Shown here one piece after another: positions 1 through 44,878 of a stretch of 44,878 bases of DNA (its first letter is position 1; the number at the start of each line of letters is the position of its first letter). A program made the position numbers and the translations under genes. This DNA is from Lachnospiraceae bacterium (lineage in GTDB: Bacteria > Bacillota > Clostridia > Lachnospirales > Lachnospiraceae): positions 1 to 44,878 of the forward strand of contig JAILLI010000048.1 in NCBI GenBank assembly GCA_024693225.1, given 5' to 3'. A model generated the notes under the pieces. It did no database searches and was not told the DNA's origin. It saw nothing but the letters and a program-made list of their open reading frames with translations.

Positions 1-54
1 CAGCTCGATCTCAACAGTCATGTCGGTATCATCGAATTCTTCATTCTTTTTCAT
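1..54 (-). CDS. DUF1292-like small protein, 3' end outside the window
   Basis: Only the first 18 codons are present, reading leftward from an ATG at 54 and running off the left edge. The peptide is acidic, with MKKNEEFDDTD followed by MTVEIEL. This opening resembles DUF1292 (YrzB-type) proteins, which start with a short acidic stretch and a beta strand of the type TVxLxLDDG. The ATG is preceded on the minus strand by an AAAGGTGCAGGAT ribosome site. A minus-strand promoter at 200-229 fits this gene. In Firmicutes such genes often lie near ireB and ruvX, which cannot be checked here. The family call rests on very few residues. Confidence 0.5.
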   Translation of the reverse strand, partial: MKKNEEFDDTDMTVEIEL

Positions 55-193
55 ATCCTGCACCTTTATCCGCAAACATCGGCCCTTTGGAATTCGACCT
101 TGTCGAAGGGTCTGACGCTGTATGCCGGGTGACTTGCTGCTCCGGCACCTTTTGCAAAACCGGCCTGATGATCTTATCGCCACCTGACCGACA
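55..193 (-). other. Long structured 5' leader of unknown class
   Basis: This gene-free stretch lies between the minus-strand promoter and the start codon at 54. It contains several inverted repeats: TTCGAC-AAG-GTCGAA (minus strand, about 95-109), a GCCGG/CCGGC pair around 123-145, and the palindrome TTTTGCAAAA near 150. No T-run follows, so a classical terminator is not visible. I do not recognise a known riboswitch or small RNA class. It could be a cis-regulatory leader or simply untranslated sequence. Confidence 0.35.
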
Positions 194-199
194 TTGCAG

Positions 200-229
200 A
201 TTATACCACAGTACTTGAGATATAATCAA
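200..229 (-). promoter_or_regulatory. Extended -10 promoter for the leftward DUF1292-like gene
   Basis: Read on the minus strand, TTGATT (224-229) is followed by an 18-bp spacer and a perfect TATAAT (200-205). A TG one base upstream of the hexamer makes it an extended -10 element (TGGTATAAT). Transcription would begin near 193 and leave a leader of about 139 nt before the ATG at 54, unusually long for this window. Confidence 0.6.
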
Positions 230-306
230 TGAGTAGACGGACAATGGCGGAAAATGTTTGATTTCTCTGTCAAAAGCAGGCTTTTTTGTCCGTATCAGCG
301 TTTTCC

Positions 307-335
307 TTGAAAAACAGACGGATTTTAATTATAAT
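307..335 (+). promoter_or_regulatory. Strong promoter directly abutting the GlgX-like start codon
   Basis: TTGAAA at 307-312 and a perfect TATAAT at 330-335 are separated by exactly 17 bp. Transcription would be expected to start around 341-344, which is at the ATG at 344 itself. No ribosome site precedes that ATG, so the message may be leaderless. Confidence 0.7.
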
Positions 336-343
336 TATATGAT

Positions 344-2263
344 ATGACTGATAAGATCGGAAAACGACAAATCCATACAAGTGGCTGCGGATTTCCCATG
401 GGCGCCGTAAAGATGGCGGAGGGAGTGCAGTTTTCAGTAGCTCTTCCTTACAGAAATACCCTCGAATTATTCATATTTAACGATCAGGGAAAGGTCATCG
501 ACCATGTCAATATGCCCGATCATGCGCTTGCATCGGGCGTGTGTTCATGTCTGATACATGGTAAGCTTCCTGACGGTTTTTCATATGCTTATGAAGCAGA
601 CGGCATAAAGGTTTGCGATCCTTTCATGAAGAATTCAACGGCTGCAAGGAAGTTCGGTGATGCCGAGGGGACACTTGACAATGCAAAGCTTTATGAGGCG
701 GAGTTTGACTGGGGAGATGACAGGCCCCTGTGCCTGCCTTACAACAGCATCATTGCCTATCAGGTCCATGTCAGGGGCTTTACAAACCATACATCATCAA
801 GAGTAAGACATAAGGGGAAGTTTTCGGGACTTACGGAAAAGATCCCATATCTTATGGATCTTGGTGTCAACCAGGTCGTTCTGATGCCTTCGTATGAATT
901 TGATGAGATCATACGTCCCCAAAAGGCTTTATCCATGGACAGGATAGATTACAAAGCCCTTCCGGGGAAAAAGGAAGAGTACAAGATCAACTTCTGGGGC
1001 TTTACCGAAGGCTGTTATTACATGCCCAAGGCATCTTACTCGGACGGCGATCCGGTCAGGGAGTTCAAGACCATGGTAAAAGACCTTCATGCTGCAGGCA
1101 TTGAGGTCATCATGCGGATGTATTTCCCGGATACGGTAAACCGGGCTTATATCCCCGATATATTGAAATTCTGGGCTTATGAATACCATGTGGACGGGTT
1201 CTTTGTAATGGGGGACGATCTGCCCATGGATATCATCGCCGCCGATATGTTCCTTCGGGACCGGAAGATTTACAATATCTTCTTTGACAAGGATGCGGTG
1301 ACAAGGCGCAAGTACGGCTATAATCATAACATGGCCTTTGTCAATCCCGATTTCATGAACGTCTGCCGTAAATACTTAAAGAGCGATGAAAACCAGCTGT
1401 CTGATTTTCTGTACAGACAGCGTCTCAATCCTGCAGACGTACACACGGTAAATTACATCACCGATTATTACGGTTTCACCCTTAAAGATCTTGTGACCTT
1501 TGACTATAAGCACAATGAGGACAATAAAGAGGACAACAGGGACGGGGAGAACTTCAACTACAGCTGGAACTGCGGAGTGGAGGGGGTATCCCGCAAAAGA
1601 TCGGTGATATCCTTAAGGATGAAGCAGATGAAGAATGCCCTGGTATTCCTCCTGCTGTCTCAGGGAGTTCCCATGATCTGCGCCGGGGACGAGTTTGCCA
1701 ATACGCAGATGGGAAACAACAACACCTATTGTCAGGACAATGAGATCGGCTGGGTGGTATGGAAGACCAGCAAACACTCGCAGGAGATCTATGACTTTAC
1801 AAAGATGCTCATAAGTCTTCGAAGGGAACATCCCATACTTCATCCGGAAAGGGAGTTTCGTCTTATGGATTATGCCTCATGCGGTTTTCCGGACCTGTCA
1901 TACCACGGGGACATGGCATGGAATCCCAGGTTTGAAAACCATCTCCGCCATATAGGGATCATGATATGCGGCAAATATGCAAGGCTGACAAGGATAAAGG
2001 AGGATGATTTCTTCTATATTGCATATAACATGCACTGGGAGGATCATACTTTCGCCCTTCCAAAGCTCCCGAAGGGACTGGCATGGACTGTCTGTTTTGC
2101 GACCTGTGAGAAGGGGGCGGCAGCAGTGATACATGATACCCTTAAGGAAAATGAAGGAAGCGTAACGGTGCCTGACCGCTGTATTTGTGTGCTCAGATCC
2201 GGGGAGCAGACAGATGATAAGAAAAGTGATCTCAAAGCGGATGATATCACGGATAAAATTTGA
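344..2263 (+). CDS. GlgX/isoamylase-family GH13 protein lacking catalytic residues (probable pseudoenzyme)
   Basis: The 639-residue protein has the layout of glycogen debranching enzymes: an N-terminal CBM48/isoamylase-type domain (about 14-130) and a GH13 barrel. Family hallmarks remain, such as HNEDNKEDNRDG (390-401), SWNCGVEG (407-414), AGDEF and CQDNEIGW. The four GH13 active-site regions are degenerate. Region I (DVVYNH) reads RMYFPD near 258-263. Region II (DGFRFD) reads DGFFVM, so the nucleophile Asp is Met289 and the conserved Arg is Phe287. The acid/base Glu aligns with Ile312. Region IV (TAHDG) reads TDYYG, so the His and transition-state Asp are Tyr375 and Tyr376. The reading frame is intact over its full length, so this is not simple decay. 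A sugar-binding or regulatory role in glycogen metabolism is inferred. The ATG at 344 agrees with where the family's N-terminal domain begins, although no ribosome site is visible. Confidence 0.85.
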   Translation: MTDKIGKRQIHTSGCGFPMGAVKMAEGVQFSVALPYRNTLELFIFNDQGKVIDHVNMPDHALASGVCSCLIHGKLPDGFSYAYEADGIKVCDPFMKNSTAARKFGDAEGTLDNAKLYEAEFDWGDDRPLCLPYNSIIAYQVHVRGFTNHTSSRVRHKGKFSGLTEKIPYLMDLGVNQVVLMPSYEFDEIIRPQKALSMDRIDYKALPGKKEEYKINFWGFTEGCYYMPKASYSDGDPVREFKTMVKDLHAAGIEVIMRMYFPDTVNRAYIPDILKFWAYEYHVDGFFVMGDDLPMDIIAADMFLRDRKIYNIFFDKDAVTRRKYGYNHNMAFVNPDFMNVCRKYLKSDENQLSDFLYRQRLNPADVHTVNYITDYYGFTLKDLVTFDYKHNEDNKEDNRDGENFNYSWNCGVEGVSRKRSVISLRMKQMKNALVFLLLSQGVPMICAGDEFANTQMGNNNTYCQDNEIGWVVWKTSKHSQEIYDFTKMLISLRREHPILHPEREFRLMDYASCGFPDLSYHGDMAWNPRFENHLRHIGIMICGKYARLTRIKEDDFFYIAYNMHWEDHTFALPKLPKGLAWTVCFATCEKGAAAVIHDTLKENEGSVTVPDRCICVLRSGEQTDDKKSDLKADDITDKI

Positions 2264-2267
2264 TGGA

Positions 2268-2285
2268 CAGGTTTAAAGAAACCTG
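2268..2285 (+). other. Short stem-loop in the gap before trpS
   Basis: CAGGTTT and AAACCTG form a perfect 7-bp stem with a 4-nt loop, just after the GlgX-like stop codon. No T-tract follows, so it does not qualify as an intrinsic terminator. It may protect or process the message. Confidence 0.3.
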
Positions 2286-2309
2286 CCTTCAGGAAAAGAG
2301 GATAGAAAA

Positions 2310-3314
2310 ATGATAGACGGTAAAAAAGTACTGTTCTCGGGCATGCAGGCCACGGGAAATCTGACATTGGGGAATTATCTGGGCGCCCTTAAGAACTGGG
2401 TAACCCTTTCGGATGAATATGAGTGCTTTTATTCGGTCGTGGACATGCATTCCATAACGGTAAGACAGGATAGCGCGGAGCTTAGGAGCCGGGCCAGAAA
2501 GCTCCTGACCCTTTATATAGCGGCAGGTCTTGATCCCGAAAAGAACTGTATATATTATCAGTCACATGTTTCGGGACATGCCGAACTGGCCTGGATACTG
2601 AACTGTTTTACGTACATGGGTGAACTGTCGCGCATGACACAGTTCAAGGACAAGTCCGCCAAGCATGCCGATAATATCAATGCAGGTCTTTTCACCTATC
2701 CGGTGCTTATGGCGGCAGATATACTCCTGTACCAGGCGGATGTTGTACCGGTCGGCATCGACCAGATGCAGCATCTGGAGCTTACAAGGGATATAGCCCA
2801 GCGTTTTAATGCCATATACGGTGATGTCTTCACGGTGCCCGAGCCTTATATAGGCAAAGTGGGGGCCAGGATAATGAGCCTGCAGGATCCGTCCAAAAAG
2901 ATGAGCAAATCGGATGAGAATCCCAATGCCTCTATTTATCTCATGGATGATCCGGATACCATAATGCGCAAGTTCAAGCGCGCTGTCACCGATTCTGTCG
3001 GAGCTGTACGGTATAACGAAGAGGAACAGCCCGGAATATGCAATCTCATCGATATTTACTGCGCCTGTACCGGAAAGAGCCGCGAGGAGACCGAAAAGGA
3101 ATTTGACGGAAAGGGTTACGGTGATTTCAAGACCGCAGTGGGAGAGAGTGTTGTAGAAAAGCTCCGCCCTCTTCAGGAGAAGATGGCAGAGCTTGAGAAA
3201 AACAAAGATTATATTGACAGCGTGATAAAGAATAATGCGGAGCGTGCGGCATATGTTTCAAACAAGACCCTCCGCAAGGTTCAGAAGAAGGTGGGTTTCC
3301 CTATTCGGCCTTGA
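2310..3314 (+). CDS. trpS: Tryptophanyl-tRNA synthetase
   Basis: This class I aminoacyl-tRNA synthetase charges tRNA-Trp in the cytoplasm. The 334-residue length is typical for bacterial TrpRS. The HIGH-type motif lies in TGNLTLGNYLGA (15-26) and the KMSKS motif is intact at 197-201. YQADVVPVGIDQMQHLEL is a family signature around the tryptophan pocket. An AGGA-rich site (AGGAAAAGAGGAT) precedes the ATG. The gene follows the GlgX-like gene after 46 bp, and no T-box leader fits in that gap. Its last 14 bases overlap the end of the convergent potD gene. Confidence 0.97.
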   Translation: MIDGKKVLFSGMQATGNLTLGNYLGALKNWVTLSDEYECFYSVVDMHSITVRQDSAELRSRARKLLTLYIAAGLDPEKNCIYYQSHVSGHAELAWILNCFTYMGELSRMTQFKDKSAKHADNINAGLFTYPVLMAADILLYQADVVPVGIDQMQHLELTRDIAQRFNAIYGDVFTVPEPYIGKVGARIMSLQDPSKKMSKSDENPNASIYLMDDPDTIMRKFKRAVTDSVGAVRYNEEEQPGICNLIDIYCACTGKSREETEKEFDGKGYGDFKTAVGESVVEKLRPLQEKMAELEKNKDYIDSVIKNNAERAAYVSNKTLRKVQKKVGFPIRP

Positions 3315-4365
3315 CCTCTTTCCATAAGCTGCTGTAAAGTTCAGTCGTAGCATCATCCAGTGACTGGTAGACCTCGCACCCTTCAAGAGAGGCATCATCA
3401 GGAACTATGGCGGTATTAAGCCGAAGCTCCTCGTCCATGGTATCTACGACTGCCTTATTGGGAGTGGAGTAATATATATACTCGAAGTTGGCGTATGCAA
3501 CATCCCTGCGGCAGAGGAAATCAAGGAACTTTTTGGCGGCATCGGTATTCTTGCAGTTCTTGGTCACGATCCACGAATCCAGCCAAAGGTTGCTGCCTTC
3601 CTTGGGGATAACGTATTTCAGGTTGTGATTATAGAGATTCCCCAGATAGGCCTCACCGGAATAGACAACAGCCATGGCCGCATTTCCGGCAACGACTTCA
3701 TCCCTTGCTTCATCCACAAGATAACTTGCCACATCCGGCTTCTGCTTCTTAAGAAGATCCGCAGCAGCCCTTATCTCATTCTCGTCTTTGGTGTTCAGTG
3801 AATATCCCAGATATTTGAGGGCTACCATGAAGGAATCACGCATGCTGTCCTGCATTATGATGTCTCCTTTGTAGTCTCCGTTAAAGAGCACATCCCAACT
3901 GTCGATGTCCCCTTTTACCTTGGTCGTATCATACAGTATGCCAACCGTGCCCCAAAAGTAGGGAAGGGAATACCTGTTGCCGGGATCAAAGCTTTCGGAC
4001 AGCTTCATGAACTTGGGATCTATATTGTTATAGTTCTCCAGGGATTTCAGATCGATCTCCTGGGCCTGCCCTTCGTCTATAAGACGTTTTATCATGTAAT
4101 CTGAAGTACAGACCAGATCATAGTTTATGGCCCCGGAACTGTACTTGGTATAGAGCTCCTCGGGAGTCGTGGCCTCCTCATAATTGACGAAAATACCGGT
4201 TTCCTTGGTAAACTGTGTGATCATTTCCGGATCCATGTATTCGCTGTAATTGAATACCGTAAGCTCAGTTCCTTCGCCGGAAGAGGTCTCTGAGGATGAA
4301 CATCCGGAGAATAAGCAGCATACCATACACATGGCAAGGATAAGAGAGATCGTTTTCTTTTTCAT
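3301..4365 (-). CDS. potD: Spermidine/putrescine-binding lipoprotein of the Pot ABC transporter
   Basis: This solute-binding protein delivers polyamines to the PotABC permease. The 354-residue product begins with a lipoprotein signal peptide: positively charged MKKK, a hydrophobic core, and the lipobox LFSGC with the lipidated Cys at 22. A serine-rich linker follows. The mature part has PotD-type features such as NYSEYMDPEM at the start of the first lobe, and a tryptophan-containing stretch LWLDSWIVTKN. The start overlaps the potC stop by 4 bp (ATGA), so translation is probably coupled. It is the last gene of the leftward potABCD operon, and its stop codon lies inside the 3' end of trpS. Confidence 0.95.
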   Translation of the reverse strand: MKKKTISLILAMCMVCCLFSGCSSSETSSGEGTELTVFNYSEYMDPEMITQFTKETGIFVNYEEATTPEELYTKYSSGAINYDLVCTSDYMIKRLIDEGQAQEIDLKSLENYNNIDPKFMKLSESFDPGNRYSLPYFWGTVGILYDTTKVKGDIDSWDVLFNGDYKGDIIMQDSMRDSFMVALKYLGYSLNTKDENEIRAAADLLKKQKPDVASYLVDEARDEVVAGNAAMAVVYSGEAYLGNLYNHNLKYVIPKEGSNLWLDSWIVTKNCKNTDAAKKFLDFLCRRDVAYANFEYIYYSTPNKAVVDTMDEELRLNTAIVPDDASLEGCEVYQSLDDATTELYSSLWKEVKAE

Positions 4366-5159
4366 ATCGGTTCAGCTCCTGTAGTTTTCCTGCCCGAAGA
4401 AGACCGGGCAAGTATATTTATGATGATAAGAATAATAAGTACCAGCAGGAAAAGCAGGGTCGAGAGGGCATACATCTCCGGTTTGATCCCCTTTCTGATC
4501 TCGCCGTAGATGAGCGTGGACAAAGTGTTTACTCCCGGCCCCTTTGTGAAATATGTTATCACAAAATCGTCCATTGACATAGTCATTGACATAAAAAATC
4601 CTGCGACGATCCCACCCATGAGGTCGGGGATCACCACCTTCACGAAGGCATGCAGGCTTGTCGCGCCCAGATCCCTTGCGGCCTCAAACTGCCTTATGTC
4701 CGTTGTTTCCAGCTTTGGAAGGATACATAAAATAACATAAGGTATGTTAAAAGTTATATGAGCGATGAGGACGCTGGAAAAACCCAAAGGGATGAACTTT
4801 ACGAACCAGAGCATGAGAGCTATACCGGTTATTATATCGGCATTGAGCAGGGGGATATTGGTAAAAAAGAGCATGACCTTCTGCCCCTTTATCCTCATGG
4901 CATAGATCCCCACGGCTGCAAGAAGTCCTATGGCGGTCCCTATGGCAGCTGATAAGAAGGCTATGGACAGGGTCGTCTTCAATGCGTTCACGATGGAGGT
5001 GGAGCCAAAGAGAGTCCTGTACCATTTTAGGGTAAAGCCCTCCCATAAGACACGCGATCTTGAGGAATTAAAGCTCAGCGTGATGAGCACGAAGATAGGT
5101 GCATACATGAAGAGCATTATGAGACCTATATAGATTTTTCCCAGGGTCCTTCTGATCAT
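4362..5159 (-). CDS. potC: Polyamine ABC transporter permease PotC
   Basis: One of two inner permease subunits for polyamine uptake. The 265-residue protein has about six transmembrane segments. It carries the cytoplasmic EAA loop, seen as EAARDLGATSLHAF followed by IPDLMGG, which docks on the ATPase PotA. The start overlaps the end of potB by 4 bp and its stop overlaps the potD start by 4 bp, so the genes are packed as one message. Length and EAA-loop position fit the PotC/YdcV family better than PotB, which is encoded just upstream. Confidence 0.95.
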   Translation of the reverse strand: MIRRTLGKIYIGLIMLFMYAPIFVLITLSFNSSRSRVLWEGFTLKWYRTLFGSTSIVNALKTTLSIAFLSAAIGTAIGLLAAVGIYAMRIKGQKVMLFFTNIPLLNADIITGIALMLWFVKFIPLGFSSVLIAHITFNIPYVILCILPKLETTDIRQFEAARDLGATSLHAFVKVVIPDLMGGIVAGFFMSMTMSMDDFVITYFTKGPGVNTLSTLIYGEIRKGIKPEMYALSTLLFLLVLIILIIINILARSSSGRKTTGAEPI

Positions 5160-6004
5160 ATGACAAATCCTTTGTTATGCCCTTCGGATCTTCGGCCGAA
5201 CAGCAGAGTCGTAATAAGTACAAATATCATAAGGGTGACCGACAGGCCGGATCCCAGGTTCCAGTTCATGGAGACTGAGAATTCCTGTTCTATTATATTG
5301 CCCAGGAGCTGTATCTTACCGCCCCCTAGGATATTGGCTATAACGAACTCTGTCATCGAGGGTACGAAGACCATTGTTATACCGCTTCCTATACCGGAAA
5401 AGGAGAGGGGGAGGAGTATCTTTGTCAGGACGTGAAAGCGTCCGGCTCCCAGATCCTTTGATGCTTCGATGATATCATCGGGTATGGCCAGAACACAGTT
5501 CATTATGGGAAGCATCATATAAGGAAGATAATCATAGACCATTCCCAAAACTATGGCCAGGGGGGTGTTGATGATGTTCATCTCTTCAAGATGACACAGG
5601 GACAGGATATGGTTAATGACCCCGTTCTTTGAGATCAGCATCTGTATGGCCAGAATGCGGAGTATGAAGTTCATCCACATGGGAAGTATGAGGATGAAGA
5701 TGATGATCCTTTTATTGGTGATACGAGAGGATTTCAGTATGAGTGCGGCGGGATATGAGATGAGTATACAGACGGCTGAACATATAAAAGCCAGCTCAAC
5801 GGAAAGGAAGAGGGCTTTTCTGTGAACAGGGTCAAAGATCGCGATGAGGTTATCAAAAGTAAAGCCGCCGGCGGGAGTGGTAACAGCCCGGGCGAACACG
5901 AACAGGAGAGGGATAAGGGTAAAGCCGATCACCCAGATCACATATGGGATTGAAAGTACCTGCATCTTTTTACGATTCATATGCCTGTGCCGGAGGATAG
6001 TCAT
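5156..6004 (-). CDS. potB: Polyamine ABC transporter permease PotB
   Basis: The second membrane permease subunit of the Pot importer, 282 residues with about six transmembrane helices. The EAA loop is visible as [20 protein letters not shown]. The ATG at 6004 places the first codons 35 bp inside potA. A second in-frame ATG at 5980 (sequence [10 protein letters not shown]) would shorten the overlap to 11 bp, and neither has a strong ribosome site at ideal spacing. The basic run RHRHMNRKK before the first helix fits a cytoplasmic N-terminus. The exact start is therefore uncertain, while the function is clear. Confidence 0.93.
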
Positions 6005-7073
6005 CCTTGTTCATGATCTCTTCGTCTTCTGACTGTGGTTTGTGCATTATCTGGAAGTTGTCGGGGATAACGTTGATACCGACGAAACTCCCCACAGGGA
6101 AATGCTGGGTTGTCTGTACCATGAAGTTTATGCCTATGGTGCTCTCGACCTGGATCTCATAGTGAACGCCCTTGAAGATGACACTGGTCACGGTACCGGT
6201 CGTATGCCCTCCTTCGGGAGGACCCAGTTCGACATCTTCCGGACGGATCACAACGTCAACGGGCTCATTTTCTCCAAAGCCTTCATCAACGCATTCAAAA
6301 TCAAGACCGCCTATCTGTACCAGCCGGTCCTTTAACATTATTCCGTCTATTATATTGCTCTCTCCGATAAAATCGGCAACGAAGGCGTTTATAGGCTCGT
6401 TGTAGATGCTCTCGGGAGTTCCGATCTGCTGTATGTATCCCTGGTTCATGACCACAACGGTATCGGACATGGTAAGTGCTTCTTCCTGATCGTGGGTCAC
6501 ATATATAAAAGTGATGCCCAGTTCGTTCTTTAAGCGTATGAGCTCATACTGCATCTCCTGCCGAAGCTTCAGATCCAGCGCCCCCAAAGGCTCATCGAGC
6601 AAAAGGACCTTGGGCTCGTTGACTATGGCACGGGCTATGGCTATACGCTGCTGCTGACCGCCGGAAAGCGAATCGGGCATACGGTCTTCAAAACCGGGAA
6701 GATTGACAAGATCAAGGGCATATCTGATCTTTTCCTTAATATATTCATTGGATCTTTTCTTTATACGGAGACCGAAAGCAATGTTTTCGGCTATGGTCAT
6801 GTGTGAAAAGAGGGAATATTTCTGGAATACGGTATTGAGCTGGCGCTTGTTGGGAGGGACCTGGGTAATGTCGGCCCCGTCAAAATAGACTCTGCCCGCA
6901 TCGGGAGTCTCAAAGCCGCCAATGATACGGAGTATGGTAGTCTTCCCGCAGCCCGAAGGGCCCAGGAGGGTCACAAACTCATTTTCCCTTATATAAAGAT
7001 CAAGCTCGTCCAGCACCTGTGTAGAGCCGAAGGATTTTGATATATTCTTCAGTTCGATAAGCTTTTTGCTCAA
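5970..7073 (-). CDS. potA: Polyamine ABC transporter ATP-binding protein PotA
   Basis: This ATPase powers polyamine import. The 367-residue protein has Walker A GPSGCGKT (38-45), a Q-loop at QKYSLF (84-89), the ABC signature LSGGQ (136-140), Walker B VLLLDEP (156-162) and the H-loop in [11 protein letters not shown]-terminal TOBE-type domain follows from about residue 240, as in PotA and other importers of this class. Translation starts at a TTG codon (7071-7073), and the choice is supported by AAAGGAG eight bases upstream. It is the first gene of the leftward potABCD operon. Confidence 0.96.
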
Positions 7074-7221
7074 TTGATGCTCCTTTATACCGCGTTTATT
7101 GCGGCAGCCTCTTTGTACCCGATCGCAACCGTGTGCAGTAAAGCAAATTATACATTATACGGATGTAAAATAAAAGAAGATTTTGCATACCCTATGCCAT
7201 AAATATATCAATATTTTGTGG
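7074..7221. other. Divergent spacer between potA and the lactonase-like gene
   Basis: This AT-rich stretch holds two minus-strand TATAAT hexamers (complement of 7147-7152 and 7154-7159), seven bases apart, which could serve potA. I could not pair either with a convincing -35 element. The rightward promoter begins at 7222. The two AT-rich minus hexamers are the best candidates for the pot operon promoter, but this is weak. Confidence 0.35.
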
Positions 7222-7250
7222 TTGACAATTCCGGTCAATAAGAGGACAAT
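7222..7250 (+). promoter_or_regulatory. Promoter of the lactonase-VanY-tgt operon
   Basis: A perfect TTGACA at 7222-7227 is followed by 17 bp and GACAAT (7245-7250), which matches TATAAT at four of six bases. It reads toward the gene starting at 7294, which has its own ribosome site (AGGTGAAGAAG). Confidence 0.6.
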
Positions 7251-7293
7251 ATTTTTTGTATGGGCGGATGTCCCGAAGATCAGGTGAAGAAGT

Positions 7294-8418
7294 ATGGCAG
7301 AAGCTGTTAAAACAAAAGCTAAGACCTCAAAAGAGGCGGAATCAAAAGAAAAAACCTCAAATGAGAAAAAAGCGGATAAATATGTCGCCTATGTATCGAC
7401 CTATACAAGAGGGTCCAGGATAGGTCTTCATATATATGATGTGGATACAAAGGCCGGAAGGTTTAAAAAGAAGGATGATGTTGAGATAACCAATTCTTCC
7501 TACCTGTCCATATCGCACAACGGCAAGTTCCTTTATGCCATCACCGATCTGGGTGTTGAGAGCTACAGGATAAAGATGGACGGTACCCTTGAGAATATGG
7601 GGACGGCTTCCATAAACGGGATGAGAGGATGCTATCTGTCGACGGATTATGAGGATAAGTACCTCTTCGTCGCCGGTTATCATGATGCAAAAGTCACAGT
7701 GCTCCGTATCAATGATGACGGATCTGTCGGAGAGATAACCGATGAAGTATTCTCGGCAGGGATCGGCAGCATAATCGAGAGATCCTTCCTTCCCCATGTA
7801 ACGTGTGCCAAGATGACAAGGGACAACAAGTATCTGTGCGTGTGCGACATAGGAATGGACCAGGTAAAGGTATTTGCTTTCGACCCCGTTGGCGGTAAGC
7901 TCTCGCTCAAGGATATGATAAGGTGCGACCAGGACAGCGGACCCCGTTATATCAAGTTCCACAAAAACGGGAAATTTGCTTATGTGTCACATGAAGTGGC
8001 CTGTAAGATAGATATATATACATATGATAATTCCAAGGGCTTTCCCGAATTTGAGAAGATAGATTCGGTGTCCACCCTTAATGATGATTATAAGACAACG
8101 GGAAGCATAGCATGCGCGATGAAGTTTTCGCTCGATCACAAGCTTCTTATGTGTTCGGTTGCGGGAAACAACAGTGTGTCCATATACAAGGTGGATGAGA
8201 AGACGGGCCTTCTGGACAAGAGACTGTGCCTTCCGGTTTCCGGAGACTATCCCAAGGACGTGGCCTTTTTCCCGGACAGTAAGCACATAGTGAGTCTCAA
8301 TCATGAATCGAACACCATGAGCTTTTTCGCGCTGAACATAAAGGATAACATAATCGTTCTCAACGGACCTTTCATAAAGGTACCGAGCGGGAACTGCATC
8401 ATCACCAAAAAGTTATGA
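7294..8418 (+). CDS. YbhE/6-phosphogluconolactonase-like beta-propeller protein
   Basis: The 374-residue protein belongs to the seven-bladed propeller lactonase family (PF10282 type). Its members include YbhE-like 6-phosphogluconolactonases and related carboxy-lactonizing enzymes. Blade-like repeats recur, for example SYLSISHNGKFLYAITD, RYIKFHKNGKFAYVSHE and PKDVAFFPDSKHIVSLNHE, each with a [K/H]xxxV/A core. The first 30 residues are a Lys/Glu/Ala-rich tail that looks disordered and is not part of the fold. No signal peptide is seen, so it is probably cytoplasmic. A 6-phosphogluconolactonase role is possible, but no pentose phosphate gene is adjacent, so the substrate is open. Its stop overlaps the next start (ATGA). 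Confidence 0.8.
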   Translation: MAEAVKTKAKTSKEAESKEKTSNEKKADKYVAYVSTYTRGSRIGLHIYDVDTKAGRFKKKDDVEITNSSYLSISHNGKFLYAITDLGVESYRIKMDGTLENMGTASINGMRGCYLSTDYEDKYLFVAGYHDAKVTVLRINDDGSVGEITDEVFSAGIGSIIERSFLPHVTCAKMTRDNKYLCVCDIGMDQVKVFAFDPVGGKLSLKDMIRCDQDSGPRYIKFHKNGKFAYVSHEVACKIDIYTYDNSKGFPEFEKIDSVSTLNDDYKTTGSIACAMKFSLDHKLLMCSVAGNNSVSIYKVDEKTGLLDKRLCLPVSGDYPKDVAFFPDSKHIVSLNHESNTMSFFALNIKDNIIVLNGPFIKVPSGNCIITKKL

Positions 8419-9374
8419 AACCTTTAACATACTACATCGACAAATGCATAACCTTCGTTTATCTGGCCGCCCTGGCAGGGGGTCTGTTTGTCTGTACCTT
8501 CGAGGACACCAAAGCGGCAGATGAGAACAGGAAGGCAGTCAACATCAGGTGCGTAGCCTCTGTAGAGACCGTAGGCTATATTACGGCGGATGATTTCCTG
8601 CTTGAACGCGAGAGACCGGCTGATAAGGAAGATATAAGGAAGTATCTTGAGAAACTTAAGAGAAACGGTATCCCCGACGCTCTGTCCGATCAGGAGGATA
8701 CGGCAGAAGAGGAAGAAGTTACAGAAGAGGCCGAGCCGGAGGATAAGGATGACAGTAAAGATGAGGCCGCCAAAGACGGGGACGACTTCGATGAAGTATA
8801 CATTGACCGGGATGACTGGAGACTGATCCTTGTCAACAAACAGAACCCCGTGCCCGAAGATTACGAAGTAAAACTTGCGGGCCTGTCCGACAGTCAGAAG
8901 GCTGATGAGAGGATCATAGACGATATATACCGGATGATGGATGCCGCCGCAGAGGACGGGGTGGATCTGATGATCTGTTCGGCATACAGATCATATGACA
9001 GGCAGAAAAGACTCTTTGACAATAAGATAAATACTCTGATGCGACAGGGGATGACATATCTTGAGGCCTACAGGGAAGGATCGATGAACGTTACGGTTCC
9101 CGGAACCAGCGAGCATCATCTGGGTCTTGCCCTTGATATCCTTACCGGCTCCTATACAAAGATGGATGATGGTTTCGGTGATACCGAGGCAGGCAGGTGG
9201 CTTGCCGCAAATGCACCCGATTACGGCTTTATCCTCCGCTATCCCAGGGGCAAGGAAGAGATCACCGGAATAGTTTATGAACCCTGGCATTTCAGGTATG
9301 TAGGCAGGGAATACGCCAAGGACATCACAAGGCGCGGCCTGTGCCTTGAGGAATACCTCAAGGGCGGTTTCTGA
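8415..9374 (+). CDS. VanY-type D-alanyl-D-alanine carboxypeptidase, membrane anchored
   Basis: This zinc peptidase of the M15B/VanY family would trim the terminal D-Ala of peptidoglycan stem peptides outside the membrane. The 319-residue protein starts with an uncleaved-looking signal or anchor helix (about 12-28). A long acidic, probably disordered linker (about 92-127) follows, then the catalytic domain. The active-site pattern is intact: CSAYRSYDRQ (188-197), the zinc motif SEHHLGLALD with His234 and Asp241, and a downstream EPWH supplying the base Glu and the third ligand. The acidic linker is longer than in compact VanY enzymes. It overlaps the lactonase-like gene by 4 bp and tgt by 1 bp. 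Confidence 0.9.
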   Translation: MKPLTYYIDKCITFVYLAALAGGLFVCTFEDTKAADENRKAVNIRCVASVETVGYITADDFLLERERPADKEDIRKYLEKLKRNGIPDALSDQEDTAEEEEVTEEAEPEDKDDSKDEAAKDGDDFDEVYIDRDDWRLILVNKQNPVPEDYEVKLAGLSDSQKADERIIDDIYRMMDAAAEDGVDLMICSAYRSYDRQKRLFDNKINTLMRQGMTYLEAYREGSMNVTVPGTSEHHLGLALDILTGSYTKMDDGFGDTEAGRWLAANAPDYGFILRYPRGKEEITGIVYEPWHFRYVGREYAKDITRRGLCLEEYLKGGF

Positions 9375-10510
9375 TGTACAGGATACTCAAGACTGAAGGA
9401 AGGGCCAAGAGAGGTGAGTTCTCAACCGTTCACGGGACCGTGCAGACTCCCGTCTTCATGAACGTGGGAACGGCAGCAGCCATAAAAGGTGCCGTATCAT
9501 CTGAAGATCTCAAGGAACTTGGCTGCCAGATAGAGCTCAGTAACACATATCATTTACACGTCCGTCCCGGAGATGAGATCATAAAGAAACTGGGCGGACT
9601 TCATAAATTTATGGTCTGGGACAGACCGATACTTACTGATTCGGGCGGTTTTCAGGTATATTCCCTTGCATCACTTCGAAAGATAAAGGAAGAAGGCGTC
9701 TGGTTCAATTCACATGTTGACGGACGTAAGATATTCATGGGTCCCGAGCAGTCAATGCAGATCCAGTCAAATCTCGCGAGCACGGTGGCAATGGCCTTTG
9801 ACGAGTGCCCCTCATCACTGGCGGAGAGGTCATATGTACAGGCCTCTGTTGACAGGACCACCAGGTGGCTTATCCGGTGCAGGGATGAGCTGGCAAGGCT
9901 CAATGAGCTTCCGGATACCATAAACCGTGACCAGATGCTATTTGGGATCAATCAGGGGGCCATCTTCCCCGATATCCGTATAGAACACGCAAAAAGAATA
10001 GCCGACCTGGATCTTCCCGGCTATTCCATAGGGGGCCTTGCCGTCGGAGAACCCAATGAAGTCATGTATGACATATTGGATCAGGTAGTACCTTATCTTC
10101 CGCAGGATAAACCCACCTATCTGATGGGAGTCGGAACTCCCAGGGATATACTTGAAGGAGTATCCCGTGGGGTAGACTTTTTTGACTGTGTCTATCCGAC
10201 CAGGAACGGGAGGCACGGACATCTCTATACCAACAGGGGGACGGTCAGACTCTTAAATGCCAGATATGAGACTGATGAGAGCCCCATAGAAGAAGGTTGC
10301 CAATGTCCCGTCTGCAGAAGATACAGCAGGGCATATATAAGACATCTGCTCAAGGCAAAGGAGATGCTGGGAATGCGACTTTGCGTCATGCATAACCTTT
10401 ACTTCTACAACAATATGATGGAGGAGATAAGGGATGCCATAGATAAGGGATGCTTTGAAACATATAAAAAGAGGAAACTTGAAGGCATGTGTGAGGAAGC
10501 ACCCTTTTAA
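9374..10510 (+). CDS. tgt: Queuine/preQ1 tRNA-guanine transglycosylase
   Basis: Exchanges guanine 34 of tRNAs with GUN anticodons for a 7-deazaguanine base in the queuosine pathway. The 378-residue protein shows both catalytic aspartates: Asp89 in DSGGFQVYS and Asp271 in FFDCVYPTR. The structural zinc site is complete with Cys309, Cys311, Cys314 and His340. The ATG shares its A with the TGA of the preceding gene (TGATG), so translation is coupled. No queA is adjacent. The usual neighbour yajC follows but has a separate promoter. Confidence 0.97.
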   Translation: MYRILKTEGRAKRGEFSTVHGTVQTPVFMNVGTAAAIKGAVSSEDLKELGCQIELSNTYHLHVRPGDEIIKKLGGLHKFMVWDRPILTDSGGFQVYSLASLRKIKEEGVWFNSHVDGRKIFMGPEQSMQIQSNLASTVAMAFDECPSSLAERSYVQASVDRTTRWLIRCRDELARLNELPDTINRDQMLFGINQGAIFPDIRIEHAKRIADLDLPGYSIGGLAVGEPNEVMYDILDQVVPYLPQDKPTYLMGVGTPRDILEGVSRGVDFFDCVYPTRNGRHGHLYTNRGTVRLLNARYETDESPIEEGCQCPVCRRYSRAYIRHLLKAKEMLGMRLCVMHNLYFYNNMMEEIRDAIDKGCFETYKKRKLEGMCEEAPF

Positions 10511-10518
10511 AATAGAAC

Positions 10519-10547
10519 TTGAAACATGTACTGTTGTTGTGTATTAT
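10519..10547 (+). promoter_or_regulatory. yajC promoter
   Basis: TTGAAA (10519-10524), a 17-bp spacer and TATTAT (10542-10547) form a near-consensus promoter that begins eight bases after the tgt stop codon. The ribosome site GGAGG lies at about 10571-10575, before the yajC ATG. Confidence 0.65.
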
Positions 10548-10582
10548 TAAACAAGTTATTTTAATGAACCGGAGGTTATTTC

Positions 10583-10912
10583 ATGAATTCTATAATTCTT
10601 TCGGCTGCCCAGGGCGGCGGTACCAGCGGCATACTCCTGATGGTGGGATATATAGCCATATTCGGTGTGGCGATCTATTTTCTCATGATCAGACCCCAGA
10701 AAAAAGAACAGAAGAGGATGGAAGCTCTTTTATCGACAATGGCTCCCGGAGATTCGGTGCTTACCACCAGCGGATTTTACGGAGTGGTCATTGATGTTAC
10801 GGATGATACTGTCATAGTCGAGTTCGGTAATAACAAGAACTGCCGGATACCGATGCAGAAATCCGCGATCACACAGGTTGAAAAGCCTGAGGATGCAGCG
10901 GCTGCCGAATGA
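10583..10912 (+). CDS. yajC: Preprotein translocase accessory subunit YajC
   Basis: A small membrane protein that associates with the Sec translocase and SecDF. The 109-residue product has one transmembrane helix (about 16-36), followed by the family hallmark [13 protein letters not shown] and a small beta domain containing [20 protein letters not shown] precedes the ATG at good spacing. The common partners secD and secF do not follow; a terminator and then ilvD come next, so here yajC is a single-gene transcript. Confidence 0.95.
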
Positions 10913-10937
10913 TGGTTTTCCCCCTTACAGGGAATTG

Positions 10938-10963
10938 AAGGTGTCCGCATCGGGCACCTTTTT
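10938..10963 (+). terminator. Intrinsic terminator after yajC
   Basis: GGTGTCCG (10940-10947) pairs with CGGGCACC (10951-10958), one G-T wobble included, around a CAT loop. Five T residues follow. It lies 47 bases upstream of ilvD, so it could also act as an attenuator for read-through into the amino acid genes. Confidence 0.85.
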
Positions 10964-11009
10964 AGGATGTATAGGAAAGCAGACAAAAGACTGCAAGAGG
11001 AGGCGGGAT

Positions 11010-12677
11010 ATGAAAAGTGATGCGGTAAAAAAAGGAAGTGCTCAGGCACCGCACAGATCTTTGTTCCATGCTCTGGGATTTACACGGGAAGAGATGGAAA
11101 GACCCCTGGTGGGAATAGTCAGTTCATATAATGAGATCGTACCGGGGCATATGAACCTGGACAAGATAACCGAAGCGGTCAAACTCGGTGTGGCGATGAA
11201 CGGTGGAACACCCGTCGTCTTTCCCGCCATAGCCGTATGCGACGGGATCGCAATGGGCCACATAGGAATGAAGTATTCACTGGTGACAAGGGATCTTATA
11301 GCGGATTCAACGGAATGCATGGCTATAGCACATCAGTTTGATGCCCTTGTCATGATACCCAACTGCGACAAGAACGTTCCCGGACTTCTTATGGCAGCGG
11401 CCCGCATCAATGTCCCCACTGTATTTGTATCGGGAGGTCCCATGCTGGCCGGTCACGTGAAGGGGAAAAAGAGAAGTCTGTCCTCCATGTTTGAAGCTGT
11501 CGGAGCACAGGCCGCAGGCAAGATGACCGAAGAAGAGGTCTGCGATTTCGAGGAGCATGTCTGCCCCACATGCGGATCATGCTCGGGAATGTATACGGCT
11601 AATTCCATGAACTGTCTGACGGAAGCTCTTGGTATGGGACTTGCCGGAAACGGGACCATACCGGCCGTTTATTCCGAAAGACTGGCTCTTGCCAAGCATG
11701 CGGGAATGGCAGTCATGGACCTTTACAGAAAGGACATAAGACCCCGGGATATCATCACAAAGGAATCGATCATTAATGCCCTTACGGTCGATATGGCACT
11801 GGGATGCTCGACCAATTCGATGCTCCATATCCCGGCCATAGCACATGAGATAGGATACGATTTTGACATTACGATGGCAAATGAGATCTCGGAGAGAACC
11901 CCTAACCTGTGCCATCTTGCACCGGCCGGTCCCACTTATATGGAAGACCTTAACGAAGCAGGAGGTGTACATGCGGTCATGAAACAGCTTGCCGATGCGC
12001 ATCTTCTCAATACGGAATGTATGACCGTTACGGGAAAGACCCTGGGAGAAAACATAGCCGGCTGCATAAACAAGGATCCCGCCGTCATCCGTCCCATGGA
12101 CGATCCCTATTCAAAGACAGGCGGGCTTGCCGTTCTTACCGGTAACATAGCACCTGACGGATCGGTTGTAAAAAGATCCGCGGTTGCGGACAGCATGCTC
12201 GTACACGAAGGCCCTGCAAGGGTATTTGACTGTGAGGAGAATGCCATAGCAGCCATCAAGGGTGGGAAGATACAGCCCGGTGATGTTGTTGTCATCCGTT
12301 ATGAAGGACCTAAGGGAGGCCCCGGTATGCGTGAGATGTTAAATCCCACATCTGCCATTGCCGGAATGGGTCTCGGAGAGAGCGTAGCCCTTATCACGGA
12401 CGGAAGATTTTCCGGAGCCAGCCGTGGTGCATCCATAGGCCACGTTTCACCGGAAGCCGCAGTTGGCGGACCTATAGCCCTTATAGAGGAAGGTGATATC
12501 ATATGCGTTGATATCCCCAATACGTCGCTTAATGTCAAAGTGTCCGATGAGGAGATGGAAAACAGGCGCTCAAAATGGAAGCCCAGGGAAGCAAAAGTGA
12601 CGACGGGTTATCTTGCAAGATATGAGAAGCTTGTCACAAGCGGTGACAAGGGCGCTGTTCTCAAGTCGGTATTTTAA
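11010..12677 (+). CDS. ilvD: Dihydroxy-acid dehydratase
   Basis: Dehydrates 2,3-dihydroxy acids to 2-oxo acids in valine, isoleucine and leucine synthesis, using an iron-sulfur cluster. The 555-residue protein carries cluster ligand Cys119 in NCDKNVPG and the [19 protein letters not shown] block (from Cys185). [14 protein letters not shown] is the C-terminal family signature. The ATG at 11010 is chosen because GAGGAGG lies just upstream and the protein then starts at the normal place. An in-frame ATG at 10878 lies inside yajC and upstream of the terminator, so it is not credible. No clear promoter sits between that terminator and this gene. ilvB follows after 40 bp. Confidence 0.96.
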
Positions 12678-12717
12678 GGATCACATGACTGTTTGTATTA
12701 TCGAAAGGAATGATATC

Positions 12718-14388
12718 ATGGAGTTGACCGGTTCTCAGATAGTTATGGAATGTCTCCTGGAGCAGGGTGTCGATACGGTTTTCGGATACCCGGGAGGGAC
12801 CATACTCAATATTTATGATGAACTCTATAAGTATAAGGATAAGATAAGACATATACTCACAAGCCATGAGCAGGGAGCTGCCCATGCGGCCGACGGATAT
12901 GCAAGGGCAACCGGAAAGGTAGGCGTCTGCCTGGCTACGAGCGGACCCGGCGCTACAAATCTTGTCACTGGGATCGCGACCGCCTATATGGATTCCGTGC
13001 CCATGGTAGCCATCACGGCAAACGTCAATCTGCCCCTTCTTGGCAAGGACACCTTCCAGGAGGTTGATATAGCGGGTGTGACCATGCCCATAACCAAGCA
13101 CGGATACATAGTAAAGGACGTGACGACCCTGGCGGATACATTAAGGAATGCTTTTGCCATAGCAAGATCCGGCCGTCCGGGACCTGTACTCGTTGATATC
13201 ACAAAGGATGTTACTGCGGCAAAGTGTGAATATTCCGCAAGCAAACCCCTTGAGAGAAAGCTTCCCGTCAGATTTACCGATGATGATATAAAAACAGCCC
13301 TTGACCTTATAGAAGGATCAAAGAAACCCTTTATCTATGCCGGAGGAGGGGTTGTTATATCGGGCGCATCCAAAGAACTTGCCGAATTCGCAAGAAAGCT
13401 TGATGCACCGGTATGCGATACCCTTATGGGCAAGGGAGGATTTGACGGTACCGACCCGCTGTACACCGGGATGATAGGCATGCACGGTACAAAAGCATCG
13501 AATCTGGGGGTCAGTGAATGTGACCTTCTGATCGCGATAGGGGCAAGGTTTTCCGACCGCGTCATAGGTAATGCCGCCAAATTTGCTCCAAAAGCAAAAG
13601 TTCTTCATATCGATATAGATCCGGCCGAGATCAACAAGAACATCAAGACCAGTGCCAGTGTCATAGGAGATGTGAAAGAAGTCCTTACGATACTCAACTC
13701 TCATCTGAAACAGGCAAAGAGACCGGAATGGACCGGACATATAGGTGCCCTGAAGGATGAATATCCCCTGAAGTACGATACGACCGGCCTTACATGTCCC
13801 TATATCATAGAAAAGCTTTATGAGGTTACAAAGGGTCAGGCCATAATCACAACCGATGTGGGACAGCATCAGATGTGGGCGGCCCAGTATTACAAGTACT
13901 CAAAGCCCAGGACTTTCCTCTCATCCGGCGGCCTGGGGACCATGGGATACGGTCTGGGTGCCTGTATAGGTGCCAAGGTCGGATGCCCCGATAAGATCGT
14001 CTGCAACATAGGAGGTGACGGCTGCTTCCGCATGAACATGAACGAGCTTGCAACCGCCTCAAGATATGACATACCCATAATACAGATAGTCATAAACAAT
14101 TCCGTTCTGGGTATGGTTAGGCAGTGGCAGACTCTTTTCTACGGCGGAAGGTATTCCAACACCGTCCTTAAGGATAAGGTGGATTTCTGTAAAGTTGCCG
14201 AGGCTCTGGGCTGTGAGGCAATAAAGGTCACCAGAAAAGAAGAGGTGGAAGATGCACTTAAGCGGGCGATTGAAATGAAAGCCCCTGTTGTGATAGAATG
14301 TGTCATTGACAGTGATGACAAGGTATTCCCGATGGTATCGCCCGGTGCGGCCATCTCGGATGTATTTGATGCTGATGATTTAGAGTGA
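12718..14388 (+). CDS. ilvB: Acetolactate synthase, large (catalytic) subunit
   Basis: Condenses pyruvate with pyruvate or 2-oxobutyrate, the first shared step of branched-chain amino acid synthesis. The 556-residue protein is a ThDP enzyme: activating Glu51 in SHEQGAAHAADGYARATG, and the ThDP-Mg motif from GDG at 433-435 to NN at 460-461. The start at 12718 has AAAGGA nine bases upstream; an in-frame ATG further upstream overlaps ilvD and lacks a site. No regulatory subunit gene ilvN is adjacent. The TGA stop lies inside the left end of a MITE-like element. Without that insert the frame would continue eight codons and end next to the serC start. Confidence 0.96.
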   Translation: MELTGSQIVMECLLEQGVDTVFGYPGGTILNIYDELYKYKDKIRHILTSHEQGAAHAADGYARATGKVGVCLATSGPGATNLVTGIATAYMDSVPMVAITANVNLPLLGKDTFQEVDIAGVTMPITKHGYIVKDVTTLADTLRNAFAIARSGRPGPVLVDITKDVTAAKCEYSASKPLERKLPVRFTDDDIKTALDLIEGSKKPFIYAGGGVVISGASKELAEFARKLDAPVCDTLMGKGGFDGTDPLYTGMIGMHGTKASNLGVSECDLLIAIGARFSDRVIGNAAKFAPKAKVLHIDIDPAEINKNIKTSASVIGDVKEVLTILNSHLKQAKRPEWTGHIGALKDEYPLKYDTTGLTCPYIIEKLYEVTKGQAIITTDVGQHQMWAAQYYKYSKPRTFLSSGGLGTMGYGLGACIGAKVGCPDKIVCNIGGDGCFRMNMNELATASRYDIPIIQIVINNSVLGMVRQWQTLFYGGRYSNTVLKDKVDFCKVAEALGCEAIKVTRKEEVEDALKRAIEMKAPVVIECVIDSDDKVFPMVSPGAAISDVFDADDLE

Positions 14389-14501
14389 ACGAATTTAATT
14401 TGTTCACTCCGCGCCGATTGCGAGGCATCGAAGATGCCCTTCATATCGCAATCGTGCGCACCAAGTAGCTAAAGTAAACGAAATTGTTTATTTCGTTTAC
14501 T
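14384..14501. mobile_element. MITE-like 118-bp insertion between ilvB and serC
   Basis: The element has imperfect terminal inverted repeats (AGTGAACGAA at 14384-14393; the complement of 14492-14501 is AGTAAACGAA, 9 of 10 identical). It is flanked by a direct 4-bp repeat, TTAG at 14380-14383 and 14502-14505, as expected of a target-site duplication. Inside are three palindromes: 14384-14408, 14411-14459 (outer stem GATTGCGA/TCGCAATC, inner stem GGCATC-GAA-GATGCC) and 14469-14505 (16-bp perfect stem, 5-nt loop). It encodes no protein and supplies the ilvB stop codon. Mobilisation in trans by a transposase elsewhere is inferred. Confidence 0.65.
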
Positions 14502-14505
14502 TTAG
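14469..14505 (+). repeat. Perfect 16-bp inverted repeat just upstream of serC
   Basis: CTAAAGTAAACGAAAT (14469-14484) and ATTTCGTTTACTTTAG (14490-14505) form a perfect stem around TGTTT. There is no downstream T-tract, so it is not a standard terminator. It ends six bases before the serC ribosome site and could affect serC translation or message stability. Confidence 0.7.
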
Positions 14506-14526
14506 ACAGGCAAGGAGGAGATTGAA

Positions 14527-15609
14527 GTGGGAAGAGTGTATAATTTTTCCGCAGGTCCGGCAGTTTTACCCGAGGAGGTCCTCAAAGAAGCTGCAGATGA
14601 GATGCTCGATTACAGGGGCAGTGGACAGTCCGTTATGGAAATGTCACACCGTTCCAAGGTCTTTGACGGGATAATCAAGGAAGCTGAAGCTGATATCCGT
14701 GATATCATGAATATCCCCGATAACTACAAGGTACTTTTCCTTCAGGGAGGAGCTTCCCAGTTTTTCGCGGAAGTTCCCATGAACCTCATGAAGAACAGGA
14801 AGGCCGGTTATATCATTACGGGCCAGTGGGCAAAAAAGGCATTTGCCGAAGCCAAGATCTTCGGTGAGGCTGTAGAACTTGCATCATCTGCCGACAAGAC
14901 CTTCTCATATATACCCGACTGCAGTGATCTGCCGATCACCGATGACATGGATTATGTCTATATATGCGAGAATAATACCATATACGGGACCAAATACAAA
15001 AAGCTTCCCGATACAAAGGGAAAGACACTCGTTGCCGATGTCAGCTCATGCTTCCTGTCGGAACCCGTTGATGTTACAAAGTACGGAGTGATCTATGGCG
15101 GAGTACAGAAGAACGTCGGACCCGCCGGCTGCGTTATAGCCATAATCAGGGAAGATCTTATAACAGATGATGTGCTTCCCGGAACGCCGACCCTTCTCAA
15201 GTGGAAGACACAGGCCGATGCACTCTCGCTTTACAATACACCGCCCTGTTATACCATATACATCTGCGGCAAGGTCTTTAAATGGATCAAAAAGATGGGC
15301 GGCCTTTCGGCAATGAAGGAACATAACGAGAAGAAGGCAAAGATATTCTATGATTTCCTCGACTCATCTTCGATGTTCAAGGGCACCGTGGAGCCTTCAT
15401 CAAGGTCTCTTATGAACGCGCCTTTTGTAACGGGTGATGCGGATCTTGATGCAAAGTTCATCAAAGAGGCTGCTGATGCCGGCTTCGTCAATCTCAAAGG
15501 CCACAAGACCGTGGGAGGTATGAGAGCCAGTATGTACAATGCCATGCCCATTGAAGGTGTGGAAAAGCTCGTTGCATTCATGAAAGAATTCGAAAAGGAG
15601 AACAGATAA
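14527..15609 (+). CDS. serC: Phosphoserine aminotransferase
   Basis: This PLP enzyme converts 3-phosphohydroxypyruvate to phosphoserine, the second step of serine synthesis. The 360-residue protein starts with the family opening YNFSAGPAVLPEEV, and the PLP lysine is Lys195 in YGGVQKNVGPAG. Translation begins at GTG, supported by AAGGAGGAG just upstream and by the family N-terminus. Its stop overlaps the serA start (TAATG), so the two enzymes are coupled. The junction to ilvB has been stretched to 138 bp by a repeat element. Confidence 0.97.
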   Translation: MGRVYNFSAGPAVLPEEVLKEAADEMLDYRGSGQSVMEMSHRSKVFDGIIKEAEADIRDIMNIPDNYKVLFLQGGASQFFAEVPMNLMKNRKAGYIITGQWAKKAFAEAKIFGEAVELASSADKTFSYIPDCSDLPITDDMDYVYICENNTIYGTKYKKLPDTKGKTLVADVSSCFLSEPVDVTKYGVIYGGVQKNVGPAGCVIAIIREDLITDDVLPGTPTLLKWKTQADALSLYNTPPCYTIYICGKVFKWIKKMGGLSAMKEHNEKKAKIFYDFLDSSSMFKGTVEPSSRSLMNAPFVTGDADLDAKFIKEAADAGFVNLKGHKTVGGMRASMYNAMPIEGVEKLVAFMKEFEKENR

Positions 15610-16772
15610 TGTTTCGTTATACATGCCTTAATCCCATAGCACGTGTCGGACTGGACGGTTTCGACAGTAATTTTGCCAAAGTCGATGATATAAAGGATGC
15701 AGACGGAGTGCTGGTCCGCAGCGCTTCCATGCATGATATGGATCTTCCGGAAAAGCTTCTGTGCATAGCCCGTGCAGGAGCCGGTGTGAACAATATACCT
15801 CTTGAGGAATGTGCCAATAAGGGTATAGTCGTATTCAACACTCCCGGAGCAAACGCCAACGGGGTAAAGGAACTCGTGATCGCGGGAATGCTCCTGGCAA
15901 GCCGTGACATAGTGGGCGGTATCAACTGGGTCAGCGAGAACAAGGATAACGCCGACATAGCAAAGCTTGCGGAGAAACAGAAGAAGAGCTTCGCGGGTAC
16001 CGAGATAATGGACAAGAAGCTGGGTATCATAGGGCTTGGAGCCATAGGTGTAAGGGTTGCCAATGCGGCAAAACACCTGGGTATGGAAGTCTATGGATAC
16101 GATCCTTATATATCGGTTGATGCGGCCTGGAATCTGTCAAGGGATATAAAGCATGTGCTCTCGATAGATGAGATATACGCAAACTGTGATATCATCACCA
16201 TCCATGTGCCGCTTATGGACAGCACGAAGAACACCATAAATGCAGAGGCCATAGACAAGATGAAGGACGGCGTTGTGATCTTAAACTTTGCAAGGGATCT
16301 TCTCTGCGACGAAGAGGCTGTGCTCGAGGGCATCAAAAAGGGAAGGATCGCCAGATATGTTTCAGACTTCCCCAACCCTGTCACGGCAGGGCAGAGCGGA
16401 TGTATCGTCATCCCCCATCTGGGAGCATCGACAGAAGAATCCGAGGACAACTGTGCCAAGATGGCAGTCAGGGAGATGGTGGATTATCTCAATAACGGAA
16501 ACATAGTCAATTCCGTCAATTATCCCAAGGCAGACATGGGTGTATGCCGGACCCTGGGACGTATAACGATCCACCACAGGAACGTTACCAATATGATCAC
16601 GAGGTTTTCGGGTATATTCTCCGATGCGGGGATCAACATCTCGGACATGGTAAATTCGTCAAAGGGCGAGTTTGCTTATACCATGATCGATGTCGACTCT
16701 GACATAAAGCCTGATTTTGTGGAAAAGATCTCCGGAATAGAAGGTGTGATCAGGGTAAGGGTCATCAAATAA
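15609..16772 (+). CDS. serA: D-3-phosphoglycerate dehydrogenase
   Basis: Oxidises 3-phosphoglycerate to 3-phosphohydroxypyruvate, the committed step of serine synthesis. The 387-residue protein has the NAD-binding GLGAIG motif (142-147), catalytic Arg229 in NFARDLL and catalytic His270 in IPHLGAS. A C-terminal ACT domain (about 318-387) is typical of serine feedback control. The usual Glu of the Arg-Glu-His triad is not obvious: the equivalent stretch reads YVSDFPNP, without an EP pair. This may be a subfamily trait. The gene is coupled to serC by a 1-bp overlap and followed by a terminator. Confidence 0.95.
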   Translation: MFRYTCLNPIARVGLDGFDSNFAKVDDIKDADGVLVRSASMHDMDLPEKLLCIARAGAGVNNIPLEECANKGIVVFNTPGANANGVKELVIAGMLLASRDIVGGINWVSENKDNADIAKLAEKQKKSFAGTEIMDKKLGIIGLGAIGVRVANAAKHLGMEVYGYDPYISVDAAWNLSRDIKHVLSIDEIYANCDIITIHVPLMDSTKNTINAEAIDKMKDGVVILNFARDLLCDEEAVLEGIKKGRIARYVSDFPNPVTAGQSGCIVIPHLGASTEESEDNCAKMAVREMVDYLNNGNIVNSVNYPKADMGVCRTLGRITIHHRNVTNMITRFSGIFSDAGINISDMVNSSKGEFAYTMIDVDSDIKPDFVEKISGIEGVIRVRVIK

Positions 16773-16792
16773 AGGATACGGACAAATGATCA

Positions 16793-17059
16793 TCAGACGG
16801 GGAGGTCGAGAACATCGTCCTCCCCGTATTTTTGACGAAATTCGGCCTCGGCCTCGGCTCCTGCTTCACTTGCAAGATCCATGTATTTTATGAAAACATC
16901 TTCAACATTCATCTGATATTCTATCGACAGCTTCTGCATTATGGGGCGGAGCTCTTCAAGCTGTTTGGATACATGTGTTTTCTGGGGATCTATATCTCCA
17001 AGCACCTTTTCCGCATATTCGTTGATCTTATCGAGAAATTCCCTGTCTTCGGCAGTCAT
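16793..17059 (-). CDS. Small helical protein of unknown function
   Basis: An 88-residue acidic protein on the minus strand. The start at 17059 is supported by AAGGAGGG at ideal spacing. An in-frame upstream start would add a 50-residue proline-rich tail with no ribosome site. The sequence (MTAEDREFLDKINEYAEKVL, a middle stretch HVSKQLEELRPIMQKL, then an Ala/Glu-rich helix) predicts mostly alpha helix, with no signal peptide or membrane segment. I do not recognise the family. It stands alone between two rightward operons, and its last codons double as the serA terminator. Confidence 0.7.
   Translation of the reverse strand: MTAEDREFLDKINEYAEKVLGDIDPQKTHVSKQLEELRPIMQKLSIEYQMNVEDVFIKYMDLASEAGAEAEAEFRQKYGEDDVLDLPV
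16797..16833 (+). terminator. Intrinsic terminator after serA, inside the end of the opposing gene
   Basis: ACGGGGAGG (16797-16805) pairs perfectly with CCTCCCCGT (16819-16827) around a 13-nt loop, and ATTTTT follows. The same bases encode the last residues (DDVLDLPV) of the leftward gene at 16793-17059, so the terminator is embedded in coding sequence. Confidence 0.75.
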
Positions 17060-17148
17060 GATACCCTCCTTATAGGTTCTGTATGCATATACGATACCAT
17101 CCCGCCGGAAAAAAGTAAATGGAAGCGGCAAAGGATTTGTATTTGGTG

Positions 17149-17177
17149 TTGTAAAAGCAGGCAAGTATTGATACAAT
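17149..17177 (+). promoter_or_regulatory. Promoter of the DUF1015-glgB unit
   Basis: TTGTAA (17149-17154), a 17-bp spacer and TACAAT (17172-17177). Transcription would start near 17184 and leave a leader of about 88 nt that contains the stem-loop at 17209-17242. Confidence 0.6.
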
Positions 17178-17208
17178 AGTAAAGTCGTGTATAGTGTGCA
17201 TACAGGCA

Positions 17209-17242
17209 CCGCCGCATACTATATGTTGGGGTTTTGCGGCGG
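17209..17242 (+). promoter_or_regulatory. GC-rich stem-loop in the DUF1015 leader
   Basis: CCGCCGCA (17209-17216) pairs perfectly with TGCGGCGG (17235-17242) around an 18-nt loop. It lies in the 5' leader and ends before the ribosome site (AGGGAGG). No T-tract follows, so it is more likely a stability or regulatory structure than a terminator. Confidence 0.5.
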
Positions 17243-17271
17243 CTGCTTATGATACAAGGGAGGAAGAAGGC

Positions 17272-18510
17272 ATGGCTACAGTCAGACCGTTTTGTGCAGT
17301 AAGACCCAGACAGGATATAGCATCGAGGGTTGCTGCCCTGCCTTATGATGTATATAACCGGGCGGAAGCGAAGGAGGAGACCCAAAGGGAGCCCCTGTCG
17401 TTTCTTTGTATTGACAGGGCCGAGACACAGCTGCCGGATGATATAGACACATATGATCCCAAGGTATATGAAAAGGCAAGGTCCCTTATGAGAAAGAGGA
17501 TAGATGACAACACTTTTGTTGCTGACAGGGATCCCTGCTATTACATATATGAGCTTGTAATGGATAAAAGGTCGCAGACCGGGATAGTAGGGTGCGCTTC
17601 CGTGGATGATTATCTTACGGGCGTCATCAAGAAGCATGAAAACACCCGAGCTGACAAGGAAGCTGACAGGATACGTCACGTTGACAGCTTAAGTGCCCAG
17701 ACCGGACCGATATTTCTTGCCTACAGGAGGCGGGAGGATATCGCCTCCGTTATAGAAAGGATCAAAAAGGAAAAGCCCATATATGATTTTGTATCACCCG
17801 ACGGTATAGGCCACAGGGTCTGGGCTATAAGACAGACGGCTGACACCGATGCCGTAAGCCGTGCTTTTTCGGACACTGACAGTATCTATATAGCCGACGG
17901 TCACCACAGATGCGCATCAGCCGTAAAGGTAGCTCTGATGAGAAGAGAGGCCCATCCCGACTATAGGGGGGATGAGGAGTTCAACTATTTCCTGTCGGTC
18001 CTCTTTGCGGATGATGAGCTTATGATCATGGATTATAACAGGGTCCTTAAGGATCTGAACGGGCTGTCTGTCGATGAAGTGATAAAGGCTCTCAAGAACC
18101 TGGGCACCCTCGATGAGACGGGAGAGGCGTACAGACCGGAGAAAAAGGGCTGTGTCGGTGTCTATATGGCAGGAAAATGGTACAGGCTTAAGTTTAATGA
18201 GGATCTGATACCGGATGATCCTGTGGAGGGGCTTGATGTTTCCGTTCTGCAGAACAATGTGCTGGACCCTGTGTTCGGGATAAAAGATCCCAAGACTGAT
18301 AAAAGGATCGATTTTGTCGGCGGGATAAGAGGACTGGGGGAGCTTGAAAGAAGAGTAGGAGCTGACTGCGCCATCGCCTTTTCCATGTACCCAACAAGTA
18401 TAGGGGAACTCTTTGCTGTGGCCGATGCGAACCTTCTCATGCCGCCCAAATCCACCTGGTTTGAACCTAAGCTTCGAAGCGGTCTCTTTATACATGAGAT
18501 TGAAGCCTGA
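17272..18510 (+). CDS. DUF1015 family protein
   Basis: A 412-residue protein of the DUF1015 family, seen from VRPFCAVRP near the start, ALPYDVYNRAEA and the central DGHHRCASA (209-217). The last motif resembles the conserved box of ParB/sulfiredoxin-fold proteins. Archaeal SerK, a free-serine kinase, belongs to that fold, and this gene lies just after serC-serA, so a role in serine phosphorylation is a reasonable inference. It is not shown here. The ATG at 17272 is chosen for its AGGGAGGAAG ribosome site; an upstream in-frame start lies inside the leader hairpin region. glgB follows closely. Confidence 0.85.
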   Translation: MATVRPFCAVRPRQDIASRVAALPYDVYNRAEAKEETQREPLSFLCIDRAETQLPDDIDTYDPKVYEKARSLMRKRIDDNTFVADRDPCYYIYELVMDKRSQTGIVGCASVDDYLTGVIKKHENTRADKEADRIRHVDSLSAQTGPIFLAYRRREDIASVIERIKKEKPIYDFVSPDGIGHRVWAIRQTADTDAVSRAFSDTDSIYIADGHHRCASAVKVALMRREAHPDYRGDEEFNYFLSVLFADDELMIMDYNRVLKDLNGLSVDEVIKALKNLGTLDETGEAYRPEKKGCVGVYMAGKWYRLKFNEDLIPDDPVEGLDVSVLQNNVLDPVFGIKDPKTDKRIDFVGGIRGLGELERRVGADCAIAFSMYPTSIGELFAVADANLLMPPKSTWFEPKLRSGLFIHEIEA

Positions 18511-18549
18511 AGGGTATGTCCCTGATACAGAATGATCCCGGAGAAGAAA

Positions 18550-20808
18550 ATGGACAAGAAACTTTACAAAATGATGGATTGGGCAAGAGTTGAGCAGATC
18601 GTGTATTCGGAGGAGGATGCCCCCTTCGGTTATCTTGGTGCTCACCATGTCGGAGGAGGCTGGATGATATCCTGCTTTATCCCCGATGCCGATAAATGCT
18701 CCGTTATACTGGCAGGCAAAGAATACAGGATGGACCGGATGGATGAGCAGGGCTTCTTTTCCGTCCTGATAAGGACCCTTTCCAAGTCCAGGATATCTTA
18801 CAGATTCAAGGTTACACGCGGCAGAAATACCGTCATAGAGGAGGATCCCTACAGGTTTAAGAATATCATCCCTGCATCAGTCTTAAGAGCCTTCGAGGCC
18901 GGCATCTGCTATGACATATACGAGTATCTCGGTGCGCATATAAGGAAGTCCGACGGGGTGTTGGGGGTCAACTTTGCCGTATGGGCACCCTCGGCAGTCA
19001 GGGTTTCGGTCGTCGGTGATTTTAACGACTGGGACGGGCGAAAGCATCAGATGCAAAGACGGGGAGATTCGGGAGTCTTCGAGATCTTTGTTCCGGGGGC
19101 CGGTATTGGCGATAACTACAAATTCGAACTTAAGCTCAAAGGGGGTATGGTGATCCTCAAGGCAGATCCCTACGGTTTTGGCGCCGAACTCCGTCCGGGG
19201 ACGGCATCAGTTGTCTGCGATATAAACTCCTTCAAATGGACCGATGAGGATTTCGTAAAGGACCGGGCTGCCTTTAATTCCAAAGACAGGCCCTTCCTGG
19301 TATATGAGTTATATCTGGGAAGCTTTTACAAGCCCGAGGACGGAAGGGAATTTGCAAATTACAGGGAGATAGCCGACAGGCTTATCTCATATGTAAAGGA
19401 AATGGGATATACCCATATAGAACTCATGCCGGTAATGGAGCATCCTTATGATGAATCCTGGGGATATCAGGTCATAGGCCTGTATGCTCCCACGTCGAGA
19501 TACGGAAGCTGCGAAGATTTCATGTATTTCATGGACAGGATGCATGATGCCGGGATCGGCGTCATACTGGACTGGGTACCGGCGCATTTTCCAAGGGATG
19601 TACAAGGCCTTGCAAATTTTGACGGTACATGTCTCTATGAACCTGAAGATCCGGCAAGGGCCGATCACCCCGACTGGGGGACCTTGTGTTTTAACTACGG
19701 AAGACCTCAGGTATCGAATTATCTGATAGCAAATGCCCTTTTCTGGATCAGGAAATATCATGCCGACGGTATAAGGATGGATGCTGTCGCTTCCATGCTC
19801 TATCATGACTACGGCAGGCAGGGCGGATACTGGGTACCCAACATCTATGGCGGAAATGAGAATCTTGAAGCTGTGGAGTTTTTGTGCCATCTTAATTCGA
19901 TCAACCGTAAGATGGAAACAGGGGCCCTTATGATAGCCGAGGAATCAACTGCCTGGCCCAAGGTAACGGGAGAACTTGATGATGACGGACTGGGCTTTGA
20001 CTACAAGTGGAATATGGGCTGGATGAACGATTTTCTGGGCTTTATCAGGCTAGATCCACTTTACAGGAGCGGCCACTACGGTGAACTGACATTTTCAATG
20101 ATCTACGCCTACAGCGAGAGATTTATCCTGGTCTTCTCACATGACGAGGTAGTTCACGGCAAGGCATCCCTTTTATCCAAGATGCCGGGGGACAGGGACA
20201 GACAGTTTGCAAACTTAAGAGCCAGCCTCGGATATATGTTCACGCATCCCGGCAAAAAGCTCCTCTTCATGGGACAGGATATAGGTGAGTGGGATGAATG
20301 GAGCGAAAAGAGGAGCGTCAGGTGGGATCTCCTCCAATATGAGGATCATATAAAGCTCAATTCCTATGTGAAGGCCCTTATAGGCCTGTATAAGGAAACT
20401 CCTGCTCTCTATGCCCTTGACAACTGCGTTGAGGGCTTTGAGTGGATCAACAATATTTCCGCAAATGAGACCATTATAGTATTTCTCCGTAAGGATGAGG
20501 AGGGTAATACAGTCCTTGTTGTACTGAACTTTGCGGATATAGACAGGCATGATTACAAGATAGGCCTGCCCTTCCCCGGAAAATACAAGGAGATATTCTC
20601 ATCGGATGATATTACCTTCGGAGGCAGGGGCCATAACAATCCTAGAGTGAAGCGGTCCAAAGATGATGAATGTGACGGCAGGCAGTACAGTATGAGGATC
20701 AATGTGCCGGCCCTGTCGGTATCGGTATTTACATGCACATATTATGAACCTGAAGAGCTTAAGTATTACCATGCTCCCGTAAAAAGGAAGAGAAAGCGCA
20801 GACGTTGA
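18550..20808 (+). CDS. glgB: 1,4-alpha-glucan branching enzyme
   Basis: Introduces alpha-1,6 branches into glycogen. The 752-residue protein has an N-terminal carbohydrate module (YLGAHHVGGGWMISCFIPDA), a CBM48 domain (about 130-230, with VVGDFNDWDG) and a GH13 barrel. All catalytic residues are intact: Asp411 in DGIRMDAV, Glu464 in IAEEST and Asp532 in SHDEVVHG, in contrast to the GlgX-like protein at 344-2263. The ATG at 18550 has GGAG six bases upstream; an ATG at 18532 has no site. The protein ends in an unusual basic tail, KRKRKRRR. The stop codon lies within the -35 box of the uppP promoter. Confidence 0.96.
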   Translation: MDKKLYKMMDWARVEQIVYSEEDAPFGYLGAHHVGGGWMISCFIPDADKCSVILAGKEYRMDRMDEQGFFSVLIRTLSKSRISYRFKVTRGRNTVIEEDPYRFKNIIPASVLRAFEAGICYDIYEYLGAHIRKSDGVLGVNFAVWAPSAVRVSVVGDFNDWDGRKHQMQRRGDSGVFEIFVPGAGIGDNYKFELKLKGGMVILKADPYGFGAELRPGTASVVCDINSFKWTDEDFVKDRAAFNSKDRPFLVYELYLGSFYKPEDGREFANYREIADRLISYVKEMGYTHIELMPVMEHPYDESWGYQVIGLYAPTSRYGSCEDFMYFMDRMHDAGIGVILDWVPAHFPRDVQGLANFDGTCLYEPEDPARADHPDWGTLCFNYGRPQVSNYLIANALFWIRKYHADGIRMDAVASMLYHDYGRQGGYWVPNIYGGNENLEAVEFLCHLNSINRKMETGALMIAEESTAWPKVTGELDDDGLGFDYKWNMGWMNDFLGFIRLDPLYRSGHYGELTFSMIYAYSERFILVFSHDEVVHGKASLLSKMPGDRDRQFANLRASLGYMFTHPGKKLLFMGQDIGEWDEWSEKRSVRWDLLQYEDHIKLNSYVKALIGLYKETPALYALDNCVEGFEWINNISANETIIVFLRKDEEGNTVLVVLNFADIDRHDYKIGLPFPGKYKEIFSSDDITFGGRGHNNPRVKRSKDDECDGRQYSMRINVPALSVSVFTCTYYEPEELKYYHAPVKRKRKRRR

Positions 20809-20833
20809 AGGATCAGCGTTTTTCTGCTATAAT
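20805..20833 (+). promoter_or_regulatory. uppP promoter
   Basis: TTGAAG (20805-20810), 17 bp, then a perfect TATAAT (20828-20833). The -35 box overlaps the glgB stop codon (TGA at 20806-20808). It probably drives the long downstream gene run. Confidence 0.75.
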
Positions 20834-20867
20834 TTTATGATATTTGTTCAAACAGTGAGGTCATGCC

Positions 20868-21746
20868 ATGAATGTGTTAAAAGCGATCATAATGGGGATC
20901 ATACAGGGACTGACGGAGTTTCTGCCGGTCAGCTCCTCGGGGCATCTGGGTCTTATAAAGGGTCTTACCGGGATGGATACCGGTAACAGCATACTCTTTG
21001 ACATACTTCTCCATTTTGCGACACTGGTCGCCATAGTCGCTGTCTTTTATAAGGATATCATCAGGCTGGTCGGCGAGTTTTTCGGCATGTGCCGTGACAT
21101 AGGGTTTAATATGGTGGCTTTCGGCAAGAGCCTTTCCGGCGGGAAGGAGCCAGCGTATGTGAGAGTGATAGACGGGCCCTACCGCAAGTTCGTTCTGCTT
21201 CTCATCATATCGACGATCCCGACCGGTATCATCGGTGTGTTCATGAAGGACATGGTTGAAAACACATCCGGGAATCTGCTGGTTACCGGTATATGCCTGG
21301 TATGTACCGGGCTGCTTCTTTTGCTTTCGGATTTTTTGGCGGAGGGCGACAAGAAGCTGAAGGAGATGGACAATGCCGATGCTTTTGCCATAGGTACGGC
21401 CCAGGGTATCGCAACCCTGCCCGGACTTTCAAGAAGCGGGACAACCATAGTAGCCGGTATGATCTGCGGCCTTGACAGGAAGTTTGCGGCCAGGTATTCC
21501 TTCATAATGAGTATTCCGGCAGTTCTTGGAGCTTTTGTACTGGAGCTGTTTGATCTTGGTGAGGAATCCATTACCGCAGGTGACGTGGGCTGCTATGCCC
21601 TGGGAATGGTGATAGCCGCCGTTATAGGCTTTTTTGCACTCAAGTTCCTGCTCAATATAGTGGTGAACAGGTATTTCAAATATTTTGCATATTATTGCGG
21701 ACTGATCGGTATCGTATCGATCATAATATATTTTGCCAGAAAATAG
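20868..21746 (+). CDS. uppP: Undecaprenyl-diphosphate phosphatase
   Basis: Dephosphorylates undecaprenyl diphosphate so the lipid carrier can be reused in cell wall synthesis; overexpression of the family gives bacitracin resistance. The 292-residue membrane protein has about eight hydrophobic segments and both active-site motifs: GLTEFLPVSSSGH (14-26) and LPGLSRSGTT (184-193). An AGTGAGG site precedes the ATG. It sits directly upstream of ftsK, and both serve envelope growth and division. Confidence 0.96.
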   Translation: MNVLKAIIMGIIQGLTEFLPVSSSGHLGLIKGLTGMDTGNSILFDILLHFATLVAIVAVFYKDIIRLVGEFFGMCRDIGFNMVAFGKSLSGGKEPAYVRVIDGPYRKFVLLLIISTIPTGIIGVFMKDMVENTSGNLLVTGICLVCTGLLLLLSDFLAEGDKKLKEMDNADAFAIGTAQGIATLPGLSRSGTTIVAGMICGLDRKFAARYSFIMSIPAVLGAFVLELFDLGEESITAGDVGCYALGMVIAAVIGFFALKFLLNIVVNRYFKYFAYYCGLIGIVSIIIYFARK

Positions 21747-21809
21747 CAGAGGTTCTGTGAAAAGGGCACAGGCAGCTGCATCAGTTTTACAAAGAGGTGA
21801 GGGAGAGAT

Positions 21810-24779
21810 ATGGCAACGGCGTCAAAAAGGGGTAGACGGCCTTCTCAGAGATCAAAGAAAAAGCTTAAGAAAAATCAGAATCCCGGAATAGCGGAGGAGA
21901 TACTTCTGTTCGGGGCTATAGGACTGTCGGTCCTTATGTTCCTGGCATGCTGTAAACTGCTCGGTTCTTTCGGTGAGGTTGTCGGAGGAGTTCTTATCGG
22001 GACCTTCGGGATGGTGGGGTTTTTGTTCCCCTTCATCTTTGTTGTGGTAAGTGCCTTCATCATCTCGAACAAATGGGAGAAGGTCGCCAAGGTAAAGCTT
22101 TTATCGAGCATAGTGCTGACACTTGTCCTGTGTATAGTGGCCCAGCTGCTTTTTTCATATGATACCGTTTCAAAGCCGGTCGACAGTCTTAAGGATTATT
22201 ATACCACAAAAGCCGTTAACGGGGGCTTTACAGGCGGTGTCCTCGGAAGGTTTTTCATCAGATTTCTGGGACTTCCCGGAACGATAGTCATACTTCTCGT
22301 ACTTTTCATAATATGCATAGTCCTTCTGACTGACAGATCCTTCTTTACCAGCCTCAAGGAAGGCGGCAGGATGCTGACGGAAGACGTAAAGCGCAATGCC
22401 AGGTATAAGCGCGAGGTCAATGAAGTCCGCAGTATGGAGAGAGAAGAGAGGGATCTTGAACGTTGGGCAAGGCGCAATGAAAAACATGAGCGACATATGG
22501 CCAAGAAGGAGGAAAAACGGGCCGCCCAGCTTGAAGCCAGAAAGCGTAAGATCGAAGAGCGCAAGGCCGAGAACGCATCAAGGATGAACTTTGATGCCAG
22601 TAACCTCAAGGGGCAGGATGATGACGGCAGAAGGATAAGTGAAGACTATTATGAGATAGAGGCGGTCGCGGAGGAAGCCGATGAGACCCTGACATATCCC
22701 GGAGAAAGCGTGGTCAGTGAAGAAGAGATCAGGGCCATGACAGGACCCGAATCCATCTTCTACGGCAATCCTTCCGAATATATCAGCGGGGCCGGGCAGC
22801 GTACGGAAGATGCACCGGAGGAAGAGGCGCCGGACAAGGAACCCGGGATAATGCAGAAGGCAAAGCTCGAGCCGCGGGATTACAAGGGAGATGTCACGGA
22901 GATAACCGGGTATTATGAAGGGGCCAGTGAAGAAGAGTTGTTCGGGAAAAGCGAGGTCATAGATGTACCCAAGCCTACCGTAAGGTCCATGCACAGGATA
23001 TCATTTTCTGCCGGGGAAGAGGCAGAGGATGATGAAGCTTATGATCCGTCTCTTAAAGAGGCATATGAACGTGATATCTATGTGGATGACACAGAGACCT
23101 TTGAGGATGACTACAGTGATGTTGCGGAGATCTTCGACAAGAGGAGCAACATAAACGAGGTTGTGCCCGGGACCAGGGAAAAGACCGAACAGAAGGCCTC
23201 GCACAGGATAGACCTTGCCGAGGAAAACAGGAAGCCTGCACCCGAATCACATGTGGTCGCCAAGGGAAAGAACATAAGAGGAAAGAAGGGCGGCAGGATC
23301 AAGCCACCGCCGGTAAACCTTCTTGATGAAGTGAGAGTGACAGGTAAGACCGATGCTTCCGCGGAACTGAATGAGACCGCAAGGGAACTTCGTGAAACCC
23401 TTAAGAACTTCGGCCTTGACATAAACATAACAGGTTCATCCAGGGGGCCTGCGGTAACAAGATATGAAGTCCAGCTGCCGGTCGGAGTATCCGTTAAGAA
23501 GATAACGGGACTGGCTGATGACATAATGATGAGCTTAGGGGCAAAGGATATAAGAATAGAAGCTCCGATCCCCGGTAAAAAGGCTGTGGGTATAGAACTT
23601 CCAAACAGGGAGAGCTCCATGGTTCATTTCCGGGAACTCATAGACAGCAAGACCTTCAAAAACTTTGATTCCAAGGTAGCTTTTGCGGTCGGAAAGGATC
23701 TGTCCGGTGACATTGTCGTTACCGATATAGCCAAGATGCCCCATCTGCTCATAGCAGGTGCTACGGGATCAGGTAAATCGGTATGCATCAATACCATCAT
23801 AATGAGCATACTGTACAAGGCCACACCCGATGAGGTCAAGCTGATCATGATCGATCCCAAGATGGTGGAACTGTCGGTCTATAACGGGATACCTCATCTG
23901 CTGATCCCTGTCGTTACCGACCCCAGAAAGGCCAGCGCGGCGCTTTCATGGGCTGTGGCCGAGATGACCAGCCGTTATCAGAAGTTTGCCGAGATGGAAG
24001 TGCGTGACATGAAGGGATACAATGCCAAGGTGGCATCCAATCCCTCGCTTGCAGCTGACGGCGACCATGAAAAGATGCCCCAGATAGTCATTGTTGTCGA
24101 CGAGCTTGCGGACCTTATGATGGTGGCCGCCAAGGAAGTTGAAGAGTCCATAATCCGTCTGGCCCAGCTTGCAAGAGCTGCAGGCATATATCTGATACTT
24201 GCTACCCAGAGGCCTTCCGTTGATGTCATAACAGGTATAATCAAGGCCAACATGCCGAGCCGTATCGCTTTTTCGGTCTCATCCAGTGTCGATTCGAGAA
24301 CGATCCTTGACATGGTCGGTGCGGAAAGACTGCTCGGCAACGGGGACATGTTCTTCTATCCGAGAGGTTATAACAAGCCGGCAAGGGTACAGGGGGCATT
24401 CGTAAGTGACGATGAGGTCATGCGTGTGGTCGAATTCCTGAAGGACCAGACCGATGGAGATGTTTATGATGAAAAAGCAAGGTCTGCCGTAGAAGCAGGC
24501 GGCGCCGGGGGATCTTCGCAAAGCCCAGGCCTTGTGGATCCGGCAGGTGCATATGACGATCTTTTTGCCGCATGTGCGACAGCCGTCATAGAATCGCAGA
24601 AGGCAAGCATAGGAATGCTCCAGAGAAAGTTCAAGATCGGCTTCAACAGAGCTGCCCGCATTATGGACCAGCTTGCCGATGAGGGTGTTGTAGGACCCGA
24701 GGAAGGGACAAAGGCACGAAAGATACTGATGACCATAGATCAGTTCAATGAATTACTTGAGGAGAAGAACCATCCATGA
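21810..24779 (+). CDS. ftsK: DNA translocase FtsK/SpoIIIE
   Basis: A septum-anchored ATP-driven DNA pump that clears chromosomes during division or sporulation. The 989-residue protein has a basic N-terminus, about four transmembrane helices (30-180) and a long charged linker (about 195-490) with a coiled-coil stretch rich in Arg/Lys/Glu. The motor follows, with Walker A GATGSGKS (650-657) and Walker [11 protein letters not shown] (759-768). A C-terminal winged-helix gamma domain (about 915-989) recognises orienting DNA sequences. It is longer than B. subtilis SpoIIIE, mainly because of the linker. It overlaps fhs by 4 bp (ATGA). Confidence 0.96.
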
Positions 24780-26446
24780 ATACCGATATCGAGATAGCAC
24801 GAAATGCAAAGCTGATGCCCATAAGCCGGGTTGCGGCAAAGCTTGGGATAGGTGAAGAGGATATTGAACTCTACGGCAGGTATAAATGCAAGATCAGCGA
24901 ATCCTTTATGAGAAGTCTTGAAGGCAGGAAGAAGGGTAAGCTGGTCCTTGTTACGGCCATCAATCCGACACCGGCCGGAGAAGGCAAGACGACAACCAGC
25001 ATAGGACTTGCCATGGGTCTGACAAGACTTGGTAAGAAGGCGGTCCTTGCCCTTCGCGAACCTTCGCTCGGTCCCTGCTTTGGTATAAAGGGCGGGGCAG
25101 CAGGAGGCGGATACTCGCAGGTTGTCCCCATGGATGAGCTCAATCTCCACTTTACAGGTGACTTTCATGCCATAACTTCGGCCAACAACCTCTGTGCGGC
25201 TCTTTTGGACAATCATATACAGCAGGGGAACGAGCTTGGTATAGATACCAGGAATATAGTCCTGAAAAGATGCGAGGACATGAACGACAGGGCCCTTAGA
25301 AATATTGTCATAGGCCTTGGGTCAAAAGCCGATGGTTTTGTCCGGGAGGATCATTTTGTAATAACGGTTGCCTCTGAGATAATGGCCATACTCTGCCTTG
25401 CAAATGATATGGAGGATCTGCGCAACAGGCTGTCAAGGATGGTGGTCGCCTACGACTTAAAAGGTGGGATCGTTACCGCGAAGGACATAAAGGCGGTTGG
25501 AGCCATGATGGCCCTTTTAAAAGATGCCATCAAGCCAAATCTGATACAGACTCTTGAGAATACGCCCGCCTTCGTTCACGGTGGTCCTTTTGCCAACATA
25601 GCACACGGGTGCAACAGCGTCCGTGCCACAAAGGCTGCCCTTGCACTTGGTGATATAGCTGTCACGGAAGCCGGTTTCGGAGCAGACCTTGGTGCCGAGA
25701 AGTTCCTTGACATCAAATGCCCTCAATCCGGCCTTGCACCCGATGCGTGCGTGATCGTTGCCACGGTCAGGGCTCTTAAATATAACGGGGGAGTTGCAAG
25801 GGATAAACTTGGCGAGGAAAACCTGGAAGCCCTCAAAAACGGTATAGTCAATCTTAAAAAGCATATAGAGAACATGGGCAGGTACGGGATCCCCGTTATC
25901 GTTACCCTGAATGAGTTTTCAACCGATACCCAGGCAGAGCTCGACCTTGTAAAAGACTTTTGTCAGGACATGGGGTGCAGATTTGCCCTGTCAACTGTCT
26001 GGGCTAAGGGCGGAGAAGGAGGAGAGGCCCTGGCACAGGCGGTACTTGATACACTCGAGGAAGGAAAGAGTTCATACAGGCCCCTCTATGATACAAAGCT
26101 TCCCATAAAAGAGAAGATAGAGATCATAGCAAGACAGATTTACGGGGCCGGCGATGTAAGCTTTTCGGACAGTGCCGCAAAGAAGATGAAAGAGCTTGAA
26201 GATCAGGGATTTGCAGACCTTCCCGTATGCATGGCCAAGACCCAGTATTCACTTTCGGACGACCCCGCACTTCTGGGGTGTCCTCAGGGCTTTACGCTTG
26301 GGGTCAGGGATATGTATGTTTCGGCGGGTGCCGGCTTTATCGTAGCTCTGACCGGCAGTATCATGACCATGCCGGGACTTCCCAAGATGCCGGCAGCTTA
26401 CGACATTGATGTTGATGAGGACGGGAACATAACCGGGCTCTTCTGA
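24776..26446 (+). CDS. fhs: Formate-tetrahydrofolate ligase
   Basis: Makes 10-formyl-THF from formate, THF and ATP, feeding purine synthesis and one-carbon pools; in acetogens it is part of the methyl branch. The 556-residue protein shows the ATP-binding loop TPAGEGKTT and the family stretches [14 protein letters not shown] and [13 protein letters not shown]. The start overlaps the ftsK stop by 4 bp. folD follows after 39 bp, placing consecutive folate enzymes together. Confidence 0.97.
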
Positions 26447-26485
26447 GTCTGAAAGATACAGCCCCTTTTGGGCAGAAAGGATCAT

Positions 26486-27316
26486 ATGGCAAAGATAATA
26501 GACGGGAAGCTTATTTCCGCACAGATAAAGGATGAACTGAAGGAAAAGGTTGCAAAAGAGCATATAAAGGCTACCCTTGCGGTCATACAGGTGGGTAACG
26601 ATCCCGCAAGCTGCGTATATGTCGGAAACAAGAAAAAGGCATGTGAGTACATAGGGATAGGTTCGAGATCCTATGAACTTCCCGAAGAGACGACAGAGGA
26701 GGAACTCCTTGACCTCGTGGACAGATTAAATGCAGATGATGAGATAAAGGGAATACTGGTACAGCTTCCCCTTCCAAAGACCATTGATGAAAAGAAGGTA
26801 ATAAACCGCATATCCCCCGATAAGGATGTTGACGGTTTCCATCCCCAGTCCGTGGGCAGACTCTGTATAGGCGAGGACGGTTTTGTAAGCTGTACTCCCG
26901 CAGGTATAATAGAACTTCTGAAGAGAAGCGGTATTCCCATAGAAGGCAGGGAATGTACCGTCATAGGAAGGAGCAACATTGTGGGCAAGCCCATGGCACT
27001 ATTGCTCCTTGCAAATAACGGTACGGTGACCGTGTGCCATTCCAGGACAAAGGATCTTAAGGAAATATGTAAAAGAGCTGACATTCTCGTTGTGGCTGTA
27101 GGAAAGCCCAAAATGATCACATCCGAATACATAAAGGAAGGTGCCGTTGTCATAGATGTCGGTATCCATCGCACCGAAAGCGGAAAGCTGTGCGGCGATG
27201 TGGATTACGAGGATGTCCTGCCGCATGTTTCGGCCATCACGCCGGTTCCCGGGGGAGTAGGCCCCATGACCATTGCAATGCTCATGGTGAATTGTGTCAA
27301 GGCCGCAGGCTTTTAA
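26486..27316 (+). CDS. folD: Bifunctional methylene-THF dehydrogenase / methenyl-THF cyclohydrolase
   Basis: Interconverts 5,10-methylene-, methenyl- and 10-formyl-THF, normally with NADP(H). The 276-residue protein has the catalytic Tyr/Lys region [14 protein letters not shown], the motif [16 protein letters not shown], the Rossmann segment GRSNIVGKP and the end motif [11 protein letters not shown]. The ATG at 26486 is preferred because AAAGGA precedes it; an in-frame TTG at 26468 lies upstream of that site. It is part of the fhs-folD-nfnAB run, which joins folate chemistry with NADPH supply. Confidence 0.97.
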
Positions 27317-27334
27317 GCCGTGCTGGAGAGATAA

Positions 27335-28753
27335 ATGCAGTGTAAGGTATGTAATGCTTTTATTCCGGAAGGCTACATGTATTGTCCGGTCTGCGGTGAG
27401 GAGATAATCATCGTATCCGATTTTGACATCAAGATCGAGGACAATATCGATGTGGCGGCACTTGCCAAGACGACCGAGCTTCCGGATCTGAGCGGTATAA
27501 TAAATAAACAGGGTATAACCAGGGAGATCGAAGCGCCGACTGCGGGGGAGGATGAATTCATCGTTCCGAATCCCATTTTGCCTTCAAAGACCAAAAAGAT
27601 CATTGCCAAAAGGTGGATCATACTGATCGCATGCCTTGCCCTGGTTTTCATATCGGGGTGCGTCATCGGGGGCTTGTCCATTGCAAGATACTTCTCCTAT
27701 GATTATCAGTTTGACAAGGCATCAGCTGAATATGAAGCCGGAAACTTCAAGCAGGCGATAAGTACCTGCAAGCATCTGAACACCCTCGGCTCTGATGAGA
27801 AGGGCAAGATCCTTCTTGCGGACAGTTATATGGCCGACCATAATTATGATGCCGCCATTGCCGTGCTCTTTGATGCGCTGAACGATTTTCCCAAGGATCT
27901 GACACTCTATGACAGGATAGTTGAGTGCTACAAGGCCGAAAACAACAGCATGGGTATCCATGAGCTGATAAACAACAGCAATGACTCTACCCTTGCCCTG
28001 AGATATTCCGACTATGTCTCGATATCACCGACTTTTTCTCTTGAGAGCGGTACCTATATAGAGCCGGATCCCATAAAGCTTTCCGCACCGGGCGATGGAA
28101 AGATATATTACACGGTTGACGGAAGTACCCCGACCGAGGATTCCATCCCTTACATGGGCCCCATACCTCTTGAGACCGGGAAAAATGTCATATCAGCGAT
28201 CTATATCAACGAAAAGGGTATAGTAAGTGATGTGGTGACCAACAGCTACGAGGTGGAGCTTGATGTTCCGGATCCGCCTGAGCTTCTGGTTGAAGGAGGA
28301 AACTTAACCCAGCCCCAGCTTATCGGCGTTGTTGCCCCGGATGATCAGAAGGTATATTACACCACGGGTACGGAAGTTCCGACAGAATCATCAAAGGAAT
28401 ACACGGCCCCTTTCCTGATGCCGCTGGGGAAGTCCACCTATAACTTCATCTGCGTCAGTGAGAACGGCCTGGTTTCCGAGCCTGTCAGTGTGACCTATAT
28501 ACTGAACATGAACGTTGCCATTGCAAAGGATATGGCTGAATATGCCATCTCTTATCAGATAATGAGCACGGGAGAGGTCAACCTTGACAAGACCTACAAG
28601 GCCGAGTACGGCTTTTCCGACGGCAGCCGGACCTATTACATAATCAATGAATACAGCGGAAAATCATCAACCGGAAGGATGTTTGCCGTTGATATAAAAA
28701 CCGGAGAGTTATTCAGGTTTTCCAAGGAGGAGAAAAAATGTATAAGATTCTAA
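27335..28753 (+). CDS. Zinc-ribbon membrane protein with repeat and CHB/HEX-type domains
   Basis: A 472-residue protein of unknown function. It begins with a zinc ribbon (Cys3, Cys6, Cys17, Cys20), followed by an acidic linker and one transmembrane helix (about 94-115). A helical, TPR-like region (about 125-230) follows; AEYEAGNFKQAISTCKHL and YDAAIAVLFDALNDFP look like two repeats. After that come two beta modules of the chitobiase/hexosaminidase C-terminal type, marked by KIYYTVDGSTPTEDS and KVYYTTGTEVPTESS. The topology suggests a cytoplasmic zinc ribbon and an outside sensory or binding part. Its end overlaps nfnA by 16 bp, so it is coupled to redox genes. Confidence 0.8.
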   Translation: MQCKVCNAFIPEGYMYCPVCGEEIIIVSDFDIKIEDNIDVAALAKTTELPDLSGIINKQGITREIEAPTAGEDEFIVPNPILPSKTKKIIAKRWIILIACLALVFISGCVIGGLSIARYFSYDYQFDKASAEYEAGNFKQAISTCKHLNTLGSDEKGKILLADSYMADHNYDAAIAVLFDALNDFPKDLTLYDRIVECYKAENNSMGIHELINNSNDSTLALRYSDYVSISPTFSLESGTYIEPDPIKLSAPGDGKIYYTVDGSTPTEDSIPYMGPIPLETGKNVISAIYINEKGIVSDVVTNSYEVELDVPDPPELLVEGGNLTQPQLIGVVAPDDQKVYYTTGTEVPTESSKEYTAPFLMPLGKSTYNFICVSENGLVSEPVSVTYILNMNVAIAKDMAEYAISYQIMSTGEVNLDKTYKAEYGFSDGSRTYYIINEYSGKSSTGRMFAVDIKTGELFRFSKEEKKCIRF

Positions 28754-29619
28754 AGGCTTGTAACCTTGCTTCGAATATCTTTCTGATGGATGTCGAGGCA
28801 AAACGGGTAGCGGCATCATGCGAACCGGGACAGTTCGTGATCGTCAAGATCGATGATGCAGGTGAACGGATCCCCCTTACCATATGTGATTACGACAGGG
28901 AAAAGGGGACCATCACCATAGTGGTCCAGACGATCGGTGCATCCACAACGAAGATGCAGCAGCTTAAGGCCGGGGATTCCTTCCGCGATTTTGTAGGCCC
29001 CCTGGGCTGTCCTTCGGAATTCGTAAACGAGGATATCGAAGAGCTGAAGAAAAAGAGCTTCCTTTTTGTGGGAGGCGGTCTCGGTACAGCTCCCGTATAT
29101 CCCCAGGTCAAATGGCTTCATGAGCATGGTATTGATGCGGATGTTATCGTTGGTGCCAAGACAAAGGATCTGGTCATTCTCGAGGACGAGATGAAGGCGG
29201 TAGCGGGAAACCTTTATATCACTACCGATGACGGGTCATATGAGCGTAAGGGAATGGTAACGGAGGTCATAAAGGACCTGGTTGAGAATCAGGGTAAGAA
29301 GTATGACGTATGCGTTGCCATAGGCCCCATGATAATGATGAAATTTGTCTGCCTTCTTACCAAAGACCTGGGTATTCCCACCATAGTATCCATGAACCCA
29401 ATAATGGTAGACGGCACAGGCATGTGCGGAGCCTGCAGGCTCATAGTCGACGGGCAGGTGAAATTTGCATGCGTTGATGGTCCCGAGTTTGACGGCCATA
29501 AAGTTGATTTTGATCAGGCTATGAAACGCCAGAGCCTGTACAGGACGGAAGAAGGAAGGGCTATACTGGCCCTTACCGAAGGAGACACCCACCACGGAGG
29601 TTGTGGTAACTGCAGATAG
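28738..29619 (+). CDS. nfnA: NfnA-type NADH-dependent ferredoxin:NADP+ oxidoreductase subunit
   Basis: The smaller subunit of the flavin-based electron-bifurcating transhydrogenase NfnAB, which couples NADH, reduced ferredoxin and NADP+. The 293-residue protein has a ferredoxin-reductase fold: flavin-binding RIPLTICD, NAD-binding FVGGGLGTAPVYPQ and a [2Fe-2S] site with Asp225, Cys230, Cys233 and Cys245. The three-Cys-plus-Asp pattern is characteristic of NfnA. A C-terminal GGCGNC tail adds a CxxC pair. AGGAGG within the preceding gene sets the start. Similar sequences are often annotated as a dihydroorotate dehydrogenase electron-transfer subunit, but the partner downstream supports NfnA. Confidence 0.88.
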   Translation: MYKILKACNLASNIFLMDVEAKRVAASCEPGQFVIVKIDDAGERIPLTICDYDREKGTITIVVQTIGASTTKMQQLKAGDSFRDFVGPLGCPSEFVNEDIEELKKKSFLFVGGGLGTAPVYPQVKWLHEHGIDADVIVGAKTKDLVILEDEMKAVAGNLYITTDDGSYERKGMVTEVIKDLVENQGKKYDVCVAIGPMIMMKFVCLLTKDLGIPTIVSMNPIMVDGTGMCGACRLIVDGQVKFACVDGPEFDGHKVDFDQAMKRQSLYRTEEGRAILALTEGDTHHGGCGNCR

Positions 29620-29624
29620 GGATA

Positions 29625-29635
29625 CCGCGAAGCGG
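29625..29635 (+). repeat. Small GAA-loop hairpin after nfnA
   Basis: CCGC-GAA-GCGG, six bases after the nfnA stop. It shares the GAA triloop with the two palindromes that follow. Confidence 0.5.
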
Positions 29636-29652
29636 AGGGACCCTGTCTGCAC

Positions 29653-29697
29653 GTGGAGCGCCTATCGCCGAAGGCGATCCAAATGCGCGACACTCCA
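29653..29697 (+). repeat. 45-nt palindromic repeat, copy 1
   Basis: It begins GTGGAGCGCC and ends CGACACTCCA. The outer arms TGGAG/CTCCA enclose an inner stem ATCGCC-GAA-GGCGAT. Copy 2 follows after 8 bp. It is non-coding and lies between nfnA and nfnB. Confidence 0.8.
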
Positions 29698-29705
29698 AAA
29701 GTTGC

Positions 29706-29750
29706 GTGGAGCGCCCATCGCTGAAAGCGATCCAAATGCGCGACACTCCA
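29706..29750 (+). repeat. 45-nt palindromic repeat, copy 2
   Basis: Identical in length to copy 1, with three differences. Two of these change a C-G pair of the inner stem to T-A (ATCGCT-GAA-AGCGAT), so pairing is kept. The GTG at its left edge opens an in-frame extension of nfnB that is not credible as a start. Confidence 0.8.
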
Positions 29751-29789
29751 TATGTTTACATTATACACAGATCAGGAGGAAAACCTACA

Positions 29790-31175
29790 ATGGACGTTAT
29801 GAAGAAAGTACCTGTCAGAGAGCAGGATCCCAAGGTCCGTGCCACCAATTTTGATGAGGTGTGCCTTGGATATAATGAAGAAGAAGCTGTTGCCGAAGCC
29901 GGCAGATGCCTTAACTGCAAGAATGCCCAGTGTGTCAAGGCCTGTCCGGTAGCAATAGATATCCCCGGATTTATCAGTAAGATCAAGGAAGGGGATTTCG
30001 AGGAGGCCGGCCGTGTTATAGGAAAGTCAAGCGCACTTCCCGCAATATGCGGAAGAGTCTGTCCCCAGGAGAGCCAGTGCGAAGGAAAGTGCATACGTGG
30101 TATCAAGGGTGAGAGCGTATCAATCGGGAAGCTTGAGCGCTTTGTTGCGGATTACGGAAGAGAAAAGGGGATAAAGCCCGAGAAGCCCGACAATTTCAAC
30201 GGACGCAAGGTCGCAGTCATAGGGTCCGGGCCTGCAGGTCTTACCTGTGCGGGTGATCTTGCCAAGCTCGGATACGACGTTACCATATTTGAGGCCCTTC
30301 ATGAGCCCGGCGGAGTGCTGGTATACGGAATTCCGGAGTTCCGTCTGCCCAAGGATGAAGTTGTTAAAAAGGAAATTGAGAACGTTAAGGCTCTTGGCGT
30401 CAAGATCGAATGCAATGTTGTCATAGGGAAATCGGTGACCATAGATGATCTTATGGAAAAAGAGGGGTTTGAAGCCGTATTCATTGGGTCCGGTGCCGGA
30501 CTTCCAAAGTTCATGGGTATTCCCGGTGAGACAGCGTGCGGTGTATTTTCCGCAAACGAATATCTGACAAGGAGCAATCTCATGAAGGCTTTCCGTGATG
30601 ATCACGATACGCCCATACTTCCCGGCAAAAAGGTTGCTGTTGTCGGGGGCGGAAACGTGGCCATGGATGCAGCAAGAACGGCACTTCGGCTTGGGGCTGA
30701 TGTACACATAGTGTACCGTCGTTCGGAGGAGGAGCTTCCCGCCAGAGTGGAAGAAGTCCATCACGCCAAGGAAGAAGGTATAGTATTTGATCTTCTGACC
30801 AATCCCAAGGAGATCCTGGTTGATGAGAACGGCTGGGTAAAGGGTATGACCTGCATCAGGATGGAACTCGGGGAGCCCGATGAATCAGGAAGACGCAGCC
30901 CCGTTGAGATAGAAGGGTCTGAATTTACCATAGATGTCGATACGGTCATAATGTCTTTGGGAACAAGCCCCAATCCCCTTATTTCTTCAACGACGGCGGG
31001 TCTTGATACCAATAAGAGAAAGTGTATCGTGGCCTCCGAGGAAACGGGAATGACCAGCAAACCCGGAGTATTTGCCGGCGGAGATGCGGTCACGGGAGCA
31101 GCCACGGTCATACTTGCCATGGGTGCCGGTAAGGCAGCCGCAAAGGGCATACACGAATATCTGTCACAGAAATAA
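29790..31175 (+). CDS. nfnB: NfnB-type NADPH-dependent ferredoxin:NAD+ oxidoreductase subunit (GltD-like)
   Basis: The larger subunit of NfnAB, homologous to the small subunit of glutamate synthase. The 461-residue protein carries two [4Fe-4S] sites at its N-terminus: Cys40, Cys43, Cys48, Cys52 and Cys87, Cys91, Cys97, Cys101. FAD- and NADPH-binding Rossmann motifs follow (VIGSGPAGLTCAGDL and VVGGGNVAMDAARTA). The start at 29790 has AGGAGG upstream; an upstream in-frame GTG lies in a repeat. No large glutamate synthase gene is present, and nfnA lies directly upstream, so NfnB is favoured over GltD. The 170-bp gap to nfnA is filled by palindromic repeats. Confidence 0.9.
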   Translation: MDVMKKVPVREQDPKVRATNFDEVCLGYNEEEAVAEAGRCLNCKNAQCVKACPVAIDIPGFISKIKEGDFEEAGRVIGKSSALPAICGRVCPQESQCEGKCIRGIKGESVSIGKLERFVADYGREKGIKPEKPDNFNGRKVAVIGSGPAGLTCAGDLAKLGYDVTIFEALHEPGGVLVYGIPEFRLPKDEVVKKEIENVKALGVKIECNVVIGKSVTIDDLMEKEGFEAVFIGSGAGLPKFMGIPGETACGVFSANEYLTRSNLMKAFRDDHDTPILPGKKVAVVGGGNVAMDAARTALRLGADVHIVYRRSEEELPARVEEVHHAKEEGIVFDLLTNPKEILVDENGWVKGMTCIRMELGEPDESGRRSPVEIEGSEFTIDVDTVIMSLGTSPNPLISSTTAGLDTNKRKCIVASEETGMTSKPGVFAGGDAVTGAATVILAMGAGKAAAKGIHEYLSQK

Positions 31176-31196
31176 TGTGAAAGGGGATCCGGTGCC

Positions 31197-32504
31197 ATGT
31201 TGATGGTAGATGTCATCAGAAAAAAGAGAGACGGCGGAAAGCTTTCCAAGGAAGAGATCGATTTTTTCATAAATGGATATGTCGCGGGGACTATTCCCGA
31301 TTATCAGGTATCAGCCCTTATGATGGCCATATATTTTAAGGGCATGGATGATGAAGAAACAGGCCTTTTAACCCAGGCAATGCTCCATTCCGGAGAGGTG
31401 CTGGATCTGTCCATGATACCCGGATTTAAGGTGGATAAGCACTCCACGGGAGGTGTCGGTGACAAGACTTCACTTGTACTTACACCCATGGTCGCAAGCC
31501 TGGGCATCCCGATCGCAAAGATGAGCGGTAGGGGCCTCGGCCATACGGGCGGGACCATAGATAAGCTTGAAAGCTTTAAGGGCTTTACGACATCCATCAC
31601 AAATGAAGAGTTCATAGAAAATGTGAAGAATGTGGGCATTTCCATAATGGGACAGACCAAAGACCTGGCTCCGGCTGATAAGCTCCTTTATGCCCTGCGG
31701 GATGTTACGGCCACAGTGGACAATATGTCCCTTATAGCAAGTTCCATCATGAGCAAGAAACTCGCTGCCGGAGCAGACGGGATCGTACTTGACGTAAAAT
31801 CGGGCAGCGGTGCCTTCATGAAGAATGACGATGATGCGAGAGAACTTGCCAAAAAGATGGTGGCGATAGGAAAGCATGCCGGTGTCAAAACCATGGCGGT
31901 CATATCAGATATGGACCAGCCTCTGGGTCGTGCCGTAGGAAATACGATAGAAGTAAGAGAGGCGATTGACACGCTCAAAGGGAAAGGTCCCGAGGATCTT
32001 CTCAAACTGTGTCTTACGCTCGGAAGCTACATGGTATGCTTTGCGGGGCGTGCCGCATCGACATCCGAAGCCGAGGATATGCTGAAAGAGGCGATATCTT
32101 CGGGACGCGCTCTTGAAAAGATGGCAGATTTCATAGAAGCACAGGGCGGAAGAAGGGAGGACGTATATAATACCACGGCGTCTCTTCCCAGAGGAAAAAA
32201 GAGATTTGTCTTTAATGCAGAAAAAGACTGCTATGTTTCCTCCATCATGAGCGAAGAGGTTGGAAACGCGAGCCTGATACTGGGCGGCGGAAGAAGATCC
32301 AAGGAAGATGTCATAGATCTCTCGGTAGGTATATATCTTACAAAAAAGGTCGGTGAAAAATGCAGAGCCGGTGAGCCGGTCGCCAAACTTTACGGCAATG
32401 ATGAAGCAAAGCTTTCGGAGGCACTTGAAAGGCTCAAGGGCGCCTATGCTTTTTCGGACGAACCCGTCCCCAAGAACACGCTCATCAGGGGCATTGTTGA
32501 ATGA
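31197..32504 (+). CDS. pdp: Pyrimidine-nucleoside phosphorylase
   Basis: Splits uridine or thymidine into base and sugar-1-phosphate for salvage. The 435-residue protein matches family length and opens with DVIRKKRDGGKLSKEEI. The signature KVDKHSTGGVGDKTSL and the SGRGLGHTGGTIDKLES block bind phosphate and substrate. Whether it prefers uridine plus thymidine (Pdp) or thymidine only (DeoA) cannot be settled by reading. AAAGGGG lies upstream of the ATG. The stop overlaps the phoH start (ATGATG region), giving coupled translation with a functionally unrelated gene. Confidence 0.93.
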   Translation: MLMVDVIRKKRDGGKLSKEEIDFFINGYVAGTIPDYQVSALMMAIYFKGMDDEETGLLTQAMLHSGEVLDLSMIPGFKVDKHSTGGVGDKTSLVLTPMVASLGIPIAKMSGRGLGHTGGTIDKLESFKGFTTSITNEEFIENVKNVGISIMGQTKDLAPADKLLYALRDVTATVDNMSLIASSIMSKKLAAGADGIVLDVKSGSGAFMKNDDDARELAKKMVAIGKHAGVKTMAVISDMDQPLGRAVGNTIEVREAIDTLKGKGPEDLLKLCLTLGSYMVCFAGRAASTSEAEDMLKEAISSGRALEKMADFIEAQGGRREDVYNTTASLPRGKKRFVFNAEKDCYVSSIMSEEVGNASLILGGGRRSKEDVIDLSVGIYLTKKVGEKCRAGEPVAKLYGNDEAKLSEALERLKGAYAFSDEPVPKNTLIRGIVE

Positions 32505-33469
32505 TGGATGATTTCCGTATAGATGAGGCCGGACTTAAGAATATTTTCGGCCCCTTTGACAGTCATATCAAGATCATCGAAGCCAGCTTTAACACCACCG
32601 TTTTGGAAAGAGACGGTGCTGTCAGGGTGATCGGTGATAACAAGGGGTGCCTTATGACGGAGGCGGTCCTTAATGAACTGTATGAATATGCCAAAAGAGG
32701 TAACACGATCACGGAACAGCAGGTCAGGTACTGCATAGATATGCAGAAGGAAAACATAAAGGATTCACTCATTTCGGCCGATGCCGATATTATCTGTCAT
32801 ACATTAAACGGCAAAGCCGTCAAGCCCAAGACCCTGGGGCAGAAGGCCTATGTCGATGCCATAAGGAAGAACATGATCGTATTCGGCTTGGGGCCTGCCG
32901 GAACAGGCAAGACCTATCTGGCCATGGCCATGGCGATCACGGCTTTCAAGAAAGAAGAGGTGGGCAGGATCATACTTACAAGACCCGCCATAGAAGCGGG
33001 GGAAAAGCTGGGATTTCTTCCCGGAGATCTTCAGAGCAAGATAGATCCCTACCTTCGCCCTTTGTATGATGCCCTTTATCAGATAATGGGCCCCGAAGGG
33101 GTTATGAGGAACATGGAAAAAGGACTTATAGAGGTCGCGCCTCTTGCCTATATGAGGGGCAGGACCCTTGACAATGCTTATATCATACTTGATGAAGCCC
33201 AGAACACGACCCCTGCCCAGATGAAGATGTTCCTGACAAGGATAGGTTTCGGGTCCAAGGTGGTGATAACGGGTGACAGGACCCAGAAGGATCTGGCCCC
33301 AGGATCCGTATCAGGGCTGGATGTAGCCGTCAGGGTGCTCTCAAATGTTGATGAGATAGCATTCTGCAATCTTACCAGCCGGGATGTCGTAAGGCACCCT
33401 CTGGTTCAGAAGATAGTTAAAGCCTACGAATCCTATGAAGAAAAGAGCAGAAGGAAAAGACCGAAATGA
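32501..33469 (+). CDS. phoH: PhoH-like ATPase
   Basis: A 322-residue cytoplasmic P-loop protein thought to act in RNA metabolism and often paired with YbeY, as here. Walker A is GPAGTGKT (131-138) and Walker B is in YIILDEAQNTTPAQMKMFLT. A short N-terminal domain (about 15-60, with IKIIEASFNTTVLERDGAVR) resembles the small RNA-binding module of PhoH/PhoL proteins. It overlaps pdp by 4 bp at its start and ybeY by 4 bp at its end. The precise biochemical activity in Firmicutes is not established. Confidence 0.95.
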   Translation: MMDDFRIDEAGLKNIFGPFDSHIKIIEASFNTTVLERDGAVRVIGDNKGCLMTEAVLNELYEYAKRGNTITEQQVRYCIDMQKENIKDSLISADADIICHTLNGKAVKPKTLGQKAYVDAIRKNMIVFGLGPAGTGKTYLAMAMAITAFKKEEVGRIILTRPAIEAGEKLGFLPGDLQSKIDPYLRPLYDALYQIMGPEGVMRNMEKGLIEVAPLAYMRGRTLDNAYIILDEAQNTTPAQMKMFLTRIGFGSKVVITGDRTQKDLAPGSVSGLDVAVRVLSNVDEIAFCNLTSRDVVRHPLVQKIVKAYESYEEKSRRKRPK

Positions 33470-33975
33470 CATGCGACTTTGAGACCGAGGTTGAGATCGC
33501 CTTTGATTTTGACTATATGAAGCTTTATGAGAGAGCGGTTGCCGCAACGCTTGATACCGAAGGCTGTCCCTTCGAGGCATGCGTTGCGCTTCTTTTTACG
33601 GATGATGAGCGTATCAGGGAGATAAACAGGGACAGCCGTGGTATCGATGCATCAACGGATGTACTGTCTTTTCCCATGCATGAGTTTTCCCGCCCTTCCG
33701 ATTTTTCACGGATAGGAAAAGAGCCGGGAGATTTCGATCCGGAGACGAACGAGGTCTTTCTTGGGGATATAGTCATATCACAGGACCATGTTCTTTCACA
33801 GGCCCGGCAGTATTCCCACACCCCGCAGAGGGAATTTGCTTTTCTTATAATCCATTCCATGCTGCACTTGTGCGGTTATGACCATATGGAGGAAGCGGAC
33901 AGGATACTTATGGAAGACAGGCAGAAGCTTGTCATTGAAAGCCTTACAGGAGATTTTCCCGAATTAAGGGTTTGA
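33466..33975 (+). CDS. ybeY: Endoribonuclease YbeY, 16S rRNA maturation factor
   Basis: A zinc-dependent endoribonuclease for 16S rRNA 3' end processing and ribosome quality control. The 169-residue protein has the metal motif HxxxHxxxxxH at His130, His134 and His140 (HSMLHLCGYDH) and the NRDSRGIDASTDVLSFP block typical of the family. It is slightly longer than the E. coli protein. The start overlaps phoH by 4 bp. Confidence 0.96.
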   Translation: MTCDFETEVEIAFDFDYMKLYERAVAATLDTEGCPFEACVALLFTDDERIREINRDSRGIDASTDVLSFPMHEFSRPSDFSRIGKEPGDFDPETNEVFLGDIVISQDHVLSQARQYSHTPQREFAFLIIHSMLHLCGYDHMEEADRILMEDRQKLVIESLTGDFPELRV

Positions 33976-33979
33976 CGGT

Positions 33980-35626
33980 ATGAGCGACAGGAGGCCCCAG
34001 AATTCCAACTTCATAGTCCAGGGCGGTATTCTTGCTGCGGCCGGTATAATCAGCAGGATAATCGGTTTCATTTACAGGATACCCCTGCAGAACACTATCG
34101 GGGATGCCGGTATGGGTTATTATTCCGCGGCCTTCCAGATCTATTCCATCATGCTCATAATATCCTCCTACAGCCTTCCGGTTGCAGTTTCCAAGCTGGT
34201 GGCGGCAAGGGCAGCCAAGGGCCAGTACAGGAATGCCAGAAGATTTTTCCACGGAGCCCTTCTGTTTGCGACACTTACCGGAGGCGCCACATGCTTTGTT
34301 GTGCTTTTCGGAGCGGACAAGCTTGCAGGCGACATCATGAGCATGCCAAGATCAGCCATTGCGCTGCGTATGCTTGCCCCTACCCTTTTGATCGTTGCTC
34401 TTATGGGGGTTATAAGAGGGTATTTCCAGGGCCTTGGGACCATGGTGCCGACCGCTTTCTCACAGCTTGTGGAGCAGATAGTCAATGCGGTCGTGTCTGT
34501 GGTCGCCGGTGTTTATCTTTTTGAGTACGGGACCAAGGTGGCCAAGCTCCTTAGGGATGACGACTTTGCTCCCGCATGGGGAGCCGCGGGCGGAACGATC
34601 GGTACGGGTGCCGGAGCCCTGTGCGGTCTGTTTGTCCTCCTTATCATGTTCCTTGTCCATAAACGGATGATCAAAAGGGATCTGGTAAGGGATAATGCGA
34701 AATTCGTGGATACTTACGGGCGTATCTTCTCTGTACTGATAATCACGGTACTGCCCGTTATACTCAGCACGACCATCTACAATATAAGCGATGTCCTTGA
34801 CCAGGGCCTTTTTAACTATGTCATGGATAAAAAGGGCCTTTCAGCCATCAAGGCCGAATACTGGGGCATATATGCCGGCAAATACAGGGTTCTTACAAAT
34901 GTCCCCATAGCTCTTGCCAACGCCCTGTGCTCATCCATGATGCCAAGTCTGGCGGCCTGTATAGAGAACAAGGACAGAAGGCTTGCAAGGCATAAGGTCG
35001 CCATAGGGATAAGATTTGTAATGATAATCTCCATACCCTGTGCCGTTGCTCTCGCTATCCTGGGCCGGCCCCTTATCTCGCTTATGTTCACAGGAGAGGT
35101 TGACATTCCGGCGACCCTTCTTCGTATGGGTTCGGCTTCCGTTATATTCTATTCCCTGTCAACGCTTTCAAACGGTATCCTTCAGGGAATAGACAAGATG
35201 AACGTTCCGGTAAGGAATGCCGCCATAGCCCTCGTCCTGCACCTGGGAGTATTGTATCTTACTATCGGGGTACTGGACTGGAAGCTCTACGGAGTAGTGA
35301 TCTCCTGTATGGCCTTCGGTCTTCTTATGTGCATACTCAACTGGATCAGCATAGCCAAGTACCTGCGCTATCATCAGGAGATGATCAGGACCTTTGTCAT
35401 ACCTCTGATATCTTCGGCGGTCATGGGCGGGATCGTCTGGCTTATGTATGTGATCATGTCAAGATCATCAGGAGAGCTGGTCAGTGTCTGCATTTCGTCG
35501 CTTGTCGGAGTGATAGTATATTTCTTCCTTCTTCTCCTCCTTCGGGGTGTCAGGGAGAAAGAGCTAAGGAGCCTTCCGGGAGGAAGAGTGGTGGTTGCGA
35601 TCGCCAAACTCTTCAGACTTATGTAA
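33980..35626 (+). CDS. SpoVB/YtgP-type polysaccharide flippase (MATE/MOP superfamily)
   Basis: A 548-residue integral membrane protein with about 14 predicted helices, of the polysaccharide-transport/MurJ-like branch of the MOP superfamily. Such proteins flip lipid-linked wall or spore-cortex precursors. Family marks are FIVQGGILAAAGIISRIIGF at the N-terminus, YRIPLQNTIGDAGMGYYS and ILQGIDKMNVPVRN. Several paralogs are normal in Clostridia, so the assignment to SpoVB rather than a vegetative flippase is not certain. It starts four bases after the ybeY stop with a weak ribosome site, so it is probably translationally coupled. Confidence 0.88.
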   Translation: MSDRRPQNSNFIVQGGILAAAGIISRIIGFIYRIPLQNTIGDAGMGYYSAAFQIYSIMLIISSYSLPVAVSKLVAARAAKGQYRNARRFFHGALLFATLTGGATCFVVLFGADKLAGDIMSMPRSAIALRMLAPTLLIVALMGVIRGYFQGLGTMVPTAFSQLVEQIVNAVVSVVAGVYLFEYGTKVAKLLRDDDFAPAWGAAGGTIGTGAGALCGLFVLLIMFLVHKRMIKRDLVRDNAKFVDTYGRIFSVLIITVLPVILSTTIYNISDVLDQGLFNYVMDKKGLSAIKAEYWGIYAGKYRVLTNVPIALANALCSSMMPSLAACIENKDRRLARHKVAIGIRFVMIISIPCAVALAILGRPLISLMFTGEVDIPATLLRMGSASVIFYSLSTLSNGILQGIDKMNVPVRNAAIALVLHLGVLYLTIGVLDWKLYGVVISCMAFGLLMCILNWISIAKYLRYHQEMIRTFVIPLISSAVMGGIVWLMYVIMSRSSGELVSVCISSLVGVIVYFFLLLLLRGVREKELRSLPGGRVVVAIAKLFRLM

Positions 35627-35638
35627 AAGGAGTGATCT

Positions 35639-36892
35639 ATGGATATAGCTGTTATTGGAGGCGGTGTCTCCGGTATGATCGCAGCCATATGTGCGGCCGG
35701 GCAGGGCGCGGATGTTACCATATTCGAGCATATGCCCCGTATAGGTAAAAAGCTTCTGCTTACAGGAAGCGGCAAGTGCAACCTGTCCAATACCGATATG
35801 GATATAAGTCATTTTCACGGAGGTGACAAAGGGGTCATAGAGGCAGTCCTTGGCGCATGTGATGATAAGGCCACACGCTCTTTTTTTGAAAAGCTGGGCA
35901 TTTATTTCAGGGATAAGGGTGGATACCTCTATCCATACTGCGAGCAGGCATCGGCGGTACTCGATGTGCTCAGGTTCACCATAAGGGATATGGGCATAGA
36001 CGTTCATACAGGTACGGATATAAAGATGATAGACAAGATATCCATGTCGCAGGATCGTGAGACTGAAGACAGATTTGTGGTGATCACATCTGAAGGGAAA
36101 CTTTCATTTGACAGGGTTATCATATGTACCGGATCTGCGGCAAACAGGAACACGGGATCCGACGGGACCGGGTATTCTCTGGCAAAAAGCTTCGGACACA
36201 GTCTTGTAAAGCCATTGCCGGCCCTTACTTATCTTGTATGCGACGAGGGCTTTTATCCCTCGATCGCCGGGATACGGACAATGGCGACGGTAAGCCTTTA
36301 CGCCGGAAAAGGGGATGAGGAGATCAGGCTCCTCGGAGAGGAATACGGTCAGGTTCAGTTCACAAAGACGGGTATCTCAGGTATATGTGTCTTTAACTTA
36401 AGCCACCTGGCTGTGGCCGCAATGGATGCGGGCAGGGAGGTACGGGCTGCGATCGACTTTCTACCTGACATTTCAAAAGATATGATAAGAGATCATATAA
36501 AAAACCGTATAGATAACAACCCTCAAAGACCCGTGGAAGAACTTTTTGCAGGTCTCTTTGCAAAGCCTCTGGGTATCCTGATCGCCAAAAGATGCAGCCT
36601 GGATCTTAAGAAAAGATGTGATATGATCACGTCTTCGAAAATAGTTGATCTGTGCAGGATGATCAAGGGGTTCGAGACTCTGGTGATATCTTACGGAGAT
36701 ACGGAGAACTGCCAGGTCATGCAGGGCGGGGTCAGGCTTTCCGAAGTAAAGGACACTCTTGAGAGCAGACTGGTCTCCGGGCTCTACTTTGCAGGTGAGA
36801 TCCTCGATGTACATGGTGACTGCGGTGGTTACAACCTTCAGTGGGCTGCAAGTTCGGGTATGCTGGCGGGAAGAAGCTGCATTACCTGCTAA
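35639..36892 (+). CDS. HI0933/YhiN-family FAD-dependent oxidoreductase
   Basis: A 417-residue flavoprotein of the HI0933 family (BaiN/YhiN-like), whose physiological substrates are mostly unknown. The dinucleotide-binding motif is VIGGGVSGM (5-13). The family block GKKLLLTGSGKCNLSNTD follows at about 38-55, and LDVHGDCGGYNLQWA is the C-terminal FAD-contact signature. AAAGGAG precedes the ATG. It is the last gene of the long rightward run, and no terminator was found behind it. Confidence 0.9.
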   Translation: MDIAVIGGGVSGMIAAICAAGQGADVTIFEHMPRIGKKLLLTGSGKCNLSNTDMDISHFHGGDKGVIEAVLGACDDKATRSFFEKLGIYFRDKGGYLYPYCEQASAVLDVLRFTIRDMGIDVHTGTDIKMIDKISMSQDRETEDRFVVITSEGKLSFDRVIICTGSAANRNTGSDGTGYSLAKSFGHSLVKPLPALTYLVCDEGFYPSIAGIRTMATVSLYAGKGDEEIRLLGEEYGQVQFTKTGISGICVFNLSHLAVAAMDAGREVRAAIDFLPDISKDMIRDHIKNRIDNNPQRPVEELFAGLFAKPLGILIAKRCSLDLKKRCDMITSSKIVDLCRMIKGFETLVISYGDTENCQVMQGGVRLSEVKDTLESRLVSGLYFAGEILDVHGDCGGYNLQWAASSGMLAGRSCITC

Positions 36893-36995
36893 ATCACACT
36901 AATAGCGGGTCATGTCTGGCAGACGTTTAACTATGAACCATAATGGTACGGATAAGTTAAGAACCTTATACTTGGCGGTTTATCACAGGAGAAGC

Positions 36996-37007
36996 ATGGT
37001 GGTATGA
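36996..37007 (+). other. Three-codon upstream reading frame overlapping the next start
   Basis: ATG-GTG-GTA-TGA begins five bases after an AGGAG site and ends in an ATGA overlap with the next gene's ATG at 37004. The main ATG is 12 bases from that AGGAG. It may be chance or a coupling device. Confidence 0.3.
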
Positions 37008-38776
37008 TCAGGATAAAAGATATCAAAGTCAGTACCGGTCGCGAACAGATGCCGGCACTGCTGGATCAGATATCAGACATATTGTGTTTAGATAAGATAT
37101 ATCCGGATGATGCCTGTCCGGATTTTTCCTGCCGTATACTTCGAAGATCCATAGATGCCAGGAAACGTCCGGATATATTCTGGGTATATACCGTCTGCCT
37201 TCCGGTTCCGGAAGAAGATGAAAAGAAGATATTGGACTTCTTTGCATCCCACAGGAAAGATAAGAGGGTACGAAAGGCTCTTGACAGGATAATAACCGAT
37301 CCCCTTACGGAATATGAACTGCCGCAGTGTGGAAGCCTCTCCTTTACAGGCAGTAAGAATGATACAGGGCCCCATAACGGGGAGGAAGCGGGCGGACCGA
37401 AGGCAAGACCCGTCGTAGTCGGATCGGGACCTGCAGGGCTCTTTTGTGCACTGGCTCTGGCCCGGCGCGGTTTTAAACCTCTTCTTGTCGAAAGAGGCGA
37501 AAGTGTGGAGAACAGGAAAAGGGCCGTTGAGGACTTCTGGAAGGGGGGAAAGCTTGATCCCGAATCGAATGTACAGTTCGGAGAGGGGGGAGCCGGAACC
37601 TTTTCAGACGGAAAACTCAATACGCTCACCAAAGATACAAAGGGACGAAATACTTTTGTCCTTAAGACTTTCTATGAACATGGAGCACCGGAAGATATAA
37701 CCATGGATGCCAAACCCCATATAGGAACTGACATACTGGCTGATGTTGTAAGGAATATAAGGGAAGAGATCATAAGCCGGGGCGGCCTTGTAAGTTTTAA
37801 CACCAAGCTCACCGATGTGGGGATCCGCAACGGAAAGCTCACAGGCCTGACATTTACGGATACAATGACCGGGCAGATCACGGTCATCAATACAGGTATA
37901 TGCATCCTCTGTATCGGACACAGTGCGAGAGATACATTCGAGATGCTGTATGATCGCGGGGTGGTTATGAAGCAGAAGAGCTTTGCCGCGGGTTTTCGCC
38001 TTATACATCCCCAGGACCTTGTTAACAGATGGGCATACGGGACGGTCGATCCGGCAGCGGAAGGTCTTCCGCCTGCAGATTACAAGGTGGCGGCCCAAAC
38101 ATCAAACGGCAGAAGAGTATACAGTTTCTGCATGTGCCCCGGTGGCTATGTGGTTGATGCTTCCAGCGAAGAAGGCAGGCTGTGTGTAAATGGGATGAGC
38201 AGATCCGCAAGGGATGGAAAGTACGCAAATTCAGCCATCATCGCAGGGGTGGATCCGGTGGATTTTGACCAGGATGAAGTGGCCCCTGATCATCCCCTTG
38301 CCGGTATGTATTATCAGAGAAGGCTTGAGGAAGAAGCATACAGGAGGGGAAAAGGAGCCATACCTTTGCAGGGATTTACTGATTTTGAAAAAGGGGACGG
38401 CCCGGGTGCCGGCGATACCGGAACCGACGGGATAAAGACACAGGAGGCATCATCCGACCGGTCATATGTCATGGGAAGGACATGTCCTGCCGATCTTCGG
38501 TGTATCTTTTCGGAAGAGATAGATGAGGCCATGATCGAAGCCATCCACAGCTTCGGACGTACAAGGGAAGGCTTTGATACAGAAGCGATCATGCTCGGAG
38601 TTGAGGCAAGGACCTCTTCACCTGTGCGTATGGAACGTGATGAGACCTTTCAGTCGAATATCAGGGGACTGTATCCCTGCGGAGAGGGGGCCGGATATGC
38701 AGGCGGTATCATGAGTGCGGCCGTGGACGGCCTTCGGTGTGCCGAGCAGATCATAAAGACATACAGCCCCGGCTGA
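37004..38776 (+). CDS. Uncharacterised FAD-dependent dehydrogenase (COG2509 type)
   Basis: A 590-residue flavoprotein. It has a small N-terminal domain (about 1-110, RIKDIKVSTGREQ, with a ferredoxin-like look) and a Rossmann FAD site VVGSGPAGLFCALALARRGF. A long family-specific region follows, containing VQFGEGGAGTFSDGKLNT, and a C-terminal FAD contact YPCGEGAGYAGGIMSAAVDG. The substrate is not known for the family. An insert near residues 465-485 (GPGAGDTGTDG) is Gly-rich and probably a loop. The gene stands after a 111-bp gap in which I could not define a promoter. The AGGAG at 36987 serves either the main start or a tiny upstream frame. Confidence 0.88.
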   Translation: MIRIKDIKVSTGREQMPALLDQISDILCLDKIYPDDACPDFSCRILRRSIDARKRPDIFWVYTVCLPVPEEDEKKILDFFASHRKDKRVRKALDRIITDPLTEYELPQCGSLSFTGSKNDTGPHNGEEAGGPKARPVVVGSGPAGLFCALALARRGFKPLLVERGESVENRKRAVEDFWKGGKLDPESNVQFGEGGAGTFSDGKLNTLTKDTKGRNTFVLKTFYEHGAPEDITMDAKPHIGTDILADVVRNIREEIISRGGLVSFNTKLTDVGIRNGKLTGLTFTDTMTGQITVINTGICILCIGHSARDTFEMLYDRGVVMKQKSFAAGFRLIHPQDLVNRWAYGTVDPAAEGLPPADYKVAAQTSNGRRVYSFCMCPGGYVVDASSEEGRLCVNGMSRSARDGKYANSAIIAGVDPVDFDQDEVAPDHPLAGMYYQRRLEEEAYRRGKGAIPLQGFTDFEKGDGPGAGDTGTDGIKTQEASSDRSYVMGRTCPADLRCIFSEEIDEAMIEAIHSFGRTREGFDTEAIMLGVEARTSSPVRMERDETFQSNIRGLYPCGEGAGYAGGIMSAAVDGLRCAEQIIKTYSPG

Positions 38777-38789
38777 ACATTATGATTTT

Positions 38790-38818
38790 GAACAATAGCC
38801 ATATCTGTGTTAGTATCT
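38790..38818 (+). promoter_or_regulatory. Likely promoter of the proB unit
   Basis: TTGAAC (38790-38795), 17 bp, TAGTAT (38813-38818). Each box matches consensus at four of six positions. The leader to the start at 38914 is about 90 nt and contains an imperfect inverted repeat (ATGAT..CCG / CGG..ATCAT). Confidence 0.4.
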
Positions 38819-38913
38819 AATGATCTGACCGATGGTTTAAAATGACGGATCATGAAAGATGCTGCAGAATATGGGTAAGATAAAGTTTGATGGAAGATAA
38901 AGGAGAGAACGGT

Positions 38914-39804
38914 TTGGCAGACAAGATGACACAAAAGGAAGCAGATATAAGGGCAAAGATAAAGGACAGACAGCGTATCGTCGTAAAGATAGGCTCATCC
39001 TCCCTTCACCACATGCAGACCGGTGAACTGAACCTGACCAAGATGGAAAGGCTGGTCAGGGAGCTTTGCGAACTTAAGAACCAGGGCAGGGATGTGATCC
39101 TCGTCTCATCGGGTGCCATAGCTGTCGGAAGAAAGAGCGTTAACCTTGTTCCGGCAGATAACGACATACCTTTAAAGCAGGCGTGTGCCGCTGTGGGACA
39201 AGCCCGTCTCATGATGATCTATGAAAGGCTTTTTGCGGAATACAATCATCTTACGGCACAGATACTCATGACCCTTCATACCATCACGGAAGAGACCAGC
39301 AGGAAGAATGCCCAGAATACCTTTTCGAAGCTACTTGAACTCGGCGTGATCCCGGTCGTAAACGAGAATGATACGGTAGCAACTCACGAAGTGGAGGATA
39401 CGTTCGGGGATAACGATTTTCTGGCCTCCATCGTTACGGCCCTTACCGGTGCCGATCTTCTGATCCTCCTTTCCGACATCGACGGGATGTATACGGATGA
39501 TCCGCATGTGGCAAAGGATGCAAAGCTTATACATATAATAGAAAAACTTGACGACAGGTACACTGATATGGCCAAATCCACAACCGGAACTTCTCTCGGG
39601 ACCGGGGGCATGAATGCAAAGCTCCATGCGGCAAAGGTTGCAACGGCCAGCGGTGCGGACATGGTGATAGCGAACGGTAAGGACGTTTCGGTCATTCACA
39701 AGATAATGGAAGGCAGGAACTACGGAACATTGTTTCTGGCAGATCCTGATCCTGATTTTGGTGTTGCGGATTTTATTGACCGGCGTATCAGGGCCTCAAG
39801 ATAA
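38914..39804 (+). CDS. proB: Glutamate 5-kinase
   Basis: Phosphorylates glutamate at the gamma carboxyl, the first step of proline synthesis. The roughly 296-residue protein is a single amino-acid-kinase domain: VVKIGSSSL, VSSGAIAVG, VNENDTVA and GTGGMNAKLHAA are all present. It lacks the C-terminal PUA domain of E. coli ProB. I place the start at TTG 38914, eight bases after AGGAG. In-frame TTG/ATG codons at 38887-38892 lie upstream of that site and have none of their own. The usual partner proA is not adjacent. Confidence 0.92.
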   Translation: MADKMTQKEADIRAKIKDRQRIVVKIGSSSLHHMQTGELNLTKMERLVRELCELKNQGRDVILVSSGAIAVGRKSVNLVPADNDIPLKQACAAVGQARLMMIYERLFAEYNHLTAQILMTLHTITEETSRKNAQNTFSKLLELGVIPVVNENDTVATHEVEDTFGDNDFLASIVTALTGADLLILLSDIDGMYTDDPHVAKDAKLIHIIEKLDDRYTDMAKSTTGTSLGTGGMNAKLHAAKVATASGADMVIANGKDVSVIHKIMEGRNYGTLFLADPDPDFGVADFIDRRIRASR

Positions 39805-39816
39805 AAGACAGTGCAG

Positions 39817-40422
39817 ATGTTTGATACCGGGAATACAGAAAACATAAGGAAAGGGAAGGCATTGGTACGGGCCCGGATGCTAAAAGAGCGCCGGAGTCTG
39901 TCCGAAGAAGAACGAAACAGAATGTCCCGGACCATATGCGAGCGGTTTCTTGCATGCCCTGAATATGAAAGGTCCGCAACTATCCTGCTTTACAAGGCAT
40001 ACAACTGTGAGGTCGATACCGATCTGATCTTTGAGAGGGCCATATCCGATGGCAAGATGGTGGCGTACCCGGTATCGAAGATAGTAGACGGAATGAGTTT
40101 GCTTACATTTTATGTGGTAAATTCTCCGGATCATTTCAAGGAAGGCTATAAGGGCATACCGGAACCGGATACAGACAAGGGATGCGACCTGTTCAAAGGA
40201 GCGGCAGATGTCTGCATAGCTCCCGGAGTAGCTTTTGACAGGAAGTGTAACAGGATCGGATACGGCAAAGCTTTTTATGATACATATATAAGACAGAACA
40301 GGCCCGGGACTGTCATAGGGCTTGCATATGATGTTCAGGTTTCAGATGATTTTGAGACGGAAGAGTGTGACATACCGGTGGACATTGTCATTACCGAGAC
40401 TGCGGTGTATAGAAGAAGATGA
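39817..40422 (+). CDS. 5-formyltetrahydrofolate cyclo-ligase
   Basis: Converts 5-formyl-THF to 5,10-methenyl-THF with ATP, returning a storage folate to the active pool served by Fhs and FolD elsewhere in the window. The roughly 201-residue protein has the basic N-terminal helix RARMLKERRSLSEEERN and the phosphate-binding loop RIGYGKAFYDTYI, here with KAF where many members have GGY/GGF. Start choice is uncertain: a GTG at 39811 is in frame, and neither codon has a clear ribosome site, so coupling to proB 12 bp upstream is likely. Confidence 0.92.
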   Translation: MFDTGNTENIRKGKALVRARMLKERRSLSEEERNRMSRTICERFLACPEYERSATILLYKAYNCEVDTDLIFERAISDGKMVAYPVSKIVDGMSLLTFYVVNSPDHFKEGYKGIPEPDTDKGCDLFKGAADVCIAPGVAFDRKCNRIGYGKAFYDTYIRQNRPGTVIGLAYDVQVSDDFETEECDIPVDIVITETAVYRRR

Positions 40423-40467
40423 AAAGACAAAAGAACCGTCCCCCCTGTCCTGATTGGTGTAGAGAAG

Positions 40468-41928
40468 ATGAATGATATCAAAGACGTGCTCGGTCTTCAG
40501 ACAAACACAGATGCCGAAGAGCTGGTACGACAGAAAAAATGCATAGAGGCAGCCAAGTCGATAGTTGATGAAAAAGCCGGGGATATGGGGCGAAAACTGA
40601 CATATCATGTAACGACTTTCGGTTGTCAGATGAATGCCAGGGATTCGGAAAAGCTCAAGGGTGTTCTCGAATCCGCGGGCTTTATTTATGAAGATGACGA
40701 ACTGTCGGCAGATTTTGTCATATACAATACCTGTACCGTAAGGGACAATGCCAACCAGAAGCTGTACGGGCACTTGGGGAGCCTCGGAGCCGTTAAAAAA
40801 TCCCGTCCCGACATGATCATAGCTCTTTGCGGATGCCTTACCCAGGAAAAGAGTGCCTATGAGAAGATAATGAGATCCTATCCTTTTGTGGATCTTGTTT
40901 TCGGGACCCATAACCTCTTTGATTTTCCCAGGCTCCTGGTCTCGGTCCTTACCAGAGAAGTCACAAAGGGGAAGGGTCATATCGTATCCGAGATATGGGA
41001 AGGGACGGACCGGATAGTAGAAGATATACCGGTAAAGAGGAATTACCCATTCAAATCCGGTGTCAATATAATGTTCGGCTGCAACAATTTCTGCAGCTAC
41101 TGCATAGTACCATATGTAAGAGGACGTGAACGGAGCAGGGGGAGCGATGATATCATAAAAGAGATAGAAGCTCTTGCCGCTGACGGCGTTGTGGAAGTGA
41201 TGCTCCTCGGGCAGAATGTTAATTCCTACGGAAAGGGCCTTGAGGGGGAGATATCATTCCCCGAACTTCTAAAAAGAGTTGAAGATATAGATGGGATAAA
41301 ACGTATCAGATTCATGACCAGCCATCCCAAGGATCTGTCCGATGAACTGATAGATGTCATGGCATCATCTGATAAGATATGCAGGCATATACATCTGCCC
41401 CTCCAGTCGGGATCCACCCGTATCCTAAAGGCCATGAACAGGCATTATACCAAGGAAGGTTATATAGATCTTGCCCAAAAGATCAGGGACCGTATACCCG
41501 GCATTGCGGTCACGACGGATATAATCACGGGATTTCCCGGGGAGACGGAAGAGGACGTGAATGACACGATCGATGTTATAGAAGCCGTCCGCTTTGACGG
41601 GGCCTTCACCTTCATATATTCCAAGCGTACCGGCACTCCGGCCGCATCCATGCCGGACCAGGTAAGCGAAGAAAAGGTAAAGATATTCTTTGACAGGGTG
41701 CTTGCAAAAGTACAGGAGGTAAGTACCAGACAGGCAGCCCTAATCGAAGGACAGACCATGGACGTACTCGTCGAGGATATGAACAGGCAGGACCAAATGC
41801 TGGTCACCGGCCGCTTATCCAACAATCTGAACGTGCACTTTCCGGGAGATGCATCCCTTATAGGAAAGATAGTTCCCGTAAAGCTGACCGAATGTAAGGG
41901 TTTTTATTATCTGGGAGACATGATCTGA
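40468..41928 (+). CDS. miaB: tRNA-2-methylthio-N6-dimethylallyladenosine synthase
   Basis: A radical-SAM methylthiotransferase that adds a methylthio group to i6A37 of tRNAs reading UNN codons. The 486-residue protein has an N-terminal cluster domain (TTFGCQMNARDSEK, NTCTVRDNA and a further Cys in CGCLTQ). The radical-SAM motif is CNNFCSYC (Cys205, Cys209, Cys212). A C-terminal TRAM domain (about 420-486) follows. About 45 extra residues precede the MTTase domain, a common feature of Firmicute MiaB. The upstream AGAGAAG site is modest. Confidence 0.96.
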   Translation: MNDIKDVLGLQTNTDAEELVRQKKCIEAAKSIVDEKAGDMGRKLTYHVTTFGCQMNARDSEKLKGVLESAGFIYEDDELSADFVIYNTCTVRDNANQKLYGHLGSLGAVKKSRPDMIIALCGCLTQEKSAYEKIMRSYPFVDLVFGTHNLFDFPRLLVSVLTREVTKGKGHIVSEIWEGTDRIVEDIPVKRNYPFKSGVNIMFGCNNFCSYCIVPYVRGRERSRGSDDIIKEIEALAADGVVEVMLLGQNVNSYGKGLEGEISFPELLKRVEDIDGIKRIRFMTSHPKDLSDELIDVMASSDKICRHIHLPLQSGSTRILKAMNRHYTKEGYIDLAQKIRDRIPGIAVTTDIITGFPGETEEDVNDTIDVIEAVRFDGAFTFIYSKRTGTPAASMPDQVSEEKVKIFFDRVLAKVQEVSTRQAALIEGQTMDVLVEDMNRQDQMLVTGRLSNNLNVHFPGDASLIGKIVPVKLTECKGFYYLGDMI

Positions 41929-41942
41929 CAGACGGATCCGTG

Positions 41943-41971
41943 TTGACATATCAGCGGCAAAGTGTGAGAAT
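41943..41971 (+). promoter_or_regulatory. leuS promoter
   Basis: Perfect TTGACA (41943-41948), 17 bp, GAGAAT (41966-41971). The leader is about 77 nt. It has no T-box features and is too short for one. AAAGAGGAG precedes the ATG. Confidence 0.55.
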
Positions 41972-42054
41972 GTAGGAAGTTTGTATCGTTTGAGCTTTTA
42001 TAGACAGGCCACGGACTTTGCATTAGATTAAGTGGTAAAAAGAGGAGTGATATT

Positions 42055-44454
42055 ATGGCAAGAATGTATGATCACGAGCAGGTTGAGAAGAAATGGCAGA
42101 AGAGATGGGAGGAAGCAGGGGTATTTACTGCGCAGGACGGAAGCAGCAAGCCCAAGTTCTACGGCCTTGTTGAGTTTCCTTACCCTTCGGGTGCAGGCAT
42201 GCATGTAGGGCATATCAAGGCATATTCCAGTATTGAGGTCATTGCCAGAAAACGCCGTATGCAGGGCTACAATGTGCTTTTCCCCATAGGTTTTGATTCT
42301 TTCGGACTTCCGGCTGAGAACTATGCGATCAAGACGGGTACTCATCCCGCGGTTATCACGCAGAAGAATATCGAGCATTTTTCAGACCAGCTCAAAGCTG
42401 TCGGTTTTTCGTTTGACTGGACCAGAAATCTTGCTACCAGTAACCCTGATTATTATAAGTGGACCCAGTGGATATTCTTAAAGCTTTTTGAAAAGGGTCT
42501 TGTTTTTCGTGCAAATACCCTGGTAAATTACTGCCCCCACTGCAAGGTGATCCTTTCCAATGAGGACAGCCAGGGCGGCAAATGCGATATATGCCACAGC
42601 GATGTTGTCCAGAAGGAGAAGAGCGTATGGTATCTGCGTATAACCGACTATGCCGATAAGCTCCTTGAAGGCCTTGACACGGTCGATTTTCCGGAAAATG
42701 TCAAGCAGCAGGAGGTAAACTGGATAGGGAAGAGTGAAGGGGCTTTTGTAAACTTTTCACTTAAAGATTTAGATGAGAAGCTTGAGATCTATACGACCAG
42801 ACCGGATACTCTCTACGGGGTCACATTCATGGTAATGGCTCCGGAACATCCTCTGATAGATAAATACAAGGATAAGCTGGCAAATTTTGATGAGGTATTA
42901 AGATACCGTGAGGAATGCGCAAAGAAGACCGAGTTTGAGCGTACACAGCTGGTAAAGGACAAGACCGGGGTAAAGCTTGACGGTATAAGTGCCATTAATC
43001 CCGTTGACGGTAAGGAGATCCCCATATTCATAGCCGACTACGTAATGATGGGGTACGGTACCGGTGCCATCATGGCCGTTCCCGCACATGACCAGCGTGA
43101 CTGGGAGTTCGCAAAGAAGTTCGGCATCGATATCATCCAGGTCATCGAAGGCGGCGATATAAGCCTTGAAGCTTATACCGGTGACGGTAATATGATAAAT
43201 TCGGATATCCTTAACGGGTGTACCAATAAAAAAGAATCCATCGCAAAGATGCTCGGCTATCTTGAAGAGAAGGGCATAGGCAGGAAGGGTATCCAGTACA
43301 AGATGAAGGACTGGGCCTTCAACCGCCAGAGATACTGGGGTGAGCCCATACCCCTTATCCACTGTCCCAAGTGCGGGGTCGTGGCGGTTCCCGAAGAGCA
43401 GCTGCCTCTGACTTTACCGGATGTCGAGAACTTTGAGCCCGGTGAGGACGGTAATTCACCCCTGGCCAAGATAGACAGCTTTGTAAACTGCAAGTGTCCC
43501 AAGTGCGGCGGCGATGCAAAGCGTGAGACCGATACCATGCCCCAGTGGGCCGGAAGCTCATGGTATTTCCTGCGTTTCTGCGACCCCAAAAATGAGAATG
43601 CCCTTGCGGATCCTGAAAAGCTCAAATACTGGATGAACGTTGACTGGTACAACGGCGGCATGGAGCATGTTACCCGCCACCTTATCTACTCAAGGTTCTG
43701 GCACAGATTCCTCTATGACTTAGGCGTCGTAAATACTCCTGAACCCTATGCAAAGCGTTCGTATCAGGGGCTTATCCTGGGCTCTGACGGCGAGAAGATG
43801 AGCAAGAGCCGCGGAAACGTTGTAGATCCCATGGATATAGTAAGCCAGTACGGGGCTGACACACTCAGGCTCTATGTCCTTTTCATGGGTGATTACGGTG
43901 CTGCAACTCCCTGGAGTGAGAACGGGGTTAAGGGCTGCAAGAGGTTCATAGACCGTTTCGTGACCCTTCCGGATATGGTCGACAAAAAGCCCGGGGACAC
44001 TTCTCTTGAGACCAGCCTTCACAAGACCATTAAGAAGGTTACAGAAGACATAGAGAGCATGAAGTTCAATACAGCCATCGCGGCCATGATGACTTTCATG
44101 AATGAGGTTGGTGCCAACGGATCCATAACAAAGGATGAACTGCATACCTTCATAAAGCTCTTATCACCCTTTGCTCCCCATATATGTGAAGAGCTCTGGG
44201 AGCAGACCGGCGGAGAGGGTCTGGTAGCTGTAGCACCCTGGCCCGAATATGATGCCGCCAAGACCATCGATCAGACGATCGAGATCGCTGTCCAGATAAA
44301 CGGAAAGCTCCGTGCCACTGTCATGATCGACAAGGACGAGAGTAAGGACAGTGCCATCGCCAAGGGTAAAGAAGCAGTTGCCGACAAGCTGACCGGCAAC
44401 ATCGTCAAAGAGATATACGTTCCCGGCAAGATCGTGAACATAGTAATGAAATAA
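42055..44454 (+). CDS. leuS: Leucyl-tRNA synthetase
   Basis: Class I synthetase charging tRNA-Leu. The 799-residue protein has the HIGH-type motif in YPSGAGMHVGHIKAYS and an intact KMSKS in GSDGEKMSKSRGN. The editing (CP1) domain contains TTRPDTLYGVTFMV, with the conserved Thr-rich and Asp residues of proofreading enzymes. Zinc-knuckle Cys clusters (CPHC/CDIC and CPKC) are present. Length is a little under the typical 804-860. The ribosome site AAAGAGGAG is strong. The gene is transcribed alone from its own promoter and ends at a terminator. Confidence 0.97.
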   Translation: MARMYDHEQVEKKWQKRWEEAGVFTAQDGSSKPKFYGLVEFPYPSGAGMHVGHIKAYSSIEVIARKRRMQGYNVLFPIGFDSFGLPAENYAIKTGTHPAVITQKNIEHFSDQLKAVGFSFDWTRNLATSNPDYYKWTQWIFLKLFEKGLVFRANTLVNYCPHCKVILSNEDSQGGKCDICHSDVVQKEKSVWYLRITDYADKLLEGLDTVDFPENVKQQEVNWIGKSEGAFVNFSLKDLDEKLEIYTTRPDTLYGVTFMVMAPEHPLIDKYKDKLANFDEVLRYREECAKKTEFERTQLVKDKTGVKLDGISAINPVDGKEIPIFIADYVMMGYGTGAIMAVPAHDQRDWEFAKKFGIDIIQVIEGGDISLEAYTGDGNMINSDILNGCTNKKESIAKMLGYLEEKGIGRKGIQYKMKDWAFNRQRYWGEPIPLIHCPKCGVVAVPEEQLPLTLPDVENFEPGEDGNSPLAKIDSFVNCKCPKCGGDAKRETDTMPQWAGSSWYFLRFCDPKNENALADPEKLKYWMNVDWYNGGMEHVTRHLIYSRFWHRFLYDLGVVNTPEPYAKRSYQGLILGSDGEKMSKSRGNVVDPMDIVSQYGADTLRLYVLFMGDYGAATPWSENGVKGCKRFIDRFVTLPDMVDKKPGDTSLETSLHKTIKKVTEDIESMKFNTAIAAMMTFMNEVGANGSITKDELHTFIKLLSPFAPHICEELWEQTGGEGLVAVAPWPEYDAAKTIDQTIEIAVQINGKLRATVMIDKDESKDSAIAKGKEAVADKLTGNIVKEIYVPGKIVNIVMK

Positions 44455-44484
44455 ATATCCGCAGGAAGGTTTACTATTAATGGG

Positions 44485-44535
44485 ACGGTTCCACGGTTGA
44501 GATTTTCCCGATCGTGAAACCGTTCTCTTTATTTT
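44485..44535 (+). terminator. Intrinsic terminator after leuS
   Basis: ACGGTTCCACG (44485-44495) pairs with CGTGAAACCGT (44513-44523) with one mismatch around a 17-nt loop. A T-rich tail (TCTCTTTATTTT) follows. Confidence 0.75.
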
Positions 44536-44557
44536 ATGGGAGTGACAGAAACCGATG

Positions 44558-44586
44558 TTGACATTATATGGAGAAAATGCTAACAT
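44558..44586 (+). promoter_or_regulatory. Promoter of the right-edge ATPase gene
   Basis: TTGACA (44558-44563), 17 bp, TAACAT (44581-44586). The -10 box overlaps the first unit of the CTAACA array, so a protein bound to the array could block transcription. Confidence 0.6.
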
Positions 44587-44634
44587 TTACTAGCAGAAAC
44601 TAACAGATACTAACGATTCTTAAAAAGTCTAACA
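44580..44634 (+). repeat. 10-bp phased CTAACA direct repeats (possible operator)
   Basis: CTAACA at 44580, CTAGCA at 44590, CTAACA at 44600, CTAACG at 44610 and CTAACA at 44629. The first four are spaced exactly 10 bp, one DNA turn, so they face one side of the helix. The array lies between the -10 box and the ribosome site. The 10-bp period and in-frame stops show it is not coding. Confidence 0.65.
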
Positions 44635-44653
44635 GAAAATGAGGAAAATGCAT

Positions 44654-44878
44654 ATGTCAGCAAACAACCCGTTTTGTCTCAGCTTTGGCAGGGAACCGGA
44701 CAGATATGTGGAACGTGCGGAAGCATATTCGCAGATAACCGATAACCTGGACAGCATTTCACCATCTAACAGCTGTTACCTTATAATGGGGGTAAGGGGT
44801 ATAGGAAAAACTGTACTTTTATCAACCATATCCAACGAGTACAGGGATAAAGACGACTGGGTAGTGGTATCTCTTAAT
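44654..44878 (+). CDS. P-loop ATPase (AAA-type), 3' end outside the window
   Basis: Seventy-five codons are visible. The start NNPFCLSFGREPDRYVERAE resembles AAA_16/Orc1-like ATP-binding proteins, which open with NPFxPxFG followed by a GR-E segment. The Walker A motif is GVRGIGKT (residues about 47-54), followed by LLSTISNEYRD. AGGA at 44642-44645 suits the ATG at 44654; an ATG at 44648 is too close to it. Such ATPases appear in chromosome-linked and mobile or defence settings, so the role cannot be judged without the rest. It has its own promoter and a phased repeat array, unlike its housekeeping neighbours. Confidence 0.75.
   Translation, partial: MSANNPFCLSFGREPDRYVERAEAYSQITDNLDSISPSNSCYLIMGVRGIGKTVLLSTISNEYRDKDDWVVVSLN

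Follow-up and report, generated by a model that had tools for sequence, protein, structure and literature searches.

The window analysed here, a stretch of 44,878 nucleotides from a Lachnospiraceae bacterium, encodes a relative of the glycogen debranching enzyme GlgX, referred to below as pseudo-GlgX, that has lost its catalytic apparatus, belongs to a single clade under strong purifying selection and keeps the outer glucan contacts of GlgX. The gene co-occurs with and is chromosomally linked to glgB. On balance, we lean towards reading pseudo-GlgX as a noncatalytic, glucan-binding accessory or scaffold protein of glycogen synthesis and turnover that works alongside GlgB and is not an obligatory subunit of GlgX; glucan binding, a cytosolic location and action on glycogen are what we infer for it.

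A GlgX paralogue without the GH13 catalytic residues

The pseudo-GlgX ORF begins with ATG, has no internal stop (0) and is open over all 639 codons of the protein, so that the whole frame is kept, as the first-pass annotation of this DNA had stated. The nearest family is TIGR02100 (GlgX, NCBIfam; E = 1.6e-89), with a score of 300.8 bits that lies under the curated cut-off of 640.9. That cut-off is strict: three canonical Lachnospiraceae GlgX proteins score 633, 639 and 663, two of them just under it. The best Pfam match spans residues 143-185 and corresponds to a short part of the alpha-amylase domain, and an N-terminal CBM48 is recognised in 7 of 24 pseudo-GlgX members (E ≤ 0.01), with no match in the window's copy.

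Alignment with E. coli K-12 GlgX bears out the earlier claim that every GH13 catalytic carboxylate is replaced: the nucleophile D336 corresponds to M289, the acid/base E371 to I312 and the transition-state residue D443 to Y376, and the accompanying Arg and His (R334 and H442) to F287 and Y375. The placement of region III, which the annotation had considered least certain, is taken from an alignment of 197 sequences. The scaffold motifs NRDG (398-401), NYSWNCGVEG (405-414) and AGDEF (447-451) are kept, again as described. Each change in the original residue list was thus correct; the list itself was incomplete, omitting the loss of region I and a deletion in the β3-α3 loop (Table 1). All four GH13 catalytic motifs (4/4) are absent from the window's protein, and the loss of GH13 hydrolase catalysis is, judging from the sequence, as good as certain.

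Table 1. Features of the window, with positions in the 44,878-nucleotide stretch and residue numbers of pseudo-GlgX in parentheses.
Feature	Position	Strand	Details
pseudo-GlgX gene	344..2263	+	639 aa
Codon of kept W218	995..997	+	= S. venezuelae Trp222, -1 sugar contact (PMC9530166)
Lost GH13 region I	1115..1132	+	RMYFPD (258-263) for DIVLNH; GlgX alignment
β3-α3 loop deletion site	1133..1141	+	about 42 aa missing (3 aa left of 45)
Lost region II	1193..1222	+	DGFFVMGDDL (284-293); R to F287, nucleophile D to M289
Lost region III	1262..1288	+	RKIYNIFFD (307-315); acid/base E to I312
Lost region IV	1451..1486	+	NYITDYYGFTLK (370-381); H to Y375, D to Y376
Kept glucan-side loop	1511..1585	+	HNEDNKEDNRDG...NYSWNCGVEG (390-414), with E396 (= S. 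venezuelae Glu470)
Kept segment	1685..1741	+	GDEFANTQMGNNNTYCQDN (448-466), with N460 and Y462 (= S. venezuelae Asn534 and Tyr536)
trpS	2310..3314	+	46 bp downstream of pseudo-GlgX; TIGR00233 over cut-off
glgB	18532..20808	+	758 aa; same strand, about 16 kb downstream of pseudo-GlgX

Distribution, origin and selection

Among 150 genomes searched from the window's family, 131 gave matches, and the pseudo form is present in 125 of the 150, the window's own genome included. A match was fetched for every genome that could carry the gene, and the pseudo state was verified at all 125 carrier loci (125/125). Because the same state is found in every carrier, the catalytic loss in the window's gene is more than chance. 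Among the 25 genomes without the pseudo form, 19 had no match, two (G004 and G053) had canonical GlgX as their best match, one (G048) had two GlgX pieces at contig ends, and three (G030, G109 and G131) had weak matches alone (1e-7 to 1e-9), interpreted as other GH13 proteins. The window's genus is represented by 37 genomes, of which 35 gave a match; they include G159, with seemingly canonical matches alone.

All loci together yielded 176 pseudo sequences, 163 of them different, and the D/E/D triad occurs in none (0/176). Asp stands at the nucleophile place in one sequence, and 11 keep both of the other carboxylates without the nucleophile. At the β3-α3 place 3 aa are left in 170 sequences and 2 aa in the remaining 6. 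The frames are open, with 10 of the 176 sequences cut at contig ends.

In the samples searched, pseudo-GlgX is limited to Lachnospiraceae. Of 22 genomes from the window's family, 20 gave full-length, unbroken matches to the pseudo profile; among 174 genomes from other families of the same order, none (0/174) gave a full-length match. Draws from the class (291 genomes) and the phylum (299 genomes), at E ≤ 1e-110, contained no full-length match outside the same family; the sole other match in these draws (G634) starts at profile position 263, which is also where canonical GlgX matches start.

All 37 sampled pseudo sequences (37/37) form one clade with an SH-aLRT value of 100 in a 77-sequence tree obtained by a quick method without bootstrap. 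In the drawn tree this clade stands beside the clade with all 25 sampled canonical Lachnospiraceae GlgX proteins; the drawn topology held one faulty row (L206, a wrong ORF with a branch of 8.77), and the SH-aLRT tree was computed without it. As part of the reading that we favour on balance, a GlgX paralogue would have arisen once, early in Lachnospiraceae, and lost its cutting site, giving the noncatalytic form.

The dN/dS ratio is 0.074, 0.083 and 0.058 in the three closest pseudo-GlgX pairs, with a median of 0.11 over nine pairs with dS < 2; all six canonical GlgX pairs are saturated and give no ratio with which to compare these values. Over 136 genome pairs from the 17 genomes with both genes, GlgX is the better conserved of the two proteins in 135, with median identities of 40% for pseudo-GlgX and 60% for GlgX. 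Taken together, dN/dS and the identity comparison indicate that pseudo-GlgX is constrained as a protein, less so than the enzyme. The idea of a conserved pseudoenzyme, put forward in the first-pass annotation, is upheld by the recurrence of the state, the single clade, the open frames and dN/dS of about 0.06-0.08 in the closest pairs. The opposite pattern raised there, sister species with canonical residues and relaxed selection on this gene, was not found.

Retained glucan contacts and predicted fold

Residue conservation was scored on 125 representatives with less than 62% identity, a number that equals the genome count by coincidence. The catalytic columns drift among these representatives. 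The nucleophile column holds Asn in 31, Met in 21, and Leu and Ile in 15 each (commonest residue 25%); the acid/base column holds Glu in 21, Asp in 19 and Tyr in 13 (17%); and the transition-state column holds Asn in 54 and Asp in 34 (44%).

The available extract of a study of the S. venezuelae GlgX-acarbose complex (PMC9530166) lists Trp222, Tyr224, His271, Asp342, Glu378, Trp380 and His449 as holding the -1 sugar and Arg212, Glu470, Asn534 and Tyr536 as holding other sugars. We mapped these contacts, Arg212 apart, to pseudo-GlgX with E. coli GlgX as the intermediate, from offsets and motifs. Several are kept: W218 is Trp in all 125 representatives (125/125), and the Tyr224 place is Tyr in 106 and Phe in 19 of 125. 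E396 is present in 121 of the 123 representatives with a residue there, and the nearby N391 in 123 of 123. N460 is found in 122 of 122, and the place of Y462 is occupied by Tyr in 113 and Trp in 9 of 122. Conservation as a family feature of pseudo-GlgX does not extend to the places of His271, the triad, Trp380 or His449. E396 is notable since, of 21 canonical sequences in a set that includes E. coli GlgX, 17 carry Trp at this position and four carry Glu.

In total, 75 columns of pseudo-GlgX are fixed to 90% or more. Conservation in both pseudo and active proteins is seen in 65 columns, several retained contacts among them, and the retained glucan contacts may instead be structural. A further 10 columns, by the cut used, are conserved in the pseudo clade alone; no new acidic pair stands out among these.

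The structural model of pseudo-GlgX (13 sequences; pLDDT 67, pTM 0.73) contains the strands of the eight-stranded barrel and a beta-rich N-terminus. The conserved loops 376-416 and 448-472 have pLDDT values below 50, and the geometry of the groove is therefore not visible in the model. The best PDB matches in a Foldseek search are rice ISA1 (from the ISA1-ISA2 complex), ISA1 dimers and Chlamydomonas ISA1, and the top matches also include S. venezuelae GlgX and TreX. GlgX/TreX (TIGR02100, GH13_11) is the closest paralogue, sharing the fold and the loop 7 and loop 8 motifs, whereas pseudo-GlgX lacks the triad and the β3-α3 loop and falls well short of the TIGR02100 cut-off (300.8 vs 640.9).

Glycogen genes, neighbourhood and possible role

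An accessory glucan-binding role fits best because the outer contacts are fixed, the triad drifts, the gene is tied to GlgB and it is independent of GlgX. With the cutting site lost and a likely sugar-binding surface kept, pseudo-GlgX would probably hold or shape glycogen, not cut it. It most likely binds alpha-glucan chains, and it would act with the branching enzyme GlgB as an accessory or scaffold in glycogen metabolism; the glycogen-binding or regulatory role suggested in the first-pass annotation is plausible and has indirect support.

Presence of glycogen enzymes was called at strict thresholds (GlgX 1e-90, PulA 1e-120, GDE_C 1e-20, GlgB 1e-120). GlgA is over cut-off in 146 and GlgB in 144 of the 150 family genomes; being near universal, GlgA is uninformative as a co-occurring gene. 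The pseudo gene is missing from all six GlgB-negative genomes (6/150; Fisher p = 1.2e-5, uncorrected for relatedness), a test that rests on 6 genomes of which 2 are 67% complete, and from all four (4/4) in the high-quality subset (p = 5e-4). It is also missing from 19 GlgB-positive genomes. One genome with neither GlgB nor the pseudo gene, G053, has canonical GlgX. This genome and three others (G073, G075 and G089) are at least 93% complete and have GlgA with no GlgB at 1e-120; they possibly make unbranched glucan.

The GlgB of the window is intact, in line with the first-pass description, with D417/E470/D538 aligning with E. coli GlgB D405/E458/D526. Directly upstream of it, at 17194-18510, lies a gene for a DUF1015 protein (PF06245). 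At the thresholds used, the genome from which the window comes (85% complete, 6.8% contaminated) lacks GlgX, PulA and GDE_C. Its GlgB genes number three, the one in the window and two others; of these two and a pair of GlgA genes (G000 C106, C181, C63, C111), some may be foreign given the contamination.

At least 18 of the 125 carriers have the pseudo gene and glgB on a shared contig no more than 150 kb apart, in all cases on the same strand (G000, G003, G011, G017, G022, G028, G039, G044, G086, G094, G110, G112, G117, G119, G121, G127, G133 and G134). The distance is within 45 kb in at least 15 carriers and within 13 kb in at least 8. Set against a rough model of uniform placement (1.9 copies, 3 Mb), the at least 15 pairs within 45 kb compare with 3.6 expected on the same strand (p = 5e-6); if strand is ignored, the excess is weaker (15 vs 7.1 expected, p = 0.007). 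At least six further pairs share a contig at greater distance (G005, G035, G046, G085, G102 and G138), with opposite strands in G085. Ten carrier regions that we viewed contain both genes in eight cases, in several arrangements, and two regions end before glgB. In G117 (L231), 3 bp separate the end of the pseudo gene from the start of the glgB ORF.

A bolder proposal, which we hold only tentatively, is that Lachnospiraceae independently evolved their own equivalent of plant ISA2, in the form of a dead isoamylase that would bind nascent glycogen and, with branching enzyme, set the architecture of the particle. If so, nearly half of the carriers would set glycogen shape without GlgX, PulA or GDE_C. 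Plant ISA2 is described in extracts of two papers as a noncatalytic isoamylase paralogue in which at least four of five conserved residues have varied (PMC12510319), with catalytic residues lost in every ISA2 examined, and as old and under selection (PMC12510319, PMC12892837); it raises ISA1 activity in the rice complex (PMC12892837) and affects soluble and insoluble glucan in maize (PMC12510319). Like the ISA2 of plants and green algae, pseudo-GlgX is a noncatalytic GH13_11 paralogue under selection in a glucan-storing lineage. It differs in that it is found, among the bacterial samples, in Lachnospiraceae alone, beside bacterial GlgX in a tree built without ISA2 sequences, and in that it lacks the β3-α3 loop and its genome is often without GlgX. 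Scored with the pseudo profile, ISA1, TreX and GlgX reach 310-428 bits, as against 209-232 bits for ISA2, and pseudo-GlgX probably arose independently of plant ISA2. GlgD, a paralogue of GlgC, belongs to a different enzyme family and step and is a parallel only. The likeness is that it serves as a regulatory subunit within the bacterial glycogen pathway (extract of PMC10395257).

The usual neighbours of the pseudo gene are housekeeping genes, DUF5662 or TraX, not glg genes. Across 162 loci, DUF5662 (PF18907) and TraX are the commonest close downstream neighbours: 46 have DUF5662 no more than 400 bp downstream (e.g., L228 and L234), always on the same strand and with a median gap of 5 bp, and TraX is close downstream in 28, on the same strand in 27. 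Upstream, UvrD is on the same strand in 63 loci and within 400 bp in 14. In two genomes (L025:1414-3840 and L151:587-2968) an O6-methylguanine-DNA methyltransferase is fused to the C-terminus of pseudo-GlgX. Such arrangements would suit a regulator or scaffold recruited off glycogen, for example with DUF5662 or DNA-repair genes, in which glucan binding is gone. We consider this rather unlikely: the neighbours vary by lineage (DUF5662, TraX, TrpS, GlgB), so none is obligatory, the glucan-contact residues are fixed, and GlgB-negative genomes lack the gene in six cases of six. A literature search on the term DUF5662 found no paper. With the TrpS cluster no more than 400 bp from the pseudo gene in 18 of the 162 loci, trpS is a recurrent neighbour, probably without a functional link.

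An accessory subunit of an active debrancher, strictly ISA2-like in binding GlgX or PulA and tuning its activity, would match the fold and the kind of loss seen in ISA2. It would also match the presence of the pseudo gene in 42 of 45 GlgX-positive genomes and a single gene run in G126, where canonical glgX and an ABC-F ORF share 4 bp and the pseudo gene comes next, all on one strand. This is nevertheless improbable in view of how debranchers are distributed. At the thresholds used, GlgX is found in 45 of the 150 family genomes (1e-90), type I PulA in 36 and GDE_C in 27; the 125 carriers divide into 42 with GlgX and 83 without it. None of GlgX, PulA and GDE_C is found in 58 of the 125 carriers, a count that, like the other debrancher counts, covers GlgX, type I PulA and GDE_C and leaves GH57 and type II pullulanase outside. 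The high-quality subset (125 genomes) has 105 carriers, 35 with GlgX and 48 without any of the three. Statistically, the association between GlgX and the pseudo gene is weak (Fisher p = 0.03; 0.12 in the high-quality subset), and the case for GlgX as an obligatory partner is weakened. Over the whole family set, 76 of 150 genomes have none of GlgX, type I PulA and GDE_C, though GlgA and GlgB are nearly universal.

There is only a slim chance that pseudo-GlgX works as an enzyme through an active site that has moved or newly arisen, for instance as a transferase or phosphohydrolase acting on glucan. The polar residues H142, R144, E188, H390, E396, D449 and E450 are invariant or nearly so, and some GH13 alpha-amylases are active despite an aberrant triad: BmaN1, as described in an extract (PMC5347038), shares the GH13 barrel and has an altered triad. 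However, BmaN1 is active and changes the third residue alone, keeping two of three, the nucleophile and acid/base included, whereas pseudo-GlgX varies at all three, and the polar residues mark no new site because, E396 excepted, active GlgX conserves them as well. A decaying pseudogene or relaxed relic, for which one could cite the drifting catalytic places and the faster evolution relative to GlgX, is scarcely credible, being contradicted by recurrence in 125 of 150 genomes and dN/dS of 0.06-0.08 in close pairs, as well as by frames open apart from the 10 of 176 cut at contig ends and 75 columns at least 90% fixed.

Pseudo-GlgX would be a bacterial noncatalytic isoamylase family kept across an abundant gut family. 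It is easily mistaken for a debrancher; gene catalogues may name it as an enzyme that is no longer active as such, and glycogen models may credit Lachnospiraceae with a missing activity. The survey also exposes the 58 carriers in which GlgX, PulA and GDE_C are all lacking at the thresholds used. Why selection keeps a noncatalytic isoamylase is an open question in the plant field (PMC12510319, extract), on which pseudo-GlgX bears, in organisms often without GlgX. Among the matches listed in our literature search, made on open-licence PMC titles and the starts of abstracts, a noncatalytic bacterial GlgX is not described, which is no proof of absence; the extract of PMC4236520 likewise has nothing on one.

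Published gene lists are consistent with, and do not prove, the first-pass expectation that automatic annotation calls pseudo-GlgX a debranching enzyme. Extracts of the papers concerned give two glgX genes for B. hungatei MB2003, a 726-aa glgX1 with CBM48 and a 648-aa "glgX2 glycogen debranching enzyme" that lacks it (PMC5716241); glgX2 is listed as up by 3.27 log2 in pectin monoculture (PMC6344614, with locus tags that differ from those in PMC5716241). Membership of this glgX2, known here by description only, in the pseudo-GlgX group is a lead only. Blautia obeum is credited with two glgX homologues (PMC10395257, extract), one of which may be pseudo-GlgX.
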